This document shows positions 1 through 55,000 of a stretch of 55,000 bases of DNA, one piece after another. The position numbers and the translations under genes are program-made. The notes below the pieces were generated by a model. It worked only from the letters and a program-made list of their open reading frames with translations, was not told the DNA's origin and did no database searches. The DNA is from an uncultured Pelagibacteraceae bacterium (GTDB lineage Bacteria; Pseudomonadota; Alphaproteobacteria; Pelagibacterales; Pelagibacteraceae), in the NCBI GenBank assembly GCA_902535155.1, contig CACASB010000003.1, forward strand, positions 1 to 55,000, written 5' to 3'. The number at the start of each line of letters is the position of its first letter. Within the stretch, counting starts at the first letter, position 1.

Positions 1-840
1 GCTGGCGTTAAAAGAATTGTAATTGCTAATCCTGTAAGAGACAAAGTTCAAAGTGCTGCAGTTTTATATGCAGCTAAAAAGTGTGGAGTAAAGGAAATTT
101 ATAGAGTTGGAGGTGCTCAAGCAATAGCCGCTCTTACTTATGGCACAAAAACAATTCAACGAGTAGATAAGATAGTTGGTCCAGGGAATATTTATGTTGC
201 TGCAGCAAAAAAAATGGTTTTTGGTGAAGTTGGAATTGATATGATAGCTGGTCCATCTGAAATAACTGTTGTTGCTGATAAAAGCTCAAATATTAAATGG
301 GTTGCCGCTGACCTCATAGGTCAAGCAGAACATGACATTAACGCACAATGTATACTTATTTCAAAAAATAAGGCATTAATTGATAAAGTTCAAAAAGAAC
401 TAAAACTGCAATTAGAAAGTTTACCGCGAAAAAAAATTGCTCTAGGTAGTTTGAAAAAAAATGGTCTTTTAATTTTTGCAAATACAGATAAAAAAATTTC
501 AAATATTATAAATATCATAGCACCAGAGCATTTAGAGCTCAGTGTAGATAAATTTAAAACTATTTTAAAGAATGTAAAAAATGCAGGTTCTATATGTACT
601 GGAAAATATTCCGCAATGGCGGTAACAGATTATTGTGCAGGTAGTAATCATACATTACCAACACATTCTTCAGCAAAATTTTTTAGCGGTCTATCTGTTT
701 TTGATTTTTTTAAAAGAATTTCTTACATAAATTTATCAAAAAAGGGTATTGAAACTATTGGTGAAAAAGTTATAAATCTTGCAACTTATGAAGGTTTAGA
801 TGGACATGCTAAATCAGTAAAATTAAGAATAGGAGATTAA
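1..840 (+). CDS. hisD: Histidinol dehydrogenase, 3' part
   Basis: Catalyses the last two oxidations of histidine synthesis, L-histinol to L-histidine, in the cytoplasm with NAD and a zinc ion. The reading frame is open from base 1, so the N-terminal part lies outside the window; about 279 residues are seen. The family core is clear: GGAQAIAAL near residues 38-46, VGPGN followed by VAAAKK, then DMIAGPSE, the QAEHD stretch that supplies a zinc ligand, and EHLEL. The segment with TDYCAGSNHTLPT is also typical of HisD. infA follows after 3 nt. The other his genes in this window (hisS, hisZ, hisG) lie separately at 4.2-7.2 kb. Identity is certain; only the 5' end is missing. Confidence 0.97.
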   Translation, partial: AGVKRIVIANPVRDKVQSAAVLYAAKKCGVKEIYRVGGAQAIAALTYGTKTIQRVDKIVGPGNIYVAAAKKMVFGEVGIDMIAGPSEITVVADKSSNIKWVAADLIGQAEHDINAQCILISKNKALIDKVQKELKLQLESLPRKKIALGSLKKNGLLIFANTDKKISNIINIIAPEHLELSVDKFKTILKNVKNAGSICTGKYSAMAVTDYCAGSNHTLPTHSSAKFFSGLSVFDFFKRISYINLSKKGIETIGEKVINLATYEGLDGHAKSVKLRIGD

Positions 841-843
841 TTA

Positions 844-1059
844 TTGTCTAAACAAGATTCTTTAGAATTTAAAGGGAAGGTAATAGATCTTTTACCTAAT
901 GCGATGTTTAGAGTTAAATTAGAAAACAATCATATTGTAACAGCTCATACTGCTGGGAAACTGAGAAAGAATAGAATCAGAGTTTTACAAGGAGATAACG
1001 TTACAGTAGAAGTTACCCCCTACGATTTAACTAAAGGGCGGATCATATTCAGATTTTAA
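844..1059 (+). CDS. infA: Translation initiation factor IF-1
   Basis: IF-1 binds the A site of the 30S subunit and assists IF-2 and IF-3 in start-codon selection. The 71-residue protein has the usual length and a single S1-like OB fold; the block [12 protein letters not shown] and the run [14 protein letters not shown] are diagnostic. It starts with TTG three bases after the hisD stop; no ATG or GTG gives a full-length product, and the N-terminus [10 protein letters not shown] aligns with alphaproteobacterial IF-1. A tRNA-Phe gene begins one base after the stop, so mRNA and tRNA are probably cut from one transcript. Confidence 0.96.
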
Positions 1060-1060
1060 C

Positions 1061-1135
1061 GGCCTTGTAGCTCAGTAGTAGAGCAGTACCCTGAAAAGGT
1101 ATGTGTCGTAAGTGCGATTCTTACCAAGGCCACCA
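1061..1135 (+). tRNA. tRNA-Phe (anticodon GAA)
   Basis: Complete cloverleaf with encoded CCA. The acceptor arm pairs 1061-1067 with 1125-1131 in seven Watson-Crick pairs, discriminator A1132, CCA 1133-1135. D stem GCTC/GAGC; anticodon loop CTGAAAA at 1091-1097 with GAA at 1093-1095; T stem GTAAG/CTTAC at 1108-1112 and 1120-1124. Two positions are unusual: the D loop is AGTAGTA, with A where the invariant G18 is expected, and the T loop is TGCGATT, with G where T55 is expected. These two bases normally pair with each other. G19 and C56 are kept. The gene is one base downstream of infA. Confidence 0.93.
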
Positions 1136-1200
1136 CCAAAGTGACATTAAGTCAGTTTAAATTACTTGCATTGAATTTAGAAATCTAATAACAAGCTTGG

Positions 1201-1214
1201 AGCTTAATTAAGCT
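1201..1214. promoter_or_regulatory. 14-bp perfect palindrome in the csp leader
   Basis: AGCTTAATTAAGCT is a perfect 14-bp palindrome 29 bp before the csp start codon. It has no loop, so a DNA-level dimeric binding site or an RNA dimerisation element is more likely than a hairpin. No matching regulator is known to me. Confidence 0.3.
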
Positions 1215-1242
1215 TAAGTAAAATAAATAACGAAAGAGTAAA

Positions 1243-1452
1243 ATGAGTCTAAAAGGTAAAGTAAAGTGGTTTAATGGAAAAAAAGGTTATGGTTTCATTG
1301 AACGTGAAGACAAGGAAAAAGATGTGTTCGTACATGCTTCCGCTGTAAGAGATGCAGGTTTAAGATTCTTAAACGAAGGAGACGAATTAACATTTGAAGT
1401 TGAAGACGGTGACAAAGGTCCTGCCGCAGTAAAACTGCAAAAAACTTCTTAA
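1243..1452 (+). CDS. Cold-shock family RNA chaperone
   Basis: Small single-domain cold-shock protein of 69 residues that melts RNA secondary structure in the cytoplasm. Both RNA-binding motifs are visible: RNP1 as KGYGFIE (about residues 14-20) and RNP2 as VFVHASA (28-34), plus the leading KGKVKWFN. It has the usual family length. A ~107-bp leader separates it from tRNA-Phe, and it ends before a convergent terminator hairpin, so it may be its own transcription unit. Leaders of csp genes often regulate mRNA folding, but no cold-box motif was recognised. Which csp paralogue this is cannot be said. Confidence 0.95.
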
Positions 1453-1465
1453 TTTAAATTCACAA

Positions 1466-1517
1466 TTACATATAGGGGTAAACTAATTATTTTTTAATAA
1501 TTACACCCTATATGTAA
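1466..1517. terminator. Bidirectional terminator between convergent genes
   Basis: A 12-bp perfect inverted repeat pairs 1466-1477 (TTACATATAGGG) with 1506-1517. Inside it a second 7-bp inverted repeat pairs 1485-1491 with 1496-1502. It lies between the csp gene and the convergent gene ending at 1501; its right arm overlaps the last codons of that gene. Position and symmetry suit termination of both transcripts, although the U tract is weak. Confidence 0.6.
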
Positions 1518-3906
1518 ACTTGTGTTTAAAAAAATCATTAAAAGATAAGTAAGCCATTAAATAAGATATAAACGCTAAAAGATATAAAAATTTAAATCCA
1601 AAGTACATAGAATTATATTCTAAAAGACCACCAACTAATGCACCTAATATATTACAAGATAAAGTATTTGCTGTTGAACCTGATTTAATCAATTCTCTAG
1701 AAAAAGCTAATCCAGAAAATAATACTGGCAGAGTTAAAACAATTGGTACTAAAACTTTTAATATATAAGTTGGATAATTATAATAATTTACAAATGTAAT
1801 GCTCAAACTTATTAATATGGAAAATAATAAAAAAAAATATATTTGATTATTGGAGATTTTAACATTTTTGATAATTAGTAAATTGGCGATATAAGCCATG
1901 AATAATACTGATATAATTACTATACTTACTACTATCCAAGTGCTGCCATAAATTTTTGCCAACTCAGTAATTCCTTTAGTTTCCATCAACATAAAACCAA
2001 CACCAAGAAAGAAACTTGTAAAAGAAAACTTTGATAAATTTATACCGGTATGTTTTTTTATGAAAATAAATGATACGATAAATATAAAAGAAAGTAATAA
2101 CATATACGACAAAGGATATATTCTGTAAGACATGTAAAAAAATGGCCAGTCATCTGTCGACATGTCCACTTTTTCTATTGTTGAGTTTGGTAGAAATAAA
2201 TTGGTACGTTTATAATTTGTATCAAACAAATCTATGTCGATCTTATTGTCAGAAACTGCAAAAATATATATGTTATCAATAAATTTTTCTGGGTTGTTTC
2301 TAGTTAATACTAAAGGAGGATTTGCTTTAAAACTTTCATTTAACATTTTATAAATTTTAATCCCCATTTCTCTTGTCGATACTGCAAAGCTTAAAATTAT
2401 AATTCCTTTATTACTTAGTTTTTGTTTGGCCTCAAAGAAAGATTCTACTGTGTAGACGTAACTGTCTAATCTGACACCTCCTTTTCCTGATAAGTTAGCA
2501 TGGGAATCTAAAATACTATAAATAATCAGATCGTATTCTTCATCAGTTTCTTTTATAAAATTCCTTGCATCGTTGATAGTGAGTTTTACTCTTTTGTTTA
2601 AATATGGTTTTTCAGGGTGAAACTTTATACCTAAATCAGCTACTAGGGGATCTATTTCAACTGCATCAATTTTTGCATCTGAGTTCCTTAAAGAGGCCGC
2701 AACATCATTTCCTACACCACTACCAACAATTAAAGTCTTGTTTGACTTAAAATTTTTAATTTTATGAGGAAGGGAATATAAATTGTGCCAATCTTTGTTT
2801 TGTTTTATATAAAATTCTTCCGATAAATTCAGCGGAACTTGTAACCATATATTATTTGATTTGATTTGCATTGGAGCACTATTATCGCTGAAATATTCCA
2901 CACTCACATTTTGATATGGTGAATGATAATCTGCACTATCTGTTTTTTCAAAAACATTTAAAAAGAAAACTAAAATAAAAAATGAAAACGTAGTTATTAA
3001 AAAATCCCTACTATTTTTAATTAGAAAAATAGCTAAAATAAAAAAACTAAAGGTTAACCAAATTATAGGACCAGTCCATAAAAACGACAGCACAGAAAAA
3101 ATAATAACACCAATAATACTTCCTATGAGATCATAGCTATATGCTTGTAAAGGATCCGTTTTGTACATCAGTCTAGCAACTAAATGACCAAGAGGAACAA
3201 AACAAATTGCATTAATCAAAAAAACTATAACAATAAATGCGTAAATTATACCAACATGAAAAAAACCTCTAGCTACAGACTGACCAATGTTCCATTGCTC
3301 TGAAACAGGATTTTGGAGAAATAAAGTTATTGGTGTATCTTTTAACAAGTACATGAACAAAATTTGTAAAGCTGTTATAGGCATAACCCATGCAAGTGAA
3401 AATATTCTTTTATTGGAAAGAGAGTAGCCAATACCCAAACCAAGGAAACATGAGATTAAGCTTAGATTTTTAAAATATGCAAATATTTGGAAATAAGAAG
3501 AATGGATACGTATCATCGCAAGCTCATGAAATAAACATAGACATGCTGCTAAAGCGATTAAATAGTATAAATTTTTGTCCTTCACTTTTTTATATTCTTC
3601 AAATTTTACAAGATCATTAAATTTTCTTAAGAACAATATTTTTTTGGAATTAAAAATTATTATAATAATTGAAATAAAAAATATTGATGCAACAATAATA
3701 TTCCAATAATAAACGTCTAAATCAGTTATGAGAAACTTTATTCTTTCGGGTGTTTCTGATTTTATTATGTAATTTAAAACTGTATCAAAGCCATTGTCAT
3801 ACAAAACTTGAAATGGTTGTTGATTAGATAAAAAATAAAACAAAAAGCTTGAAATAATTATAAAGATAAACGAGATAAATATTTTAAATCTAAAACTTAA
3901 TTGCAT
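1501..3906 (-). CDS. Polytopic membrane protein with spermidine-synthase-like domain
   Basis: 801-residue protein with a membrane-embedded N-terminal half (roughly eight to ten hydrophobic helices, residues 1-310), a soluble Rossmann domain (about 330-620) and further hydrophobic helices at the C-terminus. The soluble domain has a nucleotide-binding loop LIVGSGVGND, an acidic residue after the next strand (AVEIDP), and YDLIIYSILDSHA, matching the fold of spermidine synthase and related aminopropyl- or methyltransferases. Such fusions are widespread but mostly uncharacterised; substrate is unknown, and the canonical spermidine-synthase active-site aspartates are not all evident, so a real polyamine role is unproven. 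It stands alone between csp (convergent) and tRNA-His (divergent). Confidence 0.75.
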   Translation of the reverse strand: MQLSFRFKIFISFIFIIISSFLFYFLSNQQPFQVLYDNGFDTVLNYIIKSETPERIKFLITDLDVYYWNIIVASIFFISIIIIIFNSKKILFLRKFNDLVKFEEYKKVKDKNLYYLIALAACLCLFHELAMIRIHSSYFQIFAYFKNLSLISCFLGLGIGYSLSNKRIFSLAWVMPITALQILFMYLLKDTPITLFLQNPVSEQWNIGQSVARGFFHVGIIYAFIVIVFLINAICFVPLGHLVARLMYKTDPLQAYSYDLIGSIIGVIIFSVLSFLWTGPIIWLTFSFFILAIFLIKNSRDFLITTFSFFILVFFLNVFEKTDSADYHSPYQNVSVEYFSDNSAPMQIKSNNIWLQVPLNLSEEFYIKQNKDWHNLYSLPHKIKNFKSNKTLIVGSGVGNDVAASLRNSDAKIDAVEIDPLVADLGIKFHPEKPYLNKRVKLTINDARNFIKETDEEYDLIIYSILDSHANLSGKGGVRLDSYVYTVESFFEAKQKLSNKGIIILSFAVSTREMGIKIYKMLNESFKANPPLVLTRNNPEKFIDNIYIFAVSDNKIDIDLFDTNYKRTNLFLPNSTIEKVDMSTDDWPFFYMSYRIYPLSYMLLLSFIFIVSFIFIKKHTGINLSKFSFTSFFLGVGFMLMETKGITELAKIYGSTWIVVSIVIISVLFMAYIANLLIIKNVKISNNQIYFFLLFSILISLSITFVNYYNYPTYILKVLVPIVLTLPVLFSGLAFSRELIKSGSTANTLSCNILGALVGGLLEYNSMYFGFKFLYLLAFISYLMAYLSFNDFFKHKFTYRV

Positions 3907-4120
3907 TTCTATTTGTTTAATAAAAAAAGTAGTTATATTGTTTTATTTATATTTTTAGTATTGATTTCAAGAAAATAATGACTAGATTAAGCTCATGATT
4001 TGTAAAAATTCATATTCTGCAAAAATTCACAGACATCATTTTCATGCTGGCTGAAAGCTAGCTATTTAACAATAAAATAAATTTAAAATTAACTACAATT
4101 AGTATAAAACAAATAGAGGA
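3907..4120. other. Intergenic region between divergent transcription units
   Basis: 214 bp of very AT-rich DNA separating the membrane protein gene (minus) from tRNA-His (plus). The only clear structure is a 6-bp imperfect hairpin GCTGGC/GCTAGC at 4046-4062 with a TGAAA loop, about 60 bp before the tRNA. Promoters in both directions must lie here, but none matches the consensus well enough to be called. Confidence 0.5.
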
Positions 4121-4197
4121 GCACGGGTAGCTCAGTTGGTTAGAGCAGCGGTTTGTGGAACCGAAGGTCGACAGTTCGAATCTGTCCCCGTGTACCA
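4121..4197 (+). tRNA. tRNA-His (anticodon GTG), derived alphaproteobacterial type
   Basis: Cloverleaf with acceptor 4121-4127 against 4187-4193, D stem GCTC/GAGC with normal AGTTGGTTA loop, anticodon loop TTGTGGA with GTG at 4155-4157, T arm GACAG/CTGTC with loop TTCGAAT, and encoded CCA at 4195-4197. The acceptor end departs from the usual tRNA-His: discriminator is A73 (4194) rather than C, position 72 is T, so the first pair is G1-U72, and base 4120 (position -1) is A, not G. This loss of the G-1:C73 identity pair is known from a large alphaproteobacterial clade with a divergent HisRS. The matching hisS starts 5 nt downstream. Confidence 0.96.
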
Positions 4198-4201
4198 AAA
4201 A

Positions 4202-5536
4202 ATGGAAAAACAAAAAAAAATAAAACCTCCAAAGGAATTACCTTCAGGTTTTGAAGATAGAAAAGAAAAAGAGCTTTTAATTAGAGACTTCATAATTTCA
4301 AAGATTAAAGAAGTAATGGTTAAGTATGGTTTTCAATATCTTGAAACACCAAGTTTTGAATATACTGAGAGTATAGGCAAATTTTTACCTGATAAAGAAA
4401 GACCTGGAGAAGGTGTATTTTCCTTTAAGGACGAAAACAAGTGGTTGTCTTTACGTTACGACTTAACCGCACCTTTAGCAAGATATGTAGCAAAAAATTT
4501 TAATGAAATACCAAAACCTTTTAAACGTTATCAATTAGGAACCGTATGGAGGAATGAAAAACCAGGACCAGGAAGATTTAGAGAATTTCTTCAGTTTGAT
4601 GCTGATTATGTTGGTACAAAAAATTTACAAGCAGATGCAGAATTATGTGTAATGATATCAGAAATTTTAGAAAATTGTGGCTTAGCTAAAGATGATTATA
4701 TAGTCAAAATATCATCTAGAAAAATTACTGACGTATTATTTGAAAAACTTAAAATTCAATCCGAGGAAAAAATTTCTATAATTCTTCGAGCTTTAGATAA
4801 AATAGATAGACTAGGTTGGACCGAGGTAAAAAAATTACTGGGCGAAGGTAGAAAAGATAAATCAGGAGATTACACAAAAGGAGCAGATTTAAAAGATGAT
4901 CAAATCGAAATTATTGAAAATTCTTTAAATGTAAATTTACCTGAGAGCGAAGATTTAAAAGAAATAATAAAAATATTTAAAGATTATAAATTTAATAACT
5001 ATAAATTTGACCCCTCAGTAATAAGAGGTTTAGAGTATTACACAGGCCCAATATTTGAAGTTAATCTAAATTTTAGTGTAAAGAATTCAAAGGGACAAGT
5101 TATTCAATTTGGATCAATAGGTGGCGGGGGAAGATACGATAATTTAGTAAGTAACTTTGGTAATCTTGATTATCCAGCAACCGGTATATCAGTAGGCTTA
5201 GATAGACTTGTGTTTGCACTGATGCAAAAAAAAGAATTTGATTTAAGAGTTACGCGTCCTGTAATGATTAGTGTTTTTGATCAAAATAATATGGAAATAT
5301 ATATAGAAATATTAAAAAGACTAAGATCGGAAAATATTAGTTCCGAGATTTATCCTGGAGAGGGAAAAATTAAAAAACAAATGGAGTATGCTAATAAAAT
5401 TGGCTCTCCTTGTGTAATTTTTATTGGGGATGAAGAAATTCAAAAATCTGAGGTCAAAGTAAAAGATCTTAAATCTGGTGATGAAATCAACATTAAAAAA
5501 GAAAATATTATCAATGAAATTAAAAAACTTATCTGA
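4202..5536 (+). CDS. hisS: Histidyl-tRNA synthetase (divergent alphaproteobacterial type)
   Basis: Class II synthetase that charges tRNA-His. The 444-residue protein starts at ATG 4202, five bases after the tRNA-His CCA; an upstream in-frame ATG lies inside the tRNA gene and is rejected. Visible motifs: motif 1 region near PSGFEDRKEKE, motif 2 around RYQLGTVWRNEKPGPGRFREF, the histidine-binding motif RGLEYYTG, the glycine loop GGGGRYD and motif 3 GLDRLVFAL. The form of motif 2 and of the N-terminus matches the divergent type found in alphaproteobacteria whose tRNA-His lacks G-1. hisZ, its paralogue, follows with a 23-nt overlap, and hisG is directly behind. Confidence 0.95.
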   Translation: MEKQKKIKPPKELPSGFEDRKEKELLIRDFIISKIKEVMVKYGFQYLETPSFEYTESIGKFLPDKERPGEGVFSFKDENKWLSLRYDLTAPLARYVAKNFNEIPKPFKRYQLGTVWRNEKPGPGRFREFLQFDADYVGTKNLQADAELCVMISEILENCGLAKDDYIVKISSRKITDVLFEKLKIQSEEKISIILRALDKIDRLGWTEVKKLLGEGRKDKSGDYTKGADLKDDQIEIIENSLNVNLPESEDLKEIIKIFKDYKFNNYKFDPSVIRGLEYYTGPIFEVNLNFSVKNSKGQVIQFGSIGGGGRYDNLVSNFGNLDYPATGISVGLDRLVFALMQKKEFDLRVTRPVMISVFDQNNMEIYIEILKRLRSENISSEIYPGEGKIKKQMEYANKIGSPCVIFIGDEEIQKSEVKVKDLKSGDEINIKKENIINEIKKLI

Positions 5537-6566
5537 AAAAATTCTAAAAAATATTAAGTCTAAAGGTTTTAAACATATTGAATTAGAATCAGTTATTGAA
5601 ACAAATCATATAGTTGAAAGATCAGGAGAAAACTTTAGAAGATTTATTTTTTCTTTTAAGGATGAAAATGGAAATGAACTTTGCTTGAGGCCAGATCTAA
5701 CAATTGCATCATGTATAAGATATTTAAATAAAAAAAAAACAAAAGTCGAAAGTGTAGTTTATAATGGACAGGCATTTAGGAAGACATTTAATAAAAAAGA
5801 ACCAATAATAAAAAATCAGATTGGTTTTGAGATAATAGGATCTAGAAAGGAAAAAGAAGACGATAAGAAAATCCTAGAAACATCAATAAAAAGCTTATCA
5901 CAATTCAAATTTGGATCAGGAAAATTGATTATAAGCAATGTAGAAATTTTTAAATTATTATTAAGTAAGCTCGATATACCAAAGAGATGGAGATTAAGAC
6001 TTCAAAGACACTACTGGAGAGAAAGTTACTTCAATGATCTTTTAAAAAGATTGGAGACAAATTCAGATGTTGACCCAACTGTTGTTGAAATAGACCAAAA
6101 AAAATTCAAGAAAATGTGTAAGCAGGATCAATCAAGAATAATTGCAGGCAGGTCTTTAAACGAAATTTTAACAAGGTTTGATAATAAAATAAAAGATCCA
6201 AGAAGAGCTAAAAAGGGAAAAAATGTATCAAAGATTATTAAGGAATTTTTAAACATCAATTGTCCAGTTAAAGTAGCTTCAAATAAATTAAACAGTTTTT
6301 TTAGAAAAAATAAAATTAACATTAAAGTTCAAAATGATTATTTTCCAGTGACAAAAAATAAATTAGGAAAACTTGATGTTAGATATTCATCTGTATTCGG
6401 GCTACAGTTAGAATATTATACAGGATTGGTCTTTAAAATAGATATTAAAGTAAATTCAAAATACAAAAATATAATTAATGGGGGAAGATACGATAATTTA
6501 ATTTCGGATCTTGGTTCAGTTAAAAATATACCAGCTGTGGGAGCAGCTTTAAATTTAAATTATTAA
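5514..6566 (+). CDS. hisZ: ATP phosphoribosyltransferase regulatory subunit
   Basis: HisZ is a catalytically inactive HisRS-like protein that activates the short form of HisG and confers feedback control by histidine. The 350-residue protein keeps class II synthetase fold signatures: IFSFKDENGNELCLRPDLT near the N-terminus, GQAFRKT, and LQLEYYTGLVFKI with NGGRYDNLISDLG near the C-terminus. The anticodon-binding domain of HisRS is absent, as expected. ATG 5514 was chosen because it keeps family length; ATG 5478 would lie deeper in hisS and add 12 residues. hisG begins at the base after its stop, so expression of both subunits is coupled. Confidence 0.88.
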   Translation: MKLKNLSEKILKNIKSKGFKHIELESVIETNHIVERSGENFRRFIFSFKDENGNELCLRPDLTIASCIRYLNKKKTKVESVVYNGQAFRKTFNKKEPIIKNQIGFEIIGSRKEKEDDKKILETSIKSLSQFKFGSGKLIISNVEIFKLLLSKLDIPKRWRLRLQRHYWRESYFNDLLKRLETNSDVDPTVVEIDQKKFKKMCKQDQSRIIAGRSLNEILTRFDNKIKDPRRAKKGKNVSKIIKEFLNINCPVKVASNKLNSFFRKNKINIKVQNDYFPVTKNKLGKLDVRYSSVFGLQLEYYTGLVFKIDIKVNSKYKNIINGGRYDNLISDLGSVKNIPAVGAALNLNY

Positions 6567-7244
6567 ATGATTAAAATTGGAATACCTAGCAAAGGAAGAT
6601 TGCGAAAAAATATTCTAAGTATTTTTTCAAAAAATAAACTAATGCTTACATCTGAAAGAGGTGAAAGAGACTTGTTTGGTTATATAAAAGGCTTCAAGAA
6701 TGTAAATATCAATTACCTTCATGCAAGAGAAATAATAGAAAGATTAGGAGACGGTTCTTTAGATTTTGGCTTTTCTGGATATGACTTGCTTAAAGAAAGT
6801 GAGCTAAATATTCAAAAAAAGATAACAGTAAAAAAAAAATATAATTTTGGATATGCAAAGTTAGTAGTTGCAATTCCTGATGAGTGGATTGATGTTCAAA
6901 CAATAGCTGATCTTGAAGAGATTGCTTTTGAATTTAAGGATAATAAAAAAACCAGGTTAAGGGTGGCAACAAAGTACCCAAATTTAACAAGAGATTTTTT
7001 ATTTTCCAAAGGAGTTACACAATTTAAACTTGTTAAAAGCTTGGGCGCCACAGAAGTTTATCCTTTCACTGGGTCATCAGAGATAATTTCTGATATTACT
7101 TCAACCGGTGAAACTTTAAAAGCTAATAACCTGAGAGTTTTAAAAGACGGAGAAATTTTAAAATCACAAGCATGTCTTCTAATTTCTAAAAGAGTAAAAA
7201 ATTCTGACAGTTTAAGAAAGGTAATAAATAAACTTTCAAAATAA
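6567..7244 (+). CDS. hisG: ATP phosphoribosyltransferase, short form
   Basis: First enzyme of histidine synthesis: joins ATP and PRPP to phosphoribosyl-ATP. At 225 residues it is the short form, lacking the C-terminal regulatory domain of long HisG, which fits the hisZ gene directly upstream. Visible motifs are the N-terminal IGIPSKGRL, LDFGFSGYDLL, RVATKYPNLTRDF and the PRPP-binding region GATEVYPFTGSSEIISDI. The start ATG follows the hisZ stop without a gap. One base separates its stop from that of the convergent DNA methyltransferase, marking the edge between the core his cluster and the accessory block. Confidence 0.95.
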   Translation: MIKIGIPSKGRLRKNILSIFSKNKLMLTSERGERDLFGYIKGFKNVNINYLHAREIIERLGDGSLDFGFSGYDLLKESELNIQKKITVKKKYNFGYAKLVVAIPDEWIDVQTIADLEEIAFEFKDNKKTRLRVATKYPNLTRDFLFSKGVTQFKLVKSLGATEVYPFTGSSEIISDITSTGETLKANNLRVLKDGEILKSQACLLISKRVKNSDSLRKVINKLSK

Positions 7245-7245
7245 T

Positions 7246-8424
7246 TTATTCCTCAAAATCAAAATATCCCTGAACTGCTTCCTTACCAGTAAAATATAAA
7301 TCCTTTCCATTCGCTTTGATCATCCACTCATGATGATAAGAAATTCTTTGTTCTCTTTTCTTCAAAGCATCTTTAACAGCAATCATTATTTTTTTTGCAC
7401 CCTCTACCGGTACTGCCATCCCAATTTGTCTTCTTATAGATTCTTTGCCACCACAAAAGTTATAATCATCGGGAAATGTCTGTAGTCTTGCTCTTTCTCT
7501 ATTCGTTAATGCTCTTGGTTCCTCATAATGGTATACATGAGTTCCTCCACCTCCGCTACCTGTGACAGTATAAGACGGTTCATTTCTATTTAACCTTTTG
7601 TAAATATGGCTCATTCGAGCCTTAGTTACACCTGGCAAACCATCTTCGTCATTTCCCAAATCCCAAACGTTTTTACCCTCAGCTGTTTTTTTTAATCGTC
7701 TTACAACTCTTTCATCATGATTTGTAAGTTCCTGATGTTCTGCCCACTTGGGAATATTTGCTAATCCTTGCTCACAATTAATGATATTTTGTTTTTTTGG
7801 CTTTTGATAGCTAATGTTGTTTTCTTTAAATATATCATCCCTGAAACCAACTAAAATAATCCTATGACGTTTTTGAGGAACTCCATATTCCTCAAATTTA
7901 TAATTATCTGCATAAATTCTATATCCATGTTTTGAGCAACCAGCCAAGTCTTTCATAATTTTTTTAAAGTTCATATAATTTCTATTCCTTAATTCTCCTG
8001 CAAATTCTTTTTTAACAAGACTAGGGTGTTTTTTATTATTCTTGAATTTTTTACCAATAGAGGTAACGTTTTCTGCAACAAAAAATTCTGGCTCAAAATA
8101 ATCTAATACTTTACAAGCGTATGTATAAAGTCCCCCATAATCTCCCTCCATTTTCTTTTTTTTACCAACAAGACTAAAATCATTGCACGGAAAACCAAAA
8201 AGCAAACCATTAATGTTTCCATACTCACTTTTTATTTTTTTAAGGTTATTTTTACGGGTAAATTTATTTACACCAGTAGCAAATACCGGACATTTTTGAT
8301 TTTTTTCAAATGTTTTACAAGAATCTTCGTGGTCATCATTACCCCATATATGACTAAAACCTGCCTGCCTTGCTCCTTCTCCAAAACCTCCAGCTCCACA
8401 AAATAATTCACCAATCTTAAACAT
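7246..8424 (-). CDS. DNA (cytosine-5) methyltransferase
   Basis: 392-residue C5 cytosine methyltransferase that transfers methyl from SAM to cytosine in a specific DNA site. Motif I LFCGAGGFGEG (residues 7-17) binds SAM; motif IV GFPCNDFS carries catalytic Cys80; motif VI is ENV (118-120); motif VIII QKRHRIILVGFR; motifs IX/X appear around RALTNRERARLQTFPD and QIGMAVPV. The variable region between VIII and IX, with ARMSHIYKRLNRNEPSYT, should set sequence specificity, which cannot be read from the sequence. Upstream is a purine-rich SD (AAAGGAAAG) 13 bases before ATG. It is transcribed away from a plus-strand unit with a GHKL ATPase and a Vsr-like nuclease; together they look like a restriction-modification system. 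Confidence 0.95.
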   Translation of the reverse strand: MFKIGELFCGAGGFGEGARQAGFSHIWGNDDHEDSCKTFEKNQKCPVFATGVNKFTRKNNLKKIKSEYGNINGLLFGFPCNDFSLVGKKKKMEGDYGGLYTYACKVLDYFEPEFFVAENVTSIGKKFKNNKKHPSLVKKEFAGELRNRNYMNFKKIMKDLAGCSKHGYRIYADNYKFEEYGVPQKRHRIILVGFRDDIFKENNISYQKPKKQNIINCEQGLANIPKWAEHQELTNHDERVVRRLKKTAEGKNVWDLGNDEDGLPGVTKARMSHIYKRLNRNEPSYTVTGSGGGGTHVYHYEEPRALTNRERARLQTFPDDYNFCGGKESIRRQIGMAVPVEGAKKIMIAVKDALKKREQRISYHHEWMIKANGKDLYFTGKEAVQGYFDFEE

Positions 8425-8446
8425 TTTGTTGACTTTCCTTTCTATT

Positions 8447-8460
8447 TATTGTATACAATA
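8447..8460. promoter_or_regulatory. 14-bp palindromic operator candidate
   Basis: TATTGTATACAATA is a perfect 14-bp palindrome in the 96-bp gap between the divergent methyltransferase and 102-aa genes. It would overlap the methyltransferase promoter. The direct repeat AATACATA occurs at 8457-8464 and 8470-8477. Such symmetry is typical for autoregulation in restriction-modification loci; the binding protein is unknown. Confidence 0.45.
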
Positions 8461-8480
8461 CATATACCAAATACATACTA

Positions 8481-8509
8481 TTGACAAGTATATTAATTTG
8501 TGATATAAC
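8481..8509 (+). promoter_or_regulatory. Sigma-70 promoter for the plus-strand accessory unit
   Basis: Perfect -35 TTGACA (8481-8486), 17-bp spacer, -10 TATAAC (8504-8509). Transcription would begin about 8515-8517, only a few bases before ATG 8521, so the first gene would be read from a nearly leaderless mRNA. This is one of the best consensus promoters in the window. Confidence 0.7.
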
Positions 8510-8520
8510 ATTAGAAAATT

Positions 8521-8829
8521 ATGGAAAATAAATTGAAAATAGTTGAATTGAGAGGCAAAAGGGAAAAAACAAAAAATTGGCCACCAGAAAAAAAATTTAA
8601 AATTTTTTCCTCGATCAGAGTTCCTAAACTTTTAAGGGCTCTTAGAAGTGTTCAAAACCTATCAACAATCTATAATCCAAAGACAAAAATTGGTTACAGA
8701 TACAGCGATGAAGAAAAAAAGAAAATACTAAAAGATGTAAGAGAGGCATATCAATCAATGACTAGAGCATGGGATAATGCTGGGAAAAAAATTAAAGAAA
8801 ATAATAAAAGATCATATTGGGATGAATAA
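8521..8829 (+). CDS. Unknown 102-aa basic protein
   Basis: Not recognised. The product is short, lysine- and arginine-rich and without hydrophobic segments, so probably cytoplasmic and perhaps nucleic-acid binding. Residues 30-45 (SIRVPKLLRALRSVQN) and 58-85 look helical; the tail KKIKENNKRSYWDE is charged. It is driven by a strong divergent promoter shared with the methyltransferase region, and lies 244 bp before the ATPase operon. A controller or regulator of the system is possible from position only; no helix-turn-helix is obvious. Codon use resembles the neighbourhood. Confidence 0.6.
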   Translation: MENKLKIVELRGKREKTKNWPPEKKFKIFSSIRVPKLLRALRSVQNLSTIYNPKTKIGYRYSDEEKKKILKDVREAYQSMTRAWDNAGKKIKENNKRSYWDE

Positions 8830-8850
8830 AATCATAAAATTTCACGAATT

Positions 8851-8936
8851 GATGCACGTTATAAAGAGGAGGTTGTCATACACGGTGAGCAACAACATCG
8901 ATAGAACACTTATAATACCTCTCGCCAGAGTGCATC
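8851..8936 (+). ncRNA. Nested-helix structured element, candidate RNA
   Basis: Three nested helices can form: outer 7 bp GATGCAC/GTGCATC (8851-8857 with 8930-8936), middle 5 bp AGAGG/CCTCT (8865-8869 with 8918-8922), inner 5 bp GTTGT/ACAAC (8872-8876 with 8892-8896). The stretch is visibly richer in G and C than the flanking genes, and neither strand holds a convincing protein. Direction is assumed from the flanking unit. No known RNA family was recognised; it may be a leader element of the ATPase operon or a separate small RNA. Confidence 0.35.
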
Positions 8937-8993
8937 CTGGTTTTGTCTTATGTTCGTGTTCAAACGTTGCAATTAGCAAGTTAACTATGCAAA

Positions 8994-9052
8994 TTTTAAT
9001 GCGTACAAAGCTACACCTTTGTTCCTTTCTATGTAGCTTGTACGCGTTAAAA
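8994..9052 (+). promoter_or_regulatory. Long hairpin with loop complementary to the next ribosome binding site
   Basis: Arms 8994-9015 and 9032-9052 pair over about 21 positions with one bulged A and one G-U pair; the core is GCGTACAAAGCTACA against TGTAGCTTGTACGC. The apical loop starts with CCTTTGT (9016-9022), the exact complement of ACAAAGG at 9060-9066, which contains the Shine-Dalgarno of the gene starting at TTG 9074. The loop part CTTTGT can alternatively pair with ACAAAG at 9005-9010. This is what a pseudoknot-type translational switch would look like. No U tract follows, so it is not a standard terminator. Confidence 0.5.
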
Positions 9053-9073
9053 AACAACCACAAAGGAGTTTAA

Positions 9074-9352
9074 TTGAAAAAAGATTATTTCCATTCTTGT
9101 TTACAGGATAGATTGCAATACGCTCAAGAATTTGCAAAGGATTACATTATATATTTACAAAGCGTTGAATTTACAAAAAAAGCAGAATTAGAGTTTTATA
9201 AAAATAATAGAATATTATTTTTAATAAATAAAATCCTTAATTTACCAACTAACACACTTAAACTTATCAAAATTTTAAAAAGCAGGTTTATTTTAAGCAA
9301 ATGCTTAAATGAAATCGAGGTTATTAAAAAAGAATTAAAAAATTATGAATAA
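9074..9352 (+). CDS. Unknown 92-aa helical protein
   Basis: Not recognised. TTG start with a strong Shine-Dalgarno, AAGGAG, five bases upstream; this clear RBS is rare in the window and supports the start. The product is rich in Lys, Leu, Ile and predicted mostly helical from composition, with no signal peptide. It is the first gene of a tight cluster: its stop overlaps the GHKL ATPase start by 8 nt, so the two are translationally coupled. Expression may be controlled by the hairpin immediately upstream. It could be a small partner of the ATPase. Confidence 0.65.
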   Translation: MKKDYFHSCLQDRLQYAQEFAKDYIIYLQSVEFTKKAELEFYKNNRILFLINKILNLPTNTLKLIKILKSRFILSKCLNEIEVIKKELKNYE

Positions 9353-11498
9353 ACTTATTAGACAAATAATTAAAAGCTTTACATGGGTTGCCGGTCCTGT
9401 TGGCGAAGGGGATGAACCGGGGGATTCAAAACCACAAGATAAATTTAATGCTTTAAGTTGTGTTTTAGAATTTATACAAAATGCCTTAGATGCTATAGCA
9501 AAATCTTTCTCAAATGCTCTAATTAAAATTCATGCTACTAGGGTTTCATATAAAAGTTTTAAGGAAAATTTTTTAAAAGATAAATTTGAAGATTATCTTG
9601 AAAATTCTGAACTTTCTGCAATGCAAAAAATACCAGAACATGGACAAGATATAAATTGCCTAATAATGGAAGATTTTAATACAACAGGTCTATTAGGCGA
9701 TCCAAATCATTATTTTTCAAAATTACCAAACGGCCAACCTAATTTGATACATCAGTTTACACACGAGATAGGTGGTAGAAGAAAAGGTAAAGCTGCTCAT
9801 TTAGGAGGAAGCGAAGGGGAAGGCAAACAAACTTTTTGTCTAAGTTCTGATATTTCAACTTTCTTCTTTTTCACAGTTAGAGATGATGGAACAGAATTCT
9901 TCATGGGAATTTCATATTTTGGTATATTTGAACTGAATGGAACAGAATATAAGCCTTTCGTTCATTTTGGTGACAAAGTTGAAAGTAGAGATTATAAAGG
10001 AAAATTTTGGGCTCTTCCAATAGATAATCAGGCAAAAATTGATGAACTCAAAAAAATTTTTGGAGTAAAAAGAAAAAAAGAACCTGGATTAACAGTAGTA
10101 ATCCCTTTTATTAATGAAGATGTTACTCTTGATAAAGTAAAAGAAACAATTTGTAAAAATTACAGAGTTCCAATTTTAAGAAAAAAATTAAGAGTTGAGG
10201 TTTCTAAAGGAAAAGAAATTAATCATGAAACTTTACTTGAAGTTTATAAAGAAAAATATTCTGAAAATGAAACTGATAAGAAAATGATAGAAGAATATTT
10301 TAATTTTATTGACGAAATTGATAACAATAATGTAAAAAATTTTGATTTAAGCATAGTCCCTCAAAGACCAACTGTTTTAGATGTTTCTTCTAATTTAACT
10401 GATGAAATACAAAATTTATATAAAGAAGGCAAAACAATTAAATATCAATTAAAATTTACTCTTGCAAAAAAAGTTCTTAAAGATGGTAAGCTTACCGATC
10501 AATATAAAGATGTTAATTGTGTATTTAATTTTTATGTAAAAAAATTTCCTGATTACGCAAATCAACAATATAAGTATTGTGACACAGTACGTGGAGATAT
10601 GCCTATTACACAATGTCGTAAAAGAACAACCAATTTCTTTTTTGCAGATATTCAAGATAAAGAGTCTATGTTGCTTGTAAAAAACGGAGAGGTCGCAAAT
10701 CATACAAGAGTAAGAATAGATCATCCAAAATATAAAGTATTTTACAAACACAACGTTCAAAGACCATACATTTCATTTTTGAATAATGCTTTTATGTCCT
10801 TACAGGATTTATTAAGTCAAAGCGGAGATACTTTGGATGAAAAAACCACTCTAGATTTATGCTCAATAATTTCTGACAAAGAAATAGAAAATGAAAATCA
10901 TGGAGAGGAAGATGATGAAGATCAAGACGATGATATTCTTAGTTCAAAATATAAGTTACCCGAAATTCCTAATAAGCTAAAAGCGTATAGAGCAAGAGTG
11001 AAAAAAGAAAATGATAAAATTTATTGGATTGCCAAAGGTGTAAAATATAAGAAAGAGGATATAGCGAGATATGAAGAACAAGGTGAATTATTTATTAAAG
11101 AAGCAAATAAATTACTCAATGAAAGAAAAGATAAATTACCAAAAAAACATGTTCAAAAGATTAATCAGGGCATAATGTCAACAAATAATAGATTAACTGA
11201 ATTTGAGGAATTTAGAAAAAATAACTATACTTTTTATCCAATAAAGATCCGTATAACTGCAGCATATGATGATGGTACTACAAGACCATACAATAGCTAT
11301 TGCGAGGAAGATTTTGATTTTAGTGACACTAAAACTTTCAAGTATAATGTTCATGGATCACTCAATATCGTCAAGAATGATAAGAATAAGATTGTCTGCG
11401 CGGCTTCAAAAGAAGATTTTGATTTTTCAATAACTGGTTTTGGAAAAGAATCTGAGGAAAAATTTATGATACACCACATGTATGAAAGAGAGAGCTAG
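9345..11498 (+). CDS. GHKL-type (MutL/MORC-like) ATPase of a restriction system
   Basis: 717-residue protein with the Bergerat ATP-binding fold. N box EFIQNALDA at 42-50 (Glu42, Asn46, Asp49); G1-type box EDFNTTGL at 109-116; lid with GGSEGEGKQTF at 154-164. A region near VVIPFINEDV would end the S5-like second domain. The ~450-residue remainder shows no recognised domain; it has an acidic run near residues 520-530 and charged coiled-coil-prone stretches. Related GHKL ATPases accompany C5 methylases and Vsr-fold nucleases in certain restriction systems, where they are thought to drive DNA translocation or clamping. Here the same partners flank it. It overlaps the 92-aa gene by 8 nt and the next gene by 1 nt. 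Confidence 0.8.
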   Translation: MNKLIRQIIKSFTWVAGPVGEGDEPGDSKPQDKFNALSCVLEFIQNALDAIAKSFSNALIKIHATRVSYKSFKENFLKDKFEDYLENSELSAMQKIPEHGQDINCLIMEDFNTTGLLGDPNHYFSKLPNGQPNLIHQFTHEIGGRRKGKAAHLGGSEGEGKQTFCLSSDISTFFFFTVRDDGTEFFMGISYFGIFELNGTEYKPFVHFGDKVESRDYKGKFWALPIDNQAKIDELKKIFGVKRKKEPGLTVVIPFINEDVTLDKVKETICKNYRVPILRKKLRVEVSKGKEINHETLLEVYKEKYSENETDKKMIEEYFNFIDEIDNNNVKNFDLSIVPQRPTVLDVSSNLTDEIQNLYKEGKTIKYQLKFTLAKKVLKDGKLTDQYKDVNCVFNFYVKKFPDYANQQYKYCDTVRGDMPITQCRKRTTNFFFADIQDKESMLLVKNGEVANHTRVRIDHPKYKVFYKHNVQRPYISFLNNAFMSLQDLLSQSGDTLDEKTTLDLCSIISDKEIENENHGEEDDEDQDDDILSSKYKLPEIPNKLKAYRARVKKENDKIYWIAKGVKYKKEDIARYEEQGELFIKEANKLLNERKDKLPKKHVQKINQGIMSTNNRLTEFEEFRKNNYTFYPIKIRITAAYDDGTTRPYNSYCEEDFDFSDTKTFKYNVHGSLNIVKNDKNKIVCAASKEDFDFSITGFGKESEEKFMIHHMYERES

Positions 11499-12385
11499 TG
11501 TCCAAGAACACCATAACAATTTTTGACGAGGAGAGAATTACACATAAAGGTGAAAATCCTGATGTAAAAGTTTTGTTAGATAAAATTTCTAATGATGGAA
11601 TACATATTAAAACAGAAGTTAATTTAAAAAGACATAATTTTGATGATGATTGTGAAGTTTTTTTTCAAGCTTACAATTATAGAGGTGCTGGGTTAAAGCC
11701 ATGGAACTTGGGGAGTATAAAAACCTTAAATAAAGAAGAAAGTAATATCTTCTCCTATTTCGTACCCAACATTGATAAAGAAGCTATAAGATTTAATCTC
11801 TTTGTCTCTAAAAAAGGTAAATTTAAAGATATAAATGTTAATAGAATAATTGGTAGATCAAAGATTAGAGAATTTTATGATGAACCAGATGACGGAAAAG
11901 ATGGAAATTATAAAACAGAATCATTATTGCCAACAAGAGAGGATGATATTGGAACAGCTTTTAAAGTAGAAATGAACCCAAGTAGTAAGCCAATCTTAGT
12001 TTTAAAAAGAGGATGCAACATTAAACATAAGTTGGATAATAATATAGACCCTATACAAAAAACGCTGATTTATACAGCTGCTCTTAGAGAATTATTAAAA
12101 ACATATTTAACAGATAATAGATATGAAGACTGTCCTTGGAAGTCAAAATGGTTTGAGGAAATAAAGAAAAAGTTAGGTGATCCTGAAATTACCACTCCAG
12201 AGTCATTGTTAATTTTTGATAATGGAGAAGCTGAAACTAATCCTGAAGCTGAGCAGTGGATTGAAGATGTTGTAAATATTTTTGTAAGTAATTTGATAGA
12301 TGCCTCAGGAAAAAAGCTTATTGATAAATTTATTTCACATAACAATTTTGTTCGAACTAGTGATCTAGAGGAAAGTGAAATATGA
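11498..12385 (+). CDS. Unknown 295-aa protein of the ATPase operon
   Basis: Not recognised. GTG start overlaps the last base of the ATPase stop codon (TAGTG). The protein is soluble, acidic overall, without signal peptide or hydrophobic segments. The N-terminal half (about 1-115) alternates short strands, with FFQAYNYRGAGLKPWNLGS and VPNIDKEAIRFNLFVSKKG; the C-terminal half is more helical (PIQKTLIYTAALRELLKTYL onward). Its fixed place between a GHKL ATPase and a Vsr-like nuclease suggests a structural or target-recognition subunit, but that is inference from position alone. Confidence 0.75.
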   Translation: MSKNTITIFDEERITHKGENPDVKVLLDKISNDGIHIKTEVNLKRHNFDDDCEVFFQAYNYRGAGLKPWNLGSIKTLNKEESNIFSYFVPNIDKEAIRFNLFVSKKGKFKDINVNRIIGRSKIREFYDEPDDGKDGNYKTESLLPTREDDIGTAFKVEMNPSSKPILVLKRGCNIKHKLDNNIDPIQKTLIYTAALRELLKTYLTDNRYEDCPWKSKWFEEIKKKLGDPEITTPESLLIFDNGEAETNPEAEQWIEDVVNIFVSNLIDASGKKLIDKFISHNNFVRTSDLEESEI

Positions 12386-13158
12386 AATTAAGAAGATTTA
12401 CTGAGGATGGTCATAATAAATATATTTTATTATATGATAAAATTAAAGACTCAATCATAAAGCAAAAAGGAGATATTAAAAAAGGATTTACAAAAAAACT
12501 AAAAGACGAAGTTGAAAATTTGATGAATAATAATTCATCTAGCACTGAGGTTGACTCTGGCAAAAATTTAAAAAAACAAAAATTTAAAGATTCATATGAT
12601 CTTGGAATATATTTAAATGATATTTTAAAAGAGTGTAATCAAACTGAAATTTATTTTGATGAAAAAATGTGGGATTGGATAACATTATTTCATTTTGATG
12701 TTGTATTTAGTGAGGAAATGAGTGGATACTCAGAGCATAGATATATTTTAAGTCAGGATTGGTTTGTAAGAAACAGGCACCTAATCAGGACCCCATGGTA
12801 TGCAGTAAGTACTTATGGAGAGTCAGCAAAATTATTTTTGTCTAAAGCGCCATATGTTGGTTCAGATTATCTAGAACAATTTATTAGCCATAGAATTAAT
12901 GAAAATTTTACTTCAAGTGGACATATTGCTTATAATCTTTATTTTGATAAAAAAAATGAAAAACCAAGACCAGGTTATTCAAAAAAGTTTATTAGAAAAA
13001 AAAATAAAAAAACTTTGGTCAAAGCATCTTTAGGAAGATTGATTGATAAATTAAATCAATATAATGAAATTTATGATATCTGGTCAATGGATCCAAATGA
13101 TATAGTTTTACTACTGCCAAAAGAATTTGAAGAACTTAAAAATTTAAATGATAAATAG
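12382..13158 (+). CDS. Unknown 258-aa protein of the ATPase operon
   Basis: Not firmly recognised. ATGA overlap with the previous gene. Features: N-terminal MKLRRFTEDGHNKY, a charged linker with Asn/Ser repeats (50-60), then a conserved-looking core with WDWITLFHFDVVF, SEHRYILSQDWFVRNRHLIR and YLEQFISHRIN. The paired aromatic and histidine-arginine pattern (HRY ... RNRHLIR) resembles a family of restriction-system partners I cannot name with certainty. Cytoplasmic, no membrane segment. The Vsr gene starts 11 nt before its end. A role in DNA recognition or nuclease assembly is a guess from context. Confidence 0.75.
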   Translation: MKLRRFTEDGHNKYILLYDKIKDSIIKQKGDIKKGFTKKLKDEVENLMNNNSSSTEVDSGKNLKKQKFKDSYDLGIYLNDILKECNQTEIYFDEKMWDWITLFHFDVVFSEEMSGYSEHRYILSQDWFVRNRHLIRTPWYAVSTYGESAKLFLSKAPYVGSDYLEQFISHRINENFTSSGHIAYNLYFDKKNEKPRPGYSKKFIRKKNKKTLVKASLGRLIDKLNQYNEIYDIWSMDPNDIVLLLPKEFEELKNLNDK

Positions 13159-13534
13159 AAATTTTAATACTAAATCAAAAAATACTAAGCCAGAAAAATT
13201 AATAAGATCTATGTTATATAAAAATGGTTATAGATTTAGAATTCATGTAAAAAAACTTCCAGGGAAACCAGATATCGTTCTTTATAAACATAAAACAATT
13301 TTAAATGTTCACGGTTGCTATTGGCACTATCACGGTTGCGCCTATAGCAATATACCCAAAACAAAAACTCAATATTGGATAGAAAAATTAGAGCTTAATA
13401 AGAAAAGAGATTTTATTAATAAAGATAGATTAAAAAAATTAGGTTGGAAAGTAATTGATGTATGGGAGTGTACTTTAAAAAGAAAGAATATTGATAAAAC
13501 TTTTAACACTCTAGAACGTCTAATCATTGCCTAA
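13148..13534 (+). CDS. Vsr-like endonuclease
   Basis: 128-residue endonuclease of the Vsr fold, a PD-(D/E)XK relative. Catalytic residues expected from E. coli Vsr are present: Asp42 in LPGKPD, His55 in VHGCYW and His60. All four zinc ligands are kept: Cys57, His62, Cys64 and Cys108 (VWEC). The position of E. coli Thr63 is Val54. Classical Vsr nicks T:G mismatches arising from m5C deamination; in operons with a GHKL ATPase and C5 methylase, Vsr-fold enzymes have been proposed as the restriction nuclease. Both fit here. It is shorter than E. coli Vsr (156 aa) at the N-terminus. Start overlaps the upstream gene by 11 nt. Confidence 0.9.
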   Translation: MINRNFNTKSKNTKPEKLIRSMLYKNGYRFRIHVKKLPGKPDIVLYKHKTILNVHGCYWHYHGCAYSNIPKTKTQYWIEKLELNKKRDFINKDRLKKLGWKVIDVWECTLKRKNIDKTFNTLERLIIA

Positions 13535-13550
13535 AGATATATATCAAATA

Positions 13551-13817
13551 ATGGACAAAAATTACTTAATGGAGATGAAACTATCTGAACTTAAAACAGA
13601 AACCCAAAAAGAAGTTTTCTTTAGATACCTATCTATTGCAGAGCATTACATTTCAACTGAGAATGAAAAAGAAGCTGAGAAGATTTTAAAAAATTTGGGC
13701 TATAATAAAAAAACAATTAAGTCATTCATAAAAACTGTTCAAAATCATGTTGCTTCAGAATTTCAAGAAATGAAAGAAATTATGATGGGCAGGGTTCCAA
13801 AAAGATTATTAAATTGA
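13551..13817 (+). CDS. Unknown 88-aa helical protein
   Basis: Not recognised. ATG 13551 is preferred; a TTG at 13527 inside the vsr end would add eight residues. The product appears all-helical and charged, with KLSELKTETQKEVFFRYL and EAEKILKNLGYNKKTIKSF, the second resembling a small helical hairpin. No signal peptide. It follows vsr by 16 bp and overlaps the next start (TGATG), so it may be either the last gene of the accessory operon or the first of the following core set. Its function is unknown. Confidence 0.6.
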   Translation: MDKNYLMEMKLSELKTETQKEVFFRYLSIAEHYISTENEKEAEKILKNLGYNKKTIKSFIKTVQNHVASEFQEMKEIMMGRVPKRLLN

Positions 13818-14026
13818 TGCTAATTTTTAATTACAAATCAAAAAAAGAACTTAAGGAAAATATAGGAAAACCCCTTAATTACACTGAGACAAGTATATTT
13901 GGACCAGAGTATAAGGAAAGTGGAGTGATAGTCGGTAGCAACAGACCTTATTCAACAGCAAATAAAGGACGTGAATTTTTTGCAGAAGTAACAATAAAAA
14001 ATAACATAATCATAAAAGTAAATTGA
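13817..14026 (+). CDS. Unknown 69-aa conserved-looking protein
   Basis: Small soluble protein with a compact beta-rich pattern: IGKPLNYTETSIFGPEYKES, then GSNRPYS and REFFAEVTIKNNIIIKV at the C-terminus. I recall similar small proteins in alphaproteobacteria but no function. ATG 13817 overlaps the previous stop as TGATG; the TTG one codon earlier is less likely. The strong codon pattern and distinct hydrophobic spacing argue for a real gene. rmuC begins 42 bp downstream. Confidence 0.65.
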   Translation: MLIFNYKSKKELKENIGKPLNYTETSIFGPEYKESGVIVGSNRPYSTANKGREFFAEVTIKNNIIIKVN

Positions 14027-14068
14027 AAATAACTTTAAAAATAATCAAGGAGGTATAACATACGAATC

Positions 14069-15169
14069 ATGGATACAATTTTAATAATAATTTTGGGTTT
14101 ATTGCTTATAGCAACTTTGGCTATTCTTTATTTAAATATTAAGTCAAAGACAAAAAAGGAAGATGAAAATAAAGAGGCTGAGGAAATAGCAAATTTGAAT
14201 GCAGAAATCATAAAACTAAAAGATAGTTTAAATGCAACAATTAATACTTCATTAAGTTCTATGTCTACTTCATTTAACGCTCTATCAACTGGAGTTACTA
14301 AAGATATGACCGAGGCTTTGACTAAAGTTGATGAAAAAGTTGGAAATTTTAATCAACAGGTTCAATTGTTAAATCAAAGCCAAGAAGGAATTACAAAAAT
14401 TCTAGCTGGCGTTAAGAAATACGGCGTTTTGGCTGAGAGCAGCCTTGATGCTTTGATGAGAGATTTGCTTCCAGCAAGTCAATTTACGACTAATGTAAAA
14501 ATGAAAGAAGATACAAGTGAGAATGTAGAATTTGCTATAAAACTTCAAGGAGATGTTTTGGTGCCTGTGGACTCACATTTCCCAGTCGAAAAGTTTAAAG
14601 CTATCACAGATGCTCATGAGGCAGATGATAAAAAAGCAGTCGCTGAAGCTAGAGCAAAATTAGCCAGTGCTTTTAGATTGAAAGCAAAAAGTGTTAATGA
14701 AAAATATATTGTTCCACCAAAAACAACTGATTTTGCCATAGTCTATGCTGCCTCAGAAAGTCTTTATAGAGAATTAACTGAATACCAAGATCCAAGCTCA
14801 AAAGAATTACTTACTCAAGAATTAATGAGAAAATATAAAATAGTTATTTGTGGTCCTAATACTCTTTCAGCTTACTTACAATCGCTACATATGGGTTTTC
14901 AATCATTAAAGGTTCAAAAAGGAGCAGTAGAAATTTATAATCATCTAAAAACAATTAGTACAAGATTTGCTAAGCATTTTGACAATGTAATAGTTTTAAG
15001 AAAAAAACTAGATGAAGCAATGAGTGTTGTTGATAAGTTTGGAACTGATGCTAGATCAATTACTAGAACTTTAGAAAACATAAAAGATCCCGAACAAGTT
15101 GAATTGTCTTTAAAAAATGAGAATGTAGAGAGATTAAATATTACAACTTCCAAGCAGGCAAAAAATTAA
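14069..15169 (+). CDS. rmuC: RmuC family DNA recombination protein
   Basis: RmuC-family proteins limit inversions and rearrangements; the core is a PD-(D/E)XK nuclease-like fold. The 366-residue protein has an N-terminal membrane helix (residues 3-24), a coiled-coil region (about 30-120) and the family core with GVLAESSLDALMRDLLP, LVPVDSHFPVEKF and YIVPPKTTDFAIVYAASESLY. Overall length is short of E. coli RmuC (475 aa) but usual for alphaproteobacteria. A perfect Shine-Dalgarno, AAGGAGGT, lies at 14047-14054, 14 bases before this ATG and only 5 bases before an in-frame ATA at 14060, so the true start may be noncanonical. Confidence 0.92.
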   Translation: MDTILIIILGLLLIATLAILYLNIKSKTKKEDENKEAEEIANLNAEIIKLKDSLNATINTSLSSMSTSFNALSTGVTKDMTEALTKVDEKVGNFNQQVQLLNQSQEGITKILAGVKKYGVLAESSLDALMRDLLPASQFTTNVKMKEDTSENVEFAIKLQGDVLVPVDSHFPVEKFKAITDAHEADDKKAVAEARAKLASAFRLKAKSVNEKYIVPPKTTDFAIVYAASESLYRELTEYQDPSSKELLTQELMRKYKIVICGPNTLSAYLQSLHMGFQSLKVQKGAVEIYNHLKTISTRFAKHFDNVIVLRKKLDEAMSVVDKFGTDARSITRTLENIKDPEQVELSLKNENVERLNITTSKQAKN

Positions 15170-15203
15170 TTTAAAAATTTTTGATAACTTTATAAATAAA
15201 ATA

Positions 15204-15887
15204 ATGCGCTGGAATTCAAAATTTTTATACCCCAAATCAACAAGATCCTTAGTCAATGGCTCTAGACATTATTCCTTGGATGGATCAAGCTTACCATCTG
15301 TTACAACGATTTTATCAGCTACTAAAAGTGAGGAGGACAAAGCTGCTATTCTTGCTTGGAAACAAAGGGTAGGTAATGTTGAAGCAGAAAGAATTAAGAA
15401 AGAGGCCTCAGCCAGAGGGAGTTCAATGCATTCTTATATAGAGCAGTTTTTATATGGAAAATTAAATCAAGAATTACTAGAGGATAACAATAAATCTAAA
15501 AAAATGGCAGAAGAAATTATTGATAATGGTTTAAAAAATAAATTGCTAGAGGTATGGGGGGCTGAAGCCACAATATATTATCCTGGTAAATATGCAGGCA
15601 CTGCAGACTGTATAGGAGTTTACGAAGGCAAAGAGTCAATTCTAGATTTTAAACAGAGCAATAAACCAAAAAAAGAGGAATACATAGAGGATTACTTTTT
15701 ACAAATTGGGGCTTATTCTCTAGCTCACAATACTGTTTACAATTCTAATATTACACAAGGTGTAATTTTATTGTGTACTGTAGATAGATTGTTTCAGGAT
15801 TTTAAAATTGAAGGCAACGAACTAATAAATTTTCAAAACAAATTTCTTGAGAGAGTTGAAAAATTTTATCACTTAATAAACAAATAA
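15204..15887 (+). CDS. PD-(D/E)XK exonuclease, MGME1/phage-exonuclease-like
   Basis: 227-residue protein resembling mitochondrial genome maintenance exonuclease and phage recombination exonucleases. The helix ARGSSMHSYIEQFLYG gives the RecB-like G..H motif; the catalytic core is YAGTADCIGVYEGKESILDFKQ, with Asp in GTADC and D-x-K in LDFKQ; then DYFLQIGAYSLAHN contains the Q..AY motif of RecB-type nucleases. It probably degrades single-stranded DNA ends. It follows rmuC and precedes exonuclease I, giving a run of DNA-processing genes. Whether it is ancestral or phage-derived is not decided by the sequence. Confidence 0.85.
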   Translation: MRWNSKFLYPKSTRSLVNGSRHYSLDGSSLPSVTTILSATKSEEDKAAILAWKQRVGNVEAERIKKEASARGSSMHSYIEQFLYGKLNQELLEDNNKSKKMAEEIIDNGLKNKLLEVWGAEATIYYPGKYAGTADCIGVYEGKESILDFKQSNKPKKEEYIEDYFLQIGAYSLAHNTVYNSNITQGVILLCTVDRLFQDFKIEGNELINFQNKFLERVEKFYHLINK

Positions 15888-15985
15888 TTATTTGACTTTA
15901 CTTAAAATTAATATACTTAAAACTTACTTGCTACTTGTTTAGATGCGAGCCTTCACACCTTCCAATTAGCATTAAATTATAAATT

Positions 15986-17416
15986 ATGAACATAGTAATT
16001 TGGGATATAGAATCTTCAAGCTCTAGTACAGATTTTGGAAGTATTATTGAAATAGGTGGAATTTTAGTAGATGAAAACTTAGTAGAAAAAGAAAGATTCA
16101 ATTTAAGGTGTAGACTTCCAGAAGGAGAAATTCCCCAATGTATGGCTCTTCTTGTTAACAAAACTGATGTTAAAATGCTAACAAAAGCAAATCTAAGTCA
16201 TTATCAAATGTTATCTCAAGTTGAGATGATTTTTAAAAAGTGGAGCCCAGCTATATTCTTAGGTTGGTCCAATATAGGTTTTGACGATGAAATGATCAGA
16301 AAAGAGTTCTTCAAAGGATTAAGATATCCATACATTACAAATTCATCCCCAAACAAAAGACATGATGGTTTAAATATTGCTCGAGGAGCGTTTGCTTTAA
16401 ATAATAAAATTTTAAAAACTGAGACCAATCAAAAAGGGAATGCTGTAATGAAGCTAGAATCTTTAGCTAGGATGAACGGTTTTGAGACTAAAGGAGCTCA
16501 TAGCGCCTTGTTTGATGCAGAACTTACCCATAAAGTTCTAGGTTTAATAAAGAACAAACAACAAGACACATGGGGTAATTTTTTAAAGACTTCAAATAAG
16601 CTTGATACAGAAACAATAATAAAAAAAGAGAAGATTATTACTCTTAATGAGTACTTTTACGGAAAATCAAGACTTTATCTTTGTGCGCCTCTTCATCCAA
16701 AATTTTGTATTCATCCAATATATCAATGGGGGCAGGCTGTAGACCTTAGAGTTAACGTTGAGCCCCTTTTAAAAATGTCTATCAACGAACTAAAATCGGA
16801 GATGAAAAAAACACCAAAATTTTTAAGAACTATTAGGTCAAATAAAGCACCAATAATAATAGGTAAAGAGTATGGCATGAAGGTTGAACCTTATAGTGCT
16901 ATGGATGTTTCTTTAATAAATAAAAGAGCAGAACTTGTAAACACAAATGAAAAATTTTCTGAGAATATCTTAACTGCATTAAGAGAAATTGCCGAGGAAA
17001 AAGAACAGTCAAAATCTCAAGAAGATATAGAGCCAGAGGAAAGTATTTACGTAAAATTTACCCCTAACAAAGATACTAATTTATTTCAAAAATGGCATGA
17101 AGCACCATGGAATGACAAATTAAGATTACTAGATAAATTCGAAGATCAAAGAATGGTTGGATTCGGAAAAAAAATAATATTTCAAGAAGCTCCCCATGTA
17201 TTACCAGAGTCTATGTTAAAAAAAATCAAGATGGAAATTGCTAAACGAATATTAAGTGAAAAAAAGGAAAAATGGTGGACATGTAAAGAATTTTATCATG
17301 AGTGTGACAATCTGAGAGATAAATTTACTAATGAAGGCAATGAGCTAAATTTAAAGTTTCTCGATCAATTAAATAATTACGTAATGTCAATTGAAAAAAA
17401 ATATAAAAATATTTGA
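15986..17416 (+). CDS. sbcB: Exodeoxyribonuclease I
   Basis: 3'-to-5' single-strand DNA exonuclease used in recombination and mismatch repair. The 476-residue length equals that of E. coli ExoI (475). DEDDh residues are seen: D-x-E in IVIWDIESSS near the start, GWSNIGFDDEMIRKEFF for the second Asp, and AHSALFDAELTHK for His and last Asp. The ExoI-specific middle domain is recognisable at APLHPKFCIHPIY and PIIIGKEYGM. Its presence in a small genome next to rmuC and another exonuclease suggests a local DNA-repair module. A start upstream is excluded by stops. Confidence 0.88.
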   Translation: MNIVIWDIESSSSSTDFGSIIEIGGILVDENLVEKERFNLRCRLPEGEIPQCMALLVNKTDVKMLTKANLSHYQMLSQVEMIFKKWSPAIFLGWSNIGFDDEMIRKEFFKGLRYPYITNSSPNKRHDGLNIARGAFALNNKILKTETNQKGNAVMKLESLARMNGFETKGAHSALFDAELTHKVLGLIKNKQQDTWGNFLKTSNKLDTETIIKKEKIITLNEYFYGKSRLYLCAPLHPKFCIHPIYQWGQAVDLRVNVEPLLKMSINELKSEMKKTPKFLRTIRSNKAPIIIGKEYGMKVEPYSAMDVSLINKRAELVNTNEKFSENILTALREIAEEKEQSKSQEDIEPEESIYVKFTPNKDTNLFQKWHEAPWNDKLRLLDKFEDQRMVGFGKKIIFQEAPHVLPESMLKKIKMEIAKRILSEKKEKWWTCKEFYHECDNLRDKFTNEGNELNLKFLDQLNNYVMSIEKKYKNI

Positions 17417-17482
17417 TGTGGATAAAACTATTTAAATTATTTAAGAACTTGAATATAAAAAGAAATTTTATATAAGAAATAT

Positions 17483-17800
17483 ATGGCAACAGTAAATGTT
17501 ACAGATGAAAATTTTGAGTCAGAAGTTATCAAGGCCGGAAAACCAGTAGTTGTTGATTTTTGGGCTGAGTGGTGTGGACCATGTAAACAGATCGGACCTA
17601 TACTAGAAGAAATTTCTGACGAAATGTCCGAAGTAGTAATTGCTAAGCACAATATTGATAATGAACCTAATACCCCTACTAAGTATGGAGTAAGAGGAAT
17701 TCCTACCATGTTACTATTCTCAGGTGGTGAGCTTAAAGCGACTAAAGTTGGAGCAACCACAAAATCTAATATTGTGTCCTGGATTAAAGAAAATATTTAA
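17483..17800 (+). CDS. trxA: Thioredoxin
   Basis: 105-residue cytoplasmic thioredoxin that reduces protein disulfides, recycled by thioredoxin reductase. The redox motif WCGPC lies at residues 30-34 (Cys31, Cys34), with buried Asp25, cis-Pro in RGIPTMLLF, and the GATTKSNIVSWI end. Length is standard. It is convergent with folC; their stop codons overlap by 4 nt. The sbcB gene lies 66 bp upstream. The order trxA-folC-accD-trpA-trpB-trpF is commonly seen in alphaproteobacteria. Confidence 0.97.
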   Translation: MATVNVTDENFESEVIKAGKPVVVDFWAEWCGPCKQIGPILEEISDEMSEVVIAKHNIDNEPNTPTKYGVRGIPTMLLFSGGELKATKVGATTKSNIVSWIKENI

Positions 17801-19062
17801 TTAAGATTTAAAACTTCACCAGCCAAATAAAGACTTCCTGCGCATAAAAAAATACAATTATCATCTTTGTTATTCATTAGCAAAGACTCCTCAATGCTTT
17901 CTGCAGTATGAATATTTTTGTTACCAAGTTTCTTTTTAAATTCTTCTTTAGATATTGAACCTTCTTGATTAGGAATATCTACTAGAGTTATTGATTTTAC
18001 AGAATTCTCAAATTGATTAACAAACTCTCTATGAGGCTTATCATTCATCATCCCACATATAAGATGGACTTTTTCGTTTTGCTGTTTAACCCACTTTGAA
18101 ATTGAAATTGCTGAGTTAATATTATGTCCTCCGTCTATTATAAGCCTATTTTCACCTATTAAACTTTTTAATTTACCAGACTTAATTTCTTCCAAACGTC
18201 CTTTTAGTCTCATTTTTTTCATGCTATTTTTGATGTTATCATCAGAAATATCAAATATTTTTCTAACAGCTGCTACTGAAGTGCTGATATTGTAAATTTG
18301 GTGATCACCAATTAAATTAGGCTGAGGTAACATTATCTCTCCTAATTCATCCTGATAATGAATAAAATTATTTTCAGATTTTGTTACATTAAAGTCGTCA
18401 CCAAAAAAATATTTTTTAGATTTATTTTTTATTAATGATTTTTTAATTTTTGTTTTTATCTCTGAATTCATTTGATTGTTGACGAATATATTGGATATCG
18501 GTAATGAACTAGTTTTTTCATAAATTACACCTTCTATTGTTTTATTATCCAACCAATTTAAATGATCTAAGTGAATTACTCCTAAAAGTGTGAGCAAATT
18601 TTGTTTAAACACATTTGTGCTGTCAAATCTATGAAATAGACCAGCCTCTATAATATTTACATTATCTTTAAAATTTTCAGCATATTTTATAAAGGCACTT
18701 GTTAATATTTCGAAAACTGTTGCATTATCGTCTCCTAATATTCTATCAACATCTTCCAATAGAATAGCAAGATCGTTTTCACTTATTTCATTGTTATTAA
18801 AAACAAATCTTTCTGTATATGATTGTAAATGAGGAGAGGTGTATAAATTATATTTATAACTAGACTCTTTTAAAATAGTGCTTAGAGCTGTAGCCATAGA
18901 AGCTTTTGCATTCGTCCCAACTACTGTTACAACATTATGTAACTTATTTTGTGGATTTCCCAATTTATTGAGTAAATTAAAGGTTCTGTCTAGTGAGAGA
19001 TCAATCTTCTTACTATGACGCTTCTCTATTTTCGATATTATTTTCTGAAGTTTTGTCACCAT
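17797..19062 (-). CDS. folC: Folylpolyglutamate synthase / dihydrofolate synthase
   Basis: Adds glutamate to dihydropteroate and to folates, using ATP. The 421-residue protein has the family plan: N-terminal IDLSLDRTFNLLNKLGNP, P-loop, the TSPHLQSYTERF strand, EAGLFHRFDSTN, and a Mur-ligase-like C-terminal domain with LIIDGGHNINSA. The P-loop at residues 49-56 reads GTNAKASM, while the family has GTNGKGST: both glycines are alanine, which is unusual for a nucleotide-binding loop. The start overlaps accD by 50 nt; the N-terminus fits family length, so it is accepted. Confidence 0.93.
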   Translation of the reverse strand: MVTKLQKIISKIEKRHSKKIDLSLDRTFNLLNKLGNPQNKLHNVVTVVGTNAKASMATALSTILKESSYKYNLYTSPHLQSYTERFVFNNNEISENDLAILLEDVDRILGDDNATVFEILTSAFIKYAENFKDNVNIIEAGLFHRFDSTNVFKQNLLTLLGVIHLDHLNWLDNKTIEGVIYEKTSSLPISNIFVNNQMNSEIKTKIKKSLIKNKSKKYFFGDDFNVTKSENNFIHYQDELGEIMLPQPNLIGDHQIYNISTSVAAVRKIFDISDDNIKNSMKKMRLKGRLEEIKSGKLKSLIGENRLIIDGGHNINSAISISKWVKQQNEKVHLICGMMNDKPHREFVNQFENSVKSITLVDIPNQEGSISKEEFKKKLGNKNIHTAESIEESLLMNNKDDNCIFLCAGSLYLAGEVLNLN

Positions 19063-19942
19063 GCTCTATTTTTACCTCAGATTGCTTCTTTAGCAAGATA
19101 GATAACAATATACCAATTTTTTCTGGTAGATCTTTCCTTTGGATTATTGTGTCAACAAAACCACAGGTTTGAACGTGCTCTGATTTTTGAAAATTTTCTG
19201 GTAACTCCTCTTTAACAGTTCCCTCAATTACACGTCTTCCAGCAAAAGCTATCAAAGCGCCTGGCTCAGCAATTTGAATATCACCGAGCATTGCATATGA
19301 AGCAGTGATTCCCCCTGCAACTGGATCAGCAAATAATACAATATATGGAATTTTATTTTTCTTAAGTTCATTTATAGCAAGAGTTGTTCTTGTCATTTGG
19401 TTTAACGAAATAATTGACTCTTGCATTTTCATCCCCCCACCTGTTGCGACGACCAATAGGGGTTGTTTGTTTGAAACAGAATTTTGTGCCGCAAATAAAA
19501 AGGCCTCACCTTCTGCTGCTCCAATACTAGCCCCCATGTAATTAAAATCAGATGCAATAGCTGTTAATCTTATATTATTTATTGATCCATCAACCACCAC
19601 CATACTACAGTTTAAACCTGTTTTTTTTCGTGCATCACTAAGTCTATCCTTGTATGACTTTGAATCTACAAAGTTTAAAGGATCATCTGGTGGCATTGGA
19701 GTTTTAAGGACTTGGTAGTTATCTTTTCCAAACAATAAGTCAAATCTCTGCTTAGGATTAATTCGATGATGTTTATTGCAGTCAGGGCAAACCCATAAAT
19801 TATTTTCTAAATCCTTTTTTAAAATTGGACCTTTGCAACAAGATGTCCAATCACTTTCCTCCATGTCTTTACGAGATGGTCTTTTTTTTAAAAGTTTTTT
19901 AATTTTTTGTCCAAAATCTAGAGTTTTTTTTAACCAGTTCAT
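19013..19942 (-). CDS. accD: Acetyl-CoA carboxylase carboxyltransferase subunit beta
   Basis: Beta half of the carboxyltransferase that makes malonyl-CoA together with AccA (41.5 kb). 309 residues. The crotonase-fold core is plain: SMVVVDGSI, GASIGAAEGEAF, VATGGGMKMQES and ADPVAGGITASYAMLGD. The N-terminal zinc ribbon is aberrant: Cys35 and Cys36 are adjacent instead of forming a C-x-x-C pair, while Cys52 and Cys55 form the second normal pair. This could be a local two-residue deletion still able to bind zinc, or loss of the site. It overlaps trpA by 4 nt (ATGA) and folC by 50. Confidence 0.95.
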   Translation of the reverse strand: MNWLKKTLDFGQKIKKLLKKRPSRKDMEESDWTSCCKGPILKKDLENNLWVCPDCNKHHRINPKQRFDLLFGKDNYQVLKTPMPPDDPLNFVDSKSYKDRLSDARKKTGLNCSMVVVDGSINNIRLTAIASDFNYMGASIGAAEGEAFLFAAQNSVSNKQPLLVVATGGGMKMQESIISLNQMTRTTLAINELKKNKIPYIVLFADPVAGGITASYAMLGDIQIAEPGALIAFAGRRVIEGTVKEELPENFQKSEHVQTCGFVDTIIQRKDLPEKIGILLSILLKKQSEVKIEHGDKTSENNIENREAS

Positions 19943-20739
19943 AAAATTTTATTCTTTAATTTTCTTACTAATCTACCTACATTTGTGACAGGATTTTGTC
20001 TATCTTTTAAACTCATTGTTATTTCTCGACAAATTGCGCTTCCAACAACTAGACCGTCAGCAGATCTCAGATTCGAAATAGTTTTTTCGGTAATACCAAA
20101 ACCTATTACAACATTTTTTGATGGTTTGATTTTTTTTATAACATTATAATTTTTAATGATTCTTTTTATACTATATTTTAAAGCAGACCCTGTAGTTGAT
20201 ATAGTTGAAATCATATAAATCATTTCATGTGAATATTTTATTATCTCTTTAATTCTTTTCAAAGTTGTAGTAGGGGCTATCAATTGAACGAAACAAATAG
20301 AATTTTTCTTACACAATTTGGCAAAATTTTTATTATCAGGAAATGATAAATCAACAACAATTAACCCATCAACACCAGACGCTTTACATTTTTGAATAAA
20401 TTTTTTATCTCCATAATTAAATATCATTTGGTAGTAACCCATCAATATCATTGGTTTAGATGGTTTTAATTTCTTAAATCTTTTTACAAGTTTAAAAATA
20501 TCATTTAATCGAATACCATTTTGCAAGGCTCTGTAAGAACTATTTTGAATATCTTTGCCATCAGCTGTTGGACAATTGTGAGGTATTCCCCATTCTGCAA
20601 TATCCAAATCTTTCGATATTGAATTTAGTATTTGTAGGGATTTTTCCTTAGTATTATCACCGCAAACTGTATAGGATATTAATGCAGGTCTATTTTCTTT
20701 TTTTGCAATCTTAAAGGCATTGTTAATTGAATTTTTCAT
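19939..20739 (-). CDS. trpA: Tryptophan synthase alpha subunit
   Basis: Cleaves indole-3-glycerol phosphate to indole, passed to TrpB by a tunnel. 266-residue TIM barrel. Catalytic residues fall at exactly the E. coli numbering: Glu49 in IAEWG and Asp60 in TADGK. Other motifs: LIAPTTTLKRI, STTGSA near loop 6, IGFGITEK and GLVVGSAI. The stretch around the active site reads GIPHNCPTADGK where most TrpA have a PFSDPxADGP type sequence, so this copy is divergent. It sits in the usual trpF-trpB-trpA order with 4-nt overlaps to trpB and accD, implying translational coupling. Confidence 0.9.
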   Translation of the reverse strand: MKNSINNAFKIAKKENRPALISYTVCGDNTKEKSLQILNSISKDLDIAEWGIPHNCPTADGKDIQNSSYRALQNGIRLNDIFKLVKRFKKLKPSKPMILMGYYQMIFNYGDKKFIQKCKASGVDGLIVVDLSFPDNKNFAKLCKKNSICFVQLIAPTTTLKRIKEIIKYSHEMIYMISTISTTGSALKYSIKRIIKNYNVIKKIKPSKNVVIGFGITEKTISNLRSADGLVVGSAICREITMSLKDRQNPVTNVGRLVRKLKNKIL

Positions 20740-21950
20740 TTGGGATAATATCCTAATTGTTCAATATAGATTTTTTTATCTTTGTAACCTTTTCCACAAT
20801 TGTTGACCACAAGCACATCACTCTTTTTCAATTTTGGAGCTAAACGAATACATTCACTCCATGCATGTGCTGGTTCTAAACTTGGTCTTATATCTTCTAG
20901 TTTAGTAATCAACTTGAAGGCGGCTAATGCTTCTTTATCTGAAGCATTCGTGTATCGTGCTCTCCCAGTATCTTTAAGCAATCCATGCAGTGGACTTGAG
21001 CCAGGATAGTCCAAACCCGCACTTAGGGAATGTGTATCTGCGATTTGACCTTCTTTGTTAGTTAAACAATATTGTGCAGCTCCATGTAAAATAGCTACTT
21101 TTGCGTTCGTGGATAAAGGCGCAGCATACTTTGCCTCAACACCAACTAGTTCAACATGTTTTTTATCGTAGTCAATGAACTCATTCCAAAATCCTAGCGC
21201 GCTACTTCCTCCACCTATTACATTGATTAATTTAAGTTTAGGTATTTCACCAAACTCCTTTATTAATTGTTTTTTTAATTCTCTTGAAATTTGAGAAGTT
21301 GACCATGCACAAATTTTTAAAAAAATATTGCAACCAATTGCTGAGCCTACCGCGAGATGTGTATTATCACAGTTTGAAACATAGTGGCGCATACACTCAG
21401 AAACAGCATCTACCAAAGTTTTTGAACCTGAGTCGACAGGTACAACTTCAGCACCCGCGTCACGTATGAATTTTACGTTAGGTGCTTGTCTAGAAATATC
21501 TTTTGTTCCCATAAAAATTTTGCACTTTAAATTCATTTTTTTTGCTGCCATTGCAAGATTTTTTCCAAACATTCCGGCACCAGTATCACCTGCTATGTAA
21601 CGTTTACCACTTTCTTTACAAATTAATGCGTTGACAGTTGCATGATACGCCTTGTGCGCATCACCGTTTATAGCAGACACGTCTTTACACCAAATTTGAG
21701 CTCCACCTAAATGTCTAGTTAAATTTTCTAATTTAAAAAAGGGTGTTTCACCTCCAAGATAATGTTTAAAATAATGATCCCTTTTTTTGAGAAATTTTCT
21801 ATCTTTTCTCAATTTTTCAAAAAGCTTAGATAAATCCTCAATTGGCTTTCGCATTGTCTCTGCACAATAGTTTCCACCAAATTTATTTCCATAAAATCCA
21901 AACTTATCGTGCTGGTCAATAAGAGGGGTCTTTTTCTTTAATTTAATCAT
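20736..21950 (-). CDS. trpB: Tryptophan synthase beta subunit, divergent
   Basis: PLP enzyme that joins indole and serine to tryptophan. 404 residues. The PLP lysine is Lys100 in GDAHKAYH; the phosphate loop GGGSSALG and the motif SAGLDYPG are present. Several near-invariant spots are altered: the catalytic Glu of AETGAGQHG is Asp122 in AGDTGAGMFG with an extra Gly before it; the usual GSVAGPHP segment reads GSAIGCNIF; and the C-terminal SGRGDKD reads CGKGYKDK. So this is either a fast-evolved TrpB or a variant subtype with a shifted substrate. Location between trpF and trpA strongly supports a tryptophan role. Confidence 0.85.
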   Translation of the reverse strand: MIKLKKKTPLIDQHDKFGFYGNKFGGNYCAETMRKPIEDLSKLFEKLRKDRKFLKKRDHYFKHYLGGETPFFKLENLTRHLGGAQIWCKDVSAINGDAHKAYHATVNALICKESGKRYIAGDTGAGMFGKNLAMAAKKMNLKCKIFMGTKDISRQAPNVKFIRDAGAEVVPVDSGSKTLVDAVSECMRHYVSNCDNTHLAVGSAIGCNIFLKICAWSTSQISRELKKQLIKEFGEIPKLKLINVIGGGSSALGFWNEFIDYDKKHVELVGVEAKYAAPLSTNAKVAILHGAAQYCLTNKEGQIADTHSLSAGLDYPGSSPLHGLLKDTGRARYTNASDKEALAAFKLITKLEDIRPSLEPAHAWSECIRLAPKLKKSDVLVVNNCGKGYKDKKIYIEQLGYYPK

Positions 21951-22566
21951 TTAATTTTTTAACGTTGTCTAAGAAAATTTTTACTTTAGAAATATCTTTT
22001 AATCCAGATGTCTCTACACCCCCAGATATATCAATATAATTACAAATTTTCATAAACTTATCAAGATTATCGTTGTGTTTAATGTTTCCAGCTATCATCC
22101 TATTAATATTGTCTGGCACATTTTCCATTAAAGTGTGGTCAAATTCTAATGATTTTTCATACCCTTTACCGTCAAATAATATTATATCAGAACAATCCTC
22201 GTATTTCTTATATTTGATAATATCTTCTTTAGTCTCGACGGTAATTGCAGAAATTATCTTTTTGTTATATTTCTTTTTTATTGATTTTATTTCATCAGGT
22301 GTACAATCGTAAATTTGATAATAATCAAAATTTAGATTTTGCATTTCGTTTAAAATAAATTCATCGGGTTTAACAAGCACAGATACAAATTGAGATTTTT
22401 TATTGTCAACTTTGAGAAGTTTCTGAAGAGAATTTATATCAACAAATCTTTTGGATTTTGGATAATTACATATAAAACCAATTAATTCAGGAGGATATTT
22501 ATAGTTTATTAAAAAATTTAATGTTTTGCTATCAGATATGCCACAGATTTTACATTCAAGTTTCAT
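21943..22566 (-). CDS. trpF: Phosphoribosylanthranilate isomerase
   Basis: Isomerises phosphoribosylanthranilate to CdRP in tryptophan synthesis. 207-residue TIM barrel with catalytic Cys in KICGI at the N-terminus, the YPKSKRF strand typical of the family, catalytic Asp region ILFDGKGYEKSLEFD, and phosphate-binding ISGGVETSGLKD near the C-terminus. Divergent like the trpAB that follow: the usual GFVFYPKSPR appears as GFICNYPKSKR. It overlaps trpB by 8 nt and pyrF by 1 nt. Confidence 0.9.
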   Translation of the reverse strand: MKLECKICGISDSKTLNFLINYKYPPELIGFICNYPKSKRFVDINSLQKLLKVDNKKSQFVSVLVKPDEFILNEMQNLNFDYYQIYDCTPDEIKSIKKKYNKKIISAITVETKEDIIKYKKYEDCSDIILFDGKGYEKSLEFDHTLMENVPDNINRMIAGNIKHNDNLDKFMKICNYIDISGGVETSGLKDISKVKIFLDNVKKLND

Positions 22567-23234
22567 TAACTTAAATGATCACTGAGTTTTTTGAAATTTT
22601 GTTTAATGTTTCCTTTTGTTAAATCTCTCCCTATTACTATCCAGTCACTTCCTTGTTTAAATGCTTCCCGGGGTGTTGTAACCCTTTTTTGATCATCTGC
22701 TTTTGAAGAAATTCTGATTCCAGGGGTAATTATCTCTTTATTGAAATTTTTTTTTACTAACTTAACTTCTAAAGGACTACATACAATTGCATCAAGCTTA
22801 GCCTTTTTAGCTAATCTCGCCTGCATTACCACAATTTCTTTCAAAGTTCTTTTATGACCAATACTTTTTAAATCTTTATTATCTAAAGAGGTTAAAGTTG
22901 TAACTCCGACAATCTTAATTTTACCAGAAACTTTTTTAACTTCTCTCAAAGCTTTTATTCCAGAAGAAATATGAACTGTCAGATAATTTATTTTTAAATC
23001 CTTTAATGCAATTATAGTAGATGACATTGTGTTTGGAATATCATGAAGTTTGAGATCAGCAAAAATAATTTTTTTTTTTAACTTTGAAATAAAATTTCTT
23101 CCATTTTTTGAATTAAGAAATTCTAAACCAAATTTATAACCAATTTTAAAATTTTTAGGTTTACTTTGGTTAATCAATGACTTTGCTTTTTTTTGGCTCT
23201 TTGTATCAATTGCAATAAAAATTTTATTTTTCAT
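22566..23234 (-). CDS. pyrF: Orotidine 5'-phosphate decarboxylase
   Basis: Last step of UMP synthesis. 222-residue TIM barrel with the catalytic Asp/Lys tetrad motif ADLKLHDIPNT, the loop VGVTTLTSL, and the phosphate-binding ends TPGIRI and VIGRDLTKG; the DDQKRVTTP segment is diagnostic for group I PyrF. Start ATG lies 11 nt inside the end of ihfB and the stop overlaps trpF, so it is embedded in the operon from rpsA. Confidence 0.95.
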   Translation of the reverse strand: MKNKIFIAIDTKSQKKAKSLINQSKPKNFKIGYKFGLEFLNSKNGRNFISKLKKKIIFADLKLHDIPNTMSSTIIALKDLKINYLTVHISSGIKALREVKKVSGKIKIVGVTTLTSLDNKDLKSIGHKRTLKEIVVMQARLAKKAKLDAIVCSPLEVKLVKKNFNKEIITPGIRISSKADDQKRVTTPREAFKQGSDWIVIGRDLTKGNIKQNFKKLSDHLS

Positions 23235-23511
23235 TTATTAACTTGTACAAATCTTTGCCCATCTTAAAATTTATTGTTTTTTTTTCTTGTACAAACACAG
23301 TTTCTCCAGTCTTTGGATTCCTTGAATTTCTACTTTTTTGAATTTTAGTAAAAAAAACCATCATTCCCCTAATTTCAACTCTTTCGTTATTTTTTAAAGC
23401 TGTTTTTATTTCCTTAATAAATATATCAAAAAATCTCAATAAATCTTTCTTTAATAAGTGAGGGTAAATTTTATTTAACTTTTTTAATAAATCTGATTTT
23501 GTAACTGACAA
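23224..23511 (-). CDS. ihfB: Integration host factor beta / HU-family DNA-bending protein
   Basis: 95-residue histone-like DNA-binding protein. The flexible arm region with the DNA-intercalating proline is seen in SRNPKTGETVFV; the body has VEIRGMMVFF and the C-terminal NFKMGKDLYKLIN. Position right behind rpsA is the classical place of ihfB (himD) in proteobacteria, which favours IHF-beta over HU. It would pair with IhfA encoded elsewhere. Spacing to rpsA is 15 bp. Confidence 0.87.
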   Translation of the reverse strand: MSVTKSDLLKKLNKIYPHLLKKDLLRFFDIFIKEIKTALKNNERVEIRGMMVFFTKIQKSRNSRNPKTGETVFVQEKKTINFKMGKDLYKLINEK

Positions 23512-23526
23512 TTTATTTTGTAAATA

Positions 23527-25254
23527 CTATTTTTTTACTTTTTTATTGATAAGTTTATCAGACAATGATGAAAAAGGTAAGTTTTTTCCTGATAGTGGCG
23601 AGCTAAACTTGGATACTGCCTCTTTATTTTGTAATTCCTCTAGTAGTTTAATACTTAATGACACCTTTCTTTTTTCCATATTTAATTCAGATATTGCAGC
23701 GTCAATTCTTTCACCTCCAACAAACCTGGATGGTCTTGCATCAGAAGATGATACTGCAATCTGTGATTTTTTAATGTGCAAATTTAATTCACATCCCTCT
23801 GGTTGAACTGTTAAACCCTTATTATCTGATGAAAGTACTTTAACCGTTATTGTGTCATTGATTTTTTTGTCTTTAAAATAATCAAAGGGATCTTTTTGAG
23901 TTTGTTTCAAACCAACCCTTACTTTCTGTAAATCTTTTTTAATTTCTAATAATCTAACTGTTAATTTATCTTTTAATTTAAAATTTTTTGCTACCTCCTC
24001 AGGAATACCCGAATAACTTAAATCATTAAAATGTAAGAAAGCATCAATTTCATATTCATCTAATTTTAAATAAATTGCATATTCATTCATGCTACTAATT
24101 GTGCCGCTTATATCAGAGCCAACAGGATTATTTTTTTCAAGCTGATCAAAAGGATTCTCTTTTGTCAATCTATAGGATATAGCTATTCTTCTTTTATCTT
24201 TATCTATCTCGGTTATAACGCAATTTATTTTATCCCCAACTTTAAAAAATTTTTTGGGAGAAACATTTTTTCTAGACCAACTAATCTCGCTAGAATGAAG
24301 TAAAGTTGTTAACCCTGGCTCCAATTCAGCAAAAACACCAAAATCCATAATTTTGATAACTTTTACTTCATATTTTTCGTTTAGTTTGTAATTTGTAATT
24401 TTTTCAAACGGATCTGGAGATAATTGTTTGATACTACATCCAATTTGTAACTTTTCTTTATCAACTGAAATAATCAACAAATCGTGCTTATCACCGATAT
24501 TAAATACTTCTTCAGGGTGATTTACTCTTGAATAGCTTATTTCTTGTAAATGCACTAAACAATCAAGTTCGTTGTTCACATTAAAAAAACATCCAAACGA
24601 ACTATATCCTTTCACAATAGCATTTTTAATAATTTGACCTTCTTTATATTTTTCTATAATTTTTGCTTTGCTCTCTTTTTTTCCAGAAGAAATTATTTGT
24701 CTTCTTGAAACACATGCATTACCTCTAATTTTATCCATTTTAATTAATGCAAACTTCTGAGGTTCGTTTATCAAATGGGAGACATCTTTTATCGGCACGT
24801 CAGATATCTGTGAGCCTGGACAAAACATTAAGGATCCGGTATCTATATGCTCAACTATTACTCCACCTTTACATTTACTTGTAATTTTGCCCATAATTGG
24901 TTCGTTGTCTTCGAAAGCTTTCACTAAAATATCCCAACCCTTTATTTTTTGAGCTTTACTAGCAGATACAACTACTTCTCCATTTTTATCCTCTATTCGC
25001 TCTAATAAAACGTGTATCTTTTCTCCAATTTTAATTTTATGTTCTTGACCTAGAGTTTTTAACTCATTTATGTCAATCATTGCCTCTGACTTTAGGCCAT
25101 CTGTATGCAACCATACATACTTCTCACCCACCTTGGTAACAGTTCCTTCAATAATCTTGCCTTCAATTAGACTTTGAGATTTTGAAATTTGATTATCAAG
25201 GAGTTTTTCAAATTCTTTTGATGCGGCTGTGTTTGTTTCTTTATAAATTTCCAT
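23527..25254 (-). CDS. rpsA: 30S ribosomal protein S1
   Basis: Binds mRNA on the 30S subunit and helps initiation on mRNAs with weak Shine-Dalgarno, the rule in this genome. 575 residues with six S1 OB repeats; clear repeat signatures include IEGTVTKVGEKYVWLHTDG, IIKNAIVKGYSSFGCFFNV, EVKVIKIMDFGVFAELEPG and ISGTISSMNEYAIYLKLDE. The C-terminal tail is lysine-rich. A hairpin lies eight bases upstream of the start. In many proteobacteria cmk precedes rpsA; here aroA is the next gene upstream and cmk is absent. Confidence 0.97.
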   Translation of the reverse strand: MEIYKETNTAASKEFEKLLDNQISKSQSLIEGKIIEGTVTKVGEKYVWLHTDGLKSEAMIDINELKTLGQEHKIKIGEKIHVLLERIEDKNGEVVVSASKAQKIKGWDILVKAFEDNEPIMGKITSKCKGGVIVEHIDTGSLMFCPGSQISDVPIKDVSHLINEPQKFALIKMDKIRGNACVSRRQIISSGKKESKAKIIEKYKEGQIIKNAIVKGYSSFGCFFNVNNELDCLVHLQEISYSRVNHPEEVFNIGDKHDLLIISVDKEKLQIGCSIKQLSPDPFEKITNYKLNEKYEVKVIKIMDFGVFAELEPGLTTLLHSSEISWSRKNVSPKKFFKVGDKINCVITEIDKDKRRIAISYRLTKENPFDQLEKNNPVGSDISGTISSMNEYAIYLKLDEYEIDAFLHFNDLSYSGIPEEVAKNFKLKDKLTVRLLEIKKDLQKVRVGLKQTQKDPFDYFKDKKINDTITVKVLSSDNKGLTVQPEGCELNLHIKKSQIAVSSSDARPSRFVGGERIDAAISELNMEKRKVSLSIKLLEELQNKEAVSKFSSPLSGKNLPFSSLSDKLINKKVKK

Positions 25255-25261
25255 TAATTAT

Positions 25262-25278
25262 TAAAAGATGAGCTTTTA
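25262..25278 (-). promoter_or_regulatory. Hairpin just upstream of rpsA
   Basis: A perfect 6-bp stem (TAAAAG/CTTTTA) with a 5-nt loop lies 7 bases before the rpsA ATG on the minus strand. S1 controls its own translation in other bacteria through a leader fold, so this may act in the same way. Evidence is position and symmetry only. Confidence 0.3.
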
Positions 25279-25373
25279 GAGAAAATTATTAAATTAATCA
25301 AGAAACAAAAAAAAATTAAATTACCTTAAAATTCAACAATTTTTGAGGCACGGTGTTGATTTTTTCTATATAT

Positions 25374-26696
25374 TTAGAATTCATAGCCTAATTTTCTCAA
25401 AATCTTTAAAAAAGAAGGGAATGAACTAGTGTGTGACTCCATATCTTCGATAATCCATTCTCCACCCAAAGTTAAAGCAGCGATTACAGAAGTCATGAAT
25501 ACTCTATGATCCTTTCGATAATTATTAATTATAATTTTTTTTTTTATATTTAAATTTGGATTTCCATAAATTTTAATAGAACCAATACCTAATTTTACTT
25601 TAACCCCCATCTTTTTTAAAATTTTTGATGCTAATTTAAGTCTTGGACTTTCTTTTTTATTTAGTTCTTCCAGTTTTTTAAAAACAGATACACCAGAAGC
25701 CTTGCTTGCAAGCAAAAAAATTACTAAAAATTCATCAATTGCATTACTGTTAAGTTTAACTGGACAATTTATTGGTTTAAAAGAGCTTTGACTTTTCACA
25801 CATATATCCGCAACTGGTTCACCATATAAAGTTTTTTTATTTACTAATTTAACATTTGCACCCATTTTATTTACTATTTTAATAAAACCTGTTCTTGATT
25901 CATTTATATTAACGTTTTTAATTTTAAGTTTAGATTTTTTTGATAATAGAGTTAAAATAATAAAAAAAGCGCTCGAACTAATATCTCCAGGGATTAAGTA
26001 TTTAAATGACTTAAATTGTTTTTCTCCAGTAATTTTGATTAAATCATAATTTTTTTTTCTAATTGTCTTTATAGGTAAATTTAAATATTTTAAAAATAAT
26101 TCAGTATGATTTCTCGATTTTTTTGCTTTAATGACTGTTGTGCCAGGAGTATTAAGAGCAGCTAGTATTACTGCACTCTTGCACTGTGCTGACCCTCGAT
26201 TTTCAATATAATTAATTGGTTTTAAAAATTCACATCCTAAAATTTTTAAAGGAAGTTTGCTTTTTCTATTTGATTTAAAATTAGCACCAAATTTCTCTAA
26301 AGGAGATATTACTCTTAAAAAATCTCTTCTAGAAAGACTTTTATCTCCGAATATCTTTATTTCATATGGTGATTTAATTAATAGTCCAAGCAAAAGTCTA
26401 GCAAAAGTCCCTGAGTTCCCAGCATTAATTGAAATTCCCTTTTTATAATTAAAACTATTTAGGCCAGCACCGTATATGAAACACTTATTATATTTTAAAA
26501 TTATATTAATACCCAGTTTTTTAAGACCATTTATCGTACTTAAAATATCCCCAGATTTAGGTAAGTTATATATTGTGGACTTACCAAAAGATTGTGAGCT
26601 TATAAGCAAGGATCTGATAGATAAGCTTTTATCTCCATCAACTTTTATAATTTTATTAAAATTACATATCTTTTTTTTTATTACTAATCTTACCAT
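25374..26696 (-). CDS. aroA: 5-enolpyruvylshikimate-3-phosphate synthase
   Basis: Joins PEP and shikimate-3-phosphate in the shikimate pathway. 440 residues. N-terminal substrate loop GDKSLSIRSLL, PEP loop INAGNSGTFARLLLG, RGSAQCKSAVILAAL, and the C-terminal region with NYRKDHRVFMTSVIAAL are all present. The loop reads N-A-G-N-S-G-T where class I has NAGTA, suggesting a class II-like type, though this is inference from one loop. lptB ends 4 bp away upstream in the same direction. Confidence 0.95.
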   Translation of the reverse strand: MVRLVIKKKICNFNKIIKVDGDKSLSIRSLLISSQSFGKSTIYNLPKSGDILSTINGLKKLGINIILKYNKCFIYGAGLNSFNYKKGISINAGNSGTFARLLLGLLIKSPYEIKIFGDKSLSRRDFLRVISPLEKFGANFKSNRKSKLPLKILGCEFLKPINYIENRGSAQCKSAVILAALNTPGTTVIKAKKSRNHTELFLKYLNLPIKTIRKKNYDLIKITGEKQFKSFKYLIPGDISSSAFFIILTLLSKKSKLKIKNVNINESRTGFIKIVNKMGANVKLVNKKTLYGEPVADICVKSQSSFKPINCPVKLNSNAIDEFLVIFLLASKASGVSVFKKLEELNKKESPRLKLASKILKKMGVKVKLGIGSIKIYGNPNLNIKKKIIINNYRKDHRVFMTSVIAALTLGGEWIIEDMESHTSSFPSFLKILRKLGYEF

Positions 26697-26700
26697 TTAC

Positions 26701-27477
26701 TTAATTGATTTTAAAAGAGTCACCAAAATAAGCAGTTTTAGCATTTTGGTTTTGTATAAGCTCTGAAGGGGTGCCTTTTGCAATTACTTTACCTTCTGAT
26801 AGAACCATGGCAATATCAACACAAGTAAGCAGGTCTCTTGCTTGGTGATCGCATATGCAAATTGTAATTTTATTTTCATACTGTAAATTAACAATAATTT
26901 GTTGTAACATTTTAATCGTCATTACATCAAGTGCTGCAAAACACTCATCTAAGAGAAGCAACTCTGGATCACCTAACAAAGCCATTCCGATAACCAACTT
27001 TTTTTTTTGACCTCCAGATAAAAATTTTGCCTTAATATCTCTAATTTGATTTAACTCAAATTTTGATATTAAGTAATTGATTTTTTCATCTCTTTTTCTG
27101 TGATCAATTAGTAAAATTTCAGCTACTGCCATTAAATTTTCATACAATGTCATGTCATAAAAGTATCCACCATACTGAGGTACATAACCTATTTTAAACT
27201 TTGAGGTTCTTAAAAAAATTGGATATTCATTTACATTCTCATCTCTAATAATGATATCACCCTTATCAGGTTTTATTAAACCAGTGATTAAGTTAAATAT
27301 AGTTGATTTACCCACACCATTAGGTCCCAACATTCCAAAAATTTCACCTTGATTTATTTCAAAACTTATATTCTCCAATATTTGTCTTTTTTCGAATGAC
27401 AAACTAATATTTTGAAATCTCAATATAGATTGTTTCTTTTTAAAACTTTTAATACGGAATTTTTTAATTATTGCCAT
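26701..27477 (-). CDS. lptB: LPS transport ABC ATPase LptB
   Basis: ATPase of the LptB2FGC complex that pulls LPS out of the inner membrane. 258 residues. Walker A GPNGVGKST at 51-59, Q loop near YVPQYGGYF, signature LSGGQKKK, Walker B LLLLDECFAALD and switch His in ICICDHQ. The residue after the Walker B Glu is Cys where Pro is common. The N-terminus has about 18 additional lysine-rich residues. lptC precedes it with a 14-nt overlap; lptA was not seen between them. Confidence 0.9.
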   Translation of the reverse strand: MAIIKKFRIKSFKKKQSILRFQNISLSFEKRQILENISFEINQGEIFGMLGPNGVGKSTIFNLITGLIKPDKGDIIIRDENVNEYPIFLRTSKFKIGYVPQYGGYFYDMTLYENLMAVAEILLIDHRKRDEKINYLISKFELNQIRDIKAKFLSGGQKKKLVIGMALLGDPELLLLDECFAALDVMTIKMLQQIIVNLQYENKITICICDHQARDLLTCVDIAMVLSEGKVIAKGTPSELIQNQNAKTAYFGDSFKIN

Positions 27478-28063
27478 TTTCTATAATACTTTTAACAAGA
27501 ACTTTATTAATTTCATCGTTCATTTTAATTTTTGTAGTTTTATTTAAAAAATCTATTAATACTTTATCAGCAAATAAATTAGATAATTTACTTTTAAATC
27601 TAACATCATCATATAAGGTTGCCAAATGGTTTTTAAAAGAGAGATCGAGATATTCAGAATTAATTATATTTTCGTTATAAATCATTTTTACTGAACCATT
27701 AAAAGACGTGTCGTTATTTTCATCATTATAATTCGCTTTGTTAGAACTTATGAATATTTTTTCATTGTTAGATAAGTAAATTATTGCAGTAACTTTATCC
27801 ATCAGTATGAGATTTGATTTTTCTGAACTAAGCACCCCGAATTCTGATTTTATATGATATTTATTACCTTTATTGTCCTCAGATAAATAACTCATATCCG
27901 TTATTAAATCATCAGAACTGTTTAAAATATTTACATCATTTTTATTGTTTTCAATTTTAGCGATTTCTTTATCATTGCTACTAAAATAAAAAAAATAAAT
28001 ATACAAAATTAAAAATATTATTGTTACAGCGAGCAAAACTTGCATGTAAATTTTTTTGTCCAT
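27464..28063 (-). CDS. lptC: LptC-like periplasmic LPS transport protein
   Basis: 199-residue bitopic protein: one N-terminal membrane helix (residues 7-27) and a periplasmic beta-rich domain as in LptC, bridging LptBFG and LptA. The repeated short strands (KYHIKSEFGVLSSEKSNLILMDKV, trimmed here, and NEKIFISSNKANYNDEN) resemble the LptC/LptA jelly roll. LptC is poorly conserved, so the call relies on topology, length and position between kdsD and lptB. Start is adjacent to the kdsD stop. Confidence 0.8.
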   Translation of the reverse strand: MDKKIYMQVLLAVTIIFLILYIYFFYFSSNDKEIAKIENNKNDVNILNSSDDLITDMSYLSEDNKGNKYHIKSEFGVLSSEKSNLILMDKVTAIIYLSNNEKIFISSNKANYNDENNDTSFNGSVKMIYNENIINSEYLDLSFKNHLATLYDDVRFKSKLSNLFADKVLIDFLNKTTKIKMNDEINKVLVKSIIENGNN

Positions 28064-29044
28064 TTATTGTATGTTATTCTCTAAAATATTGTGAATGTGT
28101 AATATACCAACTGTTTTATTTTTGTATTTTTTATTGTGCACACATAATGAAGTTATTCTCTTCGAATTCATTAAAGATAAAGCTTTTGCTGCTAAAATTT
28201 CTTTTTCTACAGAAATTGGTTTTTTTGTCATGACGTGTTTGACTTTCATATTGTCTAAGTTTCCCTTTTTTTCACTCACCCTTCTAATTTGCCCATCTGT
28301 TATAATTCCACTTGTTTTTTTTGATTTATTTTGAACAACCAACACACCAAGTTTTTTTTTCGTAATGATCTTTAAAGCAGACCACATGTTAGTATTTTCG
28401 CTAATAAATGGTATTTTGTTTCCTTTTAACATTAAATCTTCAACTGTTTTTAGTTTTGCACCAATACTTCCAGATGGATGAAATTTTTTAAAATCTTTCT
28501 CACCAAATTTTTTTTGTTTCATTGTAGATATGGCGATTGCATCCCCAATTGCTAATTGCATTATAGTAGACGATGTTGGTACTATATTACCTGGTCCAGC
28601 CTCTTTTACTTCTGGTAACAGAATCTTTATATCTGAGTTTCTATAAAGTAGAGAATTTTTTTTTGAAACTATACCAATCAATATTATATTTTTATTTCTA
28701 TTAGCATATTGAATTATATTTTTAAGTTCTGAGGACTCACCACTGTTACTAATTAAAATTAAAATATCGTTAGAGCTTATTTGACCCAAGTCACCATGTG
28801 AACAAGAGCTTGCATCTACAAAAAAAGATGGCGTTCCTACAGATGAAAGTGTTGAAGATATTTTCTTAGCTATTATACCAGACTTACCAACACCTGATAA
28901 TATTATTTTACCTCTTTTACAGTTGATAATAGCGTTAATTACTTTGTTGAAGTTTTCGTCAATTGATGATCTCAACTTTTGCAAGGACTTTATTTCTGAA
29001 TATATAACTTCCTTTGCTATTTTTTTAAATTTGTTATTCTTCAT
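28064..29044 (-). CDS. kdsD: Arabinose-5-phosphate isomerase
   Basis: Converts ribulose-5-phosphate to arabinose-5-phosphate for Kdo, the LPS core sugar. 326 residues from ATG 29044: SIS domain with GKIILSGVGKSGIIAKK, the metal/histidine segment SSCSHGDLGQIS, LISNSGESSEL, PTSSTIMQLAIGDA and FHPSGSIG; then two CBS domains (about 205-326). The upstream in-frame ATG 29074 would overlap the previous gene by 31 nt and adds nothing conserved. TAATG overlap with the RNase D-like gene. Fits with lptC-lptB downstream and kdsB at 34.9 kb. Confidence 0.94.
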   Translation of the reverse strand: MKNNKFKKIAKEVIYSEIKSLQKLRSSIDENFNKVINAIINCKRGKIILSGVGKSGIIAKKISSTLSSVGTPSFFVDASSCSHGDLGQISSNDILILISNSGESSELKNIIQYANRNKNIILIGIVSKKNSLLYRNSDIKILLPEVKEAGPGNIVPTSSTIMQLAIGDAIAISTMKQKKFGEKDFKKFHPSGSIGAKLKTVEDLMLKGNKIPFISENTNMWSALKIITKKKLGVLVVQNKSKKTSGIITDGQIRRVSEKKGNLDNMKVKHVMTKKPISVEKEILAAKALSLMNSKRITSLCVHNKKYKNKTVGILHIHNILENNIQ

Positions 29045-29649
29045 TAATGAGACCAAATATCGTCCGTAAAACATTCAAGATCTAAATCAACTCTTGTTTT
29101 TAAATATTTTAAACAATCTTGATAAAGATTTAAACGATTTTCCCTTATGAGCATTTTATTTAATGCCTCGTTAATTTTATGTAAATAAATAACATCATTA
29201 GCACAGTACTTAATTTGAGCAGATGAAAGCTCTCCCCCAAAATCTGACGATTGATATTGCTTACTTATATCAACTCCTACAAATTCTTTAATTAAATCCT
29301 TAAGACCATGTCTATCAGTATATTTACGAATAAGTTTTGATTGAAGTTTAGTATCCTCAATATTTTCAACATCAACATTTAAATAATTTTTTATAAATAC
29401 TAAATCTGACCTCGCATAGTGAAAAATTTTAGTAATTAATTTATTTGATAAGATTTTTTTAAGATTTGGCGCCTCGTAGGAAGATCTATCTAGTTGTATA
29501 ATATGCGCATCGGATTTTCCAGATGAAATTTGTACAAGACATAATTTGTCTCTTAAAAAATTTAGCCCCATGAATTCACAATCAATAGCAATCTTATTGC
29601 CAAACTCCAAATCTTTTGGTAAATCATTTTTGTGAAGTTTAATATCCAT
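29044..29649 (-). CDS. RNase D-like 3'-5' exonuclease
   Basis: 201-residue DEDD exonuclease with a single catalytic domain and no HRDC domains, unlike full-length RNase D (about 375 aa). Asp and Glu sit in IAIDCEFMGL, the second Asp region in IFHYARSDLVFI, and the third in QIKYCANDVIYL. Short proteins of this kind are usual in alphaproteobacteria and may trim tRNA or other RNA 3' ends. It is divergent from the NDUFA9-like gene with only 26 bp between start codons. Confidence 0.88.
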   Translation of the reverse strand: MDIKLHKNDLPKDLEFGNKIAIDCEFMGLNFLRDKLCLVQISSGKSDAHIIQLDRSSYEAPNLKKILSNKLITKIFHYARSDLVFIKNYLNVDVENIEDTKLQSKLIRKYTDRHGLKDLIKEFVGVDISKQYQSSDFGGELSSAQIKYCANDVIYLHKINEALNKMLIRENRLNLYQDCLKYLKTRVDLDLECFTDDIWSH

Positions 29650-29675
29650 AATATTTATTAATACATATTATATAT

Positions 29676-30629
29676 ATGAAACCAAAAAATTGTCTAATTT
29701 TTGGCGCCAGTGGTCAAATTGGTCGAAACCTCATTAGAGGTCTTACAATGAAAAATTTGAAAGTAACAGCTGTAACTAGAAATCTACATCAGAAAGGTTA
29801 TATTCTTAAAACTCAAGCAAATCCTGGATATTTAGAAATAGTTGAGGCAAATATGTTTGATCTTCCAAAGATTGAGGAGCTAGTAGTTAAATCGGATGTA
29901 TGTATAAATTTAATCGGAATCTTATTTGAAAAGGGTAAGAATAATTTTACAAATATTCATGAAAAGTTTCCTAGTATGCTCTCAAAACTTTGTTACAAGC
30001 ATAATGTAAATAAATTTATTCATATTTCTGCATTAGGAATAGAAAAAGCAGTAAATTCTAAATATGCTAAAAGTAAGTTAAATGGCGAAGATGGAATAAA
30101 AAAAAATTTTAAAGATGCTATTATTTTAAAACCTTCAATTATTTACTCTGTAGATGATAACTTTACGACAATGTTAATGAGTTTATTCAATATTTTGCCA
30201 ATTTTCCCTTTATATTATCAGGGAAAAACTAAGTTTATGCCCCTTCACTGTAAGGATATTTGCAATTTAATAATAGATCTTGTTGAAAATAACACAAAGG
30301 GAGAAACGATGGAGTGTGTTGGACCAGAAGAACTTTCTTTTAAACAAATCATTGAAACATTGCTTAAATTAATTGAAAAAAAAAGATTGCTAATTCCTAT
30401 CCCTATATTTATTGCAAATATTATGGCAACTTTTTTTCAATGTTTACCAAAACCACCTATTACAAAAGATCAAATACAATTGTTGTTATACGATAATATC
30501 CCCTCTGGTAAATACAAAACAAATTTTGATTATGGAAATAACTTCCATTCTAAATTTGAAAATGAAGTTGAAAAATACTGTTATATGTGGAAAGATTCTG
30601 GTGAATACTCGAAAAAAAAATACAAATAA
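29676..30629 (+). CDS. NAD(P)-binding protein, NDUFA9-like
   Basis: 317-residue atypical short-chain dehydrogenase resembling complex I subunit NDUFA9 and alphaproteobacterial homologues. Rossmann loop IFGASGQIGRNL at the N-terminus, INLIGILFEKGKNNF, HISALGI and YAKSKLNGE (the Y-x-x-x-K catalytic pair), then FMPLHCKDICN. It may assist complex I assembly or act on a ubiquinone-related substrate; function is uncertain. A 50-aa membrane protein follows. Confidence 0.85.
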   Translation: MKPKNCLIFGASGQIGRNLIRGLTMKNLKVTAVTRNLHQKGYILKTQANPGYLEIVEANMFDLPKIEELVVKSDVCINLIGILFEKGKNNFTNIHEKFPSMLSKLCYKHNVNKFIHISALGIEKAVNSKYAKSKLNGEDGIKKNFKDAIILKPSIIYSVDDNFTTMLMSLFNILPIFPLYYQGKTKFMPLHCKDICNLIIDLVENNTKGETMECVGPEELSFKQIIETLLKLIEKKRLLIPIPIFIANIMATFFQCLPKPPITKDQIQLLLYDNIPSGKYKTNFDYGNNFHSKFENEVEKYCYMWKDSGEYSKKKYK

Positions 30630-30632
30630 AAT

Positions 30633-30785
30633 ATGATTGCCTGGATTATTTATATAATCGTAACATTAATATTATTTTTTATCATTTATATTGCTTTACT
30701 GGGGATAAATAGAGGGATTAAAGCAAAAAATATAATCAAGAAAAACATTATTAAGAATAAAGAAAATAAAAAAAAAAATTTTTAA
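30633..30785 (+). CDS. Small single-pass membrane protein, 50 aa
   Basis: ATG 30633 to TAA 30785. The first 25 residues (MIAWIIYIIVTLILFF and on) form one hydrophobic helix, followed by a strongly basic tail of lysines and asparagines (about residues 27-50), so the N-terminus would be inserted with the tail in the cytoplasm. It begins three bases after the NDUFA9-like stop and overlaps the convergent gcrA stop by 4 nt, a spacing typical of real genes here. Function is unknown; codon pattern is simple AT-rich, so a chance reading frame is possible. Confidence 0.5.
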   Translation: MIAWIIYIIVTLILFFIIYIALLGINRGIKAKNIIKKNIIKNKENKKKNF

Positions 30786-31270
30786 GCTGATTTGATTTTT
30801 TTTTGAATAAATTTTGGCACTTCATTATCTTTATCGATTGCATCGTCTTTTTTATTTTTGGGCTGAAATGCATACAATAAATGAAGTTTACAATATGAGA
30901 AATCTTTCAAAGAAGTTCTTCCACAAAAATAAAAATTTTCCTCGTTTGGATGACCTATTGGCCATTTACACGAATTCTCATCTAGTTCCTCTAATTGTTT
31001 TGGATTCTCAGGCTCAAAATCTTTATCTATTATTATAGATTTAAATTTTCCTCTTCTTACTTTTTTAAAATTTAAATTTTTTGATTTATTAATATTTTTA
31101 TTATTAGAACTTTTTTTAGCAATTATTTTTCCAGACAAATTAAGTCTATGTGCTTTTCCAATTACAGCGTTTCTACTAACTCCTCCCAATATTTCAGCAA
31201 TCTGGCTAGCAGTACTGCCTTTACCCCATAGGTCCTTTAACTTAGCAACTTTTTCATCAGTCCAACTCAT
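30782..31270 (-). CDS. gcrA: Cell-cycle regulator GcrA
   Basis: Alphaproteobacterial transcription factor that recruits sigma-70 at promoters, in Caulobacter in connection with CcrM methylation. 162 residues. N-terminal DNA-binding WTDEKVAKLKDLWGKG and GGVSRNAVIGKAHRLNLSG; a basic linker (about 50-85); C-terminal sigma-interacting zinc-like motif CKWPIGHPNEENFYFCG and SYCKLH. No CcrM-type adenine methylase is seen in this window; the only methylase is the C5 enzyme at 7.2 kb. Confidence 0.94.
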   Translation of the reverse strand: MSWTDEKVAKLKDLWGKGSTASQIAEILGGVSRNAVIGKAHRLNLSGKIIAKKSSNNKNINKSKNLNFKKVRRGKFKSIIIDKDFEPENPKQLEELDENSCKWPIGHPNEENFYFCGRTSLKDFSYCKLHLLYAFQPKNKKDDAIDKDNEVPKFIQKKIKSA

Positions 31271-31392
31271 TTACTATATTTTGTTATACATTTTTTTTTA
31301 AATACTATATGTAGTTTAAAGACAATTAAATATTAAACAAGCATATTATTTTATTTCTTCAAAATTTTTTTTAATTATTAACAAATATATTT

Positions 31393-32205
31393 ATGGTTGA
31401 TTTAAATACAAAGTACAAAATTGGTAAAAGAAGATTTGGTTTGATAAATTGGATAGGCTTCTATTCTCTTTACAAAAAAGAGACTCTTCGTTTTTTAATT
31501 GTGTTTGGTCAAACTGTTTTTGGACCTGTTTTAACCGGAATTCTATTTTTAATTGTAATTTCAATTGCTTGGGGTGAGGAAAGAGGCAATGTTTTAGGCT
31601 TACCGTTCATAATGTTTTTAGCTCCAGGGCTTATTTCAATGCAAGTAATCCAACAAGCTTTCTCTCATTCTTCCTCGTCAATATTGATGGGAAAAATGAT
31701 GGGCAACATAATAGATTTAATTGGAAGCCCATTGTCTGCAGCAGAAGTTACCTTAGGAATTATACTAGCTTCTGTAACAAGATCTCTTTTAATTTGCGTA
31801 GTTTCAATTATATGTTTTAATTTAATAGTAGAAGTAAACATTGTAAATTATTACTATTTTTTAATTTACTTATTACTCTCTTCATTTCTAATGGGTTCCT
31901 TGGGTTTTATAGCTGGAATGTGGGCTGAAAAATTTGATAACATGGCAACTGTTACCAATTTCTTTATCATACCATTATCATTTTTATCTGGTGCATTTTA
32001 TTCGATTGATAAATTACCTGAAATTATAAAAGTAGTAAGTACATACAATCCTTTTTTTCATATGATAGATGGTCTAAGATTCTCAATGATTGGTATTAGC
32101 GATGGACCAATAAATTTTGGACTTTTATATTTGTTATTTTTTAATTTAGTTTTGTGGTTAATTGCATATTATCTCTATAAAACAGGATATAAAATTAAAT
32201 CATGA
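31393..32205 (+). CDS. ABC-2 type transport permease
   Basis: 270-residue inner-membrane permease with six hydrophobic helices. The family markers are the segment FGPVLTGILFLIVI, MFLAPGLISMQVI and the conserved FIIPLSFLSGAFYSIDKLPE before the last helices, as in YadH-type exporters. The partner ATPase is not adjacent; it must be encoded elsewhere. Substrate is unknown. Its stop overlaps argD by 4 nt (ATGA), giving an unexpected link to arginine genes. Confidence 0.85.
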   Translation: MVDLNTKYKIGKRRFGLINWIGFYSLYKKETLRFLIVFGQTVFGPVLTGILFLIVISIAWGEERGNVLGLPFIMFLAPGLISMQVIQQAFSHSSSSILMGKMMGNIIDLIGSPLSAAEVTLGIILASVTRSLLICVVSIICFNLIVEVNIVNYYYFLIYLLLSSFLMGSLGFIAGMWAEKFDNMATVTNFFIIPLSFLSGAFYSIDKLPEIIKVVSTYNPFFHMIDGLRFSMIGISDGPINFGLLYLLFFNLVLWLIAYYLYKTGYKIKS

Positions 32206-33368
32206 GCTATTTGGCACGGAATTATAATAGAAAGAAAATATCATTTAAATATGGAAAGGGTAGTTATCTATATTCTACTGATAAAATTAAATATCTTGAT
32301 TTTGTTCAAGGTATCGCTGTTAATTCATTAGGACATTCACATCCAAAACTTATCGAAACTATTAAAAAACAGTCAAAAAAACTTTGGCATGTTTCAAACG
32401 CTTTTCAAATTCCTGAAGGTGAACAACTTGCAAAAAAGTTATGTACAAAAACTTTTGCTGATTATGTAATTTTTCAGAACAGTGGTGCAGAAGCAACAGA
32501 AGCGGCTGTAAAAATTGCAAGAAGATATTTTTATTCTATAGGAAAACCAAATAAAAACAGAATTTTGTGTATTAAAAATTCGTTTCATGGGAGAACTTTA
32601 GCCGCAATTTTTGCTAGTGGATCAAAAAAAATGACTGAAGGATTTGGGCCTAAGATAAGTGGATTTGACCATTTTAAATTTGGAAATCATATTTCTTTAA
32701 AGAAAAAGATTAATAAAAATACTGCTGCTATTATGGTAGAGACTATTATGGGTGAAGGAGGAATAAAAGTAATTCCAGACTGGTGTTTAAAAGAATTAAG
32801 AAAATTATGTAATAAAAAAAAAATACTCTTGATTCTCGACGAAGTCCAGTGCGGCGTAGGTAGGTCTGGTGATTTCTTCGCATTTGAAAAATCTAGAGTA
32901 AAACCTGATATAGTTCCTATTGCAAAAGGAATTGGAGGAGGTTTTCCTATAGGAGCAGTTTTAATGAATAAAAAAGTTGCTTCTGGAATGACAGCCGGCT
33001 CTCACGGTTCAACTTTTGGAGGTAATCCATTAGCCATGTCAGTGGGCAATACCGTAATGGATATTGTTTCTCGTAAAAAGTTTTTAAAAAATGTAAAAAA
33101 TGTATCTAAATATTTTTTAGAAAGTCTTAACAATCTTAAGAGAAAATATCCGAACATAATTAAAGAAATAAGAGGTAAAGGTTTGTTAATTGGAATACAA
33201 CTTTATAAGGATCCAACAAATTTTATAAAAAAACTAATGGATTATAAATTATTGACAATACGTGCTGCTGAAAATGTTATTCGAATTTTACCACCATTAA
33301 ACGTCAAAAAAAAAGAAATAGATATTGCCTTAAAGATTATCTCAAAATCATGTGAGGATTTAAAATAA
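32202..33368 (+). CDS. argD: Acetylornithine aminotransferase
   Basis: PLP-dependent transaminase that makes N-acetylornithine in arginine synthesis and often succinyldiaminopimelate in lysine synthesis. 388 residues. Motifs: FQNSGAEATEAAVKIAR, SFHGRTLAA, ILDEVQCGVGRSG and the PLP lysine in AKGIGGGFPIGA; GSHGSTFGGNPLA also fits. Fold class III family length is normal. argF starts at the next base after its stop. Confidence 0.95.
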   Translation: MSYLARNYNRKKISFKYGKGSYLYSTDKIKYLDFVQGIAVNSLGHSHPKLIETIKKQSKKLWHVSNAFQIPEGEQLAKKLCTKTFADYVIFQNSGAEATEAAVKIARRYFYSIGKPNKNRILCIKNSFHGRTLAAIFASGSKKMTEGFGPKISGFDHFKFGNHISLKKKINKNTAAIMVETIMGEGGIKVIPDWCLKELRKLCNKKKILLILDEVQCGVGRSGDFFAFEKSRVKPDIVPIAKGIGGGFPIGAVLMNKKVASGMTAGSHGSTFGGNPLAMSVGNTVMDIVSRKKFLKNVKNVSKYFLESLNNLKRKYPNIIKEIRGKGLLIGIQLYKDPTNFIKKLMDYKLLTIRAAENVIRILPPLNVKKKEIDIALKIISKSCEDLK

Positions 33369-34298
33369 ATGAAACATTTTGTAAATTTAATGGATATTCA
33401 ATCCAGAGATCTTAAAAAGATTATTTTAGACGCAAAAAAAAGAAAGAATTCGAGAAAAAGTTTAAGTATTTTAGAGGTAGATAAGAGCTCACCTTTAAAA
33501 GGTAAGTTCTTAATACAAATGTTTGAAAAATCGAGCCTAAGAACTAGATTAAGTTTCTATTTAGCAATAAAACAATTAGGAGGAGGCACCATAACTCTTA
33601 GATCTAACGAACTCCACCTTGGGCAAGGAGGTGAAAGCATAGCTGATACAGCTAAAATCTTATCTACATATGCAGATGGATTTATGTTCAGAACAGATGA
33701 TGATAAAAAAGTAGAAAATTTCAAAAAGCACTTGTCTATACCTATGATAAATGGATTAAGTCCCTCATCACATCCCACTCAAGTATTATCTGATATCTTT
33801 ACTATTGAAGAAATTAAAAAAAAACCGATTTCAAAATTAAATATTTGTTGGATTGGTGACTCAAATAATGTGCTTAACAGTTTAATTGCAGCATCAGTAA
33901 AACTCTCTTTTAAATTAAGTATAGGTTGTCCAAAAAAATTTCAACCAAAAAAAAAAATTTTATTTTGGGTTAAAAAAAATAAAAAAAAAATTTATATTTA
34001 TAGTGATCCTAAAAAGGCTGCTCATAATGCAGATGTTATTTTTTCTGATAAAGTGATATCTTTAAATGATAGTGTAAACGTTAAAATTAAAACAAAAGCA
34101 TTTAAAAATTTTAAAGTTGACAAAAAATTATTCAGTTTTGCGAACAAGGATTGTATTTTTCTACACTGTTTACCGAGAGGAGATGAAGTTTCAGATGAAA
34201 TTTTCTTAGGTAAACAATCTCATGTCTGGCAACAAGCATCTAATAGAGTACACGTTCAAAAAAGCATTTTATTATATTGTTTTGGAAAATTAAGGTAA
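33369..34298 (+). CDS. argF: Ornithine carbamoyltransferase
   Basis: Transfers carbamoyl phosphate to ornithine to give citrulline. 309 residues. The carbamoyl-phosphate loop reads SSLRTRLSF where S-T-R-T-R is standard, a Thr-to-Leu change; the remaining motifs are intact: HPTQVLSD, IGDSNNVLNSL and HCLPRGDEVSDEIF. Directly coupled to argD. The last 9 nt overlap the convergent cytochrome c gene. An argF regulatory operator was not seen. Confidence 0.95.
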   Translation: MKHFVNLMDIQSRDLKKIILDAKKRKNSRKSLSILEVDKSSPLKGKFLIQMFEKSSLRTRLSFYLAIKQLGGGTITLRSNELHLGQGGESIADTAKILSTYADGFMFRTDDDKKVENFKKHLSIPMINGLSPSSHPTQVLSDIFTIEEIKKKPISKLNICWIGDSNNVLNSLIAASVKLSFKLSIGCPKKFQPKKKILFWVKKNKKKIYIYSDPKKAAHNADVIFSDKVISLNDSVNVKIKTKAFKNFKVDKKLFSFANKDCIFLHCLPRGDEVSDEIFLGKQSHVWQQASNRVHVQKSILLYCFGKLR

Positions 34299-34835
34299 AG
34301 GCTTCGGACTATCTGAGTATTTATTTAAATATAAAATAACTGATGCTCTATCTTTTTCTTTCCTCAATCCAGCGTATGCCATTTTAGTACCTTTGATCCA
34401 TTTTTGTGGTTTTATTAAAAAACCATTTAATTCCTCAAAAGACCATTTTTTTTTGTAGGTTACTAACGCTTTTGAATATTTGTAATCTTCAACCGCTGCA
34501 ACATTTCTTCCAACTACGTTGTATAATGCGGGTCCAATCTTATTACCTCCACCAGCCTCAATTGAATGACAAGCTGAGCATTTTTTAAAAACCTTCTCAC
34601 CATGGGTTATATCACCTAATGCCATTAGTGCTGAAATATCTATTTTTTCTTCAACGTCCAAAGTTTTATTATCATTTATTTCCTTAGTTAAATTATCTGG
34701 AAGTTCAACTTTGTAAGCTGAGCTCTCTAATTTATCAGTTTTAAATATGATATTTGATATCTTACCAATACCTATGATCAAAAGTGCTACAAGAAGTATT
34801 GAAGCTATTATTTTATTTAACTCAAAAGAATCCAT
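34290..34835 (-). CDS. Membrane-anchored cytochrome c
   Basis: 181-residue class I cytochrome c with an uncleaved N-terminal helix (residues 8-31), so anchored in the inner membrane with the heme domain in the periplasm. Heme attachment CSACH; axial Met probably in KGTKMAYAG; family motif GPALYNVVGR and DYKYSKAL. It resembles CycM-type cytochromes c that carry electrons between complex III and terminal oxidases. Divergent from kdsB; convergent with argF. Confidence 0.93.
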   Translation of the reverse strand: MDSFELNKIIASILLVALLIIGIGKISNIIFKTDKLESSAYKVELPDNLTKEINDNKTLDVEEKIDISALMALGDITHGEKVFKKCSACHSIEAGGGNKIGPALYNVVGRNVAAVEDYKYSKALVTYKKKWSFEELNGFLIKPQKWIKGTKMAYAGLRKEKDRASVILYLNKYSDSPKPLP

Positions 34836-34897
34836 TATTCTATGTATTATGAACCTATAACATGTTAATTGAAAAAAAAGCTAATTAAAAAAAACTT

Positions 34898-34914
34898 TGC
34901 GTCTCATAGACGCA
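34898..34914 (+). promoter_or_regulatory. 7-bp perfect hairpin upstream of kdsB
   Basis: TGCGTCT-CAT-AGACGCA forms a perfect 7-bp stem with a 3-nt loop, 14 bases before the kdsB start. It is the most GC-rich spot of this intergenic region. It could be an operator for the divergent cytochrome c and kdsB genes or an RNA hairpin affecting kdsB translation. Confidence 0.35.
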
Positions 34915-34928
34915 CAAATTGTGAAATT

Positions 34929-35669
34929 ATGTCAAAAACCATCATATTAATACCGTCAAGATTGTCTGCTACACGTTTACCAAATAAACCTTTGCTTAAA
35001 ATAAATAATTTATCGATAATTCAGCATGTTTACAAAAAAGCGAAAGAGTCACGCGTAGGTAAAGTTTATGTAGCAACCGGGGACAAAAAAATTGCTGAAG
35101 ACATCTCAAAAATAAAAGGAAAATATATTTTAACTAAAAAAAAACATAAAACAGGGACCGATAGAATTTATGAGGCATTTAAAAAGATTAAAAATAAATC
35201 TAATTGTGAGTACATAATTAATTTACAGGGAGATGAACCATTTATTAATCCAAAAGATATAATTAAATTGAATAATAATATTACAAGAAAAAAATCTAGT
35301 ATAGGCACAATCGCAACAAAAGTAACAAAAAGTGAATTGTTGGACAGAAGTATAGTTAAAGTAATTACAGACAAAAATATCGTTAAAAATAAATTATCCA
35401 GAGCTAAAAAATTTTTAAGAAAGTACGATAATTCAATTAAAAAAAATGTTTTTGGTCATATTGGAATATATCAATATAAGATTTCAACTTTAAAAAAATT
35501 TGTAAATTTAAGACAATCAAAAAATGAAATAAAGCATCGTCTCGAGCAGCTTAGGGCAATAGATAATGATATCGATATTGACGTTATTTACACGAAAAAT
35601 AAGTCTATAGGTATTGACACAGTTAAGGATTATGTAGAAATAAAAAAGATTATGGAATATAAAATCTAA
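34929..35669 (+). CDS. kdsB: CMP-Kdo synthetase
   Basis: Activates Kdo with CTP before its transfer to lipid A. 246 residues from ATG 34929; an in-frame TTG at 34869 would add 20 unusual residues and is rejected. Motifs: IPSRLSATRLPNKPL at the N-terminus, KTGTDRI, LQGDEPFI and the C-terminal GIDTVKDY. Works with kdsD (28 kb) in this window, so the cell appears to make Kdo-containing LPS. pheA follows after 5 bp. Confidence 0.95.
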   Translation: MSKTIILIPSRLSATRLPNKPLLKINNLSIIQHVYKKAKESRVGKVYVATGDKKIAEDISKIKGKYILTKKKHKTGTDRIYEAFKKIKNKSNCEYIINLQGDEPFINPKDIIKLNNNITRKKSSIGTIATKVTKSELLDRSIVKVITDKNIVKNKLSRAKKFLRKYDNSIKKNVFGHIGIYQYKISTLKKFVNLRQSKNEIKHRLEQLRAIDNDIDIDVIYTKNKSIGIDTVKDYVEIKKIMEYKI

Positions 35670-35674
35670 AAACT

Positions 35675-36508
35675 ATGAAAATTGTTTATCAAGGATCACC
35701 TGGTGCTTACTCTCATTTGGCCGCACAAAAAATTTATCCTAAAAGTGTTTTTATACCGTGTAATACTTTTGAGGATTGTTTCAAAAATTGTTATGAAAAT
35801 GAGGAGTACAAGACAATTATACCTGTTGAAAACTCAATAGCAGGCAGAGTTGCTGATATTCAATATTTGATAAATAAATATAAATTACAAATATATTCTG
35901 AACATTTTCAAGAAATAAAGCATAATTTAATGATATTAAAAGGTAATGAGATAAAAAACATCAAATCAGTTAGATCTCACTCTCAGGCAATATCACAATG
36001 TCAAAAATTAATTAACACACATAAGTTTGAACCTATAATCGCAGCTGATACAGCCGGTAGCGCAAAGTATATAAGTGAAAAAAAATTAAAAAATGAGGCA
36101 GCTATCGCCTCTGATCTAGCTGCAAAAATATATGATTTACAAATTGTTAAGAAAAATATCGAAGATGATCATAGCAATGTAACAAGGTTTCTAATCATGG
36201 GAAAAAAAAAGCTACATCCTGAATTAGGCAATAAAAATTATATTACAAGTTGTATATTTAAAGTAAAAAATAAACCTGCGGCTCTATATAAGTGCTTAGG
36301 AGGTTTTGCGACTAATAACGTAAATTTAAGTAAGCTAGAGAGTTTTTCAGATCAGAATAGTTTTGAACAATATTTATTTATTTGTGATATGTATGGCCAC
36401 ATAGAAGAACCTAAAATTCAAAAATCTTTAGAAGAATTAGGTTTTCATACTGTCAATCTAGATATACTCGGTGTATACGAGGCAAGCGAGTATAGAAATA
36501 TCAAATAA
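35675..36508 (+). CDS. pheA: Prephenate dehydratase
   Basis: Makes phenylpyruvate in phenylalanine synthesis. 277 residues with no chorismate mutase domain, the usual alphaproteobacterial layout. Catalytic TRF in NVTRFLIMG; YQGSPGAYSHLAA at the N-terminus; IPVENSIAGRV; C-terminal ACT domain (about 195-277) with SKLESF, which should bind phenylalanine for feedback control. Five bases separate it from kdsB. The SRP RNA promoter begins just after its stop. Confidence 0.94.
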   Translation: MKIVYQGSPGAYSHLAAQKIYPKSVFIPCNTFEDCFKNCYENEEYKTIIPVENSIAGRVADIQYLINKYKLQIYSEHFQEIKHNLMILKGNEIKNIKSVRSHSQAISQCQKLINTHKFEPIIAADTAGSAKYISEKKLKNEAAIASDLAAKIYDLQIVKKNIEDDHSNVTRFLIMGKKKLHPELGNKNYITSCIFKVKNKPAALYKCLGGFATNNVNLSKLESFSDQNSFEQYLFICDMYGHIEEPKIQKSLEELGFHTVNLDILGVYEASEYRNIK

Positions 36509-36521
36509 TCTAAAACTTTTA

Positions 36522-36551
36522 TTGTAGACTAGAAAATATAACTGTTATAAT
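36522..36551 (+). promoter_or_regulatory. Promoter of the SRP RNA gene
   Basis: -35 TTGTAG (36522-36527), 18-bp spacer, perfect -10 TATAAT (36546-36551). The distance places the start at the G run beginning 36557, the first base of the SRP RNA stem. Strong match to sigma-70 consensus. Confidence 0.75.
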
Positions 36552-36556
36552 AAAAT

Positions 36557-36642
36557 GGGGCTAATCAGGTGGTGTTACCATGAACTCCCCTAGGCTTGAA
36601 AAAGAGCAAGGGTAATGAGTATTTTCCAGGTTGGTTAGTCCC
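36557..36642 (+). ncRNA. ffs: SRP RNA (4.5S, bacterial small type)
   Basis: About 86-nt hairpin RNA, scaffold of the signal recognition particle with Ffh. Closing stem GGGGCTAA pairs with TTAGTCCC. The alphaproteobacterial signature GTGTTACC, TGAACTCCCC and AGCAAGGGTAA is present in order. The apical part aligns with the standard CCAGGCCCGGAAGGGAGCAAGG pattern, with the CCC/GGG stem replaced by CTT/AAG and the loop by GAAA, a compensatory change that keeps pairing. Upstream of dnaX, the usual place in alphaproteobacteria. Its 3' end is only six bases before the dnaX ATG. Confidence 0.9.
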
Positions 36643-36648
36643 TATAAA

Positions 36649-38325
36649 ATGAATAAAAATAATAAAGTATTAGCCATAAAATATCGGCCTCAAGTTTTTG
36701 ATGAGTTGGTTGGCCAAAGCATAATTGTTCAAGCAATAACAAAATCAATTTCATTAAATAAAATCCCAAATGCCTTTCTATTTACTGGTATAAGAGGTGT
36801 TGGGAAAACTACAATCGCTAGAATTTTAGCAAAGTCCCTAAATTGCGTAGATCCTAATAAAAATGATTGTCTAAAAAATGAATGTAACAACTGCAAACAA
36901 ATAGCTGAGTCCAGGCACATTGATGTTCTAGAAATGGATGCTGCTAGCAAAACAGGTGTGGACGACGTGAGAGATCTAATTGAATTTTCAAGATATGGAC
37001 CAACATCATCCAAATATAAGATATTTATAATTGACGAGGTTCACATGCTCAGCAAGCAAGCATTTAATGCCTTACTAAAAACTCTAGAAGAACCACCCAA
37101 ATATTTAAAATTTATTTTTGCAACCACTGAAGTTAACAAAATACCAATAACTGTGCTCTCAAGATGTCAAAGATTTGATTTAATGAGAATAAGTTTCGAT
37201 GAACTCCTTAATTTTTTAAAAAAGGTAACCGCATTAGAAAAAAAAAATTTAGATGAAAAAATACTTAAACTTATTGTAAAAATGTCGGAAGGTTCTGTCA
37301 GAGACTCTTTGTCTTTACTCGACAGAATATTATTAAATGAAAAAGAAGATGGTAGCAAGATAGATTTAAAATTTGCCCAGGAAATCTTTGGTTATTTTGA
37401 TAAAAATTACATAATAGATCTTATTTTTGAATTGTTAAAAGCTAATGAGGAAAAAGTTTTAGAATTGTACAGGAAAATATATAATCAAGGAATAGAACCA
37501 AAAATATTTATCAACAGTTTTCTTGAAATAATTTACATTTTAAAAAATCACAAAAATTTAAGTGACTTAAATTCAGCATCAGATTTTACAGATGCTGACT
37601 TTAAAAGAATAAAAGATTTATCAAATAAAGTCGATAATAAAACAATCATATTATTTTGGGAGTTTTGTATAAATATGTTAAAAGAAATTAATTTAGTAAA
37701 AAACCAACATTTGGCTGTTGAAATGTTTTTAATTAGATTGATGTACTTAAAAGAAGAGTCGTTAAGTGAGATAAAAAAAATAGACCACATTAATTATTCC
37801 AAGAATGAAGAAAATAATGAAATAGAGTCAGAAGATCATAAAAAAAAAATAAAAAATGAAAATAATAATCAAACTGTAAATCAAATTAAATTTTCTTCAC
37901 AGGAGCAGCAAAAAGTTTCTTTAGATGAAAAAAAATTAACTAATAAAATAAAAATTGATTCTTTCTCCGACTTAATATCGATCTGCATGTTAAATAAAGA
38001 GATTGAATTGAAATACGAATTAGAACATAATGTTAATTTAATTAGTTTTAAGCATAACAATATAGAAATTTCTTTTAATGAAAACCTCAATAAAAATTTT
38101 ATTAAAAACTTAACTTCTAAATTATTAGATTGGACTGGAGAACGATGGATAATATTATTATCAAAAAAAACTGGATTTAAAACAATAAAGGAATTGAAAA
38201 ATCAAAATAAAAATGATGATTTGGCGAGCCTAAAAGACTCTAATTCATATAAAAAAGCTATTAAATTGTTTCCAGATTTGGAGATTACTAAAATTAAAGA
38301 TTTAGAGGAGGAAAGCAATGAATGA
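36649..38325 (+). CDS. dnaX: DNA polymerase III subunit tau/gamma
   Basis: Clamp loader ATPase of the replisome. 558 residues from ATG 36649; the upstream TTG at 36631 lies inside the SRP RNA and is rejected. Motifs: Walker A GIRGVGKTT, zinc-binding cysteines in NDCLKNECNNCKQ, Walker B IIDEVHMLS, sensor 1 FATTEVNKIP and SRC box. The C-terminal third is low-complexity, Lys/Asn/Glu-rich, then a tau-like end. No obvious frameshift site to make gamma was checked in full. ybaB overlaps its end by 8 nt. Confidence 0.95.
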   Translation: MNKNNKVLAIKYRPQVFDELVGQSIIVQAITKSISLNKIPNAFLFTGIRGVGKTTIARILAKSLNCVDPNKNDCLKNECNNCKQIAESRHIDVLEMDAASKTGVDDVRDLIEFSRYGPTSSKYKIFIIDEVHMLSKQAFNALLKTLEEPPKYLKFIFATTEVNKIPITVLSRCQRFDLMRISFDELLNFLKKVTALEKKNLDEKILKLIVKMSEGSVRDSLSLLDRILLNEKEDGSKIDLKFAQEIFGYFDKNYIIDLIFELLKANEEKVLELYRKIYNQGIEPKIFINSFLEIIYILKNHKNLSDLNSASDFTDADFKRIKDLSNKVDNKTIILFWEFCINMLKEINLVKNQHLAVEMFLIRLMYLKEESLSEIKKIDHINYSKNEENNEIESEDHKKKIKNENNNQTVNQIKFSSQEQQKVSLDEKKLTNKIKIDSFSDLISICMLNKEIELKYELEHNVNLISFKHNNIEISFNENLNKNFIKNLTSKLLDWTGERWIILLSKKTGFKTIKELKNQNKNDDLASLKDSNSYKKAIKLFPDLEITKIKDLEEESNE

Positions 38326-38635
38326 CTTCAGTAAAATTTTAGAAAAAGCTAAAGAAATAGAGACTAAAGTTAAAGAAAGCCAAAAAAAAATAAAAAATAT
38401 TAAAGCCGAAGGTACTTCTGGTGGTGGTGGTGTAAAAGTAACATTAAATGGAGACGGAGAAATTGAGAATTTATTTATTTCAGATGATCTTTTTAAAGAA
38501 AATAAATCTTTAGTAGAGGATTTAATAATTGCAGCTCACACTAATGCTAAAAATAATCTTAAATCGAAAACATCAGATGAACTTTCCAAAGTAACAGGTG
38601 GTTTTGGAATACCTGGCTTTAAGTGGCCACTATAA
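38318..38635 (+). CDS. YbaB/EbfC nucleoid-associated protein
   Basis: 105-residue DNA-binding protein forming a tweezer-like dimer. Markers: N-terminal coiled helix (residues 4-30), then GTSGGGGVKVTLNGDGEI, VEDLIIAAHTNA and the C-terminal TGGFGIPGFKWP. Lies between dnaX and recR, the near-universal bacterial order. A role in nucleoid structure or recombination with RecR is inferred from that linkage. Confidence 0.95.
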   Translation: MNDFSKILEKAKEIETKVKESQKKIKNIKAEGTSGGGGVKVTLNGDGEIENLFISDDLFKENKSLVEDLIIAAHTNAKNNLKSKTSDELSKVTGGFGIPGFKWPL

Positions 38636-38638
38636 GAT

Positions 38639-39244
38639 ATGATGGAAATCAAAGAAATTGAAGAACTAATTAAAGCAGTATCTAAATTTCCTGGACTAGG
38701 ACCAAAGTCTGCAAGAAGAATTATTTTAAAATTAATAAATAACAAGGATGAGATAATGAAGCCTACAATCAATGCATTAGTAAATGTGTATAAAAACATT
38801 TCTAGGTGTAATTATTGTGGAGTATTAAAATCTTCAAAAGATGAATGTAATGGATTTAGTAATTGCAGTTATTTACAAAAGAAATTTTCAAAAATTTGCG
38901 TTGTTGAAAACATTGCAGACCAGTGGAGTATTGAAAGTACAAATATTTATAATGGTTATTTTCATATTCTTGGTGGAACAATTTCAGGAAAAATAGATAA
39001 AAGTCAAAAACTTATCATAGACTCACTTGTAGAAAGAGTAAAAAAGCAAAACATAGACGAAGTTATTGTAGCAACTAGTGCAACAGTTGAAGGACAAACC
39101 ACAGCATACTATATTGAGGAGACCCTTAAAGATATAAATGTAAAAATTTCTAAATTAGCTCAAGGGCTTCCAGTAGGTGGACAGATTGAAAGTTTGGATG
39201 ATGGCACATTATTTTCAGCCTTTAAAAATAGGACTCAGATCTAA
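38639..39244 (+). CDS. recR: Recombination protein RecR
   Basis: Works with RecO and RecF to load RecA at gaps. 201 residues: helix-hairpin-helix FPGLGPKSARR, zinc region from CNYC, Toprim domain with VVENIADQWSIE and GYFHILGGTISG, and a Walker B-like C-terminus. The zinc region is C-x2-C then C-x4-C, with two extra residues in the second pair relative to the usual C-x2-C. Two consecutive Met codons begin the frame; either can be the start. It overlaps convergent glcB by 4 nt. Confidence 0.95.
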   Translation: MMEIKEIEELIKAVSKFPGLGPKSARRIILKLINNKDEIMKPTINALVNVYKNISRCNYCGVLKSSKDECNGFSNCSYLQKKFSKICVVENIADQWSIESTNIYNGYFHILGGTISGKIDKSQKLIIDSLVERVKKQNIDEVIVATSATVEGQTTAYYIEETLKDINVKISKLAQGLPVGGQIESLDDGTLFSAFKNRTQI

Positions 39245-41397
39245 TTTTTTTTTAAATACCGGTTTGCATGCAATAATGGTTCTGTATAACCAGATGGTTG
39301 ATCTTTTCCTTTGAAAATTAAATCACAAGCTGTTTTAAAAGCAATAGATTTATCAAAATTATTTGACATTTTTTCATATTTTGGGTCGTTCTTATTTTGA
39401 TCATCAACTATTTTTGCCATTTTTTTTAAAGTCTCTAAAACTTGAAAAGTGGTACAAATATTGTGATGAAGCCAATTAGAAATATGTTGCGATGATATTC
39501 TTAAAGTTGCCCTATCCTCCATTAATCCAATATTGTTAATGTCTGGAACTTTTGAGCAACCTATACCGCTATCTATCCATCTTACAACATAACCTAAAAT
39601 TCCTTGGCAATTATTTTCTAACTCATTTCTTATGTCATCTATATTCCACTTTGGCTTAGATATAATTGGAATAGATAATAATTTATCTAAATCAAATTTT
39701 ATTTTTTTTTGAATTTTCTGATGGATATCAAAAACATTTACTTTATGGTAATGCATCGCATGAAGAGTCGCAGCGGTAGGTGAGGGTGTCCATGCACAAT
39801 TCGCTCCAGATTTTGGATGGGAAATTTTTTGACTCAACATATCTTGCATTTTATCTGGGGCAGCCCACATTCCTTTTCCAATTTGGGCTTTTCCTGAAAA
39901 ACCGCATTCCAATCCAATTTTTACGTTATTATTTTCATATGCATTAATCCAATCTGAATTTTTCATGTCACCTTTTTTCATCATTGGACCCGCCTCCATC
40001 GATGTATGCATTTCATCTCCAGTTCTATCCAAAAATCCTGTATTAATAAAAACTACTCTTTTTCTAACTTTTTTAATACATTGTTTTAGATTAGAGCTAG
40101 TTCGCCTTTCTTCATCCATAATACCAATTTTTATAGTATCTTTTTTCAAATTTAAAACTTCCTCAACTTTTGTAAAAATCTCATCAGCAAAAGCCACTTC
40201 ATCTGGACCATGCATTTTTGGTTTAACAATATAAATTGAACCTGTTCTAGAATTATTTTTTCTATCTAAATCGTGAAGACAAGCTGCTGAAGTTATAAAA
40301 GCATCCAAAATTCCTTCTGGTATTTCTGATTTATCAGAAAAAAGAATAGCTGGAGTTTTCATTAGATGTCCAACATTTCTATTTAACATTAAAGCTCTAC
40401 CATGTAATTTAAGATTTTTTCCATTATAGGAAATATAATTTCTATCTGAATTCAAAATTCTTTCATATTTTTTTCCGAATTTCTCAAATTTTACTTTTAG
40501 ATCTCCTTTCATTAATCCTAACCAGTTTCTATATCCTAAAACTTTATCTTCAGCATCAACAGCAGCTACACTATCTTCATGATCAATAATTGTTGAAACT
40601 GCAGACTCTATTACTAAGTCGCTAAGACCTATAGGATCATTGTTAGCACTGAAAGCGTAAGGATTTATAATTAATTCAACGTGTAGATTATTATTCACTA
40701 AAAGAACACCTTTTAATTTTTTTTTGTCCGATCTGTATCCTTTATATTGTTTAGTATTCTTAAGTTTAATATTCTTATTATCTATTTTTAATACAAGTTT
40801 ATGGGCAACTATTTTAAGACTATTAAGTTTTTTCCAAGATCCACTTGTTAATGGAAATACCTCATCAAGAAAATCTCTACAATATCGAATTACTTTTCCA
40901 CCTCTTATTGGATTATACCTATTATCTAATTTTTCTGAACCAATAGCATCAGTACCATAAAGGGCATCATATAAACTTCCCCATCTTGCATTTGCTGCAT
41001 TTAAAGCATATCTAGCATTGGATATAGGCACGACTAATTGTGGCCCAGGTATTTTTGATATTTCTTCATCAACATTTTTAGTTTGAATTTTGAAATTCGT
41101 AGCTTTTTTTCTTAAATATCCAATATCGTAAAGAAATTTTTTATATTTTTTTGTATTAAATTTTTTTTCTTTATTTTTTAAATGCCATTCATCTATTGAA
41201 TTTTGCAAGTCTTTTCTTACTAGTAGTAACTTATCATTTTTCTCTCTTAAATGATAAAGAGATTTATCTAAACCAGACCAAAACTGTTTTGATTGAATTT
41301 TAGTTTTTTTTAAAAGTTCTTTATTAACAAAATTATACAAAATTTTATTAACATATAATTTACCAACTGTTTGATATTCGGTTTTAAATTTATTCAT
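39241..41397 (-). CDS. glcB: Malate synthase G
   Basis: Condenses glyoxylate with acetyl-CoA to malate; needed for growth on glycolate, glyoxylate or C2 units. 718 residues, typical of the monomeric G isoform. Visible: SAVSTIIDHEDSVAAVDAEDK, NRNVGHLM, GSIYIVKPKMHGPDE, GIMDEERRTS with the catalytic Arg, and FINTGFLDRTGDEMHTSMEAG, trimmed here. In other SAR11 strains glcB is under a glycine riboswitch; the whole upstream gap to accA is 105 bp and shows no such aptamer. It is divergent from accA. Confidence 0.96.
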   Translation of the reverse strand: MNKFKTEYQTVGKLYVNKILYNFVNKELLKKTKIQSKQFWSGLDKSLYHLREKNDKLLLVRKDLQNSIDEWHLKNKEKKFNTKKYKKFLYDIGYLRKKATNFKIQTKNVDEEISKIPGPQLVVPISNARYALNAANARWGSLYDALYGTDAIGSEKLDNRYNPIRGGKVIRYCRDFLDEVFPLTSGSWKKLNSLKIVAHKLVLKIDNKNIKLKNTKQYKGYRSDKKKLKGVLLVNNNLHVELIINPYAFSANNDPIGLSDLVIESAVSTIIDHEDSVAAVDAEDKVLGYRNWLGLMKGDLKVKFEKFGKKYERILNSDRNYISYNGKNLKLHGRALMLNRNVGHLMKTPAILFSDKSEIPEGILDAFITSAACLHDLDRKNNSRTGSIYIVKPKMHGPDEVAFADEIFTKVEEVLNLKKDTIKIGIMDEERRTSSNLKQCIKKVRKRVVFINTGFLDRTGDEMHTSMEAGPMMKKGDMKNSDWINAYENNNVKIGLECGFSGKAQIGKGMWAAPDKMQDMLSQKISHPKSGANCAWTPSPTAATLHAMHYHKVNVFDIHQKIQKKIKFDLDKLLSIPIISKPKWNIDDIRNELENNCQGILGYVVRWIDSGIGCSKVPDINNIGLMEDRATLRISSQHISNWLHHNICTTFQVLETLKKMAKIVDDQNKNDPKYEKMSNNFDKSIAFKTACDLIFKGKDQPSGYTEPLLHANRYLKKN

Positions 41398-41502
41398 AAT
41401 TTATCATAATTTATTTAATTTTATATTTACAAGGTTTATTTCTGTCAATATTTCCACTATCATTATATTGCCTTTTTTAAAATATAATGAATATTAATAT
41501 AT

Positions 41503-42615
41503 ATGAAAAATTATTTAAATTTCGAGAATGAAATCAAAAATATTGAGGCAGAAATAGAAAAACTCAAAGATCCTTATAACAACGAAGGTATATCAACAGT
41601 AGACACTAACAAAATTGATAAATTACAGTCAGAGCTTGATAAAAAATTAAAATATATTTACTCAAAACTTGATCCTTGGCAAACAACTTTAGTAGCTCGA
41701 CACGAAAACAGACCAAAATCGAAATTTTTTATTGATAATCTTTTCGAGAATTTTTTTCCTTTATCTGGAGATAGATTGTTTGGAGAGGATAAATCCTCTA
41801 TAGCTGGACTTGCAAATTTCGAAGGAAATTCTGTAATGGTTATTGGACAGGAAAAAGGAGATGATCTTGAAACTAGAATTGAGAGAAATTTTGGAATGAT
41901 GAGACCCGAGGGATATCGAAAGTCTATAAGATTAATGAAAATTGCAGACAAATTTGGATTACCAATTATTATATTTGTTGATACACCAGGTGCCTACCCA
42001 GGTGTTGGTGCTGAAGAGAGAGGCCAAGCAGAAGCAATAGCTAAATCTATCGAGTGTTCTTTATCTTTAGGAGTTCCAACTATTTCAATAATTATTGGCG
42101 AAGGTGGTTCTGGAGGTGCAATTGCCTTAGCGTCTTCAAACAAAATTTTAATGTTTGAAAATGCAATTTACTCAGTAATTTCTCCAGAAGGGTGCGCTTC
42201 TATATTATGGAGAGATCCAAAAAAAACTTTAGAGGCGGCAACAGCAATGAAACTCACATCGAATGATTTACTAAAATTTAAAATTATTGACGAAATAATT
42301 TTAGAACCAAGTGGAGGCGCGCATAGAGATAGAGATAAAGTCCTTGTAGATTTAAGAAAATCTATTAGCAGAAATTTAGGGCAATTAAGCACTATGTCTA
42401 GGCAGGATATAATTGATCACAGGAAAAATAAATTTTTAAATATTGGAAGAGAAAAAAGTCTTTCAAAGAATGTCTTATCATCTGAAGATTTGTTTTCTAA
42501 TAGGGTAAATAAAATATTTAGTGTAGATACTAACTTTTCCAATAAAAAATATTTAATATTTTCGTCAATCTTTATTATTTTAATTTTGTCATTATACCTG
42601 TTGTACTTCAGATAA
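41503..42615 (+). CDS. accA: Acetyl-CoA carboxylase alpha subunit with C-terminal membrane helix
   Basis: Alpha half of the carboxyltransferase, partner of AccD (19 kb). The first ~315 residues are standard AccA: LDPWQTTLVARHENRP, VMVIGQEKGDD, DTPGAYPGVGAEERGQ, IIGEGGSGGAIALAS and SVISPEGCASILW. The family normally ends near residue 315; here 55 more follow, a polar linker and then one hydrophobic helix (about 350-369, YLIFSSIFIILILSLYLLYF). This would tether the enzyme to the inner membrane. The last 24 nt overlap the convergent secA. Confidence 0.96.
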   Translation: MKNYLNFENEIKNIEAEIEKLKDPYNNEGISTVDTNKIDKLQSELDKKLKYIYSKLDPWQTTLVARHENRPKSKFFIDNLFENFFPLSGDRLFGEDKSSIAGLANFEGNSVMVIGQEKGDDLETRIERNFGMMRPEGYRKSIRLMKIADKFGLPIIIFVDTPGAYPGVGAEERGQAEAIAKSIECSLSLGVPTISIIIGEGGSGGAIALASSNKILMFENAIYSVISPEGCASILWRDPKKTLEAATAMKLTSNDLLKFKIIDEIILEPSGGAHRDRDKVLVDLRKSISRNLGQLSTMSRQDIIDHRKNKFLNIGREKSLSKNVLSSEDLFSNRVNKIFSVDTNFSNKKYLIFSSIFIILILSLYLLYFR

Positions 42616-45177
42616 AGAACCACAGCAATTTTTGTATTTCTTTCCAGTTGCTTCACATCTATCATTTCTAGAAATTTTTTGATCTTTTTTTAGCACCAAA
42701 AGACATTTTGGATTCTTAGAATTATCTGAGGACTTTATTTTATTTTTCAATTCACTTTGATCAGTAATTTTAATATTAAGCAATAATAAAATTGTATCCT
42801 GTCTTATTTTTTCTAACAACTTTTCAAATAATTCAAAAGACTCTTTTTTATATTCAATTAAAGGGTCTCTTTGGCCATAAGATCTTAAACCAATTACCTG
42901 TCTTAATTGTTCTAAATATTGAATATGATTTTTCCAGTTTAAATCAATGATTTGTAAAAAAATTTTTCTTTCTAGATCGTTGTTTCCAATTTCAGTTAAA
43001 ATTGAAATCCTCTGCTCTCTTTTTTCAAAAAATTTATTTTTAATAGCTTTATCTATCTCTTTTTGATCAGATGACAATATTTTATCGAAATATTTTGAGT
43101 CATTACTTTGTAGTAGAACTTCAAACTTACTTTTTAATACTTTATCTTTCTCTAGATTTATAGATTTGTTTTTATCTCTAATTATTTCTATAACTTCATC
43201 ATCTAGAAGTTTGTCAATAAATGGAGTAATCTCTTTTGAGCTTAAAACCTTATTTCTTTGGCTAAAAATCACTTGTCTTTGATCATTATTAACGTTATCA
43301 AATTTTAAGAGTGATTTTCGAATATCAAAATTCCTTGCCTCTACTTTCTGTTGAGCTCTCTCTAGAGCCTTGTTAATCCATGGGTGATCAATACTTTCAC
43401 CATCTTTAAGTCCAAGTTTCTCTAACATATTATTAATAGACTCTGACCCAAAAATTCTCATTAAATCGTCCTCTAAACTCACAAAAAAAATTGAATTTCC
43501 CTCATCTCCCTGTCTTCCTGACCTTCCCCTAGCTTGATTATCAACTCTTCTAGACTCCATTCTTTCAGTGCCAATTACATACAGCCCACCTAGTGATTTA
43601 ACTTTATCTTTTTCTTGATTTAAATTATTTTTATCTGCGCCACCTGTTATAACTTTCTTTCCACCAAGTTGAATATCAACACCTCTACCAGATATACTTG
43701 TAGTTATTATTACCGAATTTAATTTTCCTGCATTAGCGATTATCTCAGCCTCTTTTTCGTGGTTTTTTGCATTTAAAACAGTGTGTTCAATTTTTTCTTT
43801 TTTTAAAAGTTCAGAATATATTTCTGACTTATCTACGCTAGATGTAAAAACTAGAGTTGGTTGACCTTTTTTATTTGATTCAGATACCAAATCAATAATA
43901 GCCATTTGTTTTTCTTTCTCTGTTCTAAAAATTTTATCATTATAATCTTTTCTTATCATTTTTTTATTAGTCGGTATCGATACGACTTTTAAGTTGTAAA
44001 TTTCAAAAAATTCCTGACTTTCTGTTAATGCTGTTCCTGTGCAACCTGAAAGTTTTTCATATAATTTAAAATAATTTTGATAAGTAATTGAGGCCAGTGT
44101 TTGATTTTCCATCTCAATTTTTACGTTTTCTTTAGCTTCAATTGCTTGATGTAAGCCATCTGCGTATCTTCTTCCCTCTAGAATTCTACCAGATATCTCA
44201 TCGATGATCTTAATTTTATTATCTATTAAAACATAATCTTTATCTTTTTTAAAAATAAAGTTTGCCTTTAAAGCTAAATTCACGTGATGAACTATATGAA
44301 GATTTCCTGGATCATAAAAATTATTATTTTTAAGTATGCCTATTCTTCCCAGCATATTTTCAATATTATCTATACCCTTATTTGTGAGAATTATAGTTCT
44401 ATCTTTCTCATCTACCTCATAATCATCTATAGTTAAATTTTTTACAAATTTATTTATAGACTTATATTGTTTACTAATATCTTCTGCTTGACCAGAAATA
44501 ACTAGCGGTGTTCTTGCCTCATCAATTAAACAAGAGTCAATCTCATCTACTATTGCATAGTACCTGTTTTTCTGAACCAATTGATTTAATGAGAGTTTCA
44601 TATTATCTTTTAAATAGTCAAAGCCTAGCTCGCTGTTAGTTGCATAAGTAATATCACAATTATAATTTCTCAATCTTTCTTGATCCTCCTGATAATTATT
44701 AATGAAACCACAGCTTATTCCTAAAAATTTATAGATTTTTGACATATCTTCACAGTCTCTTTTTGCTAGATAATCATTAACTGTAACGATGTGCACACCT
44801 TTTCCATAAAGTGAATTTAAATATGCAGCTAATGCAATTGTAATAGTCTTACCTTCACCAGTTTTCATTTCTGCAATTTTGCCTTGATGCAAAACTATTC
44901 CACCGAGTATTTGAACATCAAAATGTCTTTCTCCTCTTCTCCTTTTAGAAGCCTCTCTAACTAATGCGAAAGCTTCGCATATTATATCATCAGTTAACTT
45001 TCCATCTCTTAGTTTATATTTTAGCTCCTTTGTCTTTTTTGGGAAATCCTCATCTTTCAATTTTGAAATTTTTTCTTCAAGATCATTTATTCTCTTCAAA
45101 AGGTATTGAATTTTATCAATCTCGTTTTGATTGCTACTTTTAAAAATCTTACTAATAAAACTTATAGGATTTAACAT
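42592..45177 (-). CDS. secA: Protein translocase ATPase SecA
   Basis: Motor that drives preproteins through SecYEG. 861 residues: Walker A MKTGEGKT, DEAD-type VDEIDSCLIDEARTP, second ATPase half with STSISGRGVDIQLGG-type region and RRVDNQARGRSGRQGDEG, helical scaffold and C-terminal tail. The C-terminal zinc SEC-C motif reads NDRCEATGKKYKNCCG; compared with CxCGSGKKYKxCH/C it has lost the second cysteine and one residue, so zinc binding, and with it SecB contact, is doubtful. The tail ends with SLSEVQQV beyond the motif. Confidence 0.96.
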   Translation of the reverse strand: MLNPISFISKIFKSSNQNEIDKIQYLLKRINDLEEKISKLKDEDFPKKTKELKYKLRDGKLTDDIICEAFALVREASKRRRGERHFDVQILGGIVLHQGKIAEMKTGEGKTITIALAAYLNSLYGKGVHIVTVNDYLAKRDCEDMSKIYKFLGISCGFINNYQEDQERLRNYNCDITYATNSELGFDYLKDNMKLSLNQLVQKNRYYAIVDEIDSCLIDEARTPLVISGQAEDISKQYKSINKFVKNLTIDDYEVDEKDRTIILTNKGIDNIENMLGRIGILKNNNFYDPGNLHIVHHVNLALKANFIFKKDKDYVLIDNKIKIIDEISGRILEGRRYADGLHQAIEAKENVKIEMENQTLASITYQNYFKLYEKLSGCTGTALTESQEFFEIYNLKVVSIPTNKKMIRKDYNDKIFRTEKEKQMAIIDLVSESNKKGQPTLVFTSSVDKSEIYSELLKKEKIEHTVLNAKNHEKEAEIIANAGKLNSVIITTSISGRGVDIQLGGKKVITGGADKNNLNQEKDKVKSLGGLYVIGTERMESRRVDNQARGRSGRQGDEGNSIFFVSLEDDLMRIFGSESINNMLEKLGLKDGESIDHPWINKALERAQQKVEARNFDIRKSLLKFDNVNNDQRQVIFSQRNKVLSSKEITPFIDKLLDDEVIEIIRDKNKSINLEKDKVLKSKFEVLLQSNDSKYFDKILSSDQKEIDKAIKNKFFEKREQRISILTEIGNNDLERKIFLQIIDLNWKNHIQYLEQLRQVIGLRSYGQRDPLIEYKKESFELFEKLLEKIRQDTILLLLNIKITDQSELKNKIKSSDNSKNPKCLLVLKKDQKISRNDRCEATGKKYKNCCGSLSEVQQV

Positions 45178-45245
45178 TGTTTAATTTTTCATATACATTA
45201 ATATTTAAATAATTATATAGTCATTAACTAATAAATTTAAATATT

Positions 45246-46547
45246 ATGGCGATAAATTTAAGTAATTTCTTGATATCTAAAAAAGACAGGTCAAAAATGG
45301 CGGACTTTCAAGACCTCGATCATTTAGATGGGTTATCAATATCTGTAACTTCAGCTGATTTATACAATAATAGAAGAGATGATTTAGTTTTATTCTATTT
45401 TAGAAATGGTGCTGAATTTGCATCTGTGTATACCCAATCGAAAATAGTTTCTGAAAATATAAAATGGAATAAATCTATAAAGGGAAAAAAAATTAGAGCA
45501 CTAATGGTAAATGCTCGTAATGCAAACTGTTTAACCGGAATTAAAGGCTTTAATTCCTTAAGGGAGATCGCAGATGAAACTGCTAAATTATTAACCGAAA
45601 AGCAAAAAATTGATGAAGATACTCCAAAAAAAATCACGTCAAATGAAGTAATCTTTGGTTGCACAGGCACAATCGGAGAGCCATTTCCTCTTGAAAAAAT
45701 AAAAAATTCTTTAAAATTTCTGGTTGATAAAATTAAGTACACACAAAACAAATATCTGTGGATAAAAGCTGCAATGAGTATTTTAACTACTGATTTAAAA
45801 CCTAAGTTAGCGATGGAGGAATGTAAAATAGGTAAAACAAAAGTTAAAATTTATGGAATTGCAAAAGGGTCTGGAATGATATTCCCAAATATGGCAACAA
45901 CTTTAGTTTATCTTTTTACAGATGCTAATTTACCATCAAATATTTTACAAAAGTTACTAAAGAAAAATATTAATAATACATTTAATGCTATATCTTGTGA
46001 TGGCGATACCAGCACTAATGATATGATCTCTTTTTTTTCAACATGTAATGCAAAAAATAAAGATATTAGAAATATAAATGATTCAAAACTCAAAGAATTT
46101 GACAAGTCAGTAAATAACGTATTATTAAATTTGGCTAAAAGAGTAGTGAGTGATGGTGAGGGAGCATCGAAATTTATTCAAATTGATGTGTTAAAATGTA
46201 AAAGTGAAGAAGATGCAAAAAAGATAAGTTTAGCTATTGCCAATTCACCTTTAGTTAAAACTGCAATCGCTGGAGGAGACCCAAATTGGGGGAGAATTAT
46301 GATGGCAGTAGGAAAAAGTGATGTCGAATTAAATATTAATTCAATAAGTTTAATTATAGGTAATTATAAAGTATTTGAAAAGGGGCAGTTAGCAAAAAAT
46401 TATTCAGAACAAACTCTAAAAGATTATATGAAAAGCAATTCAATAAAAATAACTTTAGAAATGAATTTAGGTAAAAAAAATTTTACTTGTTACACAATGG
46501 ATTTTACTAAGAAATATATTGAGATTAATTCTGATTATAGATCATAA
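45246..46547 (+). CDS. argJ: Bifunctional ornithine acetyltransferase / N-acetylglutamate synthase
   Basis: Transfers acetyl from N-acetylornithine to glutamate, closing the arginine acetyl cycle; some ArgJ also use acetyl-CoA. 433 residues. Self-cleavage site is in PNMATTLVYL (Ala-Thr bond, Thr nucleophile of the beta chain), preceded by IAKGSGMIFP; other markers are NARNANCLTG, GCTGTIGEPFP and SDGEGASKF. With argD and argF it supports a full acetylated route. Located downstream of divergent secA with a 68-bp gap. Confidence 0.95.
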   Translation: MAINLSNFLISKKDRSKMADFQDLDHLDGLSISVTSADLYNNRRDDLVLFYFRNGAEFASVYTQSKIVSENIKWNKSIKGKKIRALMVNARNANCLTGIKGFNSLREIADETAKLLTEKQKIDEDTPKKITSNEVIFGCTGTIGEPFPLEKIKNSLKFLVDKIKYTQNKYLWIKAAMSILTTDLKPKLAMEECKIGKTKVKIYGIAKGSGMIFPNMATTLVYLFTDANLPSNILQKLLKKNINNTFNAISCDGDTSTNDMISFFSTCNAKNKDIRNINDSKLKEFDKSVNNVLLNLAKRVVSDGEGASKFIQIDVLKCKSEEDAKKISLAIANSPLVKTAIAGGDPNWGRIMMAVGKSDVELNINSISLIIGNYKVFEKGQLAKNYSEQTLKDYMKSNSIKITLEMNLGKKNFTCYTMDFTKKYIEINSDYRS

Positions 46548-46548
46548 T

Positions 46549-46953
46549 ATGATTAAATATAGATTGAAATGTGAAAATTGTAATAACACCTTTGATAGTT
46601 GGTTTTCTTCTTCATCAAAATTTGAAAAATTAAAAAAAAAAAATTTTCTCAACTGTCACTTTTGCAACTCTAAAAATATCACAAAAACTTTGATGGCGCC
46701 AAGCATAATAAGTTTAAAAAATAATAAAGATAACAAAATAAAAAAAAGGATTTTGGAATTCCAAAAATTTATCAACAATAATTTTGAAAATGTTGGAGAT
46801 GATTTTGCTTATAAGGCAAGGTCAATACATTATACTAACAAAAAAAGATCAAAAGGAATTTACGGAAGTGCAACTAACAAACAGATAAATGAATTACATG
46901 AAGAGGGTATTGAAACACAAATTTTCCCATGGATCGAAGATAACAATAACTAA
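46549..46953 (+). CDS. DUF1178 family protein
   Basis: 134-residue conserved alphaproteobacterial protein of unknown function. N-terminal zinc-ribbon-like region starting MIKYRLKCENCNNTFDSWF, with Cys pairs CENC and CHFC, then LMAPSI; the C-terminus has VGDDFAYKARSIHY and the end HEEGIETQIFPWI. ATG 46549 is immediately after the argJ stop; an upstream frame start at 46519 lies inside argJ and is not used. In many alphaproteobacteria it is near argJ and ubiG as here. Confidence 0.88.
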   Translation: MIKYRLKCENCNNTFDSWFSSSSKFEKLKKKNFLNCHFCNSKNITKTLMAPSIISLKNNKDNKIKKRILEFQKFINNNFENVGDDFAYKARSIHYTNKKRSKGIYGSATNKQINELHEEGIETQIFPWIEDNNN

Positions 46954-47678
46954 ATTTTTATAAATCTTGTCAAATAGTTCACGTCATCGTCTGATGATGT
47001 CTCCCATGTTCTGTATAGGACATTATATTTTACTCCCAAAATTTCATCTAGAACCAAAGAATTTTTTTTACAGATCTGCTTTAGTTCTTTAGGGGTTATG
47101 AACATATTCCAATCATGTGTTCCAATTGGTAACCATCTTAAAATATACTCTGCACCAAGTATAGCAAAAATATAAGATTTCAAAGTTTTATTTAAAGTTG
47201 CTATAAACATTATACCTCCTGTTTTTAAAAATTTAGAACTTTCTCTTAGAAATAAATTTACATCGGTGACGTGCTCGACAATCTCCATGTTTAAAATTAC
47301 ATCGAATTTTTTTTTATATTTAAAATTTTCAGGTGATGCACAATAATAACTTATTTTTAAATTATTTCTTTTTGAATGAATTTTAGCAATTTTGATATTT
47401 TTTTCTGATGCATCTATTCCAACAACTTCAGCCCCAAGTTTACACAACGGTTCACATAACAAACCCCCACCACAACCTATATCTAAAATCCTAATATTTT
47501 TAAGCGGCTTACTTAAGTTTTTTTTATTAAATTTTTTTATTATGCTTTTTTTGATGTATTCTAATCTGACAGGATTAAATTTATGCAAAGGTTTAAACTT
47601 ACCTCCAGGATCCCACCATTCTGATGCTAATTTGGAAAATTTATCAATTTCCTTTTTATTAACTGTAATATTTTTCAT
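46950..47678 (-). CDS. ubiG: Ubiquinone O-methyltransferase
   Basis: SAM-dependent O-methyltransferase for the two O-methylation steps of ubiquinone. 242 residues. N-terminal FSKLASEWWDPGGKFKPLH is diagnostic of UbiG; SAM loop ILDIGCGGGLLCEPL; then VVGIDAS, NMEIVEHV and the C-terminal IGTHDWNMFITP region. It shares a 4-nt convergent overlap with the DUF1178 gene and is divergent from lysC. Confidence 0.96.
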   Translation of the reverse strand: MKNITVNKKEIDKFSKLASEWWDPGGKFKPLHKFNPVRLEYIKKSIIKKFNKKNLSKPLKNIRILDIGCGGGLLCEPLCKLGAEVVGIDASEKNIKIAKIHSKRNNLKISYYCASPENFKYKKKFDVILNMEIVEHVTDVNLFLRESSKFLKTGGIMFIATLNKTLKSYIFAILGAEYILRWLPIGTHDWNMFITPKELKQICKKNSLVLDEILGVKYNVLYRTWETSSDDDVNYLTRFIKI

Positions 47679-47742
47679 TAGAAGTTGACTTTTAATATAT
47701 GATAATATTTATCTGAATATAAAAATTAAATAAAAATTATCA

Positions 47743-48963
47743 ATGAAAATAATTGTTTTAAAATTTGGTGGAACATCGGTTGGAAGTTTAAAAAAGATCG
47801 AAAAAGTAGTTAAAATAGTAATCTCTTATGTAAAAAAAAAATATAAAGTGATAGTGGTGTCCTCTGCTATGGAAGGTGTAACGAATGAACTTTTATTAAA
47901 GACACAAAATATTGCAAAAAATTTTCCTGAAGAGGAAAAGGACGTAATTTTGTCAACAGGCGAGCAAATAGCCTGTGCATTGATTGCAGGAAAATTAAAT
48001 GATCTTGGATATAAATCAAGATCATGGCTAGGTTGGCAAATTCCTATAATAACTAGTGGAAATTATAGCTCTTCAAGAATTATAGAAATTAAAAAGAAAA
48101 ATATAGTAAATTATATTAAGAAAGGGGGGATACCTGTAATAACTGGATTTCAAGGTATTAATAATGATTTTAGAATAACTACTCTTGAAAGAGGAGGTTC
48201 TGACACTAGTGCCATTTTGTGTGCCAAATTTTTTAAAGCTGATAAATGTATAATATTTACTGATGTTAAAGGTATATATACAACAGATCCAAACCTAACT
48301 AAATCTGCAAAAAAAATAGAAAAAATTTCCTATGAAGAAATGTTAGAAATGGCATCACTTGGAGCTAAAGTAATGCAACCTGCGTCAATTCAAGAGGCAA
48401 GACTTAATAGAATTGAAATAGATGTAAAGTCAACTTTTTCAAAAAAAAATGGAACTATAATTACTAAAAAGAGAAATATACTTCATAAAAACACAATAAG
48501 GGGAATTTCTTTTACCAAAAATGACGCAAAACTAACTTTAGTTGGCGTCAAAGACAAACCTGGTGTAGCAGCTTCGATTTTTAAACCTCTTTATGAAAAT
48601 TCAATAAATGTTGATATGGTTGTTCAAAATATCTCACCTGTTGGTAGAGAAACAGATTTAACATTTACTGTGAAGTTGGAAGATTTAAGCAAAACACGTA
48701 AATTAGTAGAAAAAAATAAGTCTATTAAATTTAAAAAATTAATTATAAATAGAAATGTTTCAAAAGTATCAATAGTAGGTGTTGGTATGATAACTACACC
48801 TGGTGTAACATTTAGGATGTTCAAAGCTCTTGCTAAAAAGAAAATTAATATAGAAGTTATATCGACCTCAGAGATAAAAATATCAGTTTTAATTAACAAA
48901 AAAAATCTTAAAAAATCTGTTGAAATACTTCATCAAGAATTTAAATTGAGCAGTAGTTTATGA
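47743..48963 (+). CDS. lysC: Aspartate kinase
   Basis: First step of the aspartate family (Lys, Met, Thr, diaminopimelate). 406 residues: N-terminal [49 protein letters not shown], then two ACT domains (about 265-406) that bind the feedback amino acid. Length matches the monofunctional class with two ACT domains. ispG begins with ATGA overlap, giving a four-gene series lysC-ispG-prfA-prmC. Confidence 0.96.
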
Positions 48964-50060
48964 GCTTAAGACCCTATAGAGATATAATTAAGAAGAAAAC
49001 TAAAGAAATTAAAGTTGGAGATATAAGAATAGGCGGGTCAAATCCAATATCTGTACAGTCGATGACAAATACTTTAACAACAAATGTCTCAGCAACTATT
49101 AATCAGATTGAGTGTCTAGCAAATGAAGGCGCTGATTTAGTTAGAGTATCTTGTCCAGATGAGAATTCAACTAAAGCACTTAAAGAAATATGCAAACATT
49201 CTAAAGTACCAATAATCGCAGATATTCATTTTCACTATAAAAGAGCAATTGAGGCTGCTGAAAGTGGCGCGAAATGTCTTAGAATAAACCCGGGAAATAT
49301 AGGAGGCAAGGATAAGCTAAAAGAAGTTGTTAGTTCAGCTAAATATAATGACTGTTCTCTAAGGATTGGTGTAAACGCTGGTTCTTTAGAACGAGATTTA
49401 CTTGAAAAATATAAAGAACCTTGTCCTGAAGCTTTAGTTGAAAGCGCATTAAAGAATATAAGATTAATTGAAGATAATAACTTTGACCAAATTAAAATTA
49501 GCGTTAAGTCATCTGATGTTTTTTTATCAATTGCAGCTTACAGACAATTATCAAAAAAAACTGATTATCCTCTGCACTTAGGTATTACGGAGTCAGGTAG
49601 TTTTGTTCCTGGGAGCGTTAAGTCATCTATCGGTATAGGCACTTTGTTACTGGAGGGTATAGGGGATACTTTAAGGGTTTCACTGTCAGATGACCCGATT
49701 AAGGAAATAAAAATCGGTAACGAAATTTTAAAATCTCTTAATTTACGGTCAAGAGGTGTAAAAATAATTTCTTGTCCTTCTTGTGCAAGACAAGGTTTTG
49801 ATGTTATCAAAACTGTAAAAATACTTGAAGAAAAGTTAGCACATATAAAAACACCAATAACTTTATCAATTATAGGGTGTGTGGTTAATGGACCAGGTGA
49901 AGCCGCACAAACAGAAATAGGAATTACTGGTGGAGGCCAAAATAGCAACATGCTTTACATAAATGGTATTCAAAATAAAAAGATAAATAATGAACAGATT
50001 ATCTCCAAGGTTGTCTCTTTAGTTGAAAAAAAAGAAGCAGAAATATTAAATAAAAAGTAA
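48960..50060 (+). CDS. ispG: 4-hydroxy-3-methylbut-2-en-1-yl diphosphate synthase
   Basis: Iron-sulfur enzyme of the MEP isoprenoid pathway. 366 residues. The N-terminal barrel has [33 protein letters not shown] and LRINPGN; the C-terminal cluster ligands are in [11 protein letters not shown] and [10 protein letters not shown], followed by TEIGITGGG. Ubiquinone and other prenyl products (ubiG nearby) depend on this pathway. Adjacent to lysC and prfA. Confidence 0.96.
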
Positions 50061-50062
50061 AA

Positions 50063-51139
50063 ATGATTCCTATAGACAAAGTGAGGGAAATTATCTCTAA
50101 GCATAAATCGTTAGAAAAGGAGTTATCATCTAATAAAATTGATAAAAAAAACTACGCTAAAATTTCCAAAGAATACTCAGATTTAAATGAAATTTTGATT
50201 AATGCTCAACAATATCTAGCTTTTGAAAAAAATGAAAAAGATTTGCAAAAAATATTGAGTGATAATCTATCAGATGAAGAGATAAAAGATCTAGCTAAAA
50301 AAGAAATCGAAGATCTTAATAAAAGTAAAATATTGAATGAAAAAAAATTAAAGCTATTTTTACTACCAAAAGACGATGCAGACAAAAAAAATGCGATTAT
50401 AGAAATACGTGCTGGGACAGGTGGTCTCGAGGCGAGCCTCTTTGCAGCAGATTTATTTAAAATGTATGAGAAAGTGAGCACCAAAAAAAAATGGATTTTA
50501 GAATTAATAAGTATTTCAAAAAGTGATGCTGGTGGATTGAAGGAAGTTATTGCTAGCATCAAAGGAGAAAATATTTACTCTGCGCTTAAGTTTGAAAGTG
50601 GTGTTCACAGAGTACAAAGAGTACCTGAAACTGAAACACAAGGTAGAGTTCATACGTCAGCAGCAACTGTAGCAGTTTTACCTGAGGCTGAGGATGTTGA
50701 TGTCAAAATAGATGATAAAGATTTAAGAATAGATGTTTTTAGAAGTAGTGGACCTGGCGGACAAAGTGTTAACACCACAGACTCTGCAGTTAGAATCACG
50801 CATATACCTAGCGGTATAGTTGTTAGCCAACAAGATGAAAAATCTCAAATTAGAAATAAAGAGAAGGGTCTTAAAATTTTAAGATCACGAGTTTATGAGT
50901 TAGAAAGAAAAAAAATCGATGAACAAAGATCTAAAGATAGAAAAAATAAAATTGGATCAGGTGATAGATCAGAAAGAATAAGAACTTACAATTTTCCTCA
51001 AGGCAGAGTAACAGACCATAGGATTAATTTAACACTTCATAAGCTAGAGGAATTTATGGAAGGCGAAGTTTTTGATGAGATTGTAGAGAATTTAAGCTTA
51101 CGTGCGCAGGAAGAGGAGCTTAAGAGTTTAGAAAAATGA
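50063..51139 (+). CDS. prfA: Peptide chain release factor 1
   Basis: Recognises UAA and UAG. 358 residues, standard. The GGQ tip reads [13 protein letters not shown]; the stop-codon reading P-x-T tripeptide is in [15 protein letters not shown], i.e. PET instead of PAT/PVT; C-terminal [14 protein letters not shown] is typical. The gene prmC that methylates the GGQ glutamine overlaps its end by 4 nt, so modification enzyme and target are made together. Confidence 0.96.
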
Positions 51140-51975
51140 ATTTAATGGGAGCTTTAGATATTGGTTACAATATTTTAAAATTAAACAATATAAATACTTA
51201 CAAAATAGATACTGAAATATTATTGTCAGATACGCTAAATATATCTAAAGAAAAGTTAATACTCAATTTAAAGGAAAATATTAGTTATAAAAATTACAAC
51301 AATTTTTTATCTAAGTTAAACAGAAGAAAATTTAGAGAACCAGTTGCTTATATAATAAAAAAAAAGGAGTTTTGGAAAAACGAATTTTATTTAGACCGAA
51401 ATGTTTTAATACCTAGACCTGAAACAGAGCATTTAGTTGAGGAAACTTTAAAAATAATTTCTCAATTTCATAAAAAAAAAATATTAGAAATTGGCATAGG
51501 ATCTGGATGCTTAATAATATCAATTTTAAAAGAAAGACAATTATGTTCAGCTGATGGTATAGATTCTTCAAAAAAAGCTGTAAAAGTAGCCAAAATTAAT
51601 GCAAAATTACATCAAATAAAAAATAGAATTAAAATATTTAAATCAGATGTTGACAATTATAACGTTGGTAAATATGATTTGGTTATAAGTAATCCTCCTT
51701 ATATTGATACACATCAACTAAAGTATTTGGGTGTAAGAGAATATGAACCATACACTGCTCTAAATGGAGGAATTAATGGAACTGAAATGTTGATGAAAGT
51801 TGTTGTTAAAGCTTCTCAATTGTTAAAGGTTAATGGGAATTTAATTATTGAAATTGGAAAAGATCAAAAATATAAAATGATAAAGTTTTTAAACACTAAC
51901 AATTTTTTTGTAAAAAAAATAATAAGAGATTTATCAGGACATGACCGATGCATAATTTCTGTAAAATTATCCTAA
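51136..51975 (+). CDS. prmC: Release factor glutamine methyltransferase
   Basis: SAM-dependent N5-glutamine methyltransferase for the GGQ motif of RF1 and RF2. 279 residues. N-terminal helical domain with [17 protein letters not shown] site [15 protein letters not shown]; substrate motif ISNPPYI; the PRPETEHL stretch is also typical. Overlaps prfA by 4 nt. A DUF4167 gene follows after 7 bp. Confidence 0.95.
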
Positions 51976-51982
51976 TATAATA

Positions 51983-52306
51983 ATGAGACCATTTAGAAAT
52001 AACCAAAAAAGAATAAGAAATAGAAATATTCATGATAGGTCATTTAAACGTTCTAACGATATTAGCAGATTAAATTCAGAATATGGTAATAGAGAAAATG
52101 GATTTAGAAGAAAAAATAATAGAAATAACGGTAATGTTGATAAATTAATTACAAAATATAATGAATTAGCCAGAGAAGCTCTATCAAATGGAGATAAAAT
52201 ACTTTCGGAAAATTACTATCAATATGCAGACCATTTCTTAAGAATATCAACTGAACAAAAAGAAAAACAAAAAGATAAATTACAAACTTCTATAGAAACT
52301 AGTTAA
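51983..52306 (+). CDS. DUF4167 family protein
   Basis: 107-residue alphaproteobacterial protein of unknown function. The N-terminus is very basic and Arg/Asn-rich (RPFRNNQKRIRNRN), a likely RNA- or DNA-binding tail; the C-terminal half carries the family core KYNELAREALSNGDKILSENYYQYADHFLR. The prfA-prmC-DUF4167 order is common in alphaproteobacteria. It overlaps the convergent M23 peptidase gene by 8 nt. Confidence 0.9.
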   Translation: MRPFRNNQKRIRNRNIHDRSFKRSNDISRLNSEYGNRENGFRRKNNRNNGNVDKLITKYNELAREALSNGDKILSENYYQYADHFLRISTEQKEKQKDKLQTSIETS

Positions 52307-53603
52307 ATTTTGCCACAAGATCTGATTTCAACACATCTGTTTTTATCCTAACTACTTCAAAAAATTGTCTATTTGTACCTTCGAGAGATTTTCCAGGGGG
52401 AAGCTTTAATAGTTGAGAATTAATTTTTTTTCCGTTTTCAATAACTTCATAATGTAGATGTGGTCCGGTGGACATACCAGTTGAACCAACATAACCTATA
52501 ACCTGACCTTGCTTAACTCTATTACCTGGTATTGCAAGATTAGAAAAATTTTTCATATGTGCATAAACTGTTAGGTAAGTTTTATTGTGTCTTATCTTGA
52601 CACAGTTTCCTCCACCGCCACACCATCCAGCTTTAACAATTACACCATCTCCAGATGCCATTATTGGAGTACCCTCTGGAGCTGCAAAATCAGTCCCTCT
52701 ATGCATTTTGTTATATCCAAGAATCGGGTGTTTTCTCATTCCATATGATGAAGATAACCTGGCACCGTTAATTGGAGTTTTCATAAGGGCTTTTTTTACA
52801 CTTTTACCATTTTCATCATAATGTCCATCAAAATTTTTTTTTGGAAAGTAATATAGTTGGTTGTACTGACCTCTTAATATCAAATTTGAATAAATGATTT
52901 TACCACTCTCAAAAATTTTTCCATTTTCATCTACAAAAGTTTCATAGACAAGTTGAAATGAATCATTCTTTCTAATATCTCTTTGGAAATCTATTTGAAA
53001 ACCATAAAGTCTGGCAAATTCTATAATTATATTAGGGCTGATACCTTCCTGAGTCGCACTTTTGTACAAACTTGATTTGATTATTCCTTCTTTAAGAACA
53101 ATTTTTTTCTTTAAATTTGTTACTATTTCTCTTTTATTAAAATTGTTATTTTCCATTTCTCGGAATATCTCTAATTTTCTAGATGAACTTACTGGTACCA
53201 TAATGCTCACCACCTTTTTTTGAGCCTTGGTATTTTCCAAAGTTAATTTAATAATTTGATTTTGGCTAAGAGTTTTAGAGCCATTTTTATTCAATAATTT
53301 TACAATTTTTTGTATGTCTGTTTTAACTACTGATAAATTATCTAAAACATTAAAAAGTGTATCTCCAGGCTTTATTTTATATTCAACTTTTTCAAATTTT
53401 GGTTTTAAATTAGAAAAAAAATGATTAATTGATTTTTTGAAATACGAGTTCCTAATAATATCTAAATAGTCTTTTTGGATTTTTTTTGTATTTGAGTTAT
53501 ATAATTGAGTAATAAATATTGAGGTTATTAGCAGAAATATTAATAAAACAATTTCGATGTTCTTTCTTAAAAAAGTAACAATTTTTAGTTGAATAAGTTT
53601 CAT
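52299..53603 (-). CDS. M23 family murein endopeptidase
   Basis: 434-residue inner-membrane-anchored zinc peptidase facing the periplasm that cuts peptidoglycan cross-links (MepM/YebA-like). N-terminal helix 15-33; LysM/OapA-like segment YKIKPGDTLFNVLDNLS (about 76-92); catalytic domain with MHRGTDFAAPEGTPI (His and Asp zinc ligands) and STGPHLHYEV (HxH). It is divergent from the rRNA operon. Its GGGGN loop (GWCGGGGNCVKI) contains two cysteines that could form a disulfide. Confidence 0.93.
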   Translation of the reverse strand: MKLIQLKIVTFLRKNIEIVLLIFLLITSIFITQLYNSNTKKIQKDYLDIIRNSYFKKSINHFFSNLKPKFEKVEYKIKPGDTLFNVLDNLSVVKTDIQKIVKLLNKNGSKTLSQNQIIKLTLENTKAQKKVVSIMVPVSSSRKLEIFREMENNNFNKREIVTNLKKKIVLKEGIIKSSLYKSATQEGISPNIIIEFARLYGFQIDFQRDIRKNDSFQLVYETFVDENGKIFESGKIIYSNLILRGQYNQLYYFPKKNFDGHYDENGKSVKKALMKTPINGARLSSSYGMRKHPILGYNKMHRGTDFAAPEGTPIMASGDGVIVKAGWCGGGGNCVKIRHNKTYLTVYAHMKNFSNLAIPGNRVKQGQVIGYVGSTGMSTGPHLHYEVIENGKKINSQLLKLPPGKSLEGTNRQFFEVVRIKTDVLKSDLVAKFN

Positions 53604-53899
53604 AGTTTTAAATTATTTTTTTTGGTAGACTTTAGGTGAAAAAAAACGTTGATTTTTAGGGCTTTTTAAAGGTTTTTTTTTAATCATAATTCTTGATTTA
53701 GTAATAATTTGTACTATAAGCGTTTTTTCCAAACAATAAATATATTGTTATTATTAGGTTTTACCTAATTAGCTATTATAAAAGTGAAATTTAAGAAGAG
53801 AAGTGTGGACGGTTAAGGTTACCAAAATTTGTCGTACACACTTCAACTACATATAAATTTTTTCTTAGATTTATATGGAAGCTAGTGTGCGCCGTTTTT
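53604..53899 (+). promoter_or_regulatory. rRNA operon promoter and leader
   Basis: 296 bp with no gene. A possible sigma-70 promoter is TTGATT (53693-53698), 16-bp spacer, TATAAG (53715-53720). A perfect 7-bp inverted repeat ATTAGGT/ACCTAAT with a 3-nt loop lies at 53753-53769. Two leader hairpins follow: GAAGTGTG/CACACTTC at 53800-53807 and 53837-53844, and CATATAAAT/ATTTATATG at 53850-53858 and 53869-53877. They would fold in the pre-rRNA leader and may serve antitermination or RNase processing; the exact start site is not certain. Confidence 0.5.

Positions 53900-55000
<1,101 letters not shown>

What the first reader, a model, noticed from the sequence alone, without database searches (positions are those of the whole stretch)
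7246..13534. Candidate defence system: C5 methylase + GHKL ATPase + two unknown proteins + Vsr-fold nuclease
Seen: a complete C5 methylase on the minus strand, and on the plus strand a tightly overlapping run of a 92-aa protein, a GHKL ATPase (N box, G1 box, lid all present), a 295-aa and a 258-aa unknown protein and a Vsr with all catalytic and zinc residues. Overlaps are 8, 1, 4 and 11 nt. Known: GHKL ATPases of the MutL/MORC class have been described next to C5 methylases and Vsr-like nucleases in restriction systems. Inferred: the five genes form one system in which Vsr is the nuclease and the ATPase drives it. No Z1 helicase is present, so the composition may be a distinct subtype. Finding such a system in a streamlined SAR11 genome is unexpected.
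Basis: partly seen in the sequence, partly recalled or inferred. Interest (0 to 1): 0.85.

Follow-up and report, generated by a model that had tools for sequence, protein, structure and literature searches.

The report
Swappable defence locus in SAR11
A marine SAR11 bacterium carries a compact, probably virus-fighting gene island in which the DNA-marking and DNA-nicking genes stay constant while a three-gene ATPase module between them is swapped wholesale between strains.

Summary
All five genes are real and lie where stated. The island (about 7246-14026) sits between hisG and rmuC; in 6 of 8 inspected SAR11 genomes lacking it, rmuC directly follows hisG. ATPase and Vsr occur in the same 6 of 397 SAR11-order genomes. 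DNMT, Vsr and ATPase-X-Y recur together, in different gene orders, at 12 of 12 intact close relatives outside SAR11. So the association is real.

It looks like two units, not one. ATPase, X and Y co-evolve (distance correlations 0.95-1.00). Vsr tracks the methylase (0.59-0.87) more than the ATPase (0.19-0.30), and ATPase-X-Y also occurs without Vsr. In SAR11 the ATPase-X-Y block and the 102-aa gene are each exchanged cleanly and independently between constant flanks, in cells without detectable MutL or MutS.

Best reading: an anti-phage island pairing a methylase-Vsr unit with an exchangeable GHKL module acting on unmarked or phage-altered DNA. Vsr as the ATPase-driven nuclease is unproven and disfavoured. 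It is a new variant of the paraMORC / Z1 / PDC-M33 kind. No function was tested.

The parts
7246..8424 (-). C5 cytosine DNA methyltransferase (DNMT), divergent from the rest
   Evidence: Pfam 5.7e-56, TIGR00675 145 bits; next to the ATPase module in 13 of 13 Pelagibacteraceae loci
8521..8829 (+). P102, small conserved companion of the ATPase module; exchangeable slot 1
   Evidence: Own HMM finds it in 13 of 13 Pelagibacteraceae loci and 11 of 12 intact non-SAR11 close loci; three allele types at the hisG site
8846..9050 (.). Conserved noncoding stretch with a strong terminal hairpin; unknown role (RNA, attenuator or recombination handle)
   Evidence: Aligned in 10 loci, fold z -3.0, no codon-position bias; covariation weak
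9074..9352 (+). P92, small protein seen only in Pelagibacteraceae loci
   Evidence: 72-93% identical among 9 of the 10 hisG-site copies, L028 42-45%; absent in L042 and L023
9345..11498 (+). GHKL-type ATPase, PDC-M33A-like; exchangeable slot 2
   Evidence: Invariant motif residues in 23 relatives; 21 of 23 match PDC-M33A; window scored 65.4 bits but not by hmmscan
11498..12385 (+). X, Ig/FnIII-like N-terminal sandwich plus helical part; slot 2
   Evidence: Model pLDDT 79.1, pTM 0.48; Z about 10 for residues 11-126; co-evolves with the ATPase
12382..13158 (+). Y, mostly helical protein; slot 2
   Evidence: Model pLDDT 92.7; no convincing structural match; co-evolves with the ATPase
13148..13534 (+). 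Vsr-type endonuclease lacking the N-terminal segment of the non-SAR11 relatives
   Evidence: TIGR00632 121.3 bits; alignment of 25
13527..13817 (+). P96, island gene of unknown function
   Evidence: In 2 of 59 genus genomes, both carrying the island
13814..14026 (+). P70, island gene of unknown function
   Evidence: Kept next to P96 at the 9 hisG-site loci compared with the window that reach it; absent in the 6 empty sites
6567..7244 (+). hisG, left chromosomal flank
   Evidence: TIGR00070 176 bits; empty-site comparison
14069..15169 (+). rmuC, right chromosomal flank and recombination handle
   Evidence: Pfam RmuC 9e-47; directly after hisG in 6 of 8 genomes without the island

Best explanation
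It is a mobile anti-phage island made of two functional units plus accessories. Unit 1 (DNMT and Vsr) marks host DNA with 5-methylcytosine at one motif and keeps a nickase tied to that mark. Unit 2 (ATPase-X-Y, PDC-M33-like) is a three-protein GHKL device in which ATP-driven dimer closure, with X as a binding subunit and Y as helical partner or effector, attacks or silences DNA that is unmarked or otherwise phage-altered. P102 is a small companion in its own exchangeable slot. In SAR11, unit 2 and P102 are each replaced wholesale by homologous recombination through the constant segments (DNMT; noncoding stretch with P92; Vsr to rmuC). Shown: gene content, insertion site, co-occurrence, two co-evolving blocks, clean and independent swaps, no MutL or MutS found in the genomes tested. 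Inferred: defence function, ATP use, that the methyl mark is the same across types, what unit 2 recognises, and that methylation restrains it.
For: Same 6 of 397 genomes for ATPase and Vsr. DNMT, Vsr, X and Y at 12 of 12 intact non-SAR11 close loci, P102 at 11 of 12, order variable. hisG directly followed by rmuC in 6 of 8 non-carriers. ATPase-X-Y correlations 0.95-1.00, DNMT-Vsr 0.59-0.87. Swap edges at 9352-9357 and 13136-13175 (ATPase-X-Y) and 8416-8421 and 8834-8846 (P102). All four combinations of two P102 types with two ATPase types exist. DNMT columns just before motif IX 91-96% conserved across types. PDC-M33A matches 21 of 23 ATPases. MutL 0 of 11 over cut-off and MutS 0 of 11 SAR11 genomes.
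Against: No function was tested. The GHKL call rests on motifs. The link of unit 2 to the methyl mark rests on co-location; most Bacillota copies have no methylase nearby (2 of 8 do). The perfect ATPase-Vsr co-occurrence in SAR11 fits a single system equally well. hmmscan does not match the window ATPase to PDC-M33A. X is not shown to be homologous to PDC-M33B-type proteins (probability 1.9). DNMT and Vsr may co-vary through host descent in SAR11 (hisG-DNMT 0.66, hisG-Vsr 0.40) or through adjacency elsewhere; ATPase-Vsr is weakly positive (0.19-0.30, p 0.03-0.09). The part of the DNMT just after motif VIII is only 54-79% conserved, so a constant recognition motif is not certain.
Confidence: 0.5

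Rival explanations
1. One reading: one restriction system in which Vsr is the restricting nuclease and the GHKL ATPase, with X and Y, activates or loads it on unmethylated DNA.
For: ATPase and Vsr in the same 6 of 397 genomes; Vsr overlaps Y by 11 nt; Vsr is the only recognised nuclease in the window island; MutL with ATP stimulates gonococcal Vsr (PMC6116569, passages); a Vsr-like protein causes an SOS response when the cognate methylation is missing in Caulobacter (PMC12907096, abstract and passages).
Against: Vsr follows DNMT rather than the ATPase in distance; ATPase types 20-35% alike share near-identical Vsr proteins (84-100%); ATPase-X-Y exists without Vsr in 7 of 8 Bacillota loci and 2 of 7 other Pseudomonadota survey loci.
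Confidence: 0.2
2. ATPase-X-Y is a stand-alone three-gene defence system (PDC-M33), and DNMT-Vsr is an unrelated methylase-repair pair that only shares the island.
For: Triple without DNMT in 6 of 8 Bacillota loci and next to AIPR on an Enterococcus plasmid; separate co-evolution.
Against: Recurrent co-location with DNMT and Vsr at 12 of 12 intact non-SAR11 close loci in several gene orders; same 6 of 397 SAR11-order genomes.
Confidence: 0.15
3. Repair, not defence: the ATPase triple replaces MutL as the partner of Vsr in very-short-patch repair in cells without mismatch repair.
For: No MutL over cut-off and no MutS in 11 SAR11 genomes; Vsr and DNMT present; MutL-Vsr precedent.
Against: Outside SAR11 the triple occurs in genomes that do have MutL (5 of 5 tested); it occurs without Vsr; it is patchy and swapped between strains, unlike a housekeeping repair gene.
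Confidence: 0.07
4. Selfish addiction: DNMT-Vsr is a self-stabilising pair (loss of methylation lets Vsr damage the genome), and the other genes are passengers.
For: Caulobacter ScmA-VsrA precedent; DNMT-Vsr co-evolution.
Against: ATPase-X-Y and P102 recur with the pair in distant taxa, too regular for passengers.
Confidence: 0.08

Closest known systems
paraMORC-containing restriction operons (Iyer, Abhiman, Aravind 2008, PMC2292703; parts 1-3 of 4 of the text read, figures not available)
   Same: GHKL ATPase near C5 methylases and Vsr-like nucleases; a minority of MORC neighbourhoods without helicase; Candidatus Pelagibacter named in the neighbourhood figure legend; hotspot-like mobility proposed
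   Different: Membership in a named paraMORC family was not tested; X, Y and P102 are not identifiable in the text read; no module swapping described there
PDC-M33 (PADLOC-DB v2 candidate with A, B and C models)
   Same: 21 of 23 aligned ATPases match PDC-M33A; L078 matches A, B and C in order
   Different: Window X and Y match no model; DNMT, Vsr and P102 carry no PDC-M33 label in the calls made; no paper in the library holds the name
Putative Z1 / PD-(D/E)XK / cytosine-methylase system, Type I (PMC9523054, section 11 read)
   Same: Cytosine methylase plus three further genes, associated with DNA repair endonucleases; L083 and L084 here carry Z1 + DUF4420 + ATPase + two genes + DNMT + Vsr
   Different: The window lacks both the Z1 and the PD-(D/E)XK core protein; identity of their three extra genes with ATPase-X-Y is my inference
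mzaABCDE (validated system as cited in PMC9523054; its make-up otherwise recalled)
   Same: L083's Z1 and DUF4420 proteins match MzaC and MzaD
   Different: No Mza model matched the window ATPase, X or Y
HEF_HK / Response_reg_2 pair (PMC8011034, passages)
   Same: GHKL protein near C5 methylase and Vsr
   Different: No PF19191 or PF19192 match in the ten island proteins
VcSduA, Shedu protein with GHKL domain (PMC12137116, passages)
   Same: GHKL ATPase hypothesised to control a nuclease in a tested anti-phage protein
   Different: Single protein with a Shedu nuclease domain; none here

Membership tests
Type II restriction-modification system | Intact DNA methylase | tested here: met
   Pfam 5.7e-56; TIGR00675 145.1 against 100.65 bits
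Type II restriction-modification system | Cognate endonuclease cutting the unmethylated motif | tested here: inconclusive
   Only Vsr is recognised; EcoRII-C enzymes sit beside DNMT-Vsr in L032 and L033 but not in the window; X and Y unknown
Vsr endonuclease | TIGR00632 above cut-off, core residues kept | tested here: met
   121.3 against 97.85 bits; alignment of 25; catalytic and zinc roles recalled
Vsr endonuclease | N-terminal segment (RSxxM region) of typical relatives | tested here: not met
   Absent in 10 of 10 SAR11 rows aligned, present in 15 of 15 other rows; L023 has an unrelated N-terminus and L029 was called from a late start. Whether this segment defines the family is open
GHKL ATPase | N-box, G1, G2 residues conserved | tested here: met
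   Invariant in 23 of 23; motif meaning recalled
GHKL ATPase | Match to a curated GHKL model | tested here: not met
   None for the window; 1 of 23 relatives at E 0.011
PDC-M33 | ATPase matches PDC-M33A | tested here: inconclusive
   hmmscan none for the window, 21 of 23 in the alignment yes; the genome search scores the window at 65.4 bits; discrepancy not resolved
PDC-M33 | Downstream genes match PDC-M33B and C | tested here: not met
   Window X and Y none; profile comparison with the B/C-position proteins of 7 distant loci: X probability 1.9, Y 40
Z1 / PD-(D/E)XK / methylase system (PMC9523054) | Z1 protein and PD-(D/E)XK protein | tested here: not met
   No such match among the ten island proteins; present in L083 and L084
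MZA | Mza protein matches | tested here: not met
   None for the window ATPase, X or Y
paraMORC / MORC | S5 domain and family motifs | not tested
Anti-phage defence system | Protects against phage | not testable with these tools
   No experiment possible

The most novel reading that the evidence does not exclude
A two-slot exchangeable immune locus: a constant methylase-Vsr unit and constant recombination handles (DNMT, the noncoding stretch with P92, Vsr to rmuC) hold two interchangeable cassettes, P102 and the GHKL triple ATPase-X-Y. SAR11 cells, which lack the MutS/MutL barrier to recombination between diverged sequences, re-equip themselves by swapping whole defence cores while keeping the same DNA mark.
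Probability: 0.4. Interest if true: 0.75.

Novelty: new variant of a known kind. Interest (0 to 1): 0.6.

Why it matters
SAR11 is among the most abundant bacterial groups in the ocean and has streamlined genomes (general knowledge). A locus that keeps one DNA-marking gene and swaps whole GHKL-based cores would be a concrete mechanism of rapid immune turnover there. It also makes two open questions testable: what PDC-M33-type ATPase triples do, and what a Vsr nuclease does in a cell without MutL and MutS. The finding that Vsr follows the methylase and not the ATPase changes which experiment should come first.

Tried and rejected
Viral or plasmid origin: two scans of viral contigs with the ATPase and tblastn against 50,697 phage records gave no relative; plasmids gave one.

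Known fold for Y: Foldseek against PDB and BFVD, and VIA-align, gave nothing convincing. For X the matches cover the N-terminal sandwich, a common fold. These absences do not show new folds, and no nuclease fold in the lists is not evidence that there is none.

MutL relationship: only the N-box aligned.

Stretch 8846-9050 as a protein: the 98-aa ORF there varies about equally at the three codon positions (23, 28 and 28 of 72 each, nine sequences), so it was rejected as coding. As a known RNA: two sub-threshold chance-like Rfam rows and none there at the gathering score. Covariation is weak (term +0.51; 8 of 52 pairs with two-sided changes), so an RNA structure is not proven. A promoter scan found no more than shuffles give; one terminator-like site at 8924-8941.

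Neighbourhood counts: the first tables missed Vsr in L037 and L083, Y in L036, and P102 in L037 and L038 because of greedy ORF calling; the count was redone in six frames. The Fisher value 0.026 for Vsr with DNMT used the early count; it is C(8,6)/C(15,6) = 28/5005 = 0.0056 (worked by hand, DNMT counted if within about 5 kb). P102 and Vsr are not clearly linked in that survey (P102 in L079, L080, L081, L105, L107; both in three; not tested further).

Literature: nine listings. No description of module swapping at this locus appeared in the listings; I did not open most listed papers, and only open-licence papers are held.
Full report
OBSERVATION. The five genes are present at the stated coordinates with the stated overlaps. 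Methylase and Vsr are recognised by curated models. The ATPase, the 295-aa protein (X) and the 258-aa protein (Y) of the window match no family above cut-off. The + strand run from 9074 to 14026 is thus seven overlapping genes.

SITE. The island lies between hisG and rmuC. In 8 SAR11 genomes without the system that I inspected, rmuC follows hisG directly in 6; in 2 (L063, L065) other genes follow. P96 is found in 2 of 59 genus genomes, both with the system, so it belongs to the island. G+C across the island (about 27-33%) is like its surroundings.

CO-OCCURRENCE. Of 397 SAR11-order genomes, 6 have the ATPase and the same 6 have a Vsr; 391 have neither (Fisher 1.9e-13; not phylogenetically independent, and one of the six is the window's genome). 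A genome-contig scan with the ATPase alignment gave 27 loci, 12 from Pelagibacteraceae and 15 others; five of the 12 are the same loci as. With the window, DNMT and P102 are beside the ATPase at 13 of 13 Pelagibacteraceae loci and Vsr at 12 of 13; in the thirteenth, L028, the contig ends before Y. Of the 15 others I set aside L039 (contig edge, ATPase in two frames, no other component), L044 (Mammaliicoccus: triple by position, no DNMT, Vsr or P102) and L045 (Haloferax: two ATPases, one DNMT, no Vsr found). At the remaining 12 (alphaproteobacteria, a planctomycete, a Balneolaceae) DNMT, X, Y and Vsr are present in 12 of 12 and P102 in 11 of 12, in several gene orders.

WIDER SURVEY. With the PADLOC model PDC-M33A, 8 of 329 Pseudomonadota genomes match. 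In the seven besides the window, two ORFs of 238-307 aa follow the ATPase in 7 of 7; DNMT is within about 5 kb in 6 of 7 (in L080 one lies about 6.5 kb away) and Vsr in 5 of 7. L083 and L084 also carry Z1 and DUF4420; PADLOC scores those of L083 as MzaC and MzaD. In the phylum of Mammaliicoccus (Bacillota), 8 of 368 match, one being L044's genome. The triple is there by position in 8 of 8, DNMT in 2 of 8, Vsr in 1 of 8, P102 in 2 of 8, within the stretches held. On an Enterococcus plasmid the triple sits beside an AIPR gene, with no DNMT or Vsr in the 13 kb read. So ATPase-X-Y is the separable core, and among these 15 loci Vsr occurs only with a nearby DNMT (6 of 6; 28/5005 = 0.0056, by hand).

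TWO CO-EVOLVING UNITS. In 10 loci at the hisG site (L028 left out; L024 and L025 near-identical), distance matrices correlate 0.99-1.00 among ATPase, X and Y; 0.59 for DNMT-Vsr (p 0.011); 0.30 for ATPase-Vsr (p 0.058); 0.01 for DNMT-ATPase; -0.04 for P102-ATPase; 0.44 for DNMT-P102 (p 0.0012). In a wide set of 17 loci DNMT-Vsr is 0.87 and ATPase-Vsr 0.23 (p 0.034). In 11 non-SAR11 loci DNMT-Vsr is 0.74 (p 0.0002) and ATPase-Vsr 0.19 (p 0.088). Caveats: host descent in SAR11 (hisG-DNMT 0.66, hisG-Vsr 0.40, hisG-ATPase -0.06) and closeness of DNMT and Vsr genes outside SAR11. In SAR11, however, Vsr lies next to Y and still follows DNMT more closely.

MODULE SWAPPING. Among the 11 hisG-site loci, DNMT (67-100%), Vsr (84-100%, 10 loci) and P96 (81-100%, 10 loci) are kept. 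ATPase-X-Y falls into five types (I: window, L019, L020, L022; II: L026; III: L028, L029, L031; IV: L042; V: L024, L025) whose ATPases are 20-35% alike between types, and P102 into three types (A: window, L026, L042; B: L019, L024, L025, L028, L031; C: L020, L022, L029). All four combinations of P102 B and C with ATPase I and III exist (L019, L031, L020, L029), which requires recombination. In nucleotide comparisons of the window with 9 loci, similarity stops at 9352-9357 (9054 in L042, which lacks P92) and resumes at 13136-13175 in the 5 with another ATPase type and a complete locus; for P102 it stops at 8416-8421 and resumes at 8834-8846 in 7 of 9. Between DNMT motifs VIII and IX, where the recognition region should lie (recalled), the columns before motif IX are 91-96% identical across types but those just after motif VIII only 54-79%, so a constant methyl motif is likely, not shown. 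MutL is over cut-off in 0 of 11 SAR11 genomes tested (two weak partial rows at E 9e-4) and MutS found in 0 of 11; the models rang in 14 and 11 of 14 control genomes; the window's genome is 75% complete. PMC12374537 (abstract part and passage) reports mutS and mutL missing from two deep-sea subclades and links missing mismatch repair to promiscuous recombination.

VSR. Core residues are conserved in 25 aligned copies, but the 10 SAR11 rows lack the N-terminal segment that the 15 others have. E. coli Vsr-MutL interaction depends on the Vsr N-terminus (title of a reference in PMC2292703). This fits a Vsr working without MutL. It does not show that this ATPase replaces MutL.

STRUCTURE. Y has a confident, mostly helical model (pLDDT 92.7) without a convincing match. 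X (pLDDT 79.1, pTM 0.48) has an N-terminal Ig/FnIII-like sandwich (Z about 10 over 97-106 residues).

MECHANISM. The most economical reading is an anti-phage island with a marking unit (DNMT-Vsr) and an exchangeable ATPase-X-Y core. Precedents: a GHKL domain hypothesised to control a nuclease in the anti-phage protein VcSduA (PMC12137116, passages); VsrA causing an SOS response when cognate methylation is missing, independent of MutL (PMC12907096, abstract and passages); MutL with ATP stimulating Vsr (PMC6116569, passages).

KNOWN OR NEW. The kind is known: paraMORC restriction neighbourhoods with C5 methylase and Vsr (PMC2292703), the PDC-M33 candidate, and the Z1 / PD-(D/E)XK / methylase system with three extra genes (PMC9523054, section 11). 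What I did not find in the nine literature listings named under Tried and rejected: the Z1-free and DUF4420-free composition with P102, the separation into two co-evolving units, and the independent swapping of two cassettes.

Noticed in passing
window 8846-9050: Conserved noncoding stretch with strong inverted repeats (fold z -3.0) between the two swap slots; of 397 SAR11-order genomes it is found in the window's and 3 others (82-95% identity), all with the island, plus two short 26-30 nt matches. RNA element or recombination handle is open.
   Followed up: partly
window 14069-17416: rmuC, a possible PD-(D/E)XK nuclease (below Pfam cut-off) and an exonuclease-I-like gene follow the island. 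rmuC is 81-96% identical to other hisG-site loci, the last gene 50-53%; similarity blocks often end near 15840-15870.
   Followed up: partly
L063 and L065 (hisG site of two other SAR11 genomes): Other genes follow hisG instead of rmuC: an M16 peptidase with unknown genes, and a methyltransferase-like gene with others. Insertion hotspot or rearrangement.
   Followed up: partly
L045: A Haloferax contig has two ATPases of this family in one region, one near a C5 methylase.
   Followed up: no
L032 2149-3369, L033 14833-16209: EcoRII-C restriction enzymes lie next to DNMT-Vsr beside P102-ATPase-X-Y.
   Followed up: partly
L023 7677-8147 and L026 13735-14214: An extra protein of 156-159 aa lies between Y and Vsr in two loci whose ATPases are 42% alike.
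   Followed up: no
window 53900-55000 and 36553-36650: Start of a 16S rRNA gene, explaining the G+C jump at the window end, and a small SRP RNA.
   Followed up: yes
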